From an uncultured Erysipelotrichaceae bacterium (GTDB lineage: Bacteria > Bacillota_I > Bacilli_A > Erysipelotrichales > Erysipelotrichaceae), in assembly GCA_945877405.1 (NCBI GenBank), contig CAMCSA010000016.1, forward strand, positions 1 to 44,207: a stretch of DNA of 44,207 nucleotides. The letters run 5' to 3'. The notes beneath the pieces are model-generated. The model worked only from the letters and a program-made list of their open reading frames with translations. It had not been told where the DNA came from and made no database searches. The translations under genes and the position numbers were made by a program. This document shows, one piece after another, positions 1 to 44,207 of the stretch. Every line of letters starts with the position of its first letter. Positions within the stretch are counted from its first letter, which is position 1.

Positions 1-111
1 CTGTACCGAGGAAGACACAAGCTGTCTAATATGGGAGCATTACCTTGTAATGACGCCAGGACCATATGAGTGAGTTACAAGCCTCGACTCTTTAGAGTCG
101 GGGTAATTGAC
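1..111 (+). mobile_element. IS200/IS605-family element, right end of copy 1 (rest lies outside the window)
   Basis: The first 111 bases match the right-end region of the element at 31984-32095 (minus strand) and, over 55 bases, the terminal sequence at 44153-44207 (minus). Similarity stops after GGTAATTGAC at 102-111, which marks the right junction with unique DNA. A perfect subterminal palindrome, CGACTCTTTAGAGTCG at 84-99, is the hairpin type used by IS200/IS605 Y1 transposases. No target duplication is expected in this family. The coding part (tnpB) would lie to the left of base 1. The shared sequence is seen directly; assignment to IS200/IS605 rests on the tnpB attached to the middle copy. 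Confidence 0.85.
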
Positions 112-131
112 CTTCCATCAGAAAGGATGAA
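1..131 (+). ncRNA. Omega-RNA (reRNA) 3' part of IS copy 1 with guide position
   Basis: In TnpB systems the guide RNA is made from the 3' end of tnpB through the right end, and the guide is the first ~16-20 bases of flanking DNA. Here hairpins GACA-TGTC (14-26) and CATTAC-GTAATG (38-52) and the terminal palindrome (84-99) align with the same structures of copy 2 although their sequences differ. The guide position would be 112-131. The 5' part of the RNA is outside the window. Expression is inferred from the family, not seen. Confidence 0.6.
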
Positions 132-245
132 TCGTTGCCTTCAATGACCTCTGCTTTGATGGAGGCTCCTTTTGTATGATGTCATCCATTGTCCTGGTAC
201 AACCACAGAGTACAAAACACAGGATGCAAATCCATAAGTGCTTTA

Positions 246-821
246 TCATAACTTTCTGTTTCGATTCAGGCTGTACCCGATGACACTTCCACATAAACCA
301 CCAATGATATGAGTCAGATTGGAAATGTTATCACTGACAGCCAGCCCGTTATAGATTTCTGTACCAAGATACAGAACAAGTACAAGCACGAAGGTCAGTG
401 GAATTTCTCCCTGTCTGAATGCAGTGAAGGAAGCCATCATAATACAGGCAAACACAATACCGCTTGCTCCAAGAAGCCCGGTATTTCCAAAAAACAGTGC
501 ATGCAGCAATCCGGTCACAAAGGCTGTTGAAACAATCATCTGAATCATTGCCTTACTGCCGTATTTTTCTTCCAGCATCGGTCCTAAGATCAGCAGATAC
601 ATGGCATTATTGAGAAAATGGGAAAGATCCGCATGCCCTAACACATGGGTAAAAAGCCGCATATATGTTAACGGATCATTGAGTTGCAGACCATATACCG
701 CAAATAAAGTTGCTGTCGATCTGCCAGAGGTCACATAACCAAGTAATGTGACTGCACCACAGATCAGAATGAAAGTCAGCGTTACCGGTGCATTATATGT
801 TATACGTATTTTCCTTTGCAT
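246..821 (-). CDS. Rhomboid-family intramembrane serine protease
   Basis: 191-aa protein with several hydrophobic segments and the rhomboid signature. GHADLSHFLNN at about 62-72 supplies the conserved His/Asn region. GASG at 118-121 holds the nucleophile Ser120, and LTHIIGG holds the catalytic His171. The family cleaves transmembrane segments of substrate proteins inside the bilayer; the substrate here is unknown. It is short compared with Bacillus GluP because it lacks soluble N-terminal and TPR parts, leaving a minimal six-helix core. It starts 11 nt after the HAD gene at 833-1597 and is probably the last gene of that operon. The serine-histidine dyad is intact, so activity is plausible. 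Confidence 0.85.
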   Translation of the reverse strand: MQRKIRITYNAPVTLTFILICGAVTLLGYVTSGRSTATLFAVYGLQLNDPLTYMRLFTHVLGHADLSHFLNNAMYLLILGPMLEEKYGSKAMIQMIVSTAFVTGLLHALFFGNTGLLGASGIVFACIMMASFTAFRQGEIPLTFVLVLVLYLGTEIYNGLAVSDNISNLTHIIGGLCGSVIGYSLNRNRKL

Positions 822-832
822 GACTCCTCCCT

Positions 833-1597
833 TTATGGAATCAGTCCATAATGTTTCAGTCCATTTGCCACACCATCTTCATCGATGGATGAGGTCACAA
901 ATTCCGCTGCTGCTTTTGTATCCGGATCGCCATTTCCCATTGCGATCCCATGACCGGCTTTTACAAGCATGCATCGATCATTTCTGCCATCTCCAAAAGC
1001 ATATGTGTTTTCATGAGGTACTCCAAGTGCCTGTGCCACTTTCAAAATGGCATCCCCTTTATCAAATCCTTTGATTGTTACATCACAGGATGGATGTGGA
1101 CCATGTGGATTCAACACACACAGATCACTGAGTAATTCCTGCAGATACGTGATCTGTTCCACTTTCTCATAGGAAAGATCAAAACTGTAGACAGGTATTT
1201 CCGGATGATATCCATATAACAGCCAGCCATCCGGATACTTTTTACGATCCTGTTCATATTTCTGTTTTTCACCAACGAAATAACCATGTTCCACACCAAG
1301 GAAATGGATACTTGCCTTTGAGGAAAGTCTTTGGATGATGGTATCGGTAAACTGTTTCTGTAATGGTTCATCCACCATGACTTCACAACATCCCATATGC
1401 GCATATCTGCCGTTATTGGTAACAAATCCATTGGCATACCGGTAGAAATGACGGTATGCATAATGATAAGGCCTGCCTGTACAGATGAAAATGATGGAAC
1501 CGTTCAATCGTAACTGATGCAATGCATTGACGGCAGAAGATGGAATTTCTGTCCCTTTTGCCAATGTGCCATCAATATCAAAGAATACGATATTCAT
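833..1597 (-). CDS. Cof-type HAD-superfamily hydrolase (IIB subclass)
   Basis: Contains the four HAD motifs: FFDIDGTL at the N terminus (nucleophile and acid Asp), CTGRP (motif II), a Lys in TIKGFDKGDA (motif III), and GDGRNDRCML (motif IV). The large cap between motifs II and III is the Cof/SupH type. These enzymes dephosphorylate sugar phosphates, flavin or other small phosphorylated metabolites. I chose the ATG at 1597 because GGAAGG lies 7 nt upstream; in-frame ATGs at 1612 and 1603 are also possible, the latter in an ATGA overlap with the stop of the gene upstream. It is the third gene of a HAD, tandem histidine phosphatase, HAD, rhomboid operon. Substrate cannot be predicted. Confidence 0.85.
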   Translation of the reverse strand: MNIVFFDIDGTLAKGTEIPSSAVNALHQLRLNGSIIFICTGRPYHYAYRHFYRYANGFVTNNGRYAHMGCCEVMVDEPLQKQFTDTIIQRLSSKASIHFLGVEHGYFVGEKQKYEQDRKKYPDGWLLYGYHPEIPVYSFDLSYEKVEQITYLQELLSDLCVLNPHGPHPSCDVTIKGFDKGDAILKVAQALGVPHENTYAFGDGRNDRCMLVKAGHGIAMGNGDPDTKAAAEFVTSSIDEDGVANGLKHYGLIP

Positions 1598-1599
1598 AT

Positions 1600-2853
1600 T
1601 CATTCCTTCCATTCCGCAATGGATTTCATGTAATCATGAAATACATACTGTCCGTTTATCACATCAAATTTCATCAGTCCACAGTTTGGCATACAGGACT
1701 TTCCTTCCGCATTGCATGCATCCTTATATGCCAGTCTGTCAATTCCAAACAGCACTTCCAGCATGTTCATATAGAAACCGCCATGCGATACGACAAGTAC
1801 GATATCGCCATCTTTCGCTCTGCTGTTCATCAAAGCAAACACATCCTTCATTCTTTCTGCGATGTCAGCCATATCTTCTCCACCGACATCCTTCCAGTGT
1901 ACCCCTCTGGATCTTGGTTCAAGAAGTTCCTTATTCGGTGTATAGTCAAAGGCTTCATATTTTCCGATATGAATTTCCTTTAACCCCTTTAATGCAAGAG
2001 CACTCATGCCTTTTCCTTGCAGAATGATGGAAGCTGTCTTTCTTGTACGAAGTGCAGTGGAACAGCATGCAAAGGCATATGGGACATCCCTGACATATGC
2101 TTGCAGCTGTACTGCCTGCCTGATTCCTTTTTCTGTTAATGGTGAATCACTCCACCCCTGAAACCGATCTGTAACATTGAAAACCGTTTCCCCATGTCTT
2201 ACATAATGGAAATGTACTGTTTTCTCTTCGATCAATGGATCATAACAGTCTGCAGATGAAGGAAGCTGAGTAATCAGATACTCACCATCCTGATAAACAA
2301 AGGTCATGATTCCGGCATTTGGAATCGGATCTTTTCCTTCTGCGATGCATTTTTCCATGTAGGCATCCAAATCCAGTCCAAGTAAAACAAGCAGATTGAT
2401 CATCACAGCACCATGCGATACAAGCAGTACATGATCCCCATCTTTTGAGGCAGAAACAATCTCTTCCAGTAAAGCAGACAGTCTTCTTCCAACCATCTCT
2501 CTGGATTCTCCACCAATACATGTAAAATCGCCATCCACCATATGGTCATGGAAAATCTGATTGGCTTCTTCATCTTTTCTTGCTTCCAGGGTTCCAAAAT
2601 CCTGTTCATGCAGATCATCTTTTACAACTGCCTGCATTCTTCTTCCTTCCAGAATCAGATCTGATGTATCAATGCATCTTTCACTTGGGGATACGTATGC
2701 CTGATGAAACCATACATTCCGCAATGCTTTCCCAGCACACTTCGCCTGTGCAATTCCTTTTTCTGTTAATGGCGAATCCGTAACTCCCTGAATTCTGCCA
2801 TCGGTATTGAATAAAGTCTGTCCATGACGTACAAACCAGAATGTTATCTTCAT
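1600..2853 (-). CDS. Tandem two-domain histidine phosphatase (phosphoglycerate-mutase superfamily)
   Basis: 417-aa protein made of two complete histidine-phosphatase domains in a row. The first has FVRHGQTLFN near residues 7-16 and a second catalytic His in LLVSHG; the second has YVRHGETVFN from about residue 217 and VVSHGG near its end. Both domains keep the RHG phospho-acceptor and the distal His, so two active sites are expected. Normal family members have one domain of about 200 aa. Each domain ends in a similar P-N-x-G-[IL]-M-x-F segment, which points to internal duplication. Start is the ATG at 2853; a TTG further upstream would overlap the HAD gene at 2858. Substrate is unknown. Confidence 0.88.
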   Translation of the reverse strand: MKITFWFVRHGQTLFNTDGRIQGVTDSPLTEKGIAQAKCAGKALRNVWFHQAYVSPSERCIDTSDLILEGRRMQAVVKDDLHEQDFGTLEARKDEEANQIFHDHMVDGDFTCIGGESREMVGRRLSALLEEIVSASKDGDHVLLVSHGAVMINLLVLLGLDLDAYMEKCIAEGKDPIPNAGIMTFVYQDGEYLITQLPSSADCYDPLIEEKTVHFHYVRHGETVFNVTDRFQGWSDSPLTEKGIRQAVQLQAYVRDVPYAFACCSTALRTRKTASIILQGKGMSALALKGLKEIHIGKYEAFDYTPNKELLEPRSRGVHWKDVGGEDMADIAERMKDVFALMNSRAKDGDIVLVVSHGGFYMNMLEVLFGIDRLAYKDACNAEGKSCMPNCGLMKFDVINGQYVFHDYMKSIAEWKE

Positions 2854-2857
2854 AGAA

Positions 2858-3691
2858 TCACCCTTCAATCAGTCCATAATGCACCAGAGCATTGTAGATG
2901 CCATCTTCATCCGCATGATCTGTCACATATTCGCACATGTCCTTGATATTCTGTGCACCATTTCCCATCGCAATCGAATGCTTTACCGTCTGCATCATTT
3001 CAATATCATTATTGGAATCTCCAAATCCATAACAATCCTCTGTACTGCCACCATAAATTTCAAGTACCTTACGGATTCCTGTTCCCTTATTGATACCTTT
3101 CGCAGTAATCTCTCCACCACGATTGCCCGTTCCAGCGTAATAACCGCCGGATAAAGCAAGCTGCAGATTATCCGGAACACGGGAAAAGAAGATATCCGCA
3201 ATCATCTGCTGTGTGAAATAGATATCCATTTTCTGTACAGGTTCTCCTTTGTACTCACCCATGAAGCGGACGCCTCTTTTCGCAAAGATCTCTTCGATTG
3301 ATAGATCCGAATATCTGCTGCCCCAGTTACGCGCACTCTGCTTATAACTGCTTTCATTTTTGAACATGCATTCTCTTGTCAGCAGAGAATAATCACCACC
3401 CAGATAATCTGTAATTTCCATCAGCTTATAGACCAGTTCCTGTGGAATATCTGTTGTGGAAAGAATTTTACCATCCATTGCCACACCTGCTCCATTGCAG
3501 AAGATAATGCCTGGAATGGCAATTTCATCCATATATTCCTGCGCCAGATGAAATGATCTGCCCGTACAGATAAAGCACTTATGTCCAGCCTCCATAGCCT
3601 TTGTGATTCCTTTTACAGCACTTTCAGGAATGTGCCTTGTGGATGGAGAAATCAGTGTTCCATCCATATCAAAAAACAGAAATTTACTCAT
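2858..3691 (-). CDS. Cof-type HAD-superfamily hydrolase, paralogue A
   Basis: 277 aa with FFDMDGTL (motif I), CTGRS (II), TAKGINKGTG with the motif III Lys, and GFGDSNNDIEM (IV). The C2-type cap between II and III is typical of the Cof/YidA group that hydrolyses small phosphorylated metabolites in the cytoplasm. By eye about half its residues match the neighbouring 3745-4569 protein, including EYKGEPVQKMD and FFSRVPD, so the two arose by tandem duplication. GAGGT lies about 6 nt before the ATG. A promoter with TATAAT at 3709-3714 precedes it. It is the first gene of the operon that continues with the tandem histidine phosphatase 4 nt downstream. Confidence 0.88.
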   Translation of the reverse strand: MSKFLFFDMDGTLISPSTRHIPESAVKGITKAMEAGHKCFICTGRSFHLAQEYMDEIAIPGIIFCNGAGVAMDGKILSTTDIPQELVYKLMEITDYLGGDYSLLTRECMFKNESSYKQSARNWGSRYSDLSIEEIFAKRGVRFMGEYKGEPVQKMDIYFTQQMIADIFFSRVPDNLQLALSGGYYAGTGNRGGEITAKGINKGTGIRKVLEIYGGSTEDCYGFGDSNNDIEMMQTVKHSIAMGNGAQNIKDMCEYVTDHADEDGIYNALVHYGLIEG

Positions 3692-3708
3692 AACTACCTC
3701 GTATTGCT

Positions 3709-3737
3709 ATTATATTATCATACAAAAAGGTGGTCAT
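3709..3737 (-). promoter_or_regulatory. Predicted sigma-A promoter of the HAD/histidine phosphatase/rhomboid operon
   Basis: On the minus strand ATGACC (3732-3737) and a perfect TATAAT (3709-3714) are 17 nt apart, upstream of the HAD start at 3691. The -35 lies inside the loop and arm of the preceding gene's terminator. The -10 is strong and the -35 matches at four of six positions. Confidence 0.45.
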
Positions 3738-3744
3738 CCCACCT
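3724..3744 (-). terminator. Rho-independent terminator after the HAD gene at 3745
   Basis: Minus strand AGGTGG-GATGA-CCACCT (3728-3744) is followed by five T and begins directly after the TGA of the upstream HAD gene. It separates the two HAD paralogues into different transcripts. Confidence 0.75.
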
Positions 3745-4569
3745 TCAGATCAGCCCATAATGCTGTAATGCATGAAAGATTCCATCTTCATCACAATGGG
3801 TTGTGACAAAGTCAGCAGCTTCTTTCACTTCCTTTGTGCCATTGCCCATTGCCACAGAATTCGGGCAAAAACGGATCATTTCCAGATCATTGCTGGAATC
3901 ACCAAAAACATAGCTGTCCGAAAGATCAGCACCATACATGTCAAGCACTGTTGCGATTCCGGTAGCCTTGGATATGCCTTTTGCGGTCAATTCACCACCA
4001 AGGTTACCCATGCCCGCAAAATATCCGCCAGCCATGACCAGGCTGACATCATCCGGCACCCTTGAAAAAAAGATATCCGCTGTCAATGCATTTGTAAAAC
4101 ACACATCAATCTTCTGTACAGGCTCCCCTTTGTACTGAGAAATAAACAGAATTCCTCTTTTTTCATACAGCTGCTGCCAGGATTCACCTGTATATTTTGT
4201 CCATTGTCTGCCATTGGTGATATAGGCTTCTTCGTTGAGGTACATATGTTCTGTTGTCAGCAGACGGAATTCTCCACCAAGCCAGTTGACAATATCCATG
4301 ATGTGATAAACCGTATCCGGATGGATATTCTGTGTATACAGAATCCTGTTATCATAGGCAATTCCTGCACCATTGCAGAACACAATTCCAGGCATGTACA
4401 CTTCATTCTGATGTTCCAGACCTAAGGGAAAGGATCTGCCAGTGCATATAAAACATTTATGACCGTTTTGTTTTGCGGCATTGATTCCATCAATTGCGCT
4501 TTGAGGAATCCGTCCCGAGGATGGAGAAATCAGTGTTCCATCCATATCAAAAAAAAGATATTTACTCAT
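3745..4569 (-). CDS. Cof-type HAD-superfamily hydrolase, paralogue B
   Basis: 274 aa, same architecture as the 2858-3691 protein: FFDMDGTL, CTGRSF, the Lys of TAKGISKATG and FGDSSNDLEM. It is a cytoplasmic phosphatase for small phosphorylated compounds by family. AAGGAGGG lies 7 nt before the ATG. It has its own terminator just after the stop (3724-3744), and an extended -10 (TGATACAAT, minus strand, TACAAT at 4591-4596) upstream suggests a single-gene transcript. Divergence from paralogue A is mostly in the cap domain, which determines substrate, so the two probably differ in specificity. Confidence 0.87.
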   Translation of the reverse strand: MSKYLFFDMDGTLISPSSGRIPQSAIDGINAAKQNGHKCFICTGRSFPLGLEHQNEVYMPGIVFCNGAGIAYDNRILYTQNIHPDTVYHIMDIVNWLGGEFRLLTTEHMYLNEEAYITNGRQWTKYTGESWQQLYEKRGILFISQYKGEPVQKIDVCFTNALTADIFFSRVPDDVSLVMAGGYFAGMGNLGGELTAKGISKATGIATVLDMYGADLSDSYVFGDSSNDLEMIRFCPNSVAMGNGTKEVKEAADFVTTHCDEDGIFHALQHYGLI

Positions 4570-4643
4570 GTTCCCTCCTTATGCCACGCAATTGTATCAC
4601 TACCATGCTGAAAAACCATAAAGAAAAAGGACAGTTCCTGTTT

Positions 4644-5891
4644 CTAGAACCAGTCCTCCACCATCATATGATCAATGTTGAATGTACCGTTTTCATAATG
4701 GAATGTAAAGATACCCCAGTTGGGACATGGATAGATGTTATGTGCATGTGCATCATCAATCATTCGGATCACATCCATATCACTCATCATTTCAAGTAGA
4801 CTGAAATAGATCTTTCCATGAGATACAAGCAGGATGGAATCTCCATCCTGAGCCTGATCCACTGCTTCCATCAGGATTTCATGCAGTCGGATGTGTACTT
4901 CCTTTCTGTTTTCTCCACCAAGATCGCTGAAGTCGGTTTGATTGAAACGGCGTACGACATCGGGATCACCAAATACATCCCTCATTCCTTCCAGACTTCC
5001 AAAACAGACTTCCTTTAATCGCTTATCATAATGTACCGGCACATCTTTTCCATTGAGAAGTATTGCGGCAGTATCTCGAGTGCGTTCTGCACTGGAAACA
5101 AAGGCACAATCAAAATGAACATCTGCAAGCCTGTTGCGTGCCTGTTCTGCCTGGCTGATTCCATCTTCTGTTAAAGGTGAATCACAATGTCCCTGCACCC
5201 TGTGTTGTGTATTAAACAACGTTTCTCCATGTCTGACAAACGTAAACGATACACGTTTGGGATCATGCGCAGTACGGTATTCATCTGCACTCATCGGCTC
5301 TTCTGTGATCTGCCACACGCCATCTTCATACGTAAAGATGCAGATTCCACAGTTTGGCATCCATGGCCTGCCCGTCGCATTGCATTTTCTGACATAGGCA
5401 AACCTGTCAAAATCAAGAAGTGTATCCATCAGATGCATCATATAGGCTCCATGGGATACGACCAGCACCGTATCACCATCTCTGCTGTTTTTCACCATGG
5501 TATCAAAGGCACGATCAGAACGCTGTTTGAAAGACTCCATCGTATCTCCACCATATTCACTCCAGTCTTCACGGACAAACTCATCGCCAGCTTCCCCTTT
5601 GACATCCTTCAAATAACTTCCATCCAGACTTCCAAAATCAAATTCACGCAGATCCTTCATCAAAACAGGTTTCAATCCATGTGGCCTGCAGAGCAGCTCA
5701 GCCGTATCCCATGCCCGCTCCGATGATGAACTATAACACGATGAAAATGGAACATGGCGTAAGGCAGAAGCCGTATCCTTTGCCCCATCAATCCCTTCCT
5801 GTAACAAAGGGCTGTCACACATGCCCTGCATTCTGCCCTGCTGATTGAATGCTGTTTTTCCATGCCTTACAAAATAGAATGTGACTTTCAT
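4644..5891 (-). CDS. Tandem two-domain histidine phosphatase, second copy
   Basis: 415 aa with two full phosphoglycerate-mutase-like domains. The first has FVRHGKTAFN and VVSHGAYMMH; the second has FVRHGETLFN and LLVSHGKIYF. All four catalytic His are present. Domain order and the P-N-[CW]-G-I-[CF]-x-F ends resemble the protein at 1600-2853, so the fusion is older than the duplication that produced the two genes, or the two have exchanged sequence. GGAGG lies 5 nt before the ATG, and the start overlaps the stop of the single-domain phosphatase upstream (ATGA). Likely cytoplasmic; substrate unknown. Confidence 0.88.
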   Translation of the reverse strand: MKVTFYFVRHGKTAFNQQGRMQGMCDSPLLQEGIDGAKDTASALRHVPFSSCYSSSSERAWDTAELLCRPHGLKPVLMKDLREFDFGSLDGSYLKDVKGEAGDEFVREDWSEYGGDTMESFKQRSDRAFDTMVKNSRDGDTVLVVSHGAYMMHLMDTLLDFDRFAYVRKCNATGRPWMPNCGICIFTYEDGVWQITEEPMSADEYRTAHDPKRVSFTFVRHGETLFNTQHRVQGHCDSPLTEDGISQAEQARNRLADVHFDCAFVSSAERTRDTAAILLNGKDVPVHYDKRLKEVCFGSLEGMRDVFGDPDVVRRFNQTDFSDLGGENRKEVHIRLHEILMEAVDQAQDGDSILLVSHGKIYFSLLEMMSDMDVIRMIDDAHAHNIYPCPNWGIFTFHYENGTFNIDHMMVEDWF

Positions 5892-6625
5892 AACGCCTCC
5901 TGGTGTCTGCCTGAATCACTGAAGCACTCCACAAATCTACCTGCATCCGAAGGCTTTTCCTTCCCGGCTTCCAGATGAGAAATATCCCCATAGCGAGTCA
6001 TTCGGAATGTGGCAATTCCCTGCAATGGCTCCTGGCTATACAGTTCCGTTACAGCAGTTGGAGCAGCAATGCATCCATGCAGCAAAGCCATGACAGGCAA
6101 ATGCAGCAGATGAGACAGAATGACACACTGAATTCCAAAATGGCAGAAGAATACAAGTGTATCATGGGATTCACATCTGACTTCATACCATTTCCCATTG
6201 TAAGCATAGCCATGGCTTTCCAGCAGTGCGTCAAAACAATGGATCACATGATCATACACTTCACCTGTATTTCCTTCCTCAAGAATCGGATCATTTTTCC
6301 ATGCGTGCAGATCATAAAAAGATTCTTTTTCCATCCAGTCGGTTGCCCTCCAGTCCCAGGGAATGGAAAGCTGATCCGATAAATCCGGACGGTGAATCCG
6401 TGGTGTAAATTCCTGCAGCCACTCCAGTGTTGTTGCGGATGCACCAGTTGCCTGCAGTGTATACATGGCAGTCTGCTGTGCTCTGCCCATCGGGGAAACA
6501 TAGATATGATCCATGGTTTCCCTTTTCATTCTTTCTGAAAGAAGCTTTGCTTCCTGGATTCCTTTATGTGTCAGGCAATCATGTTCATAATCCGGATCGC
6601 CATGTCGTATGAATAACAGTCTCAT
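5888..6625 (-). CDS. Histidine phosphatase family protein (single domain)
   Basis: 245 aa starting MRLLFIRHGDPDYE, with the RHG phosphohistidine motif at 7-9 and a later FFCHFG that supplies the second His. This D-P-D-Y form is the family subgroup often annotated as broad-specificity phosphatase or phosphoglycerate mutase. I use the ATG at 6625 because AAGGA is 9 nt upstream; a TTG at 6643 would be the longer alternative. It overlaps the tandem phosphatase at 4644-5891 by 4 nt, so the two are co-translated. C-terminal residues after about 225 are polar and not clearly part of the domain. Confidence 0.83.
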   Translation of the reverse strand: MRLLFIRHGDPDYEHDCLTHKGIQEAKLLSERMKRETMDHIYVSPMGRAQQTAMYTLQATGASATTLEWLQEFTPRIHRPDLSDQLSIPWDWRATDWMEKESFYDLHAWKNDPILEEGNTGEVYDHVIHCFDALLESHGYAYNGKWYEVRCESHDTLVFFCHFGIQCVILSHLLHLPVMALLHGCIAAPTAVTELYSQEPLQGIATFRMTRYGDISHLEAGKEKPSDAGRFVECFSDSGRHQEAL

Positions 6626-6696
6626 CAATGTGTTTCCTTTCAATCAATCACAGTTCCAGCAAGGTATATTTGGAAATAAATGTGTTTTCCGCATGA

Positions 6697-7887
6697 TTAC
6701 CATACCTGAAAAATATAGAATTTCAGATACGAAGTCTCATTCATGGTCCAAAGAATTGGATGATCTCCGTTCTGTTGTGTAACGGAAACCTGCTTCAGCC
6801 TGACTCCTGTTTCCTGTGCAGCCTCCACAAGCATTTTTTCAAACAGGTCAGTTTCCATATAACGGGAACAGGAACATGTGATCAGATATCCCCCATGACG
6901 TAATACATGCATTGCCTGCATATTGATCCGCTTATAGCCATTATATGCCTTCATGACTGTCTTTCTGGATTTTGTAAAGGCTGGAGGATCAAGCACAATG
7001 ATGTCATACTGCCCCTGTTTCAGTGTATCCAGATAATCAAATACATCTGCTTGTACAAACTCCACATTGTCCAGTCCATTCAGCTTTGCATTGGCTCTTC
7101 CTTCTTCTAAAGCCGTATTGGATACATCAACTGCTGTGACATGTGCTGCCTTTCCATATGCAGCATTCAATGCAAATCCACCGGTGTGCGTAAAGCAGTC
7201 CAGAACCTTTTTTCCTTCTGCCATATGGCGTAACAGAACACGGTTGGATTTCTGATCCAGGAAATACCCTGTCTTCTGTCCGTTTTCAATGTCCACATTC
7301 AATAACAGACCATTTTCAGATATGATCTGAACGGAATCCGCCCTGCAATCTCCATAAAACCCTTTATAAAGATCTAACCCTTCTTTGGTACGGGACTGTA
7401 CATCATTCCTTTCATAGATTGCCGTAACATCCTGACCATCCTTCTGCAGTACAGAAAGCAGTGCTGCATAAATCAGATCCTTGCGGATTTCCATACCATA
7501 CGAAGTAATCTGTGTGACAAGTACACAGTTATAGCGGTCAACTGTCAATCCTGGCAGAAAATCTGCTTCTCCGAATACAATCCGGCAGTTATCCAGATTA
7601 TCCTTTTCTACCGTCTTTCTGAATTCCCAAGCCTGTCTGATTCTGTGTTCAAAAAATTCTGCATCAAACAGTTCATGACGCTCATGACTCATGATTCTGA
7701 CAGTAATATGGCTGTTTTTTGACAGCATTCCCGTACCCAGATATTCCCCATCTTCACTTTCAATATCAACAATACAGCCATTTTCATATGCATCAATATT
7801 CGATGCAAGATTATTTGCATACATCCATGCCTGTCCCTTTTTCAGAAACTCAGCCCCTTTGGATGTGATTTTTACAATCGGATTCAT
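6697..7887 (-). CDS. RlmI-type 23S rRNA (cytosine-C5) methyltransferase
   Basis: 396 aa. An N-terminal PUA-like domain (about 1-75, with KGQAWMYANNL) binds RNA. A central domain leads into a Rossmann methyltransferase with GQKTGYFLDQKSNR, SAM motif I VLDCFTHTGGFALNA, and the catalytic loop VLDPPAFTKSR. SCSRYM near the C terminus carries Cys residues at the position of the methyl-carrying Cys. The family methylates C1962-type positions of 23S rRNA using S-adenosylmethionine. Length is the normal one. It stands alone: next genes on both sides are more than 60 nt away. Exact target base is not readable from the sequence. Confidence 0.88.
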   Translation of the reverse strand: MNPIVKITSKGAEFLKKGQAWMYANNLASNIDAYENGCIVDIESEDGEYLGTGMLSKNSHITVRIMSHERHELFDAEFFEHRIRQAWEFRKTVEKDNLDNCRIVFGEADFLPGLTVDRYNCVLVTQITSYGMEIRKDLIYAALLSVLQKDGQDVTAIYERNDVQSRTKEGLDLYKGFYGDCRADSVQIISENGLLLNVDIENGQKTGYFLDQKSNRVLLRHMAEGKKVLDCFTHTGGFALNAAYGKAAHVTAVDVSNTALEEGRANAKLNGLDNVEFVQADVFDYLDTLKQGQYDIIVLDPPAFTKSRKTVMKAYNGYKRINMQAMHVLRHGGYLITCSCSRYMETDLFEKMLVEAAQETGVRLKQVSVTQQNGDHPILWTMNETSYLKFYIFQVW

Positions 7888-7938
7888 TCTGCTTCTTTCC
7901 TTTCAACCTGTCCATTATACTTTACATCCCCTCCATAA

Positions 7939-7963
7939 CAAAAGACCTTCTGTTCAGAAGGTC
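7939..7963 (-). terminator. Rho-independent terminator after the Cys-rich small gene
   Basis: Perfect 8-bp stem GACCTTCT/AGAAGGTC (7944-7963) with a 4-nt loop, followed on the minus strand by TTTTG. It lies 9 nt after the stop of the gene at 7972. Confidence 0.8.
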
Positions 7964-7971
7964 AATCTGCT

Positions 7972-8277
7972 TTACAGATAACGATGTACGATCTGCTCAT
8001 CACCATCTTTCAGGCCGTCAAAGTCACCATTTTCATTCAGCCTGCAGGCATAGCATCTGGTGTGAAGAATCAGTCCTTTCTGTGGAATGTGGCATGTTAC
8101 ACATTCTTCCACCTTTCCTTCCTGCAGCTGTTGCAGATAACGGTTTTCCTGATTGCGATCATATACAATCACCAGGTTTTCATCCTCCACAAAACTCACA
8201 CAGGCAAGCTCACACGGTTCGCAAGCGTCTTCACTGATCATTTCACAAATCAGCTCTTCTACAAACATATCTTCCAT
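7972..8277 (-). CDS. Small Cys-rich protein, probable zinc binder, function unknown
   Basis: 101 aa with three C-x2-C pairs: CEPC near residues 19-22, CVTC in the middle and CYAC near residue 75. Spacing suggests one or two zinc-ribbon-like sites. The rest is acidic with no membrane segment or signal peptide. AAGGAGG is well placed before the ATG at 8277. An upstream -10 TATAAT (minus strand, near 8350) and a terminator at 7939-7963 make it a single-gene unit. I do not recognise a named family. An unusual hairpin (GAAGC-GATT-GCTTC, 8316-8329) lies in its leader. Confidence 0.65.
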   Translation of the reverse strand: MEDMFVEELICEMISEDACEPCELACVSFVEDENLVIVYDRNQENRYLQQLQEGKVEECVTCHIPQKGLILHTRCYACRLNENGDFDGLKDGDEQIVHRYL

Positions 8278-8384
8278 ATTTCCTCCTTATGACAGTATTT
8301 TTTCAACTGTGTGAAGAAGCGATTGCTTCAAGAGGAAAGCAAGAAATTATTATACATCTTTCAGATGGTCATGCAACAGAAATA

Positions 8385-9218
8385 TTACAGTCTTGCAGTC
8401 CAGTTCTTGGTTTCCTGTAATGTCTTTTTGTGATCATTGAGATGTCTGGAAACAAGAGAAAGATACAATGTATCACTGATAAACAGACAGCTGTCACGGC
8501 TGGAAATTGCTCCGGCACGGATCGTCTTTTCTTCGATCGGTACATGGAAGGAAAGATCTGAAATCTTCTGTAATGGTGTCTTACCAAGCTGTGTAATGCC
8601 GATCACAACAGCTTTTCTTTCCTTGGCAACTTTGACAGTTTCAATAATATCTTTCGTCTGCCCGGAATAGCTGACCGCAATCAGAACATCATTTTCCTTC
8701 ATTCCACTGAACGAAGAAAGAAGGACATGGATATCCTGGCAATACAGAACGCGGATTCCAATGCGGCTCAGCTTCTGCTGCAGATCCTGGCATACAATGC
8801 CAGATCCTCCAATACCACACAGATAGACATGTTCTGCCCTTTCAATCGCATCTGCAGCCTGTTCAACAACAGCTTCATCAATCAGGCTTCTGACATGATC
8901 CAATGTAGCACAACGATGACTGTACAGAGTTGCAACCAGTTTTGTGACGGTGGTGTTCTGTTCGATTTCTTCCGTCAGATCGTCGATGGCACTTTTCTCT
9001 GTCATGAGAATGTCCATTTTCAAAGCCGGGAAACCGCTGTATCCAAGGGTTCTGGCAAATCTGACAATGGTTGGTGCACTTGTTCCGCAATGTGCGGCAA
9101 GCTCTTTGGCGGAGCTGATGCTTACTTCCTGTAAATGATGAATAAAATATTCGGAAATGTGCTTCTCACTCTGTGTGAACTCAGGATAAAGATCCTGGAT
9201 ACGGCTCTGTAAACTCAT
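8385..9218 (-). CDS. MurR/RpiR-family transcriptional regulator (HTH + SIS domain)
   Basis: 277 aa. Residues 1-80 form the RpiR helix-turn-helix, with the typical SAKELAAHCGTSAPTIVRFA recognition region. Residues about 120-260 form a SIS sugar-phosphate isomerase-fold domain (YLCGIGGSG, AVSYSGQTKD) that senses phosphosugars. Such regulators usually control adjacent sugar uptake genes, which here means the PTS EIIC at 9354. The upstream region has a TATAAT -10 at 9317-9322 (minus strand), short ATGT repeats and a CATCC-AC-GGATG palindrome that could be an autoregulatory site. Confidence 0.87.
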   Translation of the reverse strand: MSLQSRIQDLYPEFTQSEKHISEYFIHHLQEVSISSAKELAAHCGTSAPTIVRFARTLGYSGFPALKMDILMTEKSAIDDLTEEIEQNTTVTKLVATLYSHRCATLDHVRSLIDEAVVEQAADAIERAEHVYLCGIGGSGIVCQDLQQKLSRIGIRVLYCQDIHVLLSSFSGMKENDVLIAVSYSGQTKDIIETVKVAKERKAVVIGITQLGKTPLQKISDLSFHVPIEEKTIRAGAISSRDSCLFISDTLYLSLVSRHLNDHKKTLQETKNWTARL

Positions 9219-9334
9219 ACGCTTTTCCTCGACTTTTCAATGATGTACTGCGTTTAAAACATGTTACTGATATACCACATCCACGGATGAAAACTTATGT
9301 ATGTATGTACGGGATTATTATAGCATCACTTCAT

Positions 9335-9371
9335 TGAAAAAGGTGAAAACAGATTATACTTTTTCACCTTT
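9335..9371 (-). terminator. Rho-independent terminator of the PTS EIIC gene
   Basis: Minus strand stem AAAGGTGAAAA/TTTTCACCTTT (9361-9371 and 9339-9349) with an 11-nt loop and a trailing T-run. The 5' arm is inside the last codons of the permease gene and the loop contains its stop. Confidence 0.7.
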
Positions 9372-10505
9372 CTTTACCCAGATTACAAATGGAAGATAGA
9401 TAATCATGGAAATCAGAATACAGACAATCGAAGCAATGATGGCCCGATCATCCAGACCTGTTGCAAGCCACGCCCCAACAGGTCCTGGAAGCATCCATGG
9501 AGACATGAGTCTGCTAGGTTTCAGATATCCTCTTGCCGTAGCAAGATACATGATCACAGTTGTGATCAGTGGGATGAGTGTATAAGGAATCATCAGTTTC
9601 TTTCTGTTTACAGATACAATGTTATCCATGACTCTCTCATCCAGATTGAATAATGTTTCCTGTACACATTTCATTCTAGTAAACCTGTCTGTACTGCGGT
9701 TTATAATCATCCAGTCCAGCGCAAGACCAAGGCCTGCTCCAGCTCCACCTACCCAGACAAACCAATGGTAGAATGACTCTGTTGTGATAAACGGATATGC
9801 CCCTTTATGGAAAAAATAATACAGATTCGCAAGGGACATGTAAATCCAAAACGGTCTGACGACAGCTCTTACAATCTTCGGTAACTGTGGAAAATACAGT
9901 TTTCCGATCGCAGTTACCATCACAAGGGCAACCACAAATACAAGTGAATCCATCGCATGGGCAATCCACAGAAATACTGAACGTATGACAGGAAAAAACA
10001 ATGGAGAGAGAAATGCGATAAACAGTCCCAGCAGCATTGTTCCAACACATGGAAACAGATCAGAAAGATATGTTTCTGCCTGATGTGGCATCAGCCTGTT
10101 ATCAAAGCGGAATCTGGCAAGAAAACCATAGATTTCTCCCAATACAATGGAAAGAATCAGCCAGATGGCATAATCCTTTAACGGTTTATCAAGCAGAGTC
10201 TGATTGGAACACAGAAAACACACAAATACCGTTGCCAGTCCACAGGCAGAGCCGGATGCGCCAAGGCTTTTTGCGATACCTCCAGAGATACAATAGACAT
10301 AAGATGCCATCATGATCATGATCGCAATCGATGACAGCTGTCCCATCGGATAGGATGTTGCATATTTTGCCAGAAGCAGGCAGATCCCGATGCACACCCA
10401 GAAGACAAGCAGTTTCTGCAGGGATTCCCTCAATATAACAATATGCCGCTCTTTAGCAGCCTGCTCGAACACTGCGTTACATTTATCAATCGTATTTTTT
10501 AACAT
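9354..10505 (-). CDS. PTS EIIC-type sugar permease (cellobiose/lactose family), no EIIA/EIIB nearby
   Basis: 383-aa polytopic membrane protein with about ten hydrophobic segments. The C-terminal motif WMLPGPVGAWLATGLDDRA is the family's W-x-x-P-x-x-[IV]-G-x-[FW]-L-A-T-G signature seen in CelB/LacE-like EIIC proteins. These translocate a sugar while EIIB phosphorylates it. It is somewhat shorter than the usual 420-450 aa EIIC. No EIIA or EIIB gene lies in the window, so it would depend on components encoded elsewhere. GAGG lies 5 nt before the ATG. The divergence of its N-terminal half makes the sugar unpredictable; RpiR at 8385 is the likely regulator. Confidence 0.75.
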   Translation of the reverse strand: MLKNTIDKCNAVFEQAAKERHIVILRESLQKLLVFWVCIGICLLLAKYATSYPMGQLSSIAIMIMMASYVYCISGGIAKSLGASGSACGLATVFVCFLCSNQTLLDKPLKDYAIWLILSIVLGEIYGFLARFRFDNRLMPHQAETYLSDLFPCVGTMLLGLFIAFLSPLFFPVIRSVFLWIAHAMDSLVFVVALVMVTAIGKLYFPQLPKIVRAVVRPFWIYMSLANLYYFFHKGAYPFITTESFYHWFVWVGGAGAGLGLALDWMIINRSTDRFTRMKCVQETLFNLDERVMDNIVSVNRKKLMIPYTLIPLITTVIMYLATARGYLKPSRLMSPWMLPGPVGAWLATGLDDRAIIASIVCILISMIIYLPFVIWVKKGEKV

Positions 10506-10580
10506 ATGACCTCTTTCATACAGATTTCATTTAACCATATTTTTACATCGGCATGCAAGAAGCAGGGACTTAAGATTATC

Positions 10581-11444
10581 TTAATCCTTCCCTACCGTAT
10601 CTTCCGGTCGTCTGAGTCTGTAATTACCGGAATAGGCAGCCTGTACATTTTCCAGAACGATGAATGCCTGTGGATCTGTTTTCAGAATTGCTTCCTTGCA
10701 GGAACTGACTTTTTCATATGGAACAATGGAAACAATGACTTTAAACGGATTGCCTTTATAACCGCTTTCCCCTTCCAGTAAAGAAAGACCACAATCCTCT
10801 TCATACAGAAGCGTTTCGCGGACCTTTTCATGCTGCAAAGAGAAAATCATCATCTTGACTTCATGCTTCTGCGCAACAACAATCCGATCCATTGTCAAAG
10901 AACAGGCAATAATCAGTACAATGCCATACACAAATGATAATGCATTGTCCACCTGAAACTGCCCCAGCATAACAAGCCCGTCAAACAATCCGACAAGAAA
11001 AGCAGTCGGTATTCCAAATTTTTCATTTAAGATGATCGCAATGATATCAAGGCCACCACACGAACCGTTTCCTCGTAAGATCAGACCTCCACCTGTACCA
11101 AGCAATACCCCGGCAAGAGCAGAGCCAAGCAGCATATCAGACCTGAGAATGGAAAGAAACGTGAATCGGGAAAAGATTTCCAGAAGAAACGGAAAGACAA
11201 GGGCAGAAAACAATGTTTTGGAAGCAAATTTCTTTCCTACCATAAAGTAGGCAAGAGAAAACAGGATGACATTGAGAATCATGACCCATACGGAAAGACG
11301 TAATGGAATCACAGAATTCAGGATTCTGCCAAGACCAGATGTACCACCAAGAGAAATGGAAAGCGGAAGTGCCACCATACCGATCGCGATGGCACAGAAG
11401 ATATTACCGACGGTAAGAAGGATAAGATCGGTGCATTTTTTCAT
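10581..11444 (-). CDS. YitT-family membrane protein (DUF161 + DUF2179)
   Basis: 287 aa. The first ~200 residues hold five or six transmembrane segments with the YitT signature G-G-T-S-G-L-G near residue 33 and a G-T-G-G-G-L-I-L-R-G-N-G-S-C-G-G-L-D region. Residues about 205-287 form the soluble DUF2179 domain (KVIVSIVPYEKVSSCKEAIL ... DPQAFIVLENVQ). Function is not established. The ATG at 11444 has GGAG 9 nt upstream; a TTG at 11462 is less likely. A strong terminator ends only about 20 nt before the start, leaving no room for a promoter, so expression must come from read-through or from within the terminator region. Confidence 0.87.
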   Translation of the reverse strand: MKKCTDLILLTVGNIFCAIAIGMVALPLSISLGGTSGLGRILNSVIPLRLSVWVMILNVILFSLAYFMVGKKFASKTLFSALVFPFLLEIFSRFTFLSILRSDMLLGSALAGVLLGTGGGLILRGNGSCGGLDIIAIILNEKFGIPTAFLVGLFDGLVMLGQFQVDNALSFVYGIVLIIACSLTMDRIVVAQKHEVKMMIFSLQHEKVRETLLYEEDCGLSLLEGESGYKGNPFKVIVSIVPYEKVSSCKEAILKTDPQAFIVLENVQAAYSGNYRLRRPEDTVGKD

Positions 11445-11460
11445 ATACTTTACTCCAGGC

Positions 11461-11489
11461 AAAAAAGACCAATGGGTTACCCATTGATC
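11461..11489 (-). terminator. Strong Rho-independent terminator between pepM18 and yitT
   Basis: Minus strand CAATGGG-TAA-CCCATTG with flanking pairs, then six T (11461-11466). It follows the M18 aminopeptidase stop and immediately precedes the ribosome site of yitT. Confidence 0.87.
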
Positions 11490-11496
11490 TTCCTTA

Positions 11497-12870
11497 TCAT
11501 TTCATATCCTTCAGGAATGCAATGTAGGCTCTGTATGCTTCATATACATCTGCCTTGGAAACAACTTCACATGGTGCATGCATGTTCTGCACACAGATTC
11601 CTGCATCAATGACATCCATATTCTTGTTTGCCATGATGTAGGCAATCGTTCCGCCTCCGCCAACATCAACCTTACCAAGTTCACATGTCTGATAATAACA
11701 GTCATTATCATCCATGACTCTGCGGATCTTTGCCATATATTCGGCATTGGCATCGTTAGAGCCACCTTTACCACGGGAACCTGTGAACTTATTGAAGCAG
11801 ATACCCTTACCAAAATAAGCAGTATTCTTTGCTTCTGTAACTTCTGGATATAATGGATCAAATGCAACGGAAACATCACTGGAAAGCATCATGGAATGAT
11901 CCATCGTATCATTGAATGCAGCCAATGAGGATTCACCCTGCATTACCAGCATTCTTGCAACAACATGGTCAAAGTACGCAGACTGCATACCAGTATTACC
12001 GACAGAACCGATTTCCTCCTTGTCAACAAGAATGACACAGGATGTTCTTTCCGGTGTACCTTCATAGTCAAGTGCAGCTCGTAAGGATGTATATGCACAG
12101 ACACGATCATCATGACCATAACCGATGATCATGGAACGATCCAGACCATAGTCTCTTGCTTTGCCTGCAGGAACAACTTCGATTTCTGCAGAGATGAAGT
12201 CATCTTCTTCGATGTCATACTTTTCCTTAAGCAGGTTCAGCAGATATGTCTTGACAGGATCTTTTTCAACATCCTTTGCCGGAATGGAGGCAACAAGTAC
12301 ATCCAGTGCTTCCCCTTCTACGACCTTGTCTGCTGTCTTGCTCATCTGGGCAGCTGCCAGATGAATCAGCAGATCAGAAATACCAACTACCGGATCATTG
12401 TCATCATCACCGATATTGATATCAATGATAGTACCATCCTTTTTGACAACAACACCAGCCAGTGTCATCGGACGGGCTACCCACTGGTACTTTTTAATAC
12501 CACCATAGTAATGTGTATCCATTAAGCAAAGACCATTGGACTCATATAACGGATTCTGCTTGATATCTGTTCTTGGGGAGTCAATATGAGCACCCAACAG
12601 ATTCATACCTTCACGAATCGGCTTTTCACCAATGATGAAAGCAAGGAAGTTCTTTCCCTTGTTTGTGGAATAGACACGATCTCCAGGCTTGAGCTGGCTT
12701 ACAGATGCAAGATTGACAAACCCTGCTTCTTCTGCAGCTTTGACTGCATTGATTGTAAAGGCTCTTTCTGTTTTGGATGCAGAAAGGAAGTCCATATAGT
12801 CTTTGTTAAAGGACATCAGTTCTTCCATCTGTTTTTCGTCGAGTTTTTCCCAGACTGTTTTCTTAGACAT
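11497..12870 (-). CDS. M18-family aminopeptidase
   Basis: 457 aa. Zinc-binding and catalytic motifs of M18 are visible in order: LLGAHIDSPR (metal His/Asp and catalytic Asp), GYGHDDRVCA (bridging Asp), DKEEIGSVG (catalytic Glu pair), SSDVSVAFDP (metal Asp) and QNMHAPCEV (metal His). The enzyme removes N-terminal residues from peptides in the cytoplasm, typically acidic or neutral ones, with two zinc ions. Length is normal for the bacterial group. It lies 13 nt after hflX, last gene of a long operon, with a strong terminator behind it. Confidence 0.92.
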   Translation of the reverse strand: MSKKTVWEKLDEKQMEELMSFNKDYMDFLSASKTERAFTINAVKAAEEAGFVNLASVSQLKPGDRVYSTNKGKNFLAFIIGEKPIREGMNLLGAHIDSPRTDIKQNPLYESNGLCLMDTHYYGGIKKYQWVARPMTLAGVVVKKDGTIIDINIGDDDNDPVVGISDLLIHLAAAQMSKTADKVVEGEALDVLVASIPAKDVEKDPVKTYLLNLLKEKYDIEEDDFISAEIEVVPAGKARDYGLDRSMIIGYGHDDRVCAYTSLRAALDYEGTPERTSCVILVDKEEIGSVGNTGMQSAYFDHVVARMLVMQGESSLAAFNDTMDHSMMLSSDVSVAFDPLYPEVTEAKNTAYFGKGICFNKFTGSRGKGGSNDANAEYMAKIRRVMDDNDCYYQTCELGKVDVGGGGTIAYIMANKNMDVIDAGICVQNMHAPCEVVSKADVYEAYRAYIAFLKDMK

Positions 12871-12883
12871 TTCATTCCTCTTT

Positions 12884-14116
12884 CTATATGCGATAGTTCC
12901 GGAAAGCCTGTACGAATTCAGACGGTCCGGAAACGGTTATCATCATACCATGTTCCAGATGTTCATCCACTGTCATTGTACATACCTTCCGATATTCATC
13001 AAACATTCCTATTTTATCATATGGAAGAAAAACCGCACAGGTTTCTTCTTTTGGATACAGCTTTTCAATGATGGCATCCAGCAACAAAGTAATACCGGTG
13101 CCATGCAGACAGGAAGTCGTCAGACTGTATGTTTCGGATCGATCTTCAGATAGGTCCGACTTGTTGCCGACACGGATGACAGGAATATCATCGGCATGAA
13201 TCTGTTTCAGCGTATCTTCGGTCGCCTGTATTTTCTGCTGGATATCCGGATCACTGCTGTCAATGACATGGATCAGCAGATCTGCTTCACATGCACACGA
13301 AAGTGTTGAATGGAATGCCCTGCGCAGTGGTTCAGGAAGATCGGATACAAAACCGACCGTATCGTACAGCAGAAATCCATACCCCTTATATTGAATGGAA
13401 CGCACAGATGTATCCAGTGTGGCAAACAGCATGTCTACCGCTTCCACCGGACTGCCGGATTGTCTGCACTCCTTGAGAATACTGTTCATCAAAGAGCTCT
13501 TACCGGCATTGGTATAACCGATCAGGGCTACTCTTCTGACAAGGGTTTTGGATCTTCTTCTTTCGTCCCTGTTTCGCCTGCTTTCAATGTCAGACAGTTC
13601 CTTTCTGAGTTCGGCAATTCTGTTTCTGTATGTACGTGCAATGACAGCAGAGCGCATTTCACCAGCACCTCTGTTTGTCACTCCACCGCCTCTGCTTCTT
13701 TCCTGGCTCCCACCTTCACTGATCATATGAGGCAGTGCATATTCCAGCCTTGCCATTTCAACCTGCAGTTTTGCCTGTCTGCTTCTTGCACGAGTTGCGA
13801 AGATATCCAGGATCAAAGATGTACGGTCAATGACATTGATCCCGATCTGTTCACTGATTCGATGAGCCATCTGTACCGTCAATACATTATAGAATACAAC
13901 AAGCTGAGCATCCGTATTTTCAACAAGCTGCTCCAGCTCCTCAATCTTTCCTTTTCGAAAGGCAGTATTGCGGTCCAGAGAATTACCTGTCTGGGTGATG
14001 ATGGAAACCACTTCATACGCACAGGCTTCACACAATGCAACGCATTCCTGCATAGCTCCCTCAAATGATGATTCTTCTGTTTTCAGACAGATTCCGGCAA
14101 GTATGACTTTTTTCAT
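12884..14116 (-). CDS. hflX: GTPase HflX
   Basis: 410 aa. An N-terminal HflX domain (1-105) and a glycine-rich segment (about 134-150, SEGGSQERSRGGGVTNRGAG) lead into a helical linker. The G domain has P-loop GYTNAGKSS at 200-208, DTVGFV at 252-257 and NKSD at 318-321. HflX binds ribosomes and splits stalled or hibernating 70S particles, often as a stress response. Length matches Bacillus YnbA/HflX. The gene overlaps the upstream GNAT by 4 nt. Its place inside an operon with two acetyltransferases and a peptidase is unremarkable for Firmicutes. Confidence 0.95.
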   Translation of the reverse strand: MKKVILAGICLKTEESSFEGAMQECVALCEACAYEVVSIITQTGNSLDRNTAFRKGKIEELEQLVENTDAQLVVFYNVLTVQMAHRISEQIGINVIDRTSLILDIFATRARSRQAKLQVEMARLEYALPHMISEGGSQERSRGGGVTNRGAGEMRSAVIARTYRNRIAELRKELSDIESRRNRDERRRSKTLVRRVALIGYTNAGKSSLMNSILKECRQSGSPVEAVDMLFATLDTSVRSIQYKGYGFLLYDTVGFVSDLPEPLRRAFHSTLSCACEADLLIHVIDSSDPDIQQKIQATEDTLKQIHADDIPVIRVGNKSDLSEDRSETYSLTTSCLHGTGITLLLDAIIEKLYPKEETCAVFLPYDKIGMFDEYRKVCTMTVDEHLEHGMMITVSGPSEFVQAFRNYRI

Positions 14117-14676
14117 AATATCGGAACACGATGTGGTCTGACCACACTGTAAGGATCCAGATTGCGTGGCGGTTCAGGATTGTCACAAGGTTCATTCAGT
14201 TTTCTGACATAATAGCTGACATCCTTCCATTCCCCGTTTTTATATCCAAACTTCTCAAATACAGCCTTCTTTTCAAAGCCACAGGATAGATGCAGTTTTT
14301 CACTCATTTCATTGCCAGAAGTAATGATGGAAACAACATTGACATATCCATCTTTCTTAGCAAGATCCAGAATGGCATCCATGAGTTTTCGACCATAGCC
14401 CATACCTCTTTCATCCGGATTGAGATAGATGGAAAGATCACATGTCCACTCATATGCCTTTCGTTCATGAAAGGCTGAAAGATACGCATATCCGATCAGA
14501 CGGTCATCTTCCTGCATGACAATCCATGGATACTTTTCTCTGATGGTATGGATTCTTTCCAGAAATGCAGTCTGATCCACAGGACTGGTTTCAAATGTAC
14601 AGCTGGAATGTGTAATATACCAGTTGTACCACCACCAGCATGTAAAAGCATCTTCATCTTTGATCATCCGGATCAT
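14113..14676 (-). CDS. GNAT acetyltransferase, phosphinothricin-acetyltransferase-like
   Basis: 187 aa. The acetyl-CoA site is visible as LSIYLNPDERGMGYGRKLMD (R-G-x-G-x-G-x-x-L type, about 80-99), followed by SGNEMSEKLHLSCGFEKKAV, the standard N-x-x-[SA]-x-x-[LF]-[HY]-x-x-x-G-F helix and strand. The N-terminal residues YITHSSCTFET also match this subgroup, which acetylates small amines such as phosphinothricin or methionine derivatives. About 25 C-terminal residues beyond the fold are Pro/Arg-rich. It overlaps hflX and the amidohydrolase by 4 nt each, so it is translationally coupled in the operon. Substrate is not known. Confidence 0.83.
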   Translation of the reverse strand: MIRMIKDEDAFTCWWWYNWYITHSSCTFETSPVDQTAFLERIHTIREKYPWIVMQEDDRLIGYAYLSAFHERKAYEWTCDLSIYLNPDERGMGYGRKLMDAILDLAKKDGYVNVVSIITSGNEMSEKLHLSCGFEKKAVFEKFGYKNGEWKDVSYYVRKLNEPCDNPEPPRNLDPYSVVRPHRVPIL

Positions 14677-16241
14677 CTTGTATACACCAGCCTTCCATCA
14701 GATACTGTCATCATGACCTGGATATTGTGAATCTGCTTTGGATCTGTTTCATATGGATCCTGATCCAGAACTGCCAGATCTGCGTAATATCCTTCTTTGA
14801 TCAGGCCGATCCGATCATCCATGAATAACTGTTTTGCCCCATTAACTGTATAGGTCGCAATGGCTTCTTCCACACTGAGGCACTCCTTTGGATTCATCTT
14901 TTTTTGTGGGAATGATAAAGACTGCCTTGTGACAGCACACTCAATCCCTTTCATTACATCCGGCATTTCCACCGGTGCGTCTGAACCGTTGGAACATAAC
15001 GTGCCTTCATACAGTGTATGGAATGGATAGGATGACTCTGCAAGCTCATGTCCAACCCTTTGCTCAACAACCGATGCATCATAATCAACAAAAATCGACT
15101 GATAGTAACACGAAAGATTCAGATCAATGATTTTGCGAATCTGATCAGGACGGAGAATCTGACAATGGACAATGCCATGATGAAGCGGATTGCCTGGACA
15201 GATATTCCTTTCCAGTACTTCCAGCCATTCATCCGCAGCGCGATCTCCGATACAATGGGCAATGGTCGGCATGTTAAACCGGTTTGCCAGCATGACATCC
15301 CTTTCCATATCCTCTTTTTCCATGCACATCGTACCTCTGGTCGAAGAATCATCACAATAGCTGTGATTCATTGCGGCAGTTCTTGCTCCTAAGGAGCCAT
15401 CAAGAATGAGCTTGAGTGGACCGATTCTGAAAAAATCATTACCGACATCAAATGTATATCCATCATCCAGGAAGGATGCAAATGCCTGATCATCAGCAAA
15501 CTCACACTGTTCATTGACCCTGACTGTCAGCTTTCCCTGGTAGGAAAGCTTTTCAAAGGCATCCAGCGGGCCACGGTAATCATGTGTCACAGAAATGAAG
15601 TCATCGGAACCGACAGTTGTAATACCACAGGCATTGACATATTCCTGTCCTTTGAGAATATAGCTCTGCAGTTTTGGTACATCTGCCTCTTTCTGCAGAC
15701 CATGAATCAGATTGATGGCGTTTTCTTCCACTCTGCCTGTTGCGAAAATAACTCTGCCTCCTTCCATCTCAAAGTCTTCACTGATACCGGCAATCTCCAA
15801 TACTTTGGAATTGACCGTCATCACATGCCCACACGCACGTGTCACAGCAATCGGTACCGTTGTACTGATTTCATCCAGTGCTTTTTTATCCGGTTTTCCT
15901 CCATCTGTAAAACGGTCCTCATTGTATCCTCTTCCAAGCAGCCAGTCCCCTTCTTCAACACTGCTTAATCCGTTTCGGCATGCTTCCTGCAATGATGCAA
16001 CACTGGTGCATCCATCCAGCTGTACATTGGAAAGATAGAAACCAAGTTCGAGCAGATGCATATGAGAATCCACAAAGCCAGGACTGACATACATTCCTTT
16101 GACATCGATGATTTCATCACTGCTCTCAATTTCATCATGCAGATCAGATTCATGACCAACATGGGTAATATACTGATCTTCATAGATGATGACATCTTCG
16201 CTTCTGCCATGCATATGGCAGTGAATCATTGCTGTTTTCAT
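14673..16241 (-). CDS. YtcJ-type amidohydrolase (amidohydrolase family 3)
   Basis: 522 aa. SPGFVDSHMHL has the first metal-binding H-x-H. Later motifs include LDGSLGARTAAM, a His in TIAHCIGDRA, a His in GIVHCQIL, and SNGSDAPVE with the metal Asp. The small beta domain is formed from both ends (GYYADLAVLDQDP near the C terminus). This family hydrolyses N-acyl or formamide-type bonds; natural substrates are mostly unknown. I choose the ATG at 16241 because AAGGAG is 7 nt upstream; a GTG at 16262 is the longer option and would overlap the upstream gene. Tightly coupled in the SseB-to-M18 operon. Confidence 0.85.
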   Translation of the reverse strand: MKTAMIHCHMHGRSEDVIIYEDQYITHVGHESDLHDEIESSDEIIDVKGMYVSPGFVDSHMHLLELGFYLSNVQLDGCTSVASLQEACRNGLSSVEEGDWLLGRGYNEDRFTDGGKPDKKALDEISTTVPIAVTRACGHVMTVNSKVLEIAGISEDFEMEGGRVIFATGRVEENAINLIHGLQKEADVPKLQSYILKGQEYVNACGITTVGSDDFISVTHDYRGPLDAFEKLSYQGKLTVRVNEQCEFADDQAFASFLDDGYTFDVGNDFFRIGPLKLILDGSLGARTAAMNHSYCDDSSTRGTMCMEKEDMERDVMLANRFNMPTIAHCIGDRAADEWLEVLERNICPGNPLHHGIVHCQILRPDQIRKIIDLNLSCYYQSIFVDYDASVVEQRVGHELAESSYPFHTLYEGTLCSNGSDAPVEMPDVMKGIECAVTRQSLSFPQKKMNPKECLSVEEAIATYTVNGAKQLFMDDRIGLIKEGYYADLAVLDQDPYETDPKQIHNIQVMMTVSDGRLVYTR

Positions 16242-16251
16242 TTCCTTCTCC

Positions 16252-17001
16252 TTATTCTCCACACAGAATCATTCTTGTATGGTAATACTGTTCCACCATA
16301 CCGATCTGTGTGATGATTTCATTTCTGTTGATGGTCCATGCAGGTGGAGCAACGATCAGATGCATATGACTGTCTTCTTTATGATAGATGATGCCGATTA
16401 CAGTTCCTGTAAAGCTTTCCCTTGGCTCATAGATTCCGACAATCCTTGCTTCGATATCATCGTAATCCTCCATTGTGACAGGTTGCTGCACATAACCGCA
16501 GTTACATGTCATTTCTCCATCACTTCTTAAATCCAGACTGCCATATGGCCGATCCACAATGACTGTAACGTTTTTTCCAAGGTATGATCTGCCACAAAGA
16601 TATTCCATGGAAGCAAACGGGATATCCCCCTGTACTGTTTCCAGAGTTTCAAATCCTTTCTTTGCAAGAAAAGAAACAAGATCTCCATATCCCTGTACAC
16701 TGATTCTTGCTACATGCATTTTTTCTGCCTGCTCAATCAGTTTCTGTAATAATGCACTGCCTGCCCCCTGATTGCGTCGATCCGCATGTACGATGAATAA
16801 TGTGATGCGGAAGGAATCATCATATAACAGCACACCGCAGATCTTTTCATCGTCCCTGCATACAAGCCATGTATAGTCTTCCTTTTCCAGCTTCTTCAAT
16901 ATCTGTTCCGTTCCTTTCGATAGTGAAGCATCACTGCTCAGGCATTCCTTCAAAAACGCAAAGGCAGTGAGTCTGTCCTCCTGCCCGGTTACAATCATCA
17001 T
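16252..17001 (-). CDS. Fusion of GNAT acetyltransferase and inorganic-pyrophosphatase-like domain
   Basis: 249 aa. Residues 1-130 are a GNAT fold with HADRRNQGAGSALLQKLIEQ (acetyl-CoA binding) and FLAKKGFE. Residues about 138-249 read LGKNVTVIVDRPYGSLDLR, then GYVQQP, IVGIYEPRESFTGTVIGIIYH and LIVAPPA, which follow the short Clostridium-type inorganic pyrophosphatase-like protein (V-x-R-P-x-G-S, N-Y-G-Y-V, D-A-Y-I-L-G-V-x-E-P). The canonical D-A of that last stretch is replaced here by E-A (DDIEARIVG) and NYGY by NCGY, so catalysis is uncertain. The gene abuts the SseB-like gene with no gap. Domain roles are inferred from motifs only. Confidence 0.72.
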   Translation of the reverse strand: MMIVTGQEDRLTAFAFLKECLSSDASLSKGTEQILKKLEKEDYTWLVCRDDEKICGVLLYDDSFRITLFIVHADRRNQGAGSALLQKLIEQAEKMHVARISVQGYGDLVSFLAKKGFETLETVQGDIPFASMEYLCGRSYLGKNVTVIVDRPYGSLDLRSDGEMTCNCGYVQQPVTMEDYDDIEARIVGIYEPRESFTGTVIGIIYHKEDSHMHLIVAPPAWTINRNEIITQIGMVEQYYHTRMILCGE

Positions 17002-17802
17002 TTAAAGCTGTAATTGTCTGTCATAAAGAGGAACGGACTCTTTGATAACATCCTTAAGAAGCTGATCTGTCACAAATGTCACTTCGATCGGTACATTCTT
17101 TCCAAGTGGAACAGCGACTTGGCGAACTGCATTGAGAATGCGTTCTTCTTTTGTATCTGCTTCCACAATGAATAACAGTGCTGTAACAGGACCTGCCGTT
17201 TTCTGCTTCAGCCATACACGACTGATTTCCTGTTCCGTTTCACAACGATCATAAACCGCGTTGACAACACGTGTCGGATAAACGGATGGTTCACTGTAAC
17301 GGATCGCAAATGGAGCCGGTACAGGATCTGGTGTGGCAGGCTTGTGCACATGGAGTCTGCCTGTAACAACACCTACCAGGTTTCTTGGAATCACAACATT
17401 ATCTTTTCCCGGATTGATCACAAGGCCTGCAGCCTTCTGGTTATCAGCAAGCAGCTGATCAAAATCCTGAATGGAGCGGACGACCAGTTTCGGTTCAATG
17501 TCCTTGCCGAACTGAACATTTTTTGAATGTTCAAAAGCGGTAAACACCGGGAACAGTGTCTTACCATCATTTGTATTGAGAAGATAGAACTTGATCTGAG
17601 AAGGATGAGCATTCTGGATTGTACCATCTTTCTGCTGTCTGATATCGACATCAAAATCACATGGTGATAACAGTTTTGCCTTCTTCAATGCTTCAACCAG
17701 TGCATCCTGTTTTGCGGATGGAGAGCTTTCCTTCATTTCCTGAATCACCTGATCGAGTTCAGGATTTCTGATCGGTTCTGTTTTTGTTTTCTTATTTGCC
17801 AT
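17002..17802 (-). CDS. SseB-family protein
   Basis: 266 aa, soluble and with no signal peptide. Residues about 30-140 resemble the SseB N-terminal domain: a loop with KFYLLNTNDGKTLFPVFT, ending in the AAGLVINPGKDNVVIPRNLV signature. Residues about 170-262 match the C-terminal SseB domain (ALLFIVEADTKEERILNAVR). The family name comes from enhanced rhodanese-like sequences in enterobacteria; the biochemical role is unknown. It is the first gene of the operon, starting about 24 nt after a strong predicted promoter. Stop and next ATG are adjacent. Confidence 0.78.
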   Translation of the reverse strand: MANKKTKTEPIRNPELDQVIQEMKESSPSAKQDALVEALKKAKLLSPCDFDVDIRQQKDGTIQNAHPSQIKFYLLNTNDGKTLFPVFTAFEHSKNVQFGKDIEPKLVVRSIQDFDQLLADNQKAAGLVINPGKDNVVIPRNLVGVVTGRLHVHKPATPDPVPAPFAIRYSEPSVYPTRVVNAVYDRCETEQEISRVWLKQKTAGPVTALLFIVEADTKEERILNAVRQVAVPLGKNVPIEVTFVTDQLLKDVIKESVPLYDRQLQL

Positions 17803-17825
17803 AAACTTTCCTGCTTTCCGTAAAC

Positions 17826-17854
17826 AGTATACATTTGTGACAGTTTTTTCTCAA
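17826..17854 (-). promoter_or_regulatory. Predicted sigma-A promoter of the SseB-to-M18 operon
   Basis: Minus strand TTGAGA (17849-17854), 17-nt spacer, TATACT (17826-17831). Each hexamer matches consensus at five of six positions. It lies 24 nt upstream of the SseB-like start codon. Confidence 0.68.
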
Positions 17855-17920
17855 TGTATACGATATGCAGTTTTCCTGATATTTTCTATGAATTGGATGT
17901 TAAAATGAAATTCGCAGATC

Positions 17921-17963
17921 CTTTATCGCACATTCACACACTGTTCACAAACTGACGATAAAG
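17921..17963 (+). repeat. Inverted repeat CTTTATCG/CGATAAAG upstream of htrA
   Basis: Perfect 8-bp arms at 17921-17928 and 17956-17963 with a 27-nt A/C-rich spacer, in the leader or promoter region of the HtrA gene. It could be an operator for a stress regulator or a long-loop RNA hairpin. Functional meaning is inferred. Confidence 0.4.
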
Positions 17964-17994
17964 TATGACTGTAAAAAGAAAAGGAGTGATTTAT

Positions 17995-19197
17995 ATGACA
18001 CAGTTCAATCACGATGACATTATCAACGCTGAATATGAAGAAAACAGGACTCATACAGCGCCTTATAAAAAAAGTCGGAATCGTCATGGAGGAGGTATTC
18101 CGAATATCGTTTTAACTGCAGCACTGTCATTAGCCTGTGGTGCAGGTGGAGGTATCATTGCGACAAAAGCAATGGATGATGGAAAGCAGGAAGTTGTTGT
18201 CACAACAGTGCAGCAGACTTCCCCAAGCAACACAACAACCGTATCCTCATCCTCAGGACTGACAACAGCACAGGCTGCAGAAAAGGCAGCGCCAAGTGTC
18301 GTTGAGATTCTGGCAGAAGGCACGACAACAACCTATGGATTCTTCGGTGGTACATATACTTCCCAATCCGCAGGTTCAGGCGTCATCATCTCATCAGATG
18401 GCTACATCATCACAAACCACCATGTTGTGGAAGATGGAGAATCCTTTACCATCACAACATACGATGGAACAGAATATGAAGCCACACTGGTTGGTTCTGA
18501 TTCCAAGAGTGATATTGCAATACTCAAGGTGGAAGCGGAAGATTTGATTCCTGCCACACTTGGTGATTCCTCTACCGTACAGGTAGGCGATACAGCAATC
18601 GTCATCGGTAATCCGCTTGGCACACTTGGTGGAACAGTCACCGATGGCATCATTTCTGCAACATCCCGTACGATCACAGTCAACGATCAGGCCATGGAAC
18701 TGCTGCAGACAAATGCGCAGATCAACTCCGGCAACTCCGGCGGCGGTTTATTTGATGGCAATGGCAATCTGATCGGTATCGTCAATGCCAAGGACTCTGG
18801 TACAACTTCATCCGGTACAACCATTGAAGGTCTTGGCTTTGCGATTCCAATCAACACGGCATTTGATGTAGCAACACAGTTAATCGAAAACGGTGAAGTC
18901 ACAAACCGCGCAACAATCGGTGTATACCTGCAGGAGCTGACACAGTCTACTGGCAGATATACAGCTGGTCTTTATATCACAGAAGTCATCAAAGGCAGTG
19001 GTGCGGAGGCAGCTGGCTTGCAGGCGTATGATCGCATTATTAAAGCCAATGGCAGAGACATCAGCTCGTATGAAGATCTTTCAACAGCACTGCTTGGCAA
19101 GAATGTCGGTGATCCATTTGAAATGACAGTGGAAAGAGATGGCGAGCAGATCGATGTGACTGTAACATTAACAGGAAGCATTTCCTCATCCAACTGA
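17995..19197 (+). CDS. HtrA/DegP-type membrane-anchored serine protease with PDZ domain
   Basis: 400 aa. A short cytoplasmic N terminus is followed by one transmembrane segment (about residues 35-57), a Thr/Ser-rich linker and a trypsin-like domain. The catalytic triad is visible: His143 in TNHHVV, Asp173 in SDIAIL and Ser248 in GNSGGG. A single PDZ domain fills about 300-395 (GLYITEVIKGSGAEAAGL, RIIKANG). These proteases degrade misfolded extracytoplasmic proteins. AAGGAG lies 9 nt before the ATG at 17995; an ATG at 17965 is also in frame but lacks a ribosome site. It is a single-gene unit closed by a strong terminator. Confidence 0.93.
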   Translation: MTQFNHDDIINAEYEENRTHTAPYKKSRNRHGGGIPNIVLTAALSLACGAGGGIIATKAMDDGKQEVVVTTVQQTSPSNTTTVSSSSGLTTAQAAEKAAPSVVEILAEGTTTTYGFFGGTYTSQSAGSGVIISSDGYIITNHHVVEDGESFTITTYDGTEYEATLVGSDSKSDIAILKVEAEDLIPATLGDSSTVQVGDTAIVIGNPLGTLGGTVTDGIISATSRTITVNDQAMELLQTNAQINSGNSGGGLFDGNGNLIGIVNAKDSGTTSSGTTIEGLGFAIPINTAFDVATQLIENGEVTNRATIGVYLQELTQSTGRYTAGLYITEVIKGSGAEAAGLQAYDRIIKANGRDISSYEDLSTALLGKNVGDPFEMTVERDGEQIDVTVTLTGSISSSN

Positions 19198-19211
19198 CTT
19201 ACCGGTCCCAG

Positions 19212-19240
19212 GGAAATCCATGATGGATTTCCTTTTTTTT
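19212..19240 (+). terminator. Rho-independent terminator of htrA
   Basis: Perfect 8-bp stem GGAAATCC-ATGAT-GGATTTCC followed by eight T. Confidence 0.95.
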
Positions 19241-19257
19241 GATTGGCTTGATATATA

Positions 19258-19287
19258 ACAAAACAGTACCGGACATTTCCGATACTG
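19258..19287 (-). terminator. Rho-independent terminator of the FAD oxidoreductase operon
   Basis: Minus strand CAGTATCGGA-AATG-TCCGGTACTG (10-bp stem with one mismatch, 19264-19287), then TTTTG. It lies 12 nt after the DUF1667 stop. Confidence 0.8.
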
Positions 19288-19299
19288 CTGTTTTAGAAT

Positions 19300-19671
19300 T
19301 CATACTTTTTTCATGGAACGTGAAGCAATAAGCCTGACACCTGTTCCACAAAGATCTTCCTTTATGACCTGACCAATGGATACAGGTGCCTGTACTGTGA
19401 TTTTCCTGACTTCTTCCATTGCCTGTTTCCATACATGTAAAGGTATTTCCTTTTCACTCATGACAGGCAATACACGCAATGTGCTTTGCGTAATCTTCAC
19501 GGTTGTCGTCAGAATCCGCATTGGACATACGGATTCCTGCATGGCATAGTTCTTACCGTTTTCACAACTGTACCCTGTTACTTCAACTGCTTTTTCACCT
19601 TCCATGGTAACTGTGATTCTGCATCCTTTTGGACAGTTGACACAGATCAGCTGTTTTGTTTCCTTTTTCAT
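19300..19671 (-). CDS. DUF1667-domain protein
   Basis: 123 aa with Cys pairs typical of the family: CVNCPKGC at 10-17, CENG and SVCPMR. They resemble an iron-sulfur or zinc site. The family is nearly always encoded with the two FAD oxidoreductases upstream and is thought to be a small subunit or electron-transfer partner; that role is inferred from context. It overlaps the preceding gene by 4 nt (ATGA). GTGVRLIASRSMKKV ends the protein. No membrane segment. Confidence 0.85.
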   Translation of the reverse strand: MKKETKQLICVNCPKGCRITVTMEGEKAVEVTGYSCENGKNYAMQESVCPMRILTTTVKITQSTLRVLPVMSEKEIPLHVWKQAMEEVRKITVQAPVSIGQVIKEDLCGTGVRLIASRSMKKV

Positions 19672-20924
19672 GCATGCACCTCCACAATAAGGTCATCCTG
19701 CAATCCTTCCAGCATCTTCCCTGCAATAATCACCATTTCCATTTCACTTGGAATAACATGGTCTTTTTTCATTCTGCGGATTACCTTTTCACCAGAGCGG
19801 ATCACTATCTCAACATGTTCCATCGGCTGTTTTACCCTGAAATACAGTTCTGCTGTTTTCATCACATTTTCCGTATGCACATAAGAAGGAACAACATAGC
19901 CTACCTGATTTCCGGCAACCACGGATATCTTATGGGACAGATTCTCACCGTTTTTCAGATACGCAGCCGCTCCATTTCCTGCCATTGTTCCCTGATGTGC
20001 TGCATAATCAGCCAGATCATGAACATGCAGACCATTACCACAGGCAAAGATGCCTGGAATCTCAGTCATATAGGACTCATCCACACGCGGTCCATGAATA
20101 GCCGGATCCATCGGAATACCACAGGCATCACCAAGATGATTTTCCGGAATCAGCCCGACTGACAATAACAGCGTATCACATTCGATCCGCTTTGTTGCCC
20201 CTGGAATCGGATTTCTGTTTTCATCCACCTGCGATAAATCAATTCCGGTCAGCCTTGTTTTACCATGAATACCGGTAACGGTATGAGAAAGATATAACGG
20301 GATATCATAATCGATCAGACACTGCTGAATATTTCTTGGCAATCCATTAGAATAAGGCATGACTTCCGCAACGCCAAGTACTTCAGCACCTTCCAGCCTC
20401 ATCCTTCGTGCCATGATCAGTCCGATATCTCCAGAGCCAAGAATGAAAACTCTGTTCCCGACCATCATACCATCCATATTGAGATACTTCTGTGCCTGTC
20501 CTGCCGTATAGACGCCTGCAGGTCTGTCTCCAGGGATTGCGATTGCCCCGCTGTTTCTTTCATAACAGCCTACCGCAAGGATGATGACTCCTGCCTGTAA
20601 TGTGACAACCCCATCCTGCATACTGGAACAGACAATGGTTTTATCAGGAGAAATCTTTGTCACCATCACACCAGTGCGGAAAATGACACCTTGAGATACA
20701 GCCTGCTCATAAAATCTTTGTGCAAACGCAGGTCCACTCATCTGCTCCCCAAAGGCACTCAGGCCAAATCCGTTATGTATGCACTGATTCAGAATACCAC
20801 CGGTTTCTTCATCTTTTTCCAGAAGCAGTACATCTTCGATCCCGTTTTTCTTTAAGGCAACTGCCGCAGCAAGTCCTGCACATCCTGCCCCGATCACAAC
20901 CGCATCATAATATTTCTTCATCAT
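19668..20924 (-). CDS. NAD(P)/FAD-dependent oxidoreductase, subunit of a G3P-dehydrogenase-like system
   Basis: 418 aa. N-terminal FAD-binding GAGCAGLAAA at about 12-21, a second dinucleotide fold VFILGSGDIGLIMARR near 163, and an FAD-contact motif GIFACGNGLHVHDLADYA near residue 305. It resembles pyridine-nucleotide-disulfide oxidoreductases without an obvious redox-active CxxC disulfide. In gene neighbourhoods of this type (GlpA-like, this protein, DUF1667) it is thought to carry electrons from the flavoprotein to NAD or another acceptor. Overlaps both neighbours by 4 nt. Substrate and acceptor are inferred only. Confidence 0.85.
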   Translation of the reverse strand: MMKKYYDAVVIGAGCAGLAAAVALKKNGIEDVLLLEKDEETGGILNQCIHNGFGLSAFGEQMSGPAFAQRFYEQAVSQGVIFRTGVMVTKISPDKTIVCSSMQDGVVTLQAGVIILAVGCYERNSGAIAIPGDRPAGVYTAGQAQKYLNMDGMMVGNRVFILGSGDIGLIMARRMRLEGAEVLGVAEVMPYSNGLPRNIQQCLIDYDIPLYLSHTVTGIHGKTRLTGIDLSQVDENRNPIPGATKRIECDTLLLSVGLIPENHLGDACGIPMDPAIHGPRVDESYMTEIPGIFACGNGLHVHDLADYAAHQGTMAGNGAAAYLKNGENLSHKISVVAGNQVGYVVPSYVHTENVMKTAELYFRVKQPMEHVEIVIRSGEKVIRRMKKDHVIPSEMEMVIIAGKMLEGLQDDLIVEVHA

Positions 20925-22348
20925 AAACGATTCTCCCTTACAAGTACTGTGGAACCAGGTTCATTCAGGCATACTTCAGTTTCCGCAATACCAAGTTCTC
21001 TGGCAAGTATACGTAAGACAGAAGGCTGGCAGAATCCGCCCTGACATCTGCCCATTCCCGGTCTGACTCGTTTTTTTACCGCTCTGATCGTTGTGGCTGG
21101 TACAGGCCGATGGATGCAGTCAATGATTTCCTGCTCACTGACATTTTCACATCGGCATACGATCTTTCCATATAACGGGTTTTTACGGATCATTTCATTC
21201 TGCTTTTCAATGCTTAATTCACTCATGATCACCGGTGGCTGTACTGTTGTTTCTGCTTGCGGATTGGCGGATGGATGAAGACGTGGTTCAACAAACTGAT
21301 GAACAATGCGATCCGCAATTGCCGGTGCACTGGCAAGTCCTGGAGATTCAATGCCTGCTGCATCAATGAAGCCAGGTGCTCCCTTGACTTCTTCGATGAT
21401 GAAATCATGGCGGTTTGATGTTGCACGGATTCCTGCAAATGTGCGGATATTGTGTCCCATCGGCATATCCTTCAATGTTTTTGTGATTGCTTTACGGACT
21501 GCCTGCAGGCCCTGTGGGGTTGTGGATACATCATCCCCATCACATTCAAGTGCATTCGGTCCGATCAGCGTATTTCCATAAACTGTCGGTACTGCAAGAA
21601 CGCCCTTTCCAGCCGGTCCTGGAACCGGAAAAACGATATGCGATACCGGCGTACAGTCATGGTCCAATACATAGTATTCCCCTTTTCTTGGTGTGATTTC
21701 ATAGTCACGGTGTGCATCAACCATGTCATGAATCAAAGGTGCATTGACACCTGCACAGTTGATGACCATTTCCGTATCAAAAAAACGATCATGACTGTGG
21801 ACACGATATCCCGTTTCCCGTTTTTCAATTCTGGTAACTTCTGTATTCAGATACAGCTTTGTACCATTGTTCACAGCATTTTCCATACATCGTAAAGCCA
21901 CTTCCCAAGGATAGATGACCTGTGTTGTATAAAAATCAATCACCTTTGTAACCTGGTCTGAAAGATGCGGTTCTTCCTTTATTGCCTGTTGCCCGGTTAA
22001 TACCCGATATGGAATGCCTCTTTGATCTGCCCTTTGCATCAGCAGTGAAAGATGTTCCTCTTCCTTTTTGCCACAGGCCACAATAAAGGCACCTGTCGTT
22101 TTATGATGACAATGCAGCTGCTGTAACAGGGATGGATACATGCGTGCCCCCTGTACATTCAGCTGTGCCTTCAATGTTCCATCCTGTGGATCATACCCAG
22201 TATGAACGATCGCGGAATTTGCCATGGTTGTTCCATCCGCAACATCACTGTTTCTTTCAACAACTGCTGTTTTCAGATGATAAAAGGAAAGCTGCCTGGC
22301 AAGCATTGTGCCGATGATGCCGGCACCGATAATCACAATATCAAACAT
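20921..22348 (-). CDS. GlpA-like FAD-dependent dehydrogenase with C-terminal BFD [2Fe-2S] domain
   Basis: 475 aa. Residues 1-360 are a DAO-type FAD oxidoreductase: GAGIIGTMLAR at 8-18, TMANSAIVHTGYD near 41, KGEYYVLD and GIRATSNRHDFII. Residues about 400-460 are a BFD-like domain with four Cys in CRCENVSEQEI and GMGRCQGGFC, a [2Fe-2S] site. Similar proteins are annotated as glycerol-3-phosphate or 2-hydroxyacid dehydrogenases. The order GlpA-like, NAD/FAD protein, DUF1667 makes an anaerobic glycerol-3-phosphate oxidising complex the best guess. A TATAAT -10 at 22386-22391 (minus strand) lies about 40 nt upstream. No glycerol kinase or transporter is adjacent. Confidence 0.85.
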   Translation of the reverse strand: MFDIVIIGAGIIGTMLARQLSFYHLKTAVVERNSDVADGTTMANSAIVHTGYDPQDGTLKAQLNVQGARMYPSLLQQLHCHHKTTGAFIVACGKKEEEHLSLLMQRADQRGIPYRVLTGQQAIKEEPHLSDQVTKVIDFYTTQVIYPWEVALRCMENAVNNGTKLYLNTEVTRIEKRETGYRVHSHDRFFDTEMVINCAGVNAPLIHDMVDAHRDYEITPRKGEYYVLDHDCTPVSHIVFPVPGPAGKGVLAVPTVYGNTLIGPNALECDGDDVSTTPQGLQAVRKAITKTLKDMPMGHNIRTFAGIRATSNRHDFIIEEVKGAPGFIDAAGIESPGLASAPAIADRIVHQFVEPRLHPSANPQAETTVQPPVIMSELSIEKQNEMIRKNPLYGKIVCRCENVSEQEIIDCIHRPVPATTIRAVKKRVRPGMGRCQGGFCQPSVLRILARELGIAETEVCLNEPGSTVLVRENRL

Positions 22349-22437
22349 ATTTTCTGTCCTTCTTTTTTATGAATACGATAAGTATATTATAGTTGTTTCA
22401 GAAGCAGATGAACATATGCATTCCATAGCACTTGTAC

Positions 22438-22468
22438 AAAAAAAGCCGTATCATCAACTGACACGACT
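22438..22468 (-). terminator. Rho-independent terminator after tRNA-Ser
   Basis: Minus strand 10-bp stem (with three G-U pairs) spanning 22444-22468 around a 5-nt loop, then seven T. It lies 8 nt after the encoded CCA. Confidence 0.85.
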
Positions 22469-22476
22469 GTTTTTCA

Positions 22477-22567
22477 TGGCGCAGGAACAGGGATTTGAAC
22501 CCTGGCACCGTGTTACCGATCTACGAGCTTTCCAAGCCCGCCCCTTCAACCACTTGGGTATTCCTGC
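22477..22567 (-). tRNA. tRNA-Ser (anticodon GGA)
   Basis: 91-nt class II tRNA. Acceptor arms GCAGGAA/TTCCTGC pair perfectly, discriminator G, and CCA is encoded (22477-22479). The anticodon stem CGGGC/GCTCG holds the loop TTGGAAA with anticodon GGA (22531-22533), reading UCC/UCU serine codons. A long variable arm and the T arm CAGGG-TTCAAAT-CCCTG follow. It has its own promoter and terminator. Confidence 0.97.
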
Positions 22568-22593
22568 AGATCTCTTTTTTCGAGTGCCTATTC

Positions 22594-22621
22594 AGTATAC
22601 TACAATATTTTGAAAAATCAA
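22594..22621 (-). promoter_or_regulatory. Predicted promoter of tRNA-Ser
   Basis: Minus strand TTGATT (22616-22621), 16-nt spacer, TATACT (22594-22599). It overlaps the oppositely directed tetR promoter. Confidence 0.55.
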
Positions 22622-22641
22622 ACATTTTTTTGTACAATATT
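22601..22641. promoter_or_regulatory. Two direct TACAATATT repeats between tRNA-Ser and tetR
   Basis: TACAATATT occurs at 22601-22609 and 22633-22641, 32 nt apart (about three helical turns). The second copy covers the -10 of tetR and the first lies in the spacer of the tRNA promoter. A candidate operator pair for the TetR protein; regulatory role is inferred. Confidence 0.35.
22610..22638 (+). promoter_or_regulatory. Predicted sigma-A promoter of the tetR gene
   Basis: TTGAAA (22610-22615), 17-nt spacer, TACAAT (22633-22638), 20 nt before the start codon. Confidence 0.65.
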
Positions 22642-22658
22642 GAAAAAGGTAAAAATAC

Positions 22659-23225
22659 ATGGCGAAATATACGAAACAGATGCTGGCGGATGCTTTGTAC
22701 CGCATCCTTGAAAAGAAACCTCTTGATCGAATCAGAATCAGTGATCTGACACAGGAATGCGGTGTCAACAGACAGACATTCTACTATCACTTCCATGATA
22801 TTTATGAACTGGTAGAATGGATCTACCTGACGCAGGCACAACAGGCAATCGGTGCTCATCGTACATGCCGTGACTGGGCAACTGGCATGAAAGATCTTTG
22901 CGAACTGATGATCCGTGAAAAGAGTTTCCTGAACAGAACATTTCATTCCACATCCCACAGCAATCTGGAAAAGATCATATCCGATTGGACGTTTGATCTG
23001 ATCTATGAAGTCATCAAAGAAGAATCTGCAGATTATATCATCACAGATCAGGCAATCCGTTTTATTGCCACCTTTTATAAAAATGCCTTTACCGGAATTG
23101 TCCTTGACTGGATTGATAACGGCATGGCCATTGCTCCTGAAGAGCTTGTCGGCTATGTTGCACGCATCATGCATGGTAACCTGGAAGATTCCATCCGAAA
23201 ATTTGCAGTCAGAAAAAGAACATGA
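22659..23225 (+). CDS. TetR/AcrR-family transcriptional regulator, DhaS-like
   Basis: 188 aa. Residues 1-50 are the TetR DNA-binding domain with RIRISDLTQECGVNRQTFYY and HFHDIYELVEW, the pattern of the DhaS-like subgroup with a short C-terminal ligand domain (TetR_C 8 type). The effector is unknown. GAAAAAGG is 7-8 nt before the ATG. It is divergent from tRNA-Ser and the FAD oxidoreductase operon, so it may control that operon or itself. The stop codon lies in the stem of the shared terminator. Confidence 0.85.
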   Translation: MAKYTKQMLADALYRILEKKPLDRIRISDLTQECGVNRQTFYYHFHDIYELVEWIYLTQAQQAIGAHRTCRDWATGMKDLCELMIREKSFLNRTFHSTSHSNLEKIISDWTFDLIYEVIKEESADYIITDQAIRFIATFYKNAFTGIVLDWIDNGMAIAPEELVGYVARIMHGNLEDSIRKFAVRKRT

Positions 23226-23243
23226 ACGCCGCTCATGTTCTTT
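23215..23243. terminator. Bidirectional terminator shared by tetR and the DUF3267 gene
   Basis: Perfect 11-bp stem AAAGAACATGA (23215-23225) / TCATGTTCTTT (23233-23243) with a 7-nt loop. Both convergent genes end inside it: the tetR TGA closes the left arm and the DUF3267 stop opens the right arm. T-rich sequence follows on both strands. Confidence 0.8.
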
Positions 23244-23865
23244 CTTTATAGAAGGCTACTGTACCACATTCATATGGATGATCCAGATACAGAGCATCTA
23301 GTCTTCCATCTTTTTTGATCATGCGTATGATCAGAATATCTCCTGCTGCACCCGTTACCATGATAATACCAAACAGAAATATAAACAGATTAGAGGATAT
23401 TACCCCAATCGCACATGGCAGAATACCCAGTAACAGATATGGTGCTATGGAACCGGCTATATAATACGACTGCTTTAACGGGTGACTGCATGTACAGTAT
23501 GGCGTCAGCATCTTCCATATAAACCCGAATGAAATGGATCGGAAATGATCTTCACAACATAATCCCCATACTAATCCATGCAGAAGTTCATGTACTACAA
23601 TACCAACTATCATTAAAGGAACCAGAAATATCATTGGAGTATTCATAGGCTTTCCTGTATTGAATACAATATACAGAATAATCCATACAATGACATCCGG
23701 TGCTACAGCAATCATTCCCTTGATGTTGGCATCTTTAACAGATATTGTCAGATCTTTCCTCTGATATCCTTCTTCCTGTAAATGGGATGCTAATGTATCA
23801 AATACAGCTGCTCTTTTTTCTTCCTGTTCACTCAGTTTTCTGTCCTGATTCTTCATAACATCCAT
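23233..23865 (-). CDS. DUF3267 putative zinc metallopeptidase, membrane protein
   Basis: 210 aa. After a charged N terminus of about 50 residues there are four or five hydrophobic segments. The first pair is followed by VVHELLHGLVWG, an H-E-x-x-H zinc motif inside the membrane region, as in the DUF3267 (putative zincin) family. A later GDILIIRMIKKDGRLDAL resembles the region carrying a third zinc ligand Asp. Members are predicted site-2-protease-like enzymes; no substrate is known. Start could be the ATG at 23865 or an in-frame ATG 9 nt later. The gene is alone on its transcript, ending in the bidirectional terminator. Confidence 0.8.
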   Translation of the reverse strand: MDVMKNQDRKLSEQEEKRAAVFDTLASHLQEEGYQRKDLTISVKDANIKGMIAVAPDVIVWIILYIVFNTGKPMNTPMIFLVPLMIVGIVVHELLHGLVWGLCCEDHFRSISFGFIWKMLTPYCTCSHPLKQSYYIAGSIAPYLLLGILPCAIGVISSNLFIFLFGIIMVTGAAGDILIIRMIKKDGRLDALYLDHPYECGTVAFYKERT

Positions 23866-23919
23866 GATACCACCTGATCATGCTTTTCTGTTATTCTTTT
23901 TTGACGTATACTGATGCCT

Positions 23920-25491
23920 ATGAAAGACATGTTGAGAATCCATCAGATCCGTTGTGATATCGGGCACACACCGGACAGAGATGATATTGCCTGTAAACTG
24001 CACTGTTCCAGTGAAGACATCCTTTCCTTTGAAATTGAAAAGGAATCACTGGATGCAAGAAAAGATGACCTGCATTATTCCTATACCGTACTGGCGCATG
24101 TGAAAAACGCCCATCGGTACATCAGAAAAAAAGATGTCAGCGAAGGAAAAAAGGAAACCTATCAGATGCCACCATACAATCAAGGCATTACAGATCGGCC
24201 TGTGATTGTCGGGTTCGGCCCTGCTGGCATGTATGCCGCACTGATTCTTGCGGAAGGAGGATATCGTCCGATTGTAATTGAACGGGGAAGATGCGTGGAA
24301 CAAAGGGAAAAGGATGTGGATGCATTCTTCAAAGACGGCATTCTGTCATCTTCCAGTAATGTTCAGTTTGGAGAAGGTGGCGCAGGTACATTTTCCGATG
24401 GAAAACTGACAACACGCATCAAAAACATCCGTATTTGCAAAGTTCTGCAGGAATTTGTAGAAGCAGGTGCCGAAAAGGAAATCACCTACCAGCATCGCCC
24501 ACATATCGGTACAGATGTGTTACGCACTGTTGTCCGCAATATCCGAAAGAAGATCATTGCACTTGGCGGAGAAATCCGTTTTGAAACAACACTGCTTTCT
24601 TTGCAGATCAAAGATGGCAGCATTACCGGCATTGTTACAGATCAAGGTGAAATTCCATGTACTGCTCTTGTTCTTTGTGCCGGTCACAGTGCAGTCGATA
24701 CATATCTGAATCTTTTCAATCAGGGCGTATCCATGATTCAGAAAGATTTTGCAGCAGGTGTCAGAGTGGAACATCCGCAGGATCTGATCAATCAACGTCA
24801 ATACGGAAAATATGCAGATCATCCATCTTTAGGAGCTGCTTCCTACAGACTGGCACACACAGCTTCCAATGGACGTGGTGTGTATTCTTTCTGCATGTGT
24901 CCAGGAGGTGTGATTGTCCCTTCTTCCTGTATTGAAAACACGCTTTGTGTCAACGGAATGTCCTATTCTGCACGTGATGGGAAATATGCCAACAGTGCCA
25001 TCCTTGTTCAGATTCCTTCTTCTGATTTTGATCATGGCCATCCATTAGATGGTTTTACCTATCAGAAGCAGCTGGAACAGCATGCTTATCGCAATGGTTA
25101 TCATGCACCAGCCATGAACATTTCCGATTATGTTTCTCATCATACCCCTTCCTCATTGGTTCATGATTCCAGCTATCCGCGCCAGCTGATTACAGAAGAC
25201 ATGCATGCACTGTTTTCAGATCAGATCAATACAGCCATGGAAGAAGGTTTTCAGGCATTTGAACATAAAATTCCAGGTTTTATCAATCAGGGAATCATGG
25301 TCGGGATGGAATCTCGTTCTTCTTCTCCAATCCGCATTCTCCGTGATGAACATGGAGAAAGTGTTTCCATCAAAGGCCTGTTTCCATGTGGTGAAGGTGC
25401 AGGATATGCTGGTGGAATCGTATCTTCTGCTGTGGATGGGATCCATCAGGCAGAAAATGTCATTGCCCGCTTATGCAAAACAGATCGCTGA
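23920..25491 (+). CDS. FAD-dependent dehydrogenase of the COG2509 family
   Basis: 523 aa from the ATG at 23920; ATGs at 23914 and 23929 are in frame. The N terminus (about 1-85) is the small domain typical of the family (MLRIHQIRCDIGHT). VIVGFGPAGMYAALILAE at about 96-113 binds FAD, followed by GEGGAGTFSDGKLTTR, and the C terminus has GLFPCGEGAGYAGGIVSSAVDG. These are uncharacterised cytoplasmic flavoproteins related to electron-transfer oxidoreductases. No ribosome site precedes any of the starts. A TATACT at 23907-23912 would begin transcription at or next to the ATG at 23920, suggesting a leaderless or near-leaderless mRNA. Confidence 0.85.
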   Translation: MKDMLRIHQIRCDIGHTPDRDDIACKLHCSSEDILSFEIEKESLDARKDDLHYSYTVLAHVKNAHRYIRKKDVSEGKKETYQMPPYNQGITDRPVIVGFGPAGMYAALILAEGGYRPIVIERGRCVEQREKDVDAFFKDGILSSSSNVQFGEGGAGTFSDGKLTTRIKNIRICKVLQEFVEAGAEKEITYQHRPHIGTDVLRTVVRNIRKKIIALGGEIRFETTLLSLQIKDGSITGIVTDQGEIPCTALVLCAGHSAVDTYLNLFNQGVSMIQKDFAAGVRVEHPQDLINQRQYGKYADHPSLGAASYRLAHTASNGRGVYSFCMCPGGVIVPSSCIENTLCVNGMSYSARDGKYANSAILVQIPSSDFDHGHPLDGFTYQKQLEQHAYRNGYHAPAMNISDYVSHHTPSSLVHDSSYPRQLITEDMHALFSDQINTAMEEGFQAFEHKIPGFINQGIMVGMESRSSSPIRILRDEHGESVSIKGLFPCGEGAGYAGGIVSSAVDGIHQAENVIARLCKTDR

Positions 25492-25508
25492 TGCGACCTG
25501 TTTTTTAT
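25479..25508 (+). terminator. Rho-independent terminator of the COG2509 gene
   Basis: AACAGATCGC-TGAT-GCGACCTGTT stem (one mismatch) followed by a T-run. The gene's TGA is in the loop. Confidence 0.75.
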
Positions 25509-26425
25509 TTTGGATCAAACCCGAATTCTTCCGGCTGGAATCTTGGACAGACGGATTCTCTTGAAGCAATGACTGCAGAAGCAAGCCTTGTTCCGATACG
25601 ACATGACTCTTCCAGGCTCTTTCCATATGTCAGACCTGCCGCAACCCCAGCAAAGAATGCATCCCCTGCACCGGTTGTATCAACAACATGTGTACGAAGT
25701 GGTGGAACAACACCATAGTTTTCACCATCTGTATAGACAGCACCCTTTTCCCCCATTGTTACAACAACATTGACATAGCCTGCTTTCGACGCTCTTTCAT
25801 GAATGATTACTGCCAGCTGCTCCGGTTCAACATCATGATAATCTTCCGAAAACAGAATACCTGCCTCCTGATCATTGCATACAACACAACCCGTACGCTT
25901 CATCAGATCTCTTCTTTCTAAAGCAATCGTCATATTGGATACAACTGCATAGACCTTTTTTCCATATCTGTCAGCCAGTGTAAAAATACGGTTGAGCAGA
26001 TCGGAAGTCATATCAATTTCTACGACAATGCTGTCACAGGATGAAATGATTTCATCCCCATGTTCATCCAGGATGTTTCCGATTTCGGAAAGATCCGGAC
26101 GTTGTGAGATGGAAGCAACGACATCCCCTTCATTATTGAAGATCGCAAGCCACGTACCAAGGCCCGTTTCACTGCGGCGGATATAATCCGTCTTGATCTT
26201 ATGCCTTTTCAGCTGTTCAATGACATCCGTACCTGTACCACTGTAATCCACAACCGATACAAATGTCGGTCGCAGTTCCATGTTGGCAATATCTTCCGCC
26301 ACATTTCTGCATACACCACCATGTACCTGTATGACCTTACCGGCATTTCTGCCATCCATGACAAACTGATTGAGCGGATATCCTTTCACATCCACAAATA
26401 CAGATCCGAATACTGCAATTCCCAT
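25505..26425 (-). CDS. PfkB-family carbohydrate kinase
   Basis: 306 aa. The PfkB C-terminal signature DTTGAGDAFFAGVAAGL is present with the catalytic Asp (GAGD), and the N-terminal G-x-V-x-x-D region and HGGVCRNVAEDIANM match the sugar-binding part. The HGG-x-x-x-N-V-A pattern is shared with pseudouridine and ribose kinases. The ATG at 26425 has GAGGA 9 nt upstream; a longer start at 26452 is less likely. Substrate (ribose, fructose phosphate or nucleoside) cannot be told. It converges with the COG2509 gene. Confidence 0.85.
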   Translation of the reverse strand: MGIAVFGSVFVDVKGYPLNQFVMDGRNAGKVIQVHGGVCRNVAEDIANMELRPTFVSVVDYSGTGTDVIEQLKRHKIKTDYIRRSETGLGTWLAIFNNEGDVVASISQRPDLSEIGNILDEHGDEIISSCDSIVVEIDMTSDLLNRIFTLADRYGKKVYAVVSNMTIALERRDLMKRTGCVVCNDQEAGILFSEDYHDVEPEQLAVIIHERASKAGYVNVVVTMGEKGAVYTDGENYGVVPPLRTHVVDTTGAGDAFFAGVAAGLTYGKSLEESCRIGTRLASAVIASRESVCPRFQPEEFGFDPK

Positions 26426-26470
26426 ATTGATTTTCCTCTTCACTTTACACAAATATTACCACAATCTCTG

Positions 26471-26499
26471 TTTTTCTTAACCATAAAACGTAGTATAAT
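26471..26499 (+). promoter_or_regulatory. Predicted promoter of the small RHH-like gene
   Basis: TTTTTC (26471-26476), 17-nt spacer, perfect TATAAT (26494-26499). The -35 is weak. Confidence 0.42.
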
Positions 26500-26515
26500 G
26501 ATTGGTATGCCAATC
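26500..26515 (+). promoter_or_regulatory. Palindrome GATTGG-TATG-CCAATC at the transcription start of the RHH-like gene
   Basis: A 6+4+6 inverted repeat directly after the -10 and just before the ribosome site. It could be an operator for the small DNA-binding protein encoded downstream or an mRNA hairpin. Role is inferred. Confidence 0.42.
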
Positions 26516-26529
26516 TTATGGAGGAAATA

Positions 26530-26718
26530 ATGCCACAAAAGAAAAAATCCGGCACAAAGGCCAGACGTTATAAGTATAACGACACATATCAGAAACAGTA
26601 TATTCGCCGATATGTGTTCAAACTGAATACGAAGCATGATGCGCAATTGATTGAACTGCTTGAAAAGATGGATAATCGTTCCGAATGGTTCAAGCAGAAA
26701 CTTGCACAGGAGTTATGA
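26530..26718 (+). CDS. Small basic protein, ribbon-helix-helix-like
   Basis: 62 aa. The first 25 residues are Lys/Arg/Tyr-rich. Residues about 27-60 (YVFKLNTKHDAQLIELLEKM, then DNRSEWFKQKL) follow the pattern beta strand F-x-L-N, helix with D-x-x-L-I-x-L-L, turn N-R-S-E, helix, seen in small ribbon-helix-helix proteins. A DNA-binding role is therefore likely but not proven. GGAGG is 6 nt before the ATG. Its stop overlaps an ATG of the next small gene, so the two are probably one transcript. A palindrome lies at its transcription start. Confidence 0.7.
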   Translation: MPQKKKSGTKARRYKYNDTYQKQYIRRYVFKLNTKHDAQLIELLEKMDNRSEWFKQKLAQEL

Positions 26719-26720
26719 TC

Positions 26721-26957
26721 ATGCCAAAGGAAAAAAGACTGAATGGATTTGGAACCGCTGTGCTGATTCTGATCAGCAGTATTGGACTGTATATCCTGTC
26801 ACAGCTGTTTCTGATTCCCTATAATGTATCATTGCATCGTGAAATGCAGAATCTGTCTGCTCAGATTCAACAGTTGAGATCGGATAATGCCATCCAGCAT
26901 GCACAGATTGATTCCCTTTTGGAACAGCTGGATCTCATGGCTGATAGCTCTCAATAA
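26721..26957 (+). CDS. Small single-pass membrane protein with coiled coil
   Basis: 78 aa. A basic start (MPKEKRLNG) is followed by one hydrophobic segment (about residues 10-31) and a heptad-rich stretch (SAQIQQLRSDNAIQHAQIDS). Topology is like FtsL/DivIC/FtsB-type septum proteins, but I see no residue signature that would prove this. AGGAG is about 7 nt before the ATG at 26721; an upstream ATG at 26715 overlaps the previous stop. Paired with the RHH-like gene. It overlaps the end of the convergent 81-aa gene by 23 nt. Confidence 0.65.
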   Translation: MPKEKRLNGFGTAVLILISSIGLYILSQLFLIPYNVSLHREMQNLSAQIQQLRSDNAIQHAQIDSLLEQLDLMADSSQ

Positions 26958-27180
26958 ACCACCTGTCCTTTTCCAGGAAGATACATCTTGTCTGTCCCCC
27001 GATCAGACAGACATATCGCATGCCACAGCCACCAACCTGAGATGCTCTGCGCTCTCTGCTGATGACACGATCGATCTTATATTTCTTTCCATCTTCCCAG
27101 CAGACATACAACGGTTCAATCGAGCCGTTTTTTGATTGTCTTAAGACAACATCAATATATCTTTTGTATAACTGTTTCAT
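26935..27180 (-). CDS. Conserved 81-aa protein divergent from the S24 repressor
   Basis: 81 aa (MKQLYKRYIDVVLRQSKNGS ...). I recognise the pattern of a short conserved Firmicute protein (I-D-V-x-x-x-x-x-x-x-G-x-x-x-P-L, W-x-D-G-x-x-Y-x-I-D-R-V, G-x-R-Y-x-C) that is often found beside LexA-like and error-prone polymerase genes; its function is unknown to me. GGAGGGACC precedes the ATG. The promoter region is shared with the LexA-like gene and contains paired operators, so it is probably under damage control. No polymerase gene lies nearby. Confidence 0.7.
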   Translation of the reverse strand: MKQLYKRYIDVVLRQSKNGSIEPLYVCWEDGKKYKIDRVISRERRASQVGGCGMRYVCLIGGQTRCIFLEKDRWFIESYQP

Positions 27181-27201
27181 GGTCCCTCCCTGTATATTTA
27201 T

Positions 27202-27229
27202 TTTATATCGCAACTGTTGCATATTTCAA
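27202..27229 (-). promoter_or_regulatory. Predicted promoter of the 81-aa gene
   Basis: Minus strand TTGAAA (27224-27229), 16-nt spacer, TATAAA (27202-27207). The -35 lies between the arms of inverted repeat O2. Confidence 0.5.
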
Positions 27230-27240
27230 CATATTATGCA
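27218..27240. promoter_or_regulatory. Candidate repressor operator O2 (TGCATA-N11-TATGCA)
   Basis: Inverted arms TGCATA at 27218-27223 and TATGCA at 27235-27240 flank the -35 of the promoter of the 81-aa gene. The same arm sequences recur as O1. Confidence 0.55.
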
Positions 27241-27258
27241 ACATTTCATAATTTACAA

Positions 27259-27287
27259 TTGTTTCATTGATGCATAAAGGCTATAAT
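27259..27287 (+). promoter_or_regulatory. Predicted sigma-A promoter of the S24 repressor gene
   Basis: TTGTTT (27259-27264), 17-nt spacer, perfect TATAAT (27282-27287), with AAAGGAG and the ATG at 27306 just downstream. Confidence 0.68.
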
Positions 27288-27292
27288 ATGCA
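27271..27292. promoter_or_regulatory. Candidate repressor operator O1 (TGCATA-N10-TATGCA)
   Basis: Inverted arms TGCATA at 27271-27276 and TATGCA at 27287-27292. The left arm is in the spacer and the right arm touches the -10 of the repressor gene's promoter, a classic repressor position. Confidence 0.55.
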
Positions 27293-27305
27293 CAAAGGAG
27301 CAATT

Positions 27306-27899
27306 ATGAAATTATCCGAACTGATCAGAGAATACAAAGAAAAGACAGGATTTTCAGACAGCGAGATTGCCAGAAGATGTGGTGTATCACGTTCCACTGT
27401 CATGCGGTGGTCAAACGGTGATATTCAAAGAGTATCATCTGAGGCAATGTCAAAACTGTCAGAACTGTTCGGCTATAATATTGAACCACAGTTAAAAGGC
27501 ATGGATATTTCCATGAGATTGCCTGTACTTGGTTATGTCAAAGCCGGATATGATCTGCTATGCGAAGAAAACTGGCTTGGGGAAGAGGAAGTAAGCCTTT
27601 CTGATCGAAAAAAAGGTGACTATTATCTGAAAGTCACCGGTGACTCCATGATCGGATGTGGCATCATGGATGGTTCTCTTGTTCTGGTACAGAAAACCTC
27701 CTCCATCAGTAACGGTGATATCGCCGTTGTCCTGATCGGGGAGGAGGTCACTGTAAAAAAGGTTTATATCAAAAACGGATTACTGATTCTAGAAGCCGCC
27801 AACCCGAATACCCCAGGTCGCATCTTCACGCAGCAGGAAGTTACTTCCCTGCCTGTACAGATCATTGGAAAAGTGCTTTCCTGTAAGACTTATTTCTAG
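27306..27899 (+). CDS. LexA/CI-like autocleaving repressor (XRE HTH + peptidase S24)
   Basis: 197 aa. Residues 1-60 are an XRE-type helix-turn-helix (GFSDSEIARRCGVSRSTVMR). Residues about 70-197 are the S24 domain: the likely cleavage pair Ala80-Gly81 in YVKAGYD, nucleophile Ser114 in GDSMIGCG and general-base Lys151 in VTVKKV. This layout matches HdiR/P22-C2-type regulators that cleave themselves when RecA is activated and so act as SOS or prophage-type repressors. AAAGGAG lies 5-6 nt before the ATG. It faces the 81-aa gene and both promoters carry paired operators. Its stop codon overlaps that of the convergent Dabb gene. Confidence 0.9.
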   Translation: MKLSELIREYKEKTGFSDSEIARRCGVSRSTVMRWSNGDIQRVSSEAMSKLSELFGYNIEPQLKGMDISMRLPVLGYVKAGYDLLCEENWLGEEEVSLSDRKKGDYYLKVTGDSMIGCGIMDGSLVLVQKTSSISNGDIAVVLIGEEVTVKKVYIKNGLLILEAANPNTPGRIFTQQEVTSLPVQIIGKVLSCKTYF

Positions 27900-28186
27900 A
27901 TTTCGCAATCAATGCATGCACGTGACTTCATATGTGCCACAACATAATTCTTGAATGCGACATGAATCGGATCCACCTGATAGGCATCCAGATCTGCCAT
28001 GGTTTCAAAATCGAATACAAGACAGATATCATAGTTGCTGGAAGGTGCCAATGGACTGTTTGTTACCACTTCCCCTTTTACTGCCTGAGGAAGTGTTTTC
28101 AACGGTTCACCAAGACGCAAAGCTTCTGCAACAACATTGTCATGATCTTCATCCTGTAAAGCAAACATACAGATGTGACGGATCAT
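27896..28186 (-). CDS. Dabb (stress-responsive alpha/beta-barrel) domain protein
   Basis: 96 aa starting MIRHICMFAL, with the family's conserved F-x-L, a central VVTNSPLAPSSNYDICLVFD and a terminal DPIHVAFKNYV. Dabb proteins are small dimeric ferredoxin-like barrels; most have no known activity. It overlaps the ROK kinase by 4 nt, so it is translated with it, and its stop overlaps the S24 repressor's stop in a convergent arrangement. Confidence 0.85.
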   Translation of the reverse strand: MIRHICMFALQDEDHDNVVAEALRLGEPLKTLPQAVKGEVVTNSPLAPSSNYDICLVFDFETMADLDAYQVDPIHVAFKNYVVAHMKSRACIDCEI

Positions 28187-29112
28187 TTTTCTGCCCCTTT
28201 GAGTTCATACAGATAATGATACAGAGCACCGATCATATTGGCATCATTGCCGAATGTACATGGCACAACTTCAGGAGCTGTAGCCGGCAGTGCCATTGCC
28301 TGCTGGGCAGCACTGTAATACAGTGTCAGATTTTTTCTGATGTAGTCCATCAGTAATGGCTGTTTGGAAATACCACCACCAACTGCGACACGCTGTACAT
28401 CCAATGTAAACTGCAGTCCCATGATACCGGAAGCAATTGTCTTTGTATATTCATCGATTGCCTGTAATGCATATTCATCGCCATGATTTGCCGCATCAAA
28501 CAGAATACGGCCATTCAGCTGTTCTGCGTCCTGGTTGGATAAACGTGCATATCTGTCAACAAGTCTGCCGACGCCATTTGTCACTGCCCACGCATTACCA
28601 AATTCCATCGGGAATGCATACAGATTCATTGGAATACCAGAGAATTCACCAGCTGCAAACGTGTGACCACGATACAGCTTTCCATCAATCACAACTGCAC
28701 CGCCGATACCTGTACCAAGTACCATGACAAAGGCATCCTTGATTCCCTGTAAGGATCCCTTCCAGATTTCCGCAAGAGCTGCAGCTTTCGCATCATTTTC
28801 AACCGCAAACGGAACCGGGATGACATCTTTCAGCACATCCCCAAGGTTGATACCATCAATATAATGCAGAGCTCCACTTGTATAGAAATATCCCTTTGTT
28901 GCATCAATCTTACCAGGCGCGCTCATGACAAGTGCTTCAATGTCACGATCCGCATAACTGTCATAGACTTTTTTCAGTCCATCTACAAGTCCCTGTAGAC
29001 CTTCTTCATATGGAGTCGGGAATTCACCCTTCTCCAGAATTTCAGCCTGATCTGTCATCAGACTGTACTTGACGTTGGTGCCTCCAACATCAACAGCCAT
29101 GTAATTAGCCAT
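28183..29112 (-). CDS. ROK-family sugar kinase
   Basis: 309 aa. The phosphate-binding AVDVGGTNVKYSLM is at the N terminus, the catalytic Asp is in FAVENDAKAAALAE, and LGTGIGGAVVIDGKLYRG and VAVGGGISK follow. The family phosphorylates glucose, N-acetylmannosamine, fructose or similar sugars with ATP. The usual zinc-binding H...C-x-C-G-x-x-G-C segment after the GTGIGG motif is missing here; the region reads EFSGIPMNLYAFPMEFG instead. This places it in the cysteine-free ROK subgroup often seen in Firmicutes. Promoter has a TATAAT near 29147 (minus strand). Confidence 0.87.
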   Translation of the reverse strand: MANYMAVDVGGTNVKYSLMTDQAEILEKGEFPTPYEEGLQGLVDGLKKVYDSYADRDIEALVMSAPGKIDATKGYFYTSGALHYIDGINLGDVLKDVIPVPFAVENDAKAAALAEIWKGSLQGIKDAFVMVLGTGIGGAVVIDGKLYRGHTFAAGEFSGIPMNLYAFPMEFGNAWAVTNGVGRLVDRYARLSNQDAEQLNGRILFDAANHGDEYALQAIDEYTKTIASGIMGLQFTLDVQRVAVGGGISKQPLLMDYIRKNLTLYYSAAQQAMALPATAPEVVPCTFGNDANMIGALYHYLYELKGAEK

Positions 29113-29177
29113 AATGATTTTTCCTCTCTTTGATTCTTTATCACTATTATAAAGTCAAAACCTTAAAACAGAAGTGA

Positions 29178-29642
29178 TTATTTTGTGACATTGATCCATT
29201 TGCAGAATCCGGAACAGTTTTCCAGGTCTGCAATGGACAGACGGACTGCCGAAGCGGCAGAACCACAGGCAGGATATACTTCATCATATGCCTTTAATGA
29301 TTCATCCAGATAAATCTGAACTCTGTCATCCTTTACACCAAACGGGCATACGCCACCTGGCTGATGCCCCACATATTCTGCCAGCTGTTCTTCACTCATC
29401 ATCTTTGCTTTTTTGTGGAATGTTTCCTTATATTTATGGTTATCTACTCTTGCATTCCCTGCAGCAAGAATCAGAACCGGTACATCACCCACCATGAAGG
29501 AAAGTGTCTTGGCAATTCTGCCTTCCTCGATTCCAAGAGCCTGAGCAGCAAGAGCCACGGTAGCACTGGATTGACTGGTGACAATGATCCGATCCCCATA
29601 TCCTTTTGCCTGCAGGTCATTCTGTGCTGATTCAAAAGACAT
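29178..29642 (-). CDS. YbaK/EbsC-family aminoacyl-tRNA deacylase-like protein
   Basis: 154 aa. It has the YbaK fold signature: an N-terminal substrate loop (SQSSATVALAAQALG), the Lys of RIAKTLSFMVGDVPVLILAAG, and GHQPGGVCPFG, which forms the binding pocket. The family hydrolyses mischarged aminoacyl-tRNA (for example Cys-tRNA-Pro). The ATG at 29642 has GGAGG about 10 nt upstream. The start lies inside the end of the upstream xpt gene (11-nt overlap). Substrate specificity is not readable. Confidence 0.87.
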   Translation of the reverse strand: MSFESAQNDLQAKGYGDRIIVTSQSSATVALAAQALGIEEGRIAKTLSFMVGDVPVLILAAGNARVDNHKYKETFHKKAKMMSEEQLAEYVGHQPGGVCPFGVKDDRVQIYLDESLKAYDEVYPACGSAASAVRLSIADLENCSGFCKWINVTK

Positions 29643-30228
29643 CCGTAAATGCCTCCTTCTGCATACGGAAGGAAATGGCCGTTTCACTCATCGTACGGAT
29701 CAGAGCAAGACTTTGAACATCATAGCCTGCTTCACGCAGTTTCTTTCCACCATCCTGGAAACACTTTTCAATGCAGATACCGATACCTTCCACGGATGCT
29801 TTGGCCATATGACACAGCTCAGCCACACCGGCAACCGTATTTCCATTGGCAAGGAAGTCATCCACAATCAGTACACGATCCTCTTCATTCAGATATCCGT
29901 TTTCAATGGAAAGGACAAAATCCTTCTGCTGTGTCTTTGATGTTACAGTGATACTGCAGCGATCATCCAGTGGCATCACATCACTTTTATCTACGATCAG
30001 ACATCTGACATTCAGATACATTGCGGTAAACACTGCCGGTGCAATACCACCTGTTGCTACTGTAACGACCTTTGTAATACCATGATCTGCAAATCTTTTC
30101 GCAAGTGCTTTTCCCATTGCATCCATGAGTGATGGATCAATCTGTCGATGCAGGAAAGTATCTACCTGCAGAATATCATCACTGATCACTTCCGCTTCTT
30201 TTGCAATCTTTTCTTCAAGCTGTTCCAT
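29632..30228 (-). CDS. xpt: Xanthine phosphoribosyltransferase
   Basis: 198 aa, the size of Bacillus subtilis Xpt, with a matching N terminus (MEQLEEKIAKEAEVISDDIL, FLHRQIDP). VLIVDDFLANGNT near residues 118-130 binds PRPP, and GIGICIEKCFQDGG follows. The enzyme makes XMP from xanthine and PRPP in purine salvage. In B. subtilis the gene is behind a purine riboswitch; here it sits inside an operon one base after the M32 carboxypeptidase, and no purine riboswitch is visible upstream of it. Confidence 0.93.
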   Translation of the reverse strand: MEQLEEKIAKEAEVISDDILQVDTFLHRQIDPSLMDAMGKALAKRFADHGITKVVTVATGGIAPAVFTAMYLNVRCLIVDKSDVMPLDDRCSITVTSKTQQKDFVLSIENGYLNEEDRVLIVDDFLANGNTVAGVAELCHMAKASVEGIGICIEKCFQDGGKKLREAGYDVQSLALIRTMSETAISFRMQKEAFTDVF

Positions 30229-30229
30229 G

Positions 30230-31741
30230 TCATTCTCCCTTCAGACCATACAGTCCTGTATATTTATCACACAGGTAATCCAGATAAGTATTCACATTGA
30301 ATCGCTCACCTGTTGCCTGCTTCAGAATATCTTCCGATTCCAGATAACAGCCATACTGATGGATGTGATCTTTCAGCCATTGTTCAATCTCATCAAATCT
30401 GTTTTCTTCCAGCAGTTTCTGCACATCGATCTGCTTTTCCATAGCCGAAACAAACTGGGCTGCATAGGCACTGCCTAATGCATAAGTCGGAAAGTATCCG
30501 AAACTGCCGGATGACCAGTGTACATCCTGCAGAATGCCCTGCGAAGCCTGTTCTGCCTTAACACCAAGGTATTTTTCATACATGGCATTCCATGTTTCAT
30601 CAAGATGTTCTGTGGATATCGTTCCATTGAACAGACCTTTTTCAATCTCATAGCGGATGGCGATATGTAACGGATATGTCAGTTCATCCGCTTCCGTTCT
30701 GACCAAAGACGGCTTTGCAACATTGATTGCCGCAACAAACTGTTCCAATGTGACTTCTCCCAGCTGAGATGGGAATATTTCCTGCAGTACAGGATAGTTT
30801 GTCTTCCAGAATGCTTTAGATCTGCCAAGATGGTTTTCAAGAAGTCTGGATTGGGATTCGTGCATTCCACACGATACACCATCGGAAAGAATCATTCCAT
30901 CATATAATGGGTCAATGTTATGCTCATACCATGCATGCCCTGCTTCATGAATGGTGGAAAGAATGGCAGATGCCACATCATTTTGAATATACTTTGTTGT
31001 TGTGCGGCAGTCATTCTGGCATGTCCAGCTTGTAAACGGATGTTCTGTTTCATTCTGATATCCCCAGGAAGGGTCAAAATGCAGATAGGAAAGCAGATGC
31101 TCCATGAACTTCTTCTGCCCTTCAATCGGGTAGTTGTGATGCAGGAAGGAATCATCGATCTGATCTGCCTGTCTGACGCGATGAATCAGTGGTACAAGTC
31201 TTTCCGTGAGTGCAGAAAAAAACGCATCGTACTTTTCCATGGTCATACCTGGTTCATAGTCCTGCAGCATCTGATCATATAATGGCAGATTACTGTTCCT
31301 GCAGGCATATTCTTCCCTGCGGGATTCTATGATCTTTTTCAGGTACGGCTCAAAGATGCTGTAGTCATTTTCACGTTTTGCCTGAAGCCATGCATCATAT
31401 GCCTGATTAAACAGCATGGATTGCGCAACATATTTTTCTTTTGGAAAAGAAAGAGAGTTGCCTAAGCGGATGGCGTACAGCTGACAACCCCGTCTTACAA
31501 CCGGATCCACCTGCTCATCATCTTTGAGAATGTTTACGATTTCCAGCATTTTCGGGTCCATCATGATGGAATATGCTTCCCCCGCAAGATATGCACTTCT
31601 TTCATCCCTGTAGGATGCACCTGCAGCTGGTGCAACCGTAGCCTTATCAATTTCAATGATGGAAAGTGCCATCTGGTAGGCAGACATTCGAAACACCCAT
31701 TGTCTGTATGTTTCAATCATTTCTTCACGTGTCATTTTCAT
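30230..31741 (-). CDS. M32-family metallocarboxypeptidase
   Basis: 503 aa. Zinc motif HEAGH at 265-269, HESQSR at 294-299 with the third ligand, and HPFTSWTCQNDCRTTTKY at about 234-251 are M32 hallmarks. It is a cytoplasmic enzyme that trims C-terminal residues from peptides, with broad specificity. Length is normal. It starts in an ATGA overlap with the end of the broken AEC transporter gene, so it was probably the second gene of that operon. An extended -10 (TGGTATAAT, 31759-31767) could give it an independent promoter, which would matter now that the upstream gene is disrupted. Confidence 0.92.
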   Translation of the reverse strand: MKMTREEMIETYRQWVFRMSAYQMALSIIEIDKATVAPAAGASYRDERSAYLAGEAYSIMMDPKMLEIVNILKDDEQVDPVVRRGCQLYAIRLGNSLSFPKEKYVAQSMLFNQAYDAWLQAKRENDYSIFEPYLKKIIESRREEYACRNSNLPLYDQMLQDYEPGMTMEKYDAFFSALTERLVPLIHRVRQADQIDDSFLHHNYPIEGQKKFMEHLLSYLHFDPSWGYQNETEHPFTSWTCQNDCRTTTKYIQNDVASAILSTIHEAGHAWYEHNIDPLYDGMILSDGVSCGMHESQSRLLENHLGRSKAFWKTNYPVLQEIFPSQLGEVTLEQFVAAINVAKPSLVRTEADELTYPLHIAIRYEIEKGLFNGTISTEHLDETWNAMYEKYLGVKAEQASQGILQDVHWSSGSFGYFPTYALGSAYAAQFVSAMEKQIDVQKLLEENRFDEIEQWLKDHIHQYGCYLESEDILKQATGERFNVNTYLDYLCDKYTGLYGLKGE

Positions 31742-31983
31742 ACCTCTTTGTGCTCTCCATTATACCACGTATAAAAAAAGATACCGCATCGGGCGATATC
31801 CTGGAACATCTGAAACAGCCATGTGATAATCGGCAGGGAAATCATAGAGCCAAGTGTTGATACAAACACAAGTCTCGATGCAAAAGCGCTGTTTCCATCA
31901 TACTTTTCTGCAAGCATGGCTGTCGTACTTGCTGCCGGCATAGCAGAAAGCAGAACACAGACATTAGCAGGTAAGACTGCCAC
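31738..31983 (-). pseudogene. AEC-family transporter, C-terminal fragment
   Basis: 81 codons reading VAVLPANVCVLLSAMPAAST ... to a stop overlapping the M32 start. M-P-A-[AG]-S-T-T-A with the following hydrophobic segment is the AEC (auxin efflux carrier family) C-terminal signature. The reading frame enters from the right end of the IS at 31984. Together with the N-terminal fragment at 33626-34024 it accounts for about 214 of an expected ~300 residues, so roughly 90 codons between the fragments are lost. Confidence 0.82.
31759..31767 (-). promoter_or_regulatory. Extended -10 promoter element upstream of the M32 gene
   Basis: Minus strand TGGTATAAT: a perfect -10 with the TGn extension, 18 nt before the start codon and inside the AEC C-terminal fragment. 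No good -35 is visible. Confidence 0.48.
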
Positions 31984-32150
31984 GTCAATTACCCGACTAT
32001 AAAGAGTCGAGGCTTGTAACTCACTCATATGGTCCTGACGTCATTACAGCTGTAATGCTCCCATATTAGACACTTTGTGTCTCCCTCGGTACAGAGGACT
32101 GTGGCTACATCGTCGGGTGATTGACGGACACCCGTATTGTAATTTTGTTA
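31964..32150 (-). ncRNA. Omega-RNA (reRNA) of IS copy 2 with guide position
   Basis: From the tnpB stop to the right end the minus strand holds a chain of hairpins: CGGGTG-TCCGTCAAT-CACCCG (32112-32132), GACAC-AAA-GTGTC (32069-32081), the palindrome CATTACAGCTGTAATG (32042-32057), and the terminal GACT-CTTTAT-AGTC hairpin near 31993-32010. In TnpB systems this segment is the scaffold RNA and the first flanking bases (31964-31983, inside the AEC gene) act as guide. Pairing is kept relative to copy 1 despite sequence changes. Transcription is inferred from the family. Confidence 0.65.
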
Positions 32151-33414
32151 TTTATTCAGTGATACTGGTTTCTCATTTTCTGAAACCCTTAACTTCGGAT
32201 TCTCATTACCGGAAATCCATAATGTTCCTAACAACTGAATATTCATAGCACCAACCTGATCGTCATTAGCCTGATATCCGCAACAGTCACATGTATACAG
32301 ATGTGAATCATGGTCTCTATTGGCTTTATGGATTCTTCCACACTTTGGACATCTTTGTGATGTGTATTCCGGTGATACTTTAATAACCTTAGAACCGACT
32401 TCTTCTGCTTTGTATGTCAGAAACTGTTCCAGCTGGTAAAACGACCATGATCGTAATTCATTACGCTGTTTACTGTTACGGTTTCTCAGGTTTTCATCAA
32501 AGCTGACATCCGTCAGGTCTTCCATCACAAACAGCGTATTGCTTCCGTATGTATCCACGAGTGTCTTTGACAGGCAATGATTGACATCGCTCATCCAACG
32601 GTTCTCTCGTTTTGAAATACGTTTCAATGCACGTTTTGTGTGATTTTGTACCTTTAGACTGTAATTCAGCTCTGACTTTATTAAAGTTTTCTCTTTTCCT
32701 GCATACCGCTTCACCAGAATAGAAAGAAGTCTGATCGTTCTCATCGTATGTTGTCATCAGATAACGAAGACCACGATCAATACCGACAACATGCTTCACC
32801 TGATCTTTGTCAAATTCAGTATCGTTCTTTCTTGTCACAGGAATGTGAAAGTACCATTCATCTTTCAATGATACAATCTTTCCTGTTCCAAATGACCATG
32901 TACCATCAAAGTAATCACTGAAACATGCAGGTACATCAAAAGTTACTTTGATTCTGCCATCCAATGTATTCAGGGATAGATATGTTGTATTCGTCTTTTG
33001 ATCTGTTACAAAGCTGTAATCTCTATTTCTGACAAGATCTGCCTGTGGTCTGGAAAACAGAACAGGTTTCTGCAACCAGTCCAGATTCCGGTAGACGCAG
33101 TACCACTTGTTCGTATAGATATCCTTGAACTTATATGGCTTTTCCTTCATCTGTGTTCTGATCCCATCGTATCTGGCTGTCACGGTTCGTATTGCGGATT
33201 GTGCCATCTGTGACTTCAATCCAAATTCAGAACGTATTGTCTGATACAGCCTGTTACTAAGAGTTACAGAACTCATTGGAAAGCCATGGTCAAAGATATA
33301 CTGAGACACGAAATTGCAGGCAAGACGATACTGCTCTGTCATATGTTGAACAGAGCTTATTTCAGTGTCATTCATGTGAATGTGCAGTTTCATTGTTTTC
33401 ACAGTGTCAGCCAT
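32148..33414 (-). pseudogene. tnpB: tnpB RNA-guided nuclease gene with a single frameshift
   Basis: The N-terminal part reads from 33414 (AAGGAGG before the ATG) to about 32650, including RuvC-I VGIDRG (Asp213) and ending in frame at ELQSKGTK. Translation then continues in another frame as TKRALKRISKRENRWM to a stop at 32148, with RuvC-II VMEDLTD, the zinc finger CPKCGRIH ... CDCCG, and RuvC-III NDDQVGAMNI. The shift lies near 32635-32655. All catalytic Asp/Glu and zinc Cys are present, so the gene is one indel from a ~420-aa TnpB. It could be a recent mutation, a sequencing error, or programmed slippage; the site has no clear slippery heptamer. Confidence 0.85.
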
Positions 33415-33460
33415 TTTAACCTCCTTCAATACTTTTATTATACCGAAGAATCCCTTATGA

Positions 33461-33583
33461 TATCTGTGCCAGATAAGCTATGGTTTTGGAAGAGGGATCT
33501 TATGGACACACGGATATTCTGCATGCAGTACAGGTAACGTATCAGAAGTGACAATCAAGAGATACATTGAAAATCAGGGTTAG
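33461..33583 (+). pseudogene. Remnant of IS200-type tnpA (Y1 transposase C terminus)
   Basis: Forty codons ending in a stop read FGRGILWTHGYSACSTGNVS, then EVTIKRYIENQG. The L-W-x-x-G-Y-x-x-x-x-x-G-N-V-S and terminal T-I-x-x-Y-I-E-N-Q pattern is the C terminus of IS200-like TnpA. It is preceded by an in-frame TGA, and a second frame just upstream reads LWFWKRD, suggesting another frameshift. The HUH and catalytic Tyr regions are absent. The gene points away from tnpB, as in divergent IS605/IS608-type elements, and stops at the left end of the element. Confidence 0.62.
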
Positions 33584-33625
33584 TCAAACCGCCTCTAAAG
33601 AGTCGTTGTTTCCTTTGTTTTTTAT

Positions 33626-34024
33626 GAAGATTCTCTGTGGAATCAGAAAGACAGAGGCGTACAGCAATCCAGTGGAGCCGAATACACCTTCCGCAATCGG
33701 CATGCCAAGAAATCCCGCATTGGATACCATCGTACCATATTTACAGCAGTTTCTACGATCCTCATCCATCCATCGATACAATACCATGTTGCATAATGCA
33801 TACAGTATCTGAATCACGAATGAGATCAGCAGAATCAGCAGTGCAGACATCATCACACCATCACTCAGATCCATCTGGAACGAGCGGAAGATGGCACATG
33901 GCAGGATAACCATGATCACAAGATCAGTCAGCTGTGCTCTTGTCTGTCTGGATAATCTGCCTGTTTTTCCAAGCCACCAGCCGATTGCCATCAGAATGAA
34001 TATTTCGATCTGTAAACCAACCAT
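33626..34024 (-). pseudogene. AEC-family transporter, N-terminal fragment
   Basis: 133 codons with four hydrophobic segments. IEIFILMAIGWWLGKTGRLS at the start and NAGFLGMPIAEGVFG followed by FLIPQRIF near the end are AEC-family hallmarks. The frame then runs into IS left-end sequence and stops 13 codons later. A TATAAT at 34056-34061 (minus strand) is its likely promoter. This half-protein cannot form the full ten-helix carrier. Confidence 0.85.
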
Positions 34025-34132
34025 ATCTGCCTTCTTTTTTGAAATACCAGATTTGATTATACATGCTTTATGATCCGATACTTCGTTGTATTTCAGATAT
34101 TTAACAGTTCTTTTCCATATGTTTCAGGCAAC

Positions 34133-34161
34133 AGAAAATCCGGAAGCCTATGCCCCGGATT
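34133..34161 (-). terminator. Probable terminator after the FMN-binding protein gene
   Basis: Minus strand AATCCGG (34155-34161) / CCGGATT (34137-34143) with an 11-nt loop and TTTTC after it, 12 nt past the stop. Confidence 0.6.
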
Positions 34162-34173
34162 CTTTAGAACTGA

Positions 34174-34557
34174 TTATTTCAGATCTTCTGCCTTCAGACC
34201 TGCAGATGTCAGAGCTGCCTTTGCAGCTTCAATCGTCGCATTGGAAGAAATTGTTGCACCAGATACTGTTTCAACATCAACTGTTGCACCTTCCTTCATT
34301 GCTTCAGCAAGCTTGGCAACAGCCTTGTCACCAAGACCCTTTGTTTCATCCTTACCTTCCGCAACAACATCTGTGATGTGGTTGTCTTCGATTGTCAGTG
34401 TAACTGTAACATCACCACCCATACCCTTGGCAGAGCCTGTGTATTCACCGGATACAACCGGTGTGGACTTCCAGGAAGGATATGTTCCTGCAACAACTGC
34501 TACAACAAGAAGTGCTGCAGTAGCAGCTAAACCGATCATTTTATTGTTTTTTGCCAT
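34174..34557 (-). CDS. FMN-binding domain protein, membrane-anchored or secreted
   Basis: 127 aa. A hydrophobic N-terminal segment (residues about 8-27) acts as signal anchor; there is no lipobox Cys. The rest is a single FMN_bind domain ending in VETVSGATISSNA, where the Thr of S-G-A-T is the covalent flavinylation site set by ApbE-type transferases. Such proteins take part in extracytosolic electron transfer. ATG at 34557 is chosen with AAGGA 12 nt upstream; a GTG at 34566 is possible. It follows the TldE gene in the same direction. No ApbE gene is in the window. Confidence 0.85.
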   Translation of the reverse strand: MAKNNKMIGLAATAALLVVAVVAGTYPSWKSTPVVSGEYTGSAKGMGGDVTVTLTIEDNHITDVVAEGKDETKGLGDKAVAKLAEAMKEGATVDVETVSGATISSNATIEAAKAALTSAGLKAEDLK

Positions 34558-34575
34558 TTTGTTCACTCATCCTTT

Positions 34576-35862
34576 TCAATTCTTTGCACAGCCGGCAATT
34601 GTCAGATGTTTCAGACACGTCACTGTCGGCACGCTTTTATTATTATACTGTGTCAGGCTGTCAGAAAACAACATATCTTTCTTCTGATCTGCAATATTTC
34701 CTGAAACTGAACCACCTTTGACAACCGTAATACCATTTTCATCATGCAGATAACCAAGACGGATTTCACCAAAGATATCTCCTGTGATCGCATTGACTTC
34801 AAAACCGGAAAATTCCACAACTTCCAGATAACTGCCCTGACGAATCTGTTCTTCCGGTACATTTGAAGGTGTGACCTCATAATTTGTCAGATTGAATGTA
34901 TGGTCCTCTTTCAGGTATTGGCAGAAACGGCGTGGTCCGATCAGTGATTTCACAACGCCTTCCTCAATCAGCACGCGATCTTCAATGAGTGCTCCTTCTT
35001 CATCAATCACCTGATTGAAGGATGAATTCGGAAGATTTCTTTTTGCGCTGATCGTAAGCGGACACACCGCATCACTTTCCATCAGCCTGTCCCCTTTATG
35101 CACCTTGGAAATGCCACGATAGATATATGCGGTATCAATCTGTGTCATAAACCAGTCATAGATCCGTACGGATTCTTCTGTGGAAAACAGTACCGGCAGG
35201 TTTAAACCGGATGGTGTATCTACAGCAGATAATCGATCAATACCATATTGCATTGTCTTTTCGATTTCATGTTTCAGATATCTGCTATCACAGTTACCGC
35301 TTCTGTACATGCGATACAGTTCAATTTCATGCTGGTCATTTCTGGCATTTACAATGACTTCCGCCATACTGGAAGGTACAACTTCCGTTACATCAATCCC
35401 ATTGCTGTTGCGATAGCGGATCGTATCTGCCTGTGTAAAGATCTCATAGGAATTCAGGTACGCCTGATCTGTTTCTGCAATGGACTGCAGTGTATGGATA
35501 TAATCCCGTGCATTGTCGTACGGATCTGTTTCCTGCTGGCACTTTACAGTATCGGATGGATGATTCAGATCAAAGGATGGATTGACACCATACTTTGCAT
35601 TTTCACAAAGACGATTTACAGCATCTTCCACTTCACGTTCACTCCATGTTGGGTGGATTTCCCCATTTGCCATACCGACAGACTTTCCATCATCCATATT
35701 GACATAGACAGTGACATCGATATGAGTCACATTTCTTGTACGGTTTTGATCAAGCTGGTGACGTATGAAATAGAATTCCCATCCATGGGTTGTACATTCC
35801 TTCATTTCCCAGCCATCAGCCTTGCTCCTGTTCAGCATTTCTACAATTCCATCACTTCTCAT
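34576..35862 (-). CDS. TldE/PmbA-family protein
   Basis: 428 aa. It has the TldE/PmbA layout: an N-terminal alpha/beta domain and a C-terminal beta domain with NLTNYEVTPSNVPEEQI and SGFEVNAITGDIFGEIRLGY. It lacks the HExxxH zinc motif, as expected for TldE, which forms a heterodimer with TldD. The complex is a metallopeptidase that processes flexible peptides (microcin B17, CcdA in E. coli). The start overlaps the tldD stop by 4 nt. Natural target here is unknown. Confidence 0.87.
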   Translation of the reverse strand: MRSDGIVEMLNRSKADGWEMKECTTHGWEFYFIRHQLDQNRTRNVTHIDVTVYVNMDDGKSVGMANGEIHPTWSEREVEDAVNRLCENAKYGVNPSFDLNHPSDTVKCQQETDPYDNARDYIHTLQSIAETDQAYLNSYEIFTQADTIRYRNSNGIDVTEVVPSSMAEVIVNARNDQHEIELYRMYRSGNCDSRYLKHEIEKTMQYGIDRLSAVDTPSGLNLPVLFSTEESVRIYDWFMTQIDTAYIYRGISKVHKGDRLMESDAVCPLTISAKRNLPNSSFNQVIDEEGALIEDRVLIEEGVVKSLIGPRRFCQYLKEDHTFNLTNYEVTPSNVPEEQIRQGSYLEVVEFSGFEVNAITGDIFGEIRLGYLHDENGITVVKGGSVSGNIADQKKDMLFSDSLTQYNNKSVPTVTCLKHLTIAGCAKN

Positions 35863-37292
35863 GCCAGTATTCCTTTCGTCTTGAGATATGGTCCGCCATC
35901 AGCAACCTTGACGATTTCCTTGTGTCCCTTACCACAGAAACCGTTACCGAATACTTCCTGCTGATTGGAAGCCATTGTGATATTACCAAGAATATCCGGT
36001 ACATACCCGGTCATGATGATCGGTGCAACAACCTTTCCCGTCAGTTTTCCATCTTTGATTTCCCGACCCAATGAGATGATGCACTGAATACCCCAATGCT
36101 TCGGATCTTCCATGCCGGACTGCATTCCTTCCAGCAGATATCCATGATCGATGGAAGCAATCATCTCTTCCAGTGTATCGTTTCCTGCATCAAATAAAGT
36201 ATTTGTCATGCGTGTATAAACCTTGTGTTCAAAGCTCTGACGCTTGCCATTACCTGTTGGTGCAATCCCAAGACGCTTTGCGGAAAGGGCATCACAGATA
36301 CCTGTTTTCAGAATTCCATGATCGATTTCAATCGTATCGCCCGCACGGACGCCCTCATCATCAAACACATAGGAAGATACATTTTCCGCACATAATGCAC
36401 CTTCATGCATTGTCACAAGATCACTGCCGACACGCTGATCGATATAATGTTCTCCTAGAGCTCTGTGCTTGACAAACATATCCATCTCCACACCATGGCC
36501 AAATGCTTCATGAGCAATCAGACCGGATACTTCAGGAGAAGTAATGATGTCATATTCACCAGGTTCAATCCGCTGTGCAAGCAGAACATCTTCCGCCTGT
36601 TTCAATGCATCCTGCCATACATCCTGCAATGATGCAATAATCTCAGGTCCTACTCTGCCTGAAACACCCATATATCCATTAGCATTTCTGCCGTCTTTGG
36701 CAACAAGTGGAACAACAGTAGCTTCTGTATATACATAAGACTGACGCATATCCTTTTCACAGGAAAGGAACATCTTTGAAATATGCGTAGACTGGGCAGA
36801 TGACTGCACTTCATATGCATATTCACTTGCTTCTGCCGTTTTATGACACAGTTGATTCATCTGATCCACAATGACAGACAGATCACATTCTTCAGGGAGC
36901 ATCTGTGCTTCTGCTTCAAAGCGTACACTGTCCATCTCATCATCAATAATGCCGGTAACATACGGCCTGACTCCACATAAATGTAGCAGTTCTTCCTGCC
37001 TGTTGAATGCTTCACGGATCTGTTCCGCCTTTTCCCTCCAGCATTTCGGATCAAAGTCATTGCATGCATATTCACTATAGTGATCATGCCGTGCAACTCT
37101 TACAACGATGCCTCTTTCAGAAGTCATATTCTGCGTAGACACCTTTTTCATATGCAGTGAAGTAATGATTGAAAAACCTGTGGAATCTGTTGCCAGAACA
37201 CTGACATAATCATGATCTTCACTCAGATCTGCAATCAGCAGTTTGAGTCCATCCGCAATGGAATCAAGATATTTTGAAAATGGTACTTTCAT
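35859..37292 (-). CDS. TldD-type metalloprotease
   Basis: 477 aa. The zinc-binding HEAFGH within SGLIAHEAFGHGVEMDMFVK is the catalytic HExxxH of TldD. SYVFDDEGVRAGDT and SFEHKVYTRMTNT follow, matching the usual C-terminal domain. With the adjacent TldE it forms the heterodimeric peptidase. AAGGG is about 10 nt before the ATG. First gene of the tldD-tldE-FMN_bind run; promoter is not clear, with a TATGAT-type -10 near 37310. Confidence 0.9.
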   Translation of the reverse strand: MKVPFSKYLDSIADGLKLLIADLSEDHDYVSVLATDSTGFSIITSLHMKKVSTQNMTSERGIVVRVARHDHYSEYACNDFDPKCWREKAEQIREAFNRQEELLHLCGVRPYVTGIIDDEMDSVRFEAEAQMLPEECDLSVIVDQMNQLCHKTAEASEYAYEVQSSAQSTHISKMFLSCEKDMRQSYVYTEATVVPLVAKDGRNANGYMGVSGRVGPEIIASLQDVWQDALKQAEDVLLAQRIEPGEYDIITSPEVSGLIAHEAFGHGVEMDMFVKHRALGEHYIDQRVGSDLVTMHEGALCAENVSSYVFDDEGVRAGDTIEIDHGILKTGICDALSAKRLGIAPTGNGKRQSFEHKVYTRMTNTLFDAGNDTLEEMIASIDHGYLLEGMQSGMEDPKHWGIQCIISLGREIKDGKLTGKVVAPIIMTGYVPDILGNITMASNQQEVFGNGFCGKGHKEIVKVADGGPYLKTKGILA

Positions 37293-37372
37293 GTATTTTT
37301 TACCCTTTCATCAATGACAATATCATATCACCAAACATCATATGTATGACCCATAATCGTGCTTGACACATA

Positions 37373-37381
37373 TGGTAAAAT
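37373..37381 (+). promoter_or_regulatory. Extended -10 promoter of degV
   Basis: TGGTAAAAT: TAAAAT with the TGn extension, 28 nt before the start codon. A TTGACA at 37363-37368 is too close to be its -35. Confidence 0.45.
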
Positions 37382-37409
37382 GAGACAGAAACAAAAGGAG
37401 GATCAATGT

Positions 37410-38291
37410 ATGAGAAAATTCACACTCGCAACCGCATCCACCATTGACGCACATAAGTCATGGCTGGATGAAAGAAACATTCCCATGATATCCTATACTT
37501 TCGAACTCAATGAGCAGGTCTATATTGATGACTGCATGGAAGATACAAAACGCACTTTATACAGTGAAATGAGAAAAGGCAATCAGCCGCGTACAAGTCA
37601 GATTACAGTTTACACGTACTATGAATTTTTCAGATCGCTGATTGAAAAGGACAGAAATGTTCTGTTCATGGATATGGACAGGGCACTCAGTTCTTCCTAC
37701 TTCAATTCCTTAAAGGCAGCAGAACAGATCAGAGAAGACTATCCCGAATCCAATCTTTACATCATGGATACACGATGTGTAACTGCAGGACTTGCCATGC
37801 TTGTCTCAAAAGCTGCAGACCTTGCAGATGAGGGAAAGACAATGGAAGAAGTCATTGCCTGGGTAGAAGAAAACAGACTGAAGATCTCCCACAGGTTTGT
37901 TGTGGATGATCTGGAATGGCTCAGAAAAGGTGGAAGACTTTCCAACTCCTCCGCTTTCATCGGTTCCCTGTTATCCATCAAGCCTTTAATCCACGTGGAT
38001 GATGAAGGAAAACTTGTTGCCTACGCAAAGGTCAGAGGCAGAAAGAAAGCATTGCGGACACTTCTGGAAAACAGTGAAGCAGATATGGGAAATCCATCTG
38101 AAACAGATGTCATCATTGCCCATGCGGACTGTTATGAAGACGCAAAGGCATTTGCGGAAAGTGTCAGGGAAAAGTACCCGGATCTGAAATCCATCAACAT
38201 CATGGAGCTTGGACCGGTCATCGGATGTCATGTCGGCCCAGGCTTGATCGCAATGGTGTACAACAGTAAAAATCCATCCCGTTCAGCATGA
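37410..38291 (+). CDS. DegV-family fatty-acid-binding protein
   Basis: 293 aa. N-terminal TASTIDAHKSWLDERNIPMI, central TRCVTAGLAMLVSKAADLAD and RFVVDDLEWLRKGGRLS are standard DegV motifs. DegV (FakB-type) proteins bind fatty acids and present them to the FakA kinase. No kinase gene is adjacent. AAGGAGG is 8 nt before the ATG at 37410; longer starts have no ribosome site. It is a single-gene unit with a promoter and a strong terminator. Confidence 0.92.
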   Translation: MRKFTLATASTIDAHKSWLDERNIPMISYTFELNEQVYIDDCMEDTKRTLYSEMRKGNQPRTSQITVYTYYEFFRSLIEKDRNVLFMDMDRALSSSYFNSLKAAEQIREDYPESNLYIMDTRCVTAGLAMLVSKAADLADEGKTMEEVIAWVEENRLKISHRFVVDDLEWLRKGGRLSNSSAFIGSLLSIKPLIHVDDEGKLVAYAKVRGRKKALRTLLENSEADMGNPSETDVIIAHADCYEDAKAFAESVREKYPDLKSINIMELGPVIGCHVGPGLIAMVYNSKNPSRSA

Positions 38292-38293
38292 AG

Positions 38294-38331
38294 AAAGGAA
38301 TGAATCATCACACGGATTCATTCCTTTTTTT
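38294..38331 (+). terminator. Rho-independent terminator of degV
   Basis: 11-bp stem AAGGAATGAAT/ATTCATTCCTT (38295-38305, 38316-38326) with a 10-nt loop and a run of seven T. It may also slow the convergent DUF6054 gene's transcript. Confidence 0.9.
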
Positions 38332-38333
38332 GA

Positions 38334-38660
38334 TTACAGAATCTCTTCCAGCTTTTCTAAGAAAGATTCTTCTCCCCATGTATTGATTTTCCAGAAGACT
38401 GCCTGCGAACCACCGGAAGTAATCGCAGAAAGACGCACCGGTTCATCCCCATACTGAAACAGCGTGACATTCATACTGACACGATTATTTCCAAGATAGC
38501 TGAAGCGTTCAAACACAAGCACTTCACATCGTGCCATTTCTGCTTTGAAGCTGCTCTGATCTTCCAGTGTCGCTGACATGCTTCCTTCCAGGATTCCATC
38601 GATGATAGTATTACGCAGCTCATCAATATCTCTGTTCAGTGTTTTTTCAAGTTTTGCCAT
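38334..38660 (-). CDS. DUF6054-family protein
   Basis: 108 aa. The family pattern is clear: EGSMSATLED, ARCEVLVFERFSYLGNNRVS, and the C-terminal LSAITSGGSQAVFWKINTWG. Function is unknown. It has no signal or membrane segment. The ATG at 38660 has AAGG upstream. It lies between degV (convergent) and the sucrose hydrolase gene, from which it is separated by 87 nt containing an imperfect hairpin without a T-run. Confidence 0.8.
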   Translation of the reverse strand: MAKLEKTLNRDIDELRNTIIDGILEGSMSATLEDQSSFKAEMARCEVLVFERFSYLGNNRVSMNVTLFQYGDEPVRLSAITSGGSQAVFWKINTWGEESFLEKLEEIL

Positions 38661-38747
38661 AACCTTCACCTTCTATGGATGTAATTTATCATGATGAAAC
38701 AAAGAAATACACGGGCATATCGGAAGAATAATGACTGTTATTTTTCC

Positions 38748-40253
38748 TTATCGGTGGAACAGAACAAAGTCATCATTGACTGTCGTATCCGCAAGGCTGA
38801 TCTTCAGATTGATATCCTTACCGGACATGCGGATGGTATGTTCAGTTGCAGTTGGAAAGATACGAGAGGACATCACGATTTCATCATTGATGAATACTTC
38901 CACAGTACTGTGGTCCACAAAGATTTCCATCTTCTTTAGCGGTTCATCCAGTACGACTTCACGACGTGATCCATATTCGGGATTGACAACATGCACCATA
39001 TCAGTTCGATCACACGCAACCGTTTTTCTGGAAGCATCATAACTGATCTCGAATCCGCGTTCCATATTCTTCGCAAAAAGGTTCAGACGGATATCCGAAT
39101 CTGATGGATTTTCCAGATCAATCACACATGCGGATGGCATTCTACCAAACAGCCTGTTTGTCTGAATGGAACCATTGACTGCCTCAAATACTACATCCTT
39201 GCGTAATGCTTTCAGTGCTTTTGCTGGTCGCTGTTTCAGCCTACCACCTTCAATGGACAGCAGTCTTGGCAATGTCTGCATGTTTGCCCATCCTTCTTCA
39301 TCTGTTGGAGGATAGCAGCAGTCAGAACAGCCAAACCATCCTTCCAGCACTGCCTTATCACGATATTCTTTCTGGAAGGCACATTGTGGTGCATAGAAGT
39401 CAAAGCCATAATCCAGCAATTTCATTTCACCTTTCGGTACAAACTTCAGATTTTCAAGATCCAGATCCCCGATGAAATAGACCGACTGATAGGAGTTTGT
39501 TGTCAGATCTCCTTTTTCATGCAGGCCCTGTGGAGAAAACAGAAGCAGCCACTGTCTTCCGATTTTTTGAATATCCGGACATTCACACATATAACCGAAA
39601 GACGGATAACCTTCGATACTCAGCTCTCCCATCAGTTTCCATCCATCTCTGATATGACGGGAAGAAAACAGAAGAAGTCTGCCTTCATGGTTTTCATTCT
39701 GTGCACCAAGAAGGATGTGATATTTTCCTTTTTCATAGAAGATATGCGGATCGCGTTGATGACCGGTATAACCTGGTTGTGGATAGATGATCGGTTTTGC
39801 ATCCTTACCGATTCTTCCACTCTGATCCATTGCAGCAAGCATCTGGTATTCTACCATTTTTCCATAATCATCTTTTGTATTTCCGGTATATACAAGATAC
39901 AGCACATTATCCTTGACATAGGCAGAGCCTGAAAAACAGCCATCGTTTTCATATGGAGTCGTAGGTTTGATCGCAAGCCCTTCATTTTCCCAGTGCATCA
40001 GATCATCTGAGGTGACATGATACCAGTGTTTCATCCCATGAACAGCACCAAATGGAAACCACTGATAGAAAAGATGCCACTTCCCATTAAAATAACTGAA
40101 TCCATTCGGATCATTCATCAGACCGGTAACAGTCTGCACATGATACTGCCCTCTCCATACGGACTGACTGATCTGCTGATGCAGCAGTGACAGTCTTTTT
40201 TCATCTTTCTCACTCAGAATCTGATCTTTTTCTTCTCTTGTCCATTTCTGCAT
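38748..40253 (-). CDS. scrB: Sucrose-6-phosphate hydrolase (GH32)
   Basis: 501 aa. GH32 signatures in order: GLMNDPNGF (nucleophile Asp) near residue 44, FSGSAYV, HQRDPHIF (transition-state Asp) and YMCECPDI (acid/base Glu). A C-terminal beta-sandwich ends in DHSTVEVFINDEIVMSSRIF. It hydrolyses sucrose-6-phosphate to glucose-6-phosphate and fructose; no signal peptide, so it acts in the cytoplasm after PTS uptake. Its start is 4 nt after the galM stop. No sucrose EII gene is adjacent; an invertase on other fructosides is possible. Confidence 0.9.
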   Translation of the reverse strand: MQKWTREEKDQILSEKDEKRLSLLHQQISQSVWRGQYHVQTVTGLMNDPNGFSYFNGKWHLFYQWFPFGAVHGMKHWYHVTSDDLMHWENEGLAIKPTTPYENDGCFSGSAYVKDNVLYLVYTGNTKDDYGKMVEYQMLAAMDQSGRIGKDAKPIIYPQPGYTGHQRDPHIFYEKGKYHILLGAQNENHEGRLLLFSSRHIRDGWKLMGELSIEGYPSFGYMCECPDIQKIGRQWLLLFSPQGLHEKGDLTTNSYQSVYFIGDLDLENLKFVPKGEMKLLDYGFDFYAPQCAFQKEYRDKAVLEGWFGCSDCCYPPTDEEGWANMQTLPRLLSIEGGRLKQRPAKALKALRKDVVFEAVNGSIQTNRLFGRMPSACVIDLENPSDSDIRLNLFAKNMERGFEISYDASRKTVACDRTDMVHVVNPEYGSRREVVLDEPLKKMEIFVDHSTVEVFINDEIVMSSRIFPTATEHTIRMSGKDINLKISLADTTVNDDFVLFHR

Positions 40254-40257
40254 GCCA

Positions 40258-41262
40258 TTACTCCTTTACTGCAAATTCATAGCGTATTTCATGTGTCAGT
40301 GTTTCACCTGCTCTGACAATCGGTTTGTCGTTGACTTCCGGATAATTGATCGCATTTGGAATGTATTCCGCTTCCAGGCAGACAGCGCTTCTGGCTGGAT
40401 ATACATGCCCTTTCTTCCCTTTTGCACCATTCAACCAGTTGGCTGTATACAGATGGAACCCAGGGAAATCAGATGAGAATGTCATTTGTATATCCTTACC
40501 TTTCAGTACAGCCATCTGCCTCATACCCATCCCATCAATCGGATAATGGTGATCATAACCTGCACCATAATGCAGCTGGATATCATCTGCATCAATATCT
40601 GTTCCAATTGGTTTTGACAATGTAAAGTCAAATGGTGTTCCCTTGACTGGTACCATCTGATTTAACGTCAGACACGTTTCATCCAGCAGTGCATAATGAT
40701 CAGCAGAAATCATCAGTTCATGACTCATGGCATCTTCGCTTTCGTCCAGGTTGAAGTAGGAATGATTGGTATAGGCAAACAGGGTATCTGCTTCTGCCCT
40801 GCCATTGGAAATAATGGCGATACCGTTTTCAAGAAGCCTGTAAGTGATCGTCACATGCAATGTACCAGGATATCCTTCTTCTCCATCTGGTGATACATAT
40901 GTAAAACTGATAGCATCATCCTGCTGCTTTGCTTCAAAGATCTTCTGATCAAATCCATGGATTCCTCCATGATTGGCATTTCCGTTATTATTCACAGGAA
41001 TATGGTATTCCTTACCATTCAGTGTAAAAGTTCCCTTTTCAATTCTGTTGGCTGTTCGACCAATGGAAGCACCAAGGTATGTATCATGACTCATATAGTC
41101 CTGTACGCACTCATATCCTTCCACAACATCCCTTTTGAATGGAAGTACTTCCAGTGATACAAGCGTTGCTCCATAGTCGGTAACAGAAAACCGGATATTT
41201 CTGTTTTCCAATGTGTACAGAAAAACTTCGCGACCATCGCATTTTCCAAAACTTCTTTTCAT
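40258..41262 (-). CDS. galM: Aldose 1-epimerase
   Basis: 334 aa. Catalytic regions are visible: GRTANRIEKG, GNANHGGIHG with the conserved His, TNHSYFNLD with the general-acid His, and CLEAEYIPNAIN with the general-base Glu. It interconverts alpha and beta anomers of hexoses such as galactose. In an operon with scrB it probably supplies the anomer needed after sucrose or fructoside cleavage. AAGGAG is 5 nt before the ATG at 41262 (GTG at 41268 is longer). A perfect hairpin lies just upstream of the ribosome site. Confidence 0.9.
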   Translation of the reverse strand: MKRSFGKCDGREVFLYTLENRNIRFSVTDYGATLVSLEVLPFKRDVVEGYECVQDYMSHDTYLGASIGRTANRIEKGTFTLNGKEYHIPVNNNGNANHGGIHGFDQKIFEAKQQDDAISFTYVSPDGEEGYPGTLHVTITYRLLENGIAIISNGRAEADTLFAYTNHSYFNLDESEDAMSHELMISADHYALLDETCLTLNQMVPVKGTPFDFTLSKPIGTDIDADDIQLHYGAGYDHHYPIDGMGMRQMAVLKGKDIQMTFSSDFPGFHLYTANWLNGAKGKKGHVYPARSAVCLEAEYIPNAINYPEVNDKPIVRAGETLTHEIRYEFAVKE

Positions 41263-41273
41263 AGCCACTCCTT

Positions 41274-41293
41274 GTCTTACAGAAGTGTAAGAC
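41274..41293 (-). promoter_or_regulatory. Leader hairpin directly upstream of the galM ribosome site
   Basis: Perfect 7-bp stem GTCTTAC/GTAAGAC with a 6-nt loop, ending two bases before AAGGAG of galM. It has no T-run. It may stabilise the 5' end of the galM-scrB mRNA or act as a protein-binding site; role is inferred. Confidence 0.4.
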
Positions 41294-41311
41294 CGTTATT
41301 TTTGTACTTTC

Positions 41312-41329
41312 ATTTTATCATGATAAAAT
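41312..41329. promoter_or_regulatory. 18-bp perfect palindrome between galM and the FtsW-like gene
   Basis: ATTTTATCATGATAAAAT is fully self-complementary. It offers a TAAAAT -10 on both strands; on the plus strand TTGTAC (41302-41307) lies 16 nt before it. It may be both an operator and a pair of divergent -10 elements. Confidence 0.45.
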
Positions 41330-41337
41330 ATCAAAGT

Positions 41338-42780
41338 ATGAAAAATGAAGAAAAATTCGAGAAAACGGGAATGGGTTCGCTTCTGTTCCCGATTATCACA
41401 GCAGTCGGTATGGGATTTATTCTGTTTTTCAAAGACAGAAATGTTGCATATTCATACCTTGTTGCTTTGATACCGATTCTGCTTCTGATCGGAGCAGTCG
41501 GAACATGGTTATACAACAGAGATGCTGATATGAAGCTGTTTGGTGCAATTGCATGCCTTAGCAGTATTGGAGTCGGCTTACAGATGTATATTGATGCACG
41601 ATATGTGACGCTGACATCGTTCTCGTTACCAAAGCTGCTCGTTGGAATCGTCATTGCAGGATGTTTTATTGTCTTTTATCGGATGATCAGAAAACTGCTG
41701 ACATACAACATCACAAGTCACATACTGATGGTTGTATCTGCACTTCTGTATGGAATCCTTGTTTTCAAAGGTATTGATCCGAATGGTTATGGCACTTCTG
41801 CCTGGATCAGACTTGGCTCCATTACCGTTCAGCTGACAGACTTTACGAAAATCTGTGCCGTACTGTACTACGCCGCGCTGTTTGCCGCAAAAAAGCCAAG
41901 AGAAGACAAAGCAGTTCTGCTGCAGTCAAGTCTTTTCTTTGGGATTAATCTGGCAGGATCTGTGCTGATCAGGGAACTTGGATCCTTTCTGATCCTTCTT
42001 TTTCTGCATCTTTCCATTCTGTTTATCTTCATGCGCAGATCCACTTTCAAACGAATCTATCTGATCGTACTATTCTGTTCGATCTTCGGTGCAGTCGCAA
42101 TGTCATTTCTTCTGTACCACCTGATCTCACCAGCCCATGATGCCGGTACGATGAATTCTGTTGAAGCTCTTCTATGGCCAATCATCAATAAGGTACATCA
42201 GCGGTTTTCTGTAACAGCCAATATCAATGCGGATCCATACGGCTCCGGCTATCAGCTGTATCAGGGACGCAAAGCATTATGGATGGCAGGCCTCTTCGGT
42301 AACACGGTAAACTTCACAGCCATTCCTGTTGCCGAATCGGATATGGCATTTGTAGCCCTTGTCAATTCTTTCGGCTGGCTGCTCGGAATTTTTGTACTGA
42401 TCTGTTTTACAAGAATTGTCATCAGCGGATGCATGTTAAGCCTGCGTCTTGTTCATATTCAGCTGCAGGACTCCATTGTACTGTTTGCTTCAACAATCAT
42501 GCTTTTCCTGCAGGCAATGATTGTCATTCTGGGCTCATGCAATGTAATTCCATTTACCGGTTTACCGATTCCGTTTCTTTCCCGTGGTGGAACATATCAG
42601 GCAATTGTCTTCTGTTTCTGTGGACTTCTGTTACTTGCTTCCGAACATGGTGGAAACAGACTCATTGATCGCAATACACAAGGAAAACAGATCCATGAAA
42701 CAGAAGAAACACAGGATCACCTGACAATACAGGAGGAAGATGAAGATGCAGATACGCAGACCCTTAAAATCGGATTCTGA
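41338..42780 (+). CDS. FtsW/RodA/SpoVE-family peptidoglycan polymerase
   Basis: About 480 aa with ten or more transmembrane segments. SEDS signatures are visible in the last third: SDMAFVALVNSFGWLLG (conserved Asp-Met/Phe region) and PFTGLPIPFLSRGGTYQ. SEDS proteins polymerise lipid II together with a class B PBP, which is encoded right behind it in overlap. I use the ATG at 41338; 41320 and 41371 are alternatives, and none has a clear ribosome site. A -10 at 41324-41329 would place the RNA start at about 41336, so the mRNA may be leaderless. About 40 polar C-terminal residues (ETEETQDHLTIQEEDEDADT) are variable. Confidence 0.87.
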   Translation: MKNEEKFEKTGMGSLLFPIITAVGMGFILFFKDRNVAYSYLVALIPILLLIGAVGTWLYNRDADMKLFGAIACLSSIGVGLQMYIDARYVTLTSFSLPKLLVGIVIAGCFIVFYRMIRKLLTYNITSHILMVVSALLYGILVFKGIDPNGYGTSAWIRLGSITVQLTDFTKICAVLYYAALFAAKKPREDKAVLLQSSLFFGINLAGSVLIRELGSFLILLFLHLSILFIFMRRSTFKRIYLIVLFCSIFGAVAMSFLLYHLISPAHDAGTMNSVEALLWPIINKVHQRFSVTANINADPYGSGYQLYQGRKALWMAGLFGNTVNFTAIPVAESDMAFVALVNSFGWLLGIFVLICFTRIVISGCMLSLRLVHIQLQDSIVLFASTIMLFLQAMIVILGSCNVIPFTGLPIPFLSRGGTYQAIVFCFCGLLLLASEHGGNRLIDRNTQGKQIHETEETQDHLTIQEEDEDADTQTLKIGF

Positions 42781-44207
42781 TCAGAATGCTTCTTTTTCCG
42801 CAAAAAGAATCCGGATGACAATGATCGGATGCACGGTTGTATGTATCGGCTTTGCCGGACTGTTTGGCTATCGCTATGGAATCAGACCGGTCATTGATTC
42901 TTCAATCAATGCCTATGTCAATTCCATCACCTACCAGACAATCCAGGACTACGCAATGGAAGGTGATTATCTGGACCGCAACGGCAATCAGATCATGACC
43001 TGTCAGACTCCTGGCACTTCAGCCACAGCACAATATCCACAGAACTATTCCTTTGCCTATCTGCTTGGGTATTATTCTGTGTCCGGCATGCAGGAAAACA
43101 TGTATGGATTACGTGGTAATCTCAAAGACTATACACTGTTCCATCTGGATGAAAACAACAAAGGTGCTTCCATCCATCTGACCGTGGATATCGGTCTGCA
43201 GAATTACTGCTGGCAGCTGTTGAATCAGATCGATGGATCGATTATCGTACTGGATAATGAAACAGGTGCGATACTGGCTTTAGCTTCCAACAGCCTTGTT
43301 GACTATGATGTCAATAATGTCAATACCCTTCTTGGCAGTGACGTGGAAGGCTCACAATACAGACGTGGCACTTATGAAACCGATCCTCCAGGCAGCACAT
43401 TCAAGATCGTCACTGCTGTTGCGGCATTAACAAAGCAGAAAGAAGAAGGACTGGATGACTCCTGGTTTGATTATACGGATTATGGCAGCTATTATGCGGA
43501 AGGCAGTGACTTCAGAATTACAAACTGGGCAGATCTAGTCTATGGGCAGATCACTCTTGAAAAAGCAATGAACAGTTCCGTCAATACTTACTTTGCGGAT
43601 CTTGGCGTCCGTACAGGTAAGCAACAGCTGGAAAATACAGCAGAAAAGTTTCTGATCGGCAAGGATATCGAAATTCCGTTTCTGACTACCATCCACTCAT
43701 CCATGGATATCGGTAACAGGCAGATTGATCTGGCACAGGCATCCTTCGGTCAGGGAAAGACTCAGATCACCCCTCTCCATATTGCGATGATCACACAATC
43801 CGTAGCAAATAACGGACATATGATGCAGCCATATATCGTATCTTCCATCGGTGATGGAAAGATTCCATTATACAAAGCATTCCCCCACAGACTCTCTACG
43901 ACGATGGATACCGATGTCAATGAAAAGCTGAAACAGATTCTGCACTCTACTGCTGTAGGATATGGCTTTGATGAATATACCTATGGCAATGTATATGCCA
44001 AAACCGGTACAGCTGAATGTGTCAATGACAGAATTCACACATATATTACAGGTTTTACAGATGAATATACATTTGTTGTCAGCTACAACAACAGTTCCAT
44101 CTCGACTGTAAATGTTCCTGCTGCACAGGCTCTTGTGCAGTATCTTAACAATGTCAATTACCCCGACTCTAAAGAGTCGAGGCTTGTAACTCACTCATAT
44201 GGTCCTA
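42746..44207 (+). CDS. Class B penicillin-binding protein (transpeptidase), 3' end invaded by IS copy 3
   Basis: Open from 42746 to the window end (487 codons). A short cytoplasmic tail and one transmembrane segment (about 22-45) precede a dimerisation region and the transpeptidase domain: S217-T-F-K220 in PPGSTFK, S278-V-N280 in SSVNT, and K419-T-G in KTGTAE. It cross-links peptidoglycan, working with the SEDS protein encoded just upstream. AGGAGG lies 9 nt before the ATG and the first 35 nt overlap the upstream gene. Native sequence ends at 44152 (NVPAAQALVQYLNN); from 44153 the frame reads IS right-end sequence and stays open. Only a few C-terminal residues are replaced, so activity may be retained. 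Confidence 0.88.
   Translation, partial: MQIRRPLKSDSDQNASFSAKRIRMTMIGCTVVCIGFAGLFGYRYGIRPVIDSSINAYVNSITYQTIQDYAMEGDYLDRNGNQIMTCQTPGTSATAQYPQNYSFAYLLGYYSVSGMQENMYGLRGNLKDYTLFHLDENNKGASIHLTVDIGLQNYCWQLLNQIDGSIIVLDNETGAILALASNSLVDYDVNNVNTLLGSDVEGSQYRRGTYETDPPGSTFKIVTAVAALTKQKEEGLDDSWFDYTDYGSYYAEGSDFRITNWADLVYGQITLEKAMNSSVNTYFADLGVRTGKQQLENTAEKFLIGKDIEIPFLTTIHSSMDIGNRQIDLAQASFGQGKTQITPLHIAMITQSVANNGHMMQPYIVSSIGDGKIPLYKAFPHRLSTTMDTDVNEKLKQILHSTAVGYGFDEYTYGNVYAKTGTAECVNDRIHTYITGFTDEYTFVVSYNNSSISTVNVPAAQALVQYLNNVNYPDSKESRLVTHSYGP
44133..44207 (-). ncRNA. 3' end of omega-RNA of IS copy 3 with guide position
   Basis: Minus strand. The last bases of the RNA scaffold are at 44207-44153 and contain the same terminal palindrome as copy 1. 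The guide position is 44152-44133, inside the PBP gene. The 5' hairpins lie outside the window. Confidence 0.5.
44153..44207 (-). mobile_element. IS200/IS605-family element, right end of copy 3
   Basis: The reverse complement of 44153-44207 matches bases 57-111 of copy 1 closely, including CGACTCTTTAGAGTCG and the GGTAATTGAC end. It is inserted in the last codons of the PBP gene; the tnpB part lies beyond the window. Copies 1 and 3 are nearly identical while copy 2 differs, so 1 and 3 are the younger, probably mobile, type. Confidence 0.85.

Follow-up and report, generated by a model that had tools for sequence, protein, structure and literature searches.

S24-family repressors other than LexA that govern error-prone polymerases are known, HdiR in the Streptococcaceae and UmuDAb in the Moraxellaceae, and their convergence has been proposed (PMC8565304). 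The UmuDAb gene is divergent from that of DdrR, a small corepressor of 78–81 aa reported to be unique to Acinetobacter (PMC7273328). Small partners of Y-family polymerases have been described as well. Standalone ImuB-C proteins accompany the polymerase in two YqjH subgroups, mostly of Clostridia, and also in a lexA-imuB-C-polY operon of Geobacter (PMC6511836). For the Erysipelotrichales, no described SOS regulator was found in the literature searched.

The locus studied here lies in a stretch of 44,207 nucleotides from an uncultured Erysipelotrichaceae bacterium, which is referred to as the window; the genome is of a rumen type and 'Solobacterium'-like. It is probably (at about 0.72) a minimal SOS-like module made of an S24 repressor, two operators and an 81-aa output, from which an ancestral Y-family polymerase has been lost. 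By description, the module is like HdiR of the LexA-less Lactococcus/Streptococcus (PMC8565304) in its predicted autoregulating S24 repressor with a phage-type HTH, its presumed control of umuC-type polymerases and a genome without LexA. It is unlike HdiR in its operator, TGTTGCATA-N11-TATGCAACA, in the divergent partner, a DinB-like polymerase with the 81-aa protein, and in its host order. In architecture, the level at which the two were compared, UmuDAb-DdrR of Acinetobacter (PMC7273328) shares an S24 repressor divergent from a gene for 78–81 aa, an operator over the −35, the lack of LexA and the presumed control of error-prone polymerases, whereas the small gene of the window type ancestrally lies downstream of a polymerase. 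The YqjH/standalone ImuB-C systems (PMC6511836) similarly place a Y-family polymerase beside a small protein that is mainly beta, and a LexA-type repressor often accompanies them; the window repressor, however, is not LexA, and the polymerase is missing in the window. The YolD-UmuC (YqjW/UvrX) pairs of Gram-positives also have a small beta-rich partner of a Y-family polymerase, but the 81-aa family does not match PF08863, and some relatives carry a YolD and an 81-aa relative both after UmuC.

Features of the locus in the window (positions are those of the whole stretch; a dot marks features without strand)
Feature	Position	Strand	Basis or remark
81-aa gene	26935..27180	-	small, basic, predicted all-beta; Y-family polymerase partner in relatives
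Leftward promoter (predicted): TTGAAA 27229-27224, 16 bp, TATAAA 27207-27202	27202..27229	-	sequence, and -35/-10 pattern and position kept in relatives
Candidate operator 1: TGTTGCATA-N11-TATGCAACA, leftward -35 at centre	27215..27243	.	kept across Erysipelotrichales
Rightward (repressor) promoter (predicted): weak TTGTTT 27259-27264, 17 bp, TATAAT 27282-27287	27259..27287	+	sequence
Candidate operator 2: TGCATA-N10-TATGCA over repressor -10	27271..27292	.	exact in window
S24-family repressor, 197 aa (P0002): N-terminal Cro/C1-type HTH, C-terminal peptidase S24	27306..27899	+	

An earlier note on this DNA had described a matched pair of dyads on divergent promoters, and this anatomy holds. 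The dyads at 27218–27240 and 27271–27292 have no mismatch at either site; the first encloses the TTGAAA of the leftward −35 on the minus strand, and the second overlaps the TATAAT of the rightward −10. The left dyad is longer than first noted, with arms of 9 bp. One 6-bp inverted repeat by itself is unremarkable for an intergenic region of these 125 bp (36% of shuffles), and two inverted repeats with one common half-site occur in 9 of 20,000 dinucleotide shuffles. A generic scan for the promoter consensus gave no excess over shuffles, missed the rightward promoter and set the leftward −10 at TAAAAT with a spacer of 18. The promoter calls therefore rest on conservation: TTGAAA or TTGATA, about 17 bp and TATAAT recur in relatives at the position of the leftward promoter.

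The repressor matches PF00717 (Peptidase_S24, E 8e-23) and HTH_3 (E 6e-8). The residues of autocleavage that had been noted are present as A80-G81, S114 and K151, in a spacing equal to that of LexA, and S114 and K151 are invariant among 28 relatives. With an Ala-Gly, a Ser-Lys dyad within Peptidase_S24 and an N-terminal HTH, the protein belongs by sequence to the self-cleaving S24 class (HdiR/CI/LexA-like). The closest solved structures, through the C-terminal S24 domain, are LexA and UmuD, and the best match of the whole protein to a family is the phage repressor family phrog_4. Identity with LexA was rejected, as the N-terminus matches HTH_3 and not PF01726, and the score against the lexA equivalog (79.9, residues 65–191 only) is below the cut-off of 110.95. 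The repressor is the one S24 gene in the window's genome (95.6% complete), where recA is present and the LexA winged-HTH DNA-binding domain PF01726 has no match anywhere. It was found in 35 of 60 relatives. In the orthologues of loci L018, L024, L026, L028 and L029, Gly-Gly replaces Ala-Gly at the presumed cleavage site.

In relatives, the divergent gene facing the repressor is usually a DinB-type Y-family polymerase, followed by the 81-aa gene, and the ends of the two overlap in some loci. The ancestral order, as reconstructed from these arrangements, is S24 repressor, operator, divergent Y-family polymerase and then 81-aa gene. Sorting of 81 loci gave 40 with S24, polymerase and 81-aa gene; 17 with S24 and 81-aa gene but without polymerase, the window among them; 10 with polymerase and 81-aa gene and no S24 in the fetched stretch; 2 with 81-aa relatives after UmuC-YolD; and 12 with neither S24 nor polymerase near the 81-aa gene. 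The polymerase thus stands between operator and 81-aa gene in 40 of the 57 S24/81-aa loci and is absent in the other 17. In a scan of named genomes, the hosts are rumen or gut Erysipelotrichaceae ('Solobacterium' MAGs), Longibaculum, Longicatena, Dielma, Traorella and Ca. Stoquefichus; more distant 81-aa relatives are carried by Oscillospiraceae, and the polymerase and 81-aa pair is also found on an Oscillospiraceae plasmid.

Some loci depart from these arrangements. At L216 (about 3244–3435; G054:C49:20243-20434), a cassette-type polymerase and an 81-aa relative flank a short ORF (open frame 96 aa) that encodes a LexA DNA-binding domain (PF01726, E 2e-16). The 81-aa-family genes of L161, L166 and L167 form tandem pairs in stretches without polymerase. 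At L154 and L157, a UmuC-like gene, a YolD-like gene downstream and then an 81-aa relative follow each other, apparently as one operon at L154, with genes for HTH and protease-like proteins ahead of them. At L060 and L061 (G043 and G038), a gene for 302–304 aa stands opposite the same repressor and operator; that of G038 has a weak, partial match to the IMS family (E 5e-7) and is perhaps a degenerate polymerase.

Across 57 cassettes, the operator has the consensus TGTTGCATATTTCAATATTATATGCAACA. Operator 1 wraps the −35 of the divergent promoter throughout the Erysipelotrichales, and its symmetry is kept by paired changes in both arms, for instance ATGTGCATA...TATGCACAT and GTAGCGTA...TACGCTAC. 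For the analysis of covariation, the sites were placed by the divergent −35/−10 alone, which avoids choosing them by their symmetry. Complementarity of the arms was found in 329 of 486 cells vs 266 ± 7 in shuffles, and 49 positions are changed on both arms vs 20 ± 4; neither value is reached in any of 2000 shuffles, and both counts are inflated by the kinship of the sequences. Such paired changes are what a dimeric binder would enforce. Operator 2 is much less conserved than operator 1: the window and a few relatives have a strong site, many others a single half-site.

The same operator is found before umuC genes unlinked to the cassette in three genomes, G027, G030 and G048, the site of G048 being perfect, and ahead of a cassette-type polymerase gene, also unlinked, in G055. 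In genomes without the S24 repressor, the umuC promoters hold no operator above shuffle level, and none convincing was found before the unlinked 81-aa genes of G042, G047, G055 and G041. In relatives the operator precedes Y-family polymerase genes, as would be looked for in a repressor of error-prone polymerases, but in the window's genome umuC is without it. There, upstream of umuC and recA, no operator rises above shuffle level, and the co-regulated regulon would therefore comprise the repressor and 81-aa pair only. Further genes behind TGCATA-N10/11-TATGCA, for which a genome search had been proposed, did not appear: exact matches in the 2.1-Mb genome are limited to the two sites of the window, and of the nine sites with 3 mismatches, one lies about 320 bp upstream of an ORF and the others within ORFs. 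The link to DNA damage is much stronger than before, because in relatives a Y-family polymerase occupies the divergent position and the same operator precedes umuC in some.

The cassette polymerase (called at E<1e-75) is absent at the window locus. The only other Y-family genes of the genome are umuC and a dinB flanked by recN and a gene for a recombinase; the product of this dinB shares 31% identity with the cassette polymerase. The 81-aa gene is present in all 20 genomes that have the cassette polymerase and in 22 further genomes without it; in one of the latter, G051, a broken polymerase adjoins the 81-aa gene. On the S24 tree the polymerase-less state requires about 10 changes, at least 6 of them forced by well-supported branches, where gains are formally inseparable from losses and either could be mimicked by cassettes that passed between lineages. 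As read from these comparisons, the window is a polymerase-less version that has arisen repeatedly. Of the compact damage-inducible switch of the earlier note, one part stands, namely an S24 repressor that carries the cleavage residues and is predicted to be autoregulated, facing matched operators on divergent promoters in a genome with a single S24 gene and no PF01726 match. Another part, an 81-aa protein as an unexplained free-standing output, has given way to a downstream partner of a Y-family polymerase, kept after polymerase loss. Elsewhere in the window (32148–33429, minus strand), two overlapping ORFs together resemble a TnpB-type protein (IS200/IS605 OrfB) that a frameshift seems to have split, as judged from the translation by eye.

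The 81-aa protein is basic, with a net charge of +7 in the window and +3 to +9 across the family, and its model (pLDDT 92.5) is confidently predicted as an all-beta fold. The family has no match in Pfam, NCBIfam or PHROG. Foldseek with the model returned nothing at E<=0.001; in a second structural comparison the best Z was 3.7, among scattered Tudor/SH3-like rows, and a search of solved structures with the profile gave no match. YolD was rejected as its identity, with no PF08863 match among 22 members. Conserved P, W-G, R-Y and R-W-F motifs resemble ImuB-C in their order by eye, and the family may be the standalone ImuB-C subunit that lies beside clostridial polymerases. Eight members have no match to Pfam DUF6504 (the ImuB C-terminus), and hhalign against 13 proteobacterial ImuB C-termini gave a Prob of 0.8%, within the range of shuffled controls, and a global Prob of 0.2%.

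Relatives of the 81-aa protein also occur in Heliusvirales and unnamed gut phages, with 11 GenBank phages matching by tblastn. Of 8 phage contigs examined, 7 carry a polymerase closely related to that of the cassette (E below 1e-123) within about 3 kb. The repressor gene near this pair is of the S24 type in one contig and encodes phage-type HTH proteins in the others, some of which adjoin an ImmA-like metalloprotease. Scanning IMG/VR with the 81-aa alignment confirmed none.

The linkage to polymerase and operator in relatives and the same pair in Heliusvirales phages argue that the locus is most likely a module of the HdiR/UmuDAb kind with an all-beta accessory of translesion synthesis as its predicted output. 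A dimer of the S24 repressor would bind operator 1 and block the −35 of the 81-aa gene, and binding to the weaker operator 2 would repress its own gene. On damaged DNA, RecA would form filaments and cause the repressor to cleave itself at A80-G81 by S114/K151, by which both promoters would be freed. Ancestrally, the output is a Y-family translesion polymerase and, encoded behind it, the 81-aa protein. After the polymerase gene was lost in the window lineage, the 81-aa accessory would be the sole output, presumably acting with another polymerase such as the genome's UmuC or the housekeeping DinB. The operators, the domains and residues of the repressor, their conservation, the polymerase linkage and the polymerase loss are evident in the sequences; the binding, cleavage, induction and accessory role of the 81-aa protein are inferred.

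As an alternative, the 81-aa protein may act on the repressor as a corepressor or modulator, like DdrR in LexA-less Acinetobacter. Architecture and size match umuDAb-ddrR, whose UmuDAb site overlaps both −35 elements (PMC7273328), and a corepressor role would explain why the 81-aa gene stays beside the repressor after polymerase loss, as it does in 17 polymerase-less loci. Yet the gene ancestrally lies downstream of the polymerase, its relatives follow UmuC-YolD in two loci, polymerase and 81-aa gene occur together in about ten loci whose fetched stretch holds no S24 gene, and G002 has no S24 match genome-wide at E<=1e-20; we consider this role unlikely. Slightly less probable still is a decaying remnant in which the 81-aa gene persists but has no role of its own. 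At the window locus the polymerase is gone, and the 81-aa protein is somewhat less conserved in polymerase-less loci (60% identity where S24 has 64%) than in polymerase loci (69% where S24 has 68%), as decay would have it; however, the 81-aa gene, promoter and operator are intact, and through about 10 changes on the S24 tree the 81-aa ORF has always been kept, usually with a recognisable operator.

A prophage-type immunity switch of CI/Cro logic, in which the 81-aa gene would serve the phage, is very improbable, even with phrog_4 as the best family match of the repressor and with repressor, polymerase and 81-aa gene together in Heliusvirales phages. The neighbouring genes in the window are chromosomal, among them those for a PfkB-type kinase, a Dabb protein and a ROK kinase, and the cassette with its conserved operator ranges over a bacterial order. 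A phage origin of the module is possible; a present prophage function of the window locus is not indicated. Returning to the SOS-like module, its anatomy and evolution are well supported. More tentatively, the 81-aa protein may be its essential part, either as a new damage-tolerance factor that works independently of the polymerase or as a modulator that binds the repressor; the ground for this is that the polymerase can be lost repeatedly, yet the 81-aa protein is found wherever the polymerase occurs, in bacteria and in Heliusvirales phages.

What emerges here is a predicted SOS-like module that is not based on LexA, has a defined operator and is reduced in the window to a repressor and an orphan polymerase partner. 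Translesion polymerases of bacteria and phages are accompanied by a family of proteins of about 80 aa that has no name in Pfam, NCBIfam or PHROGs. Since the polymerase is dispensable and the 81-aa protein is not, the part played by small mutasome subunits can be tested directly. The Erysipelotrichales, common bacteria of the gut, gain a concrete candidate repressor, operator and regulon.
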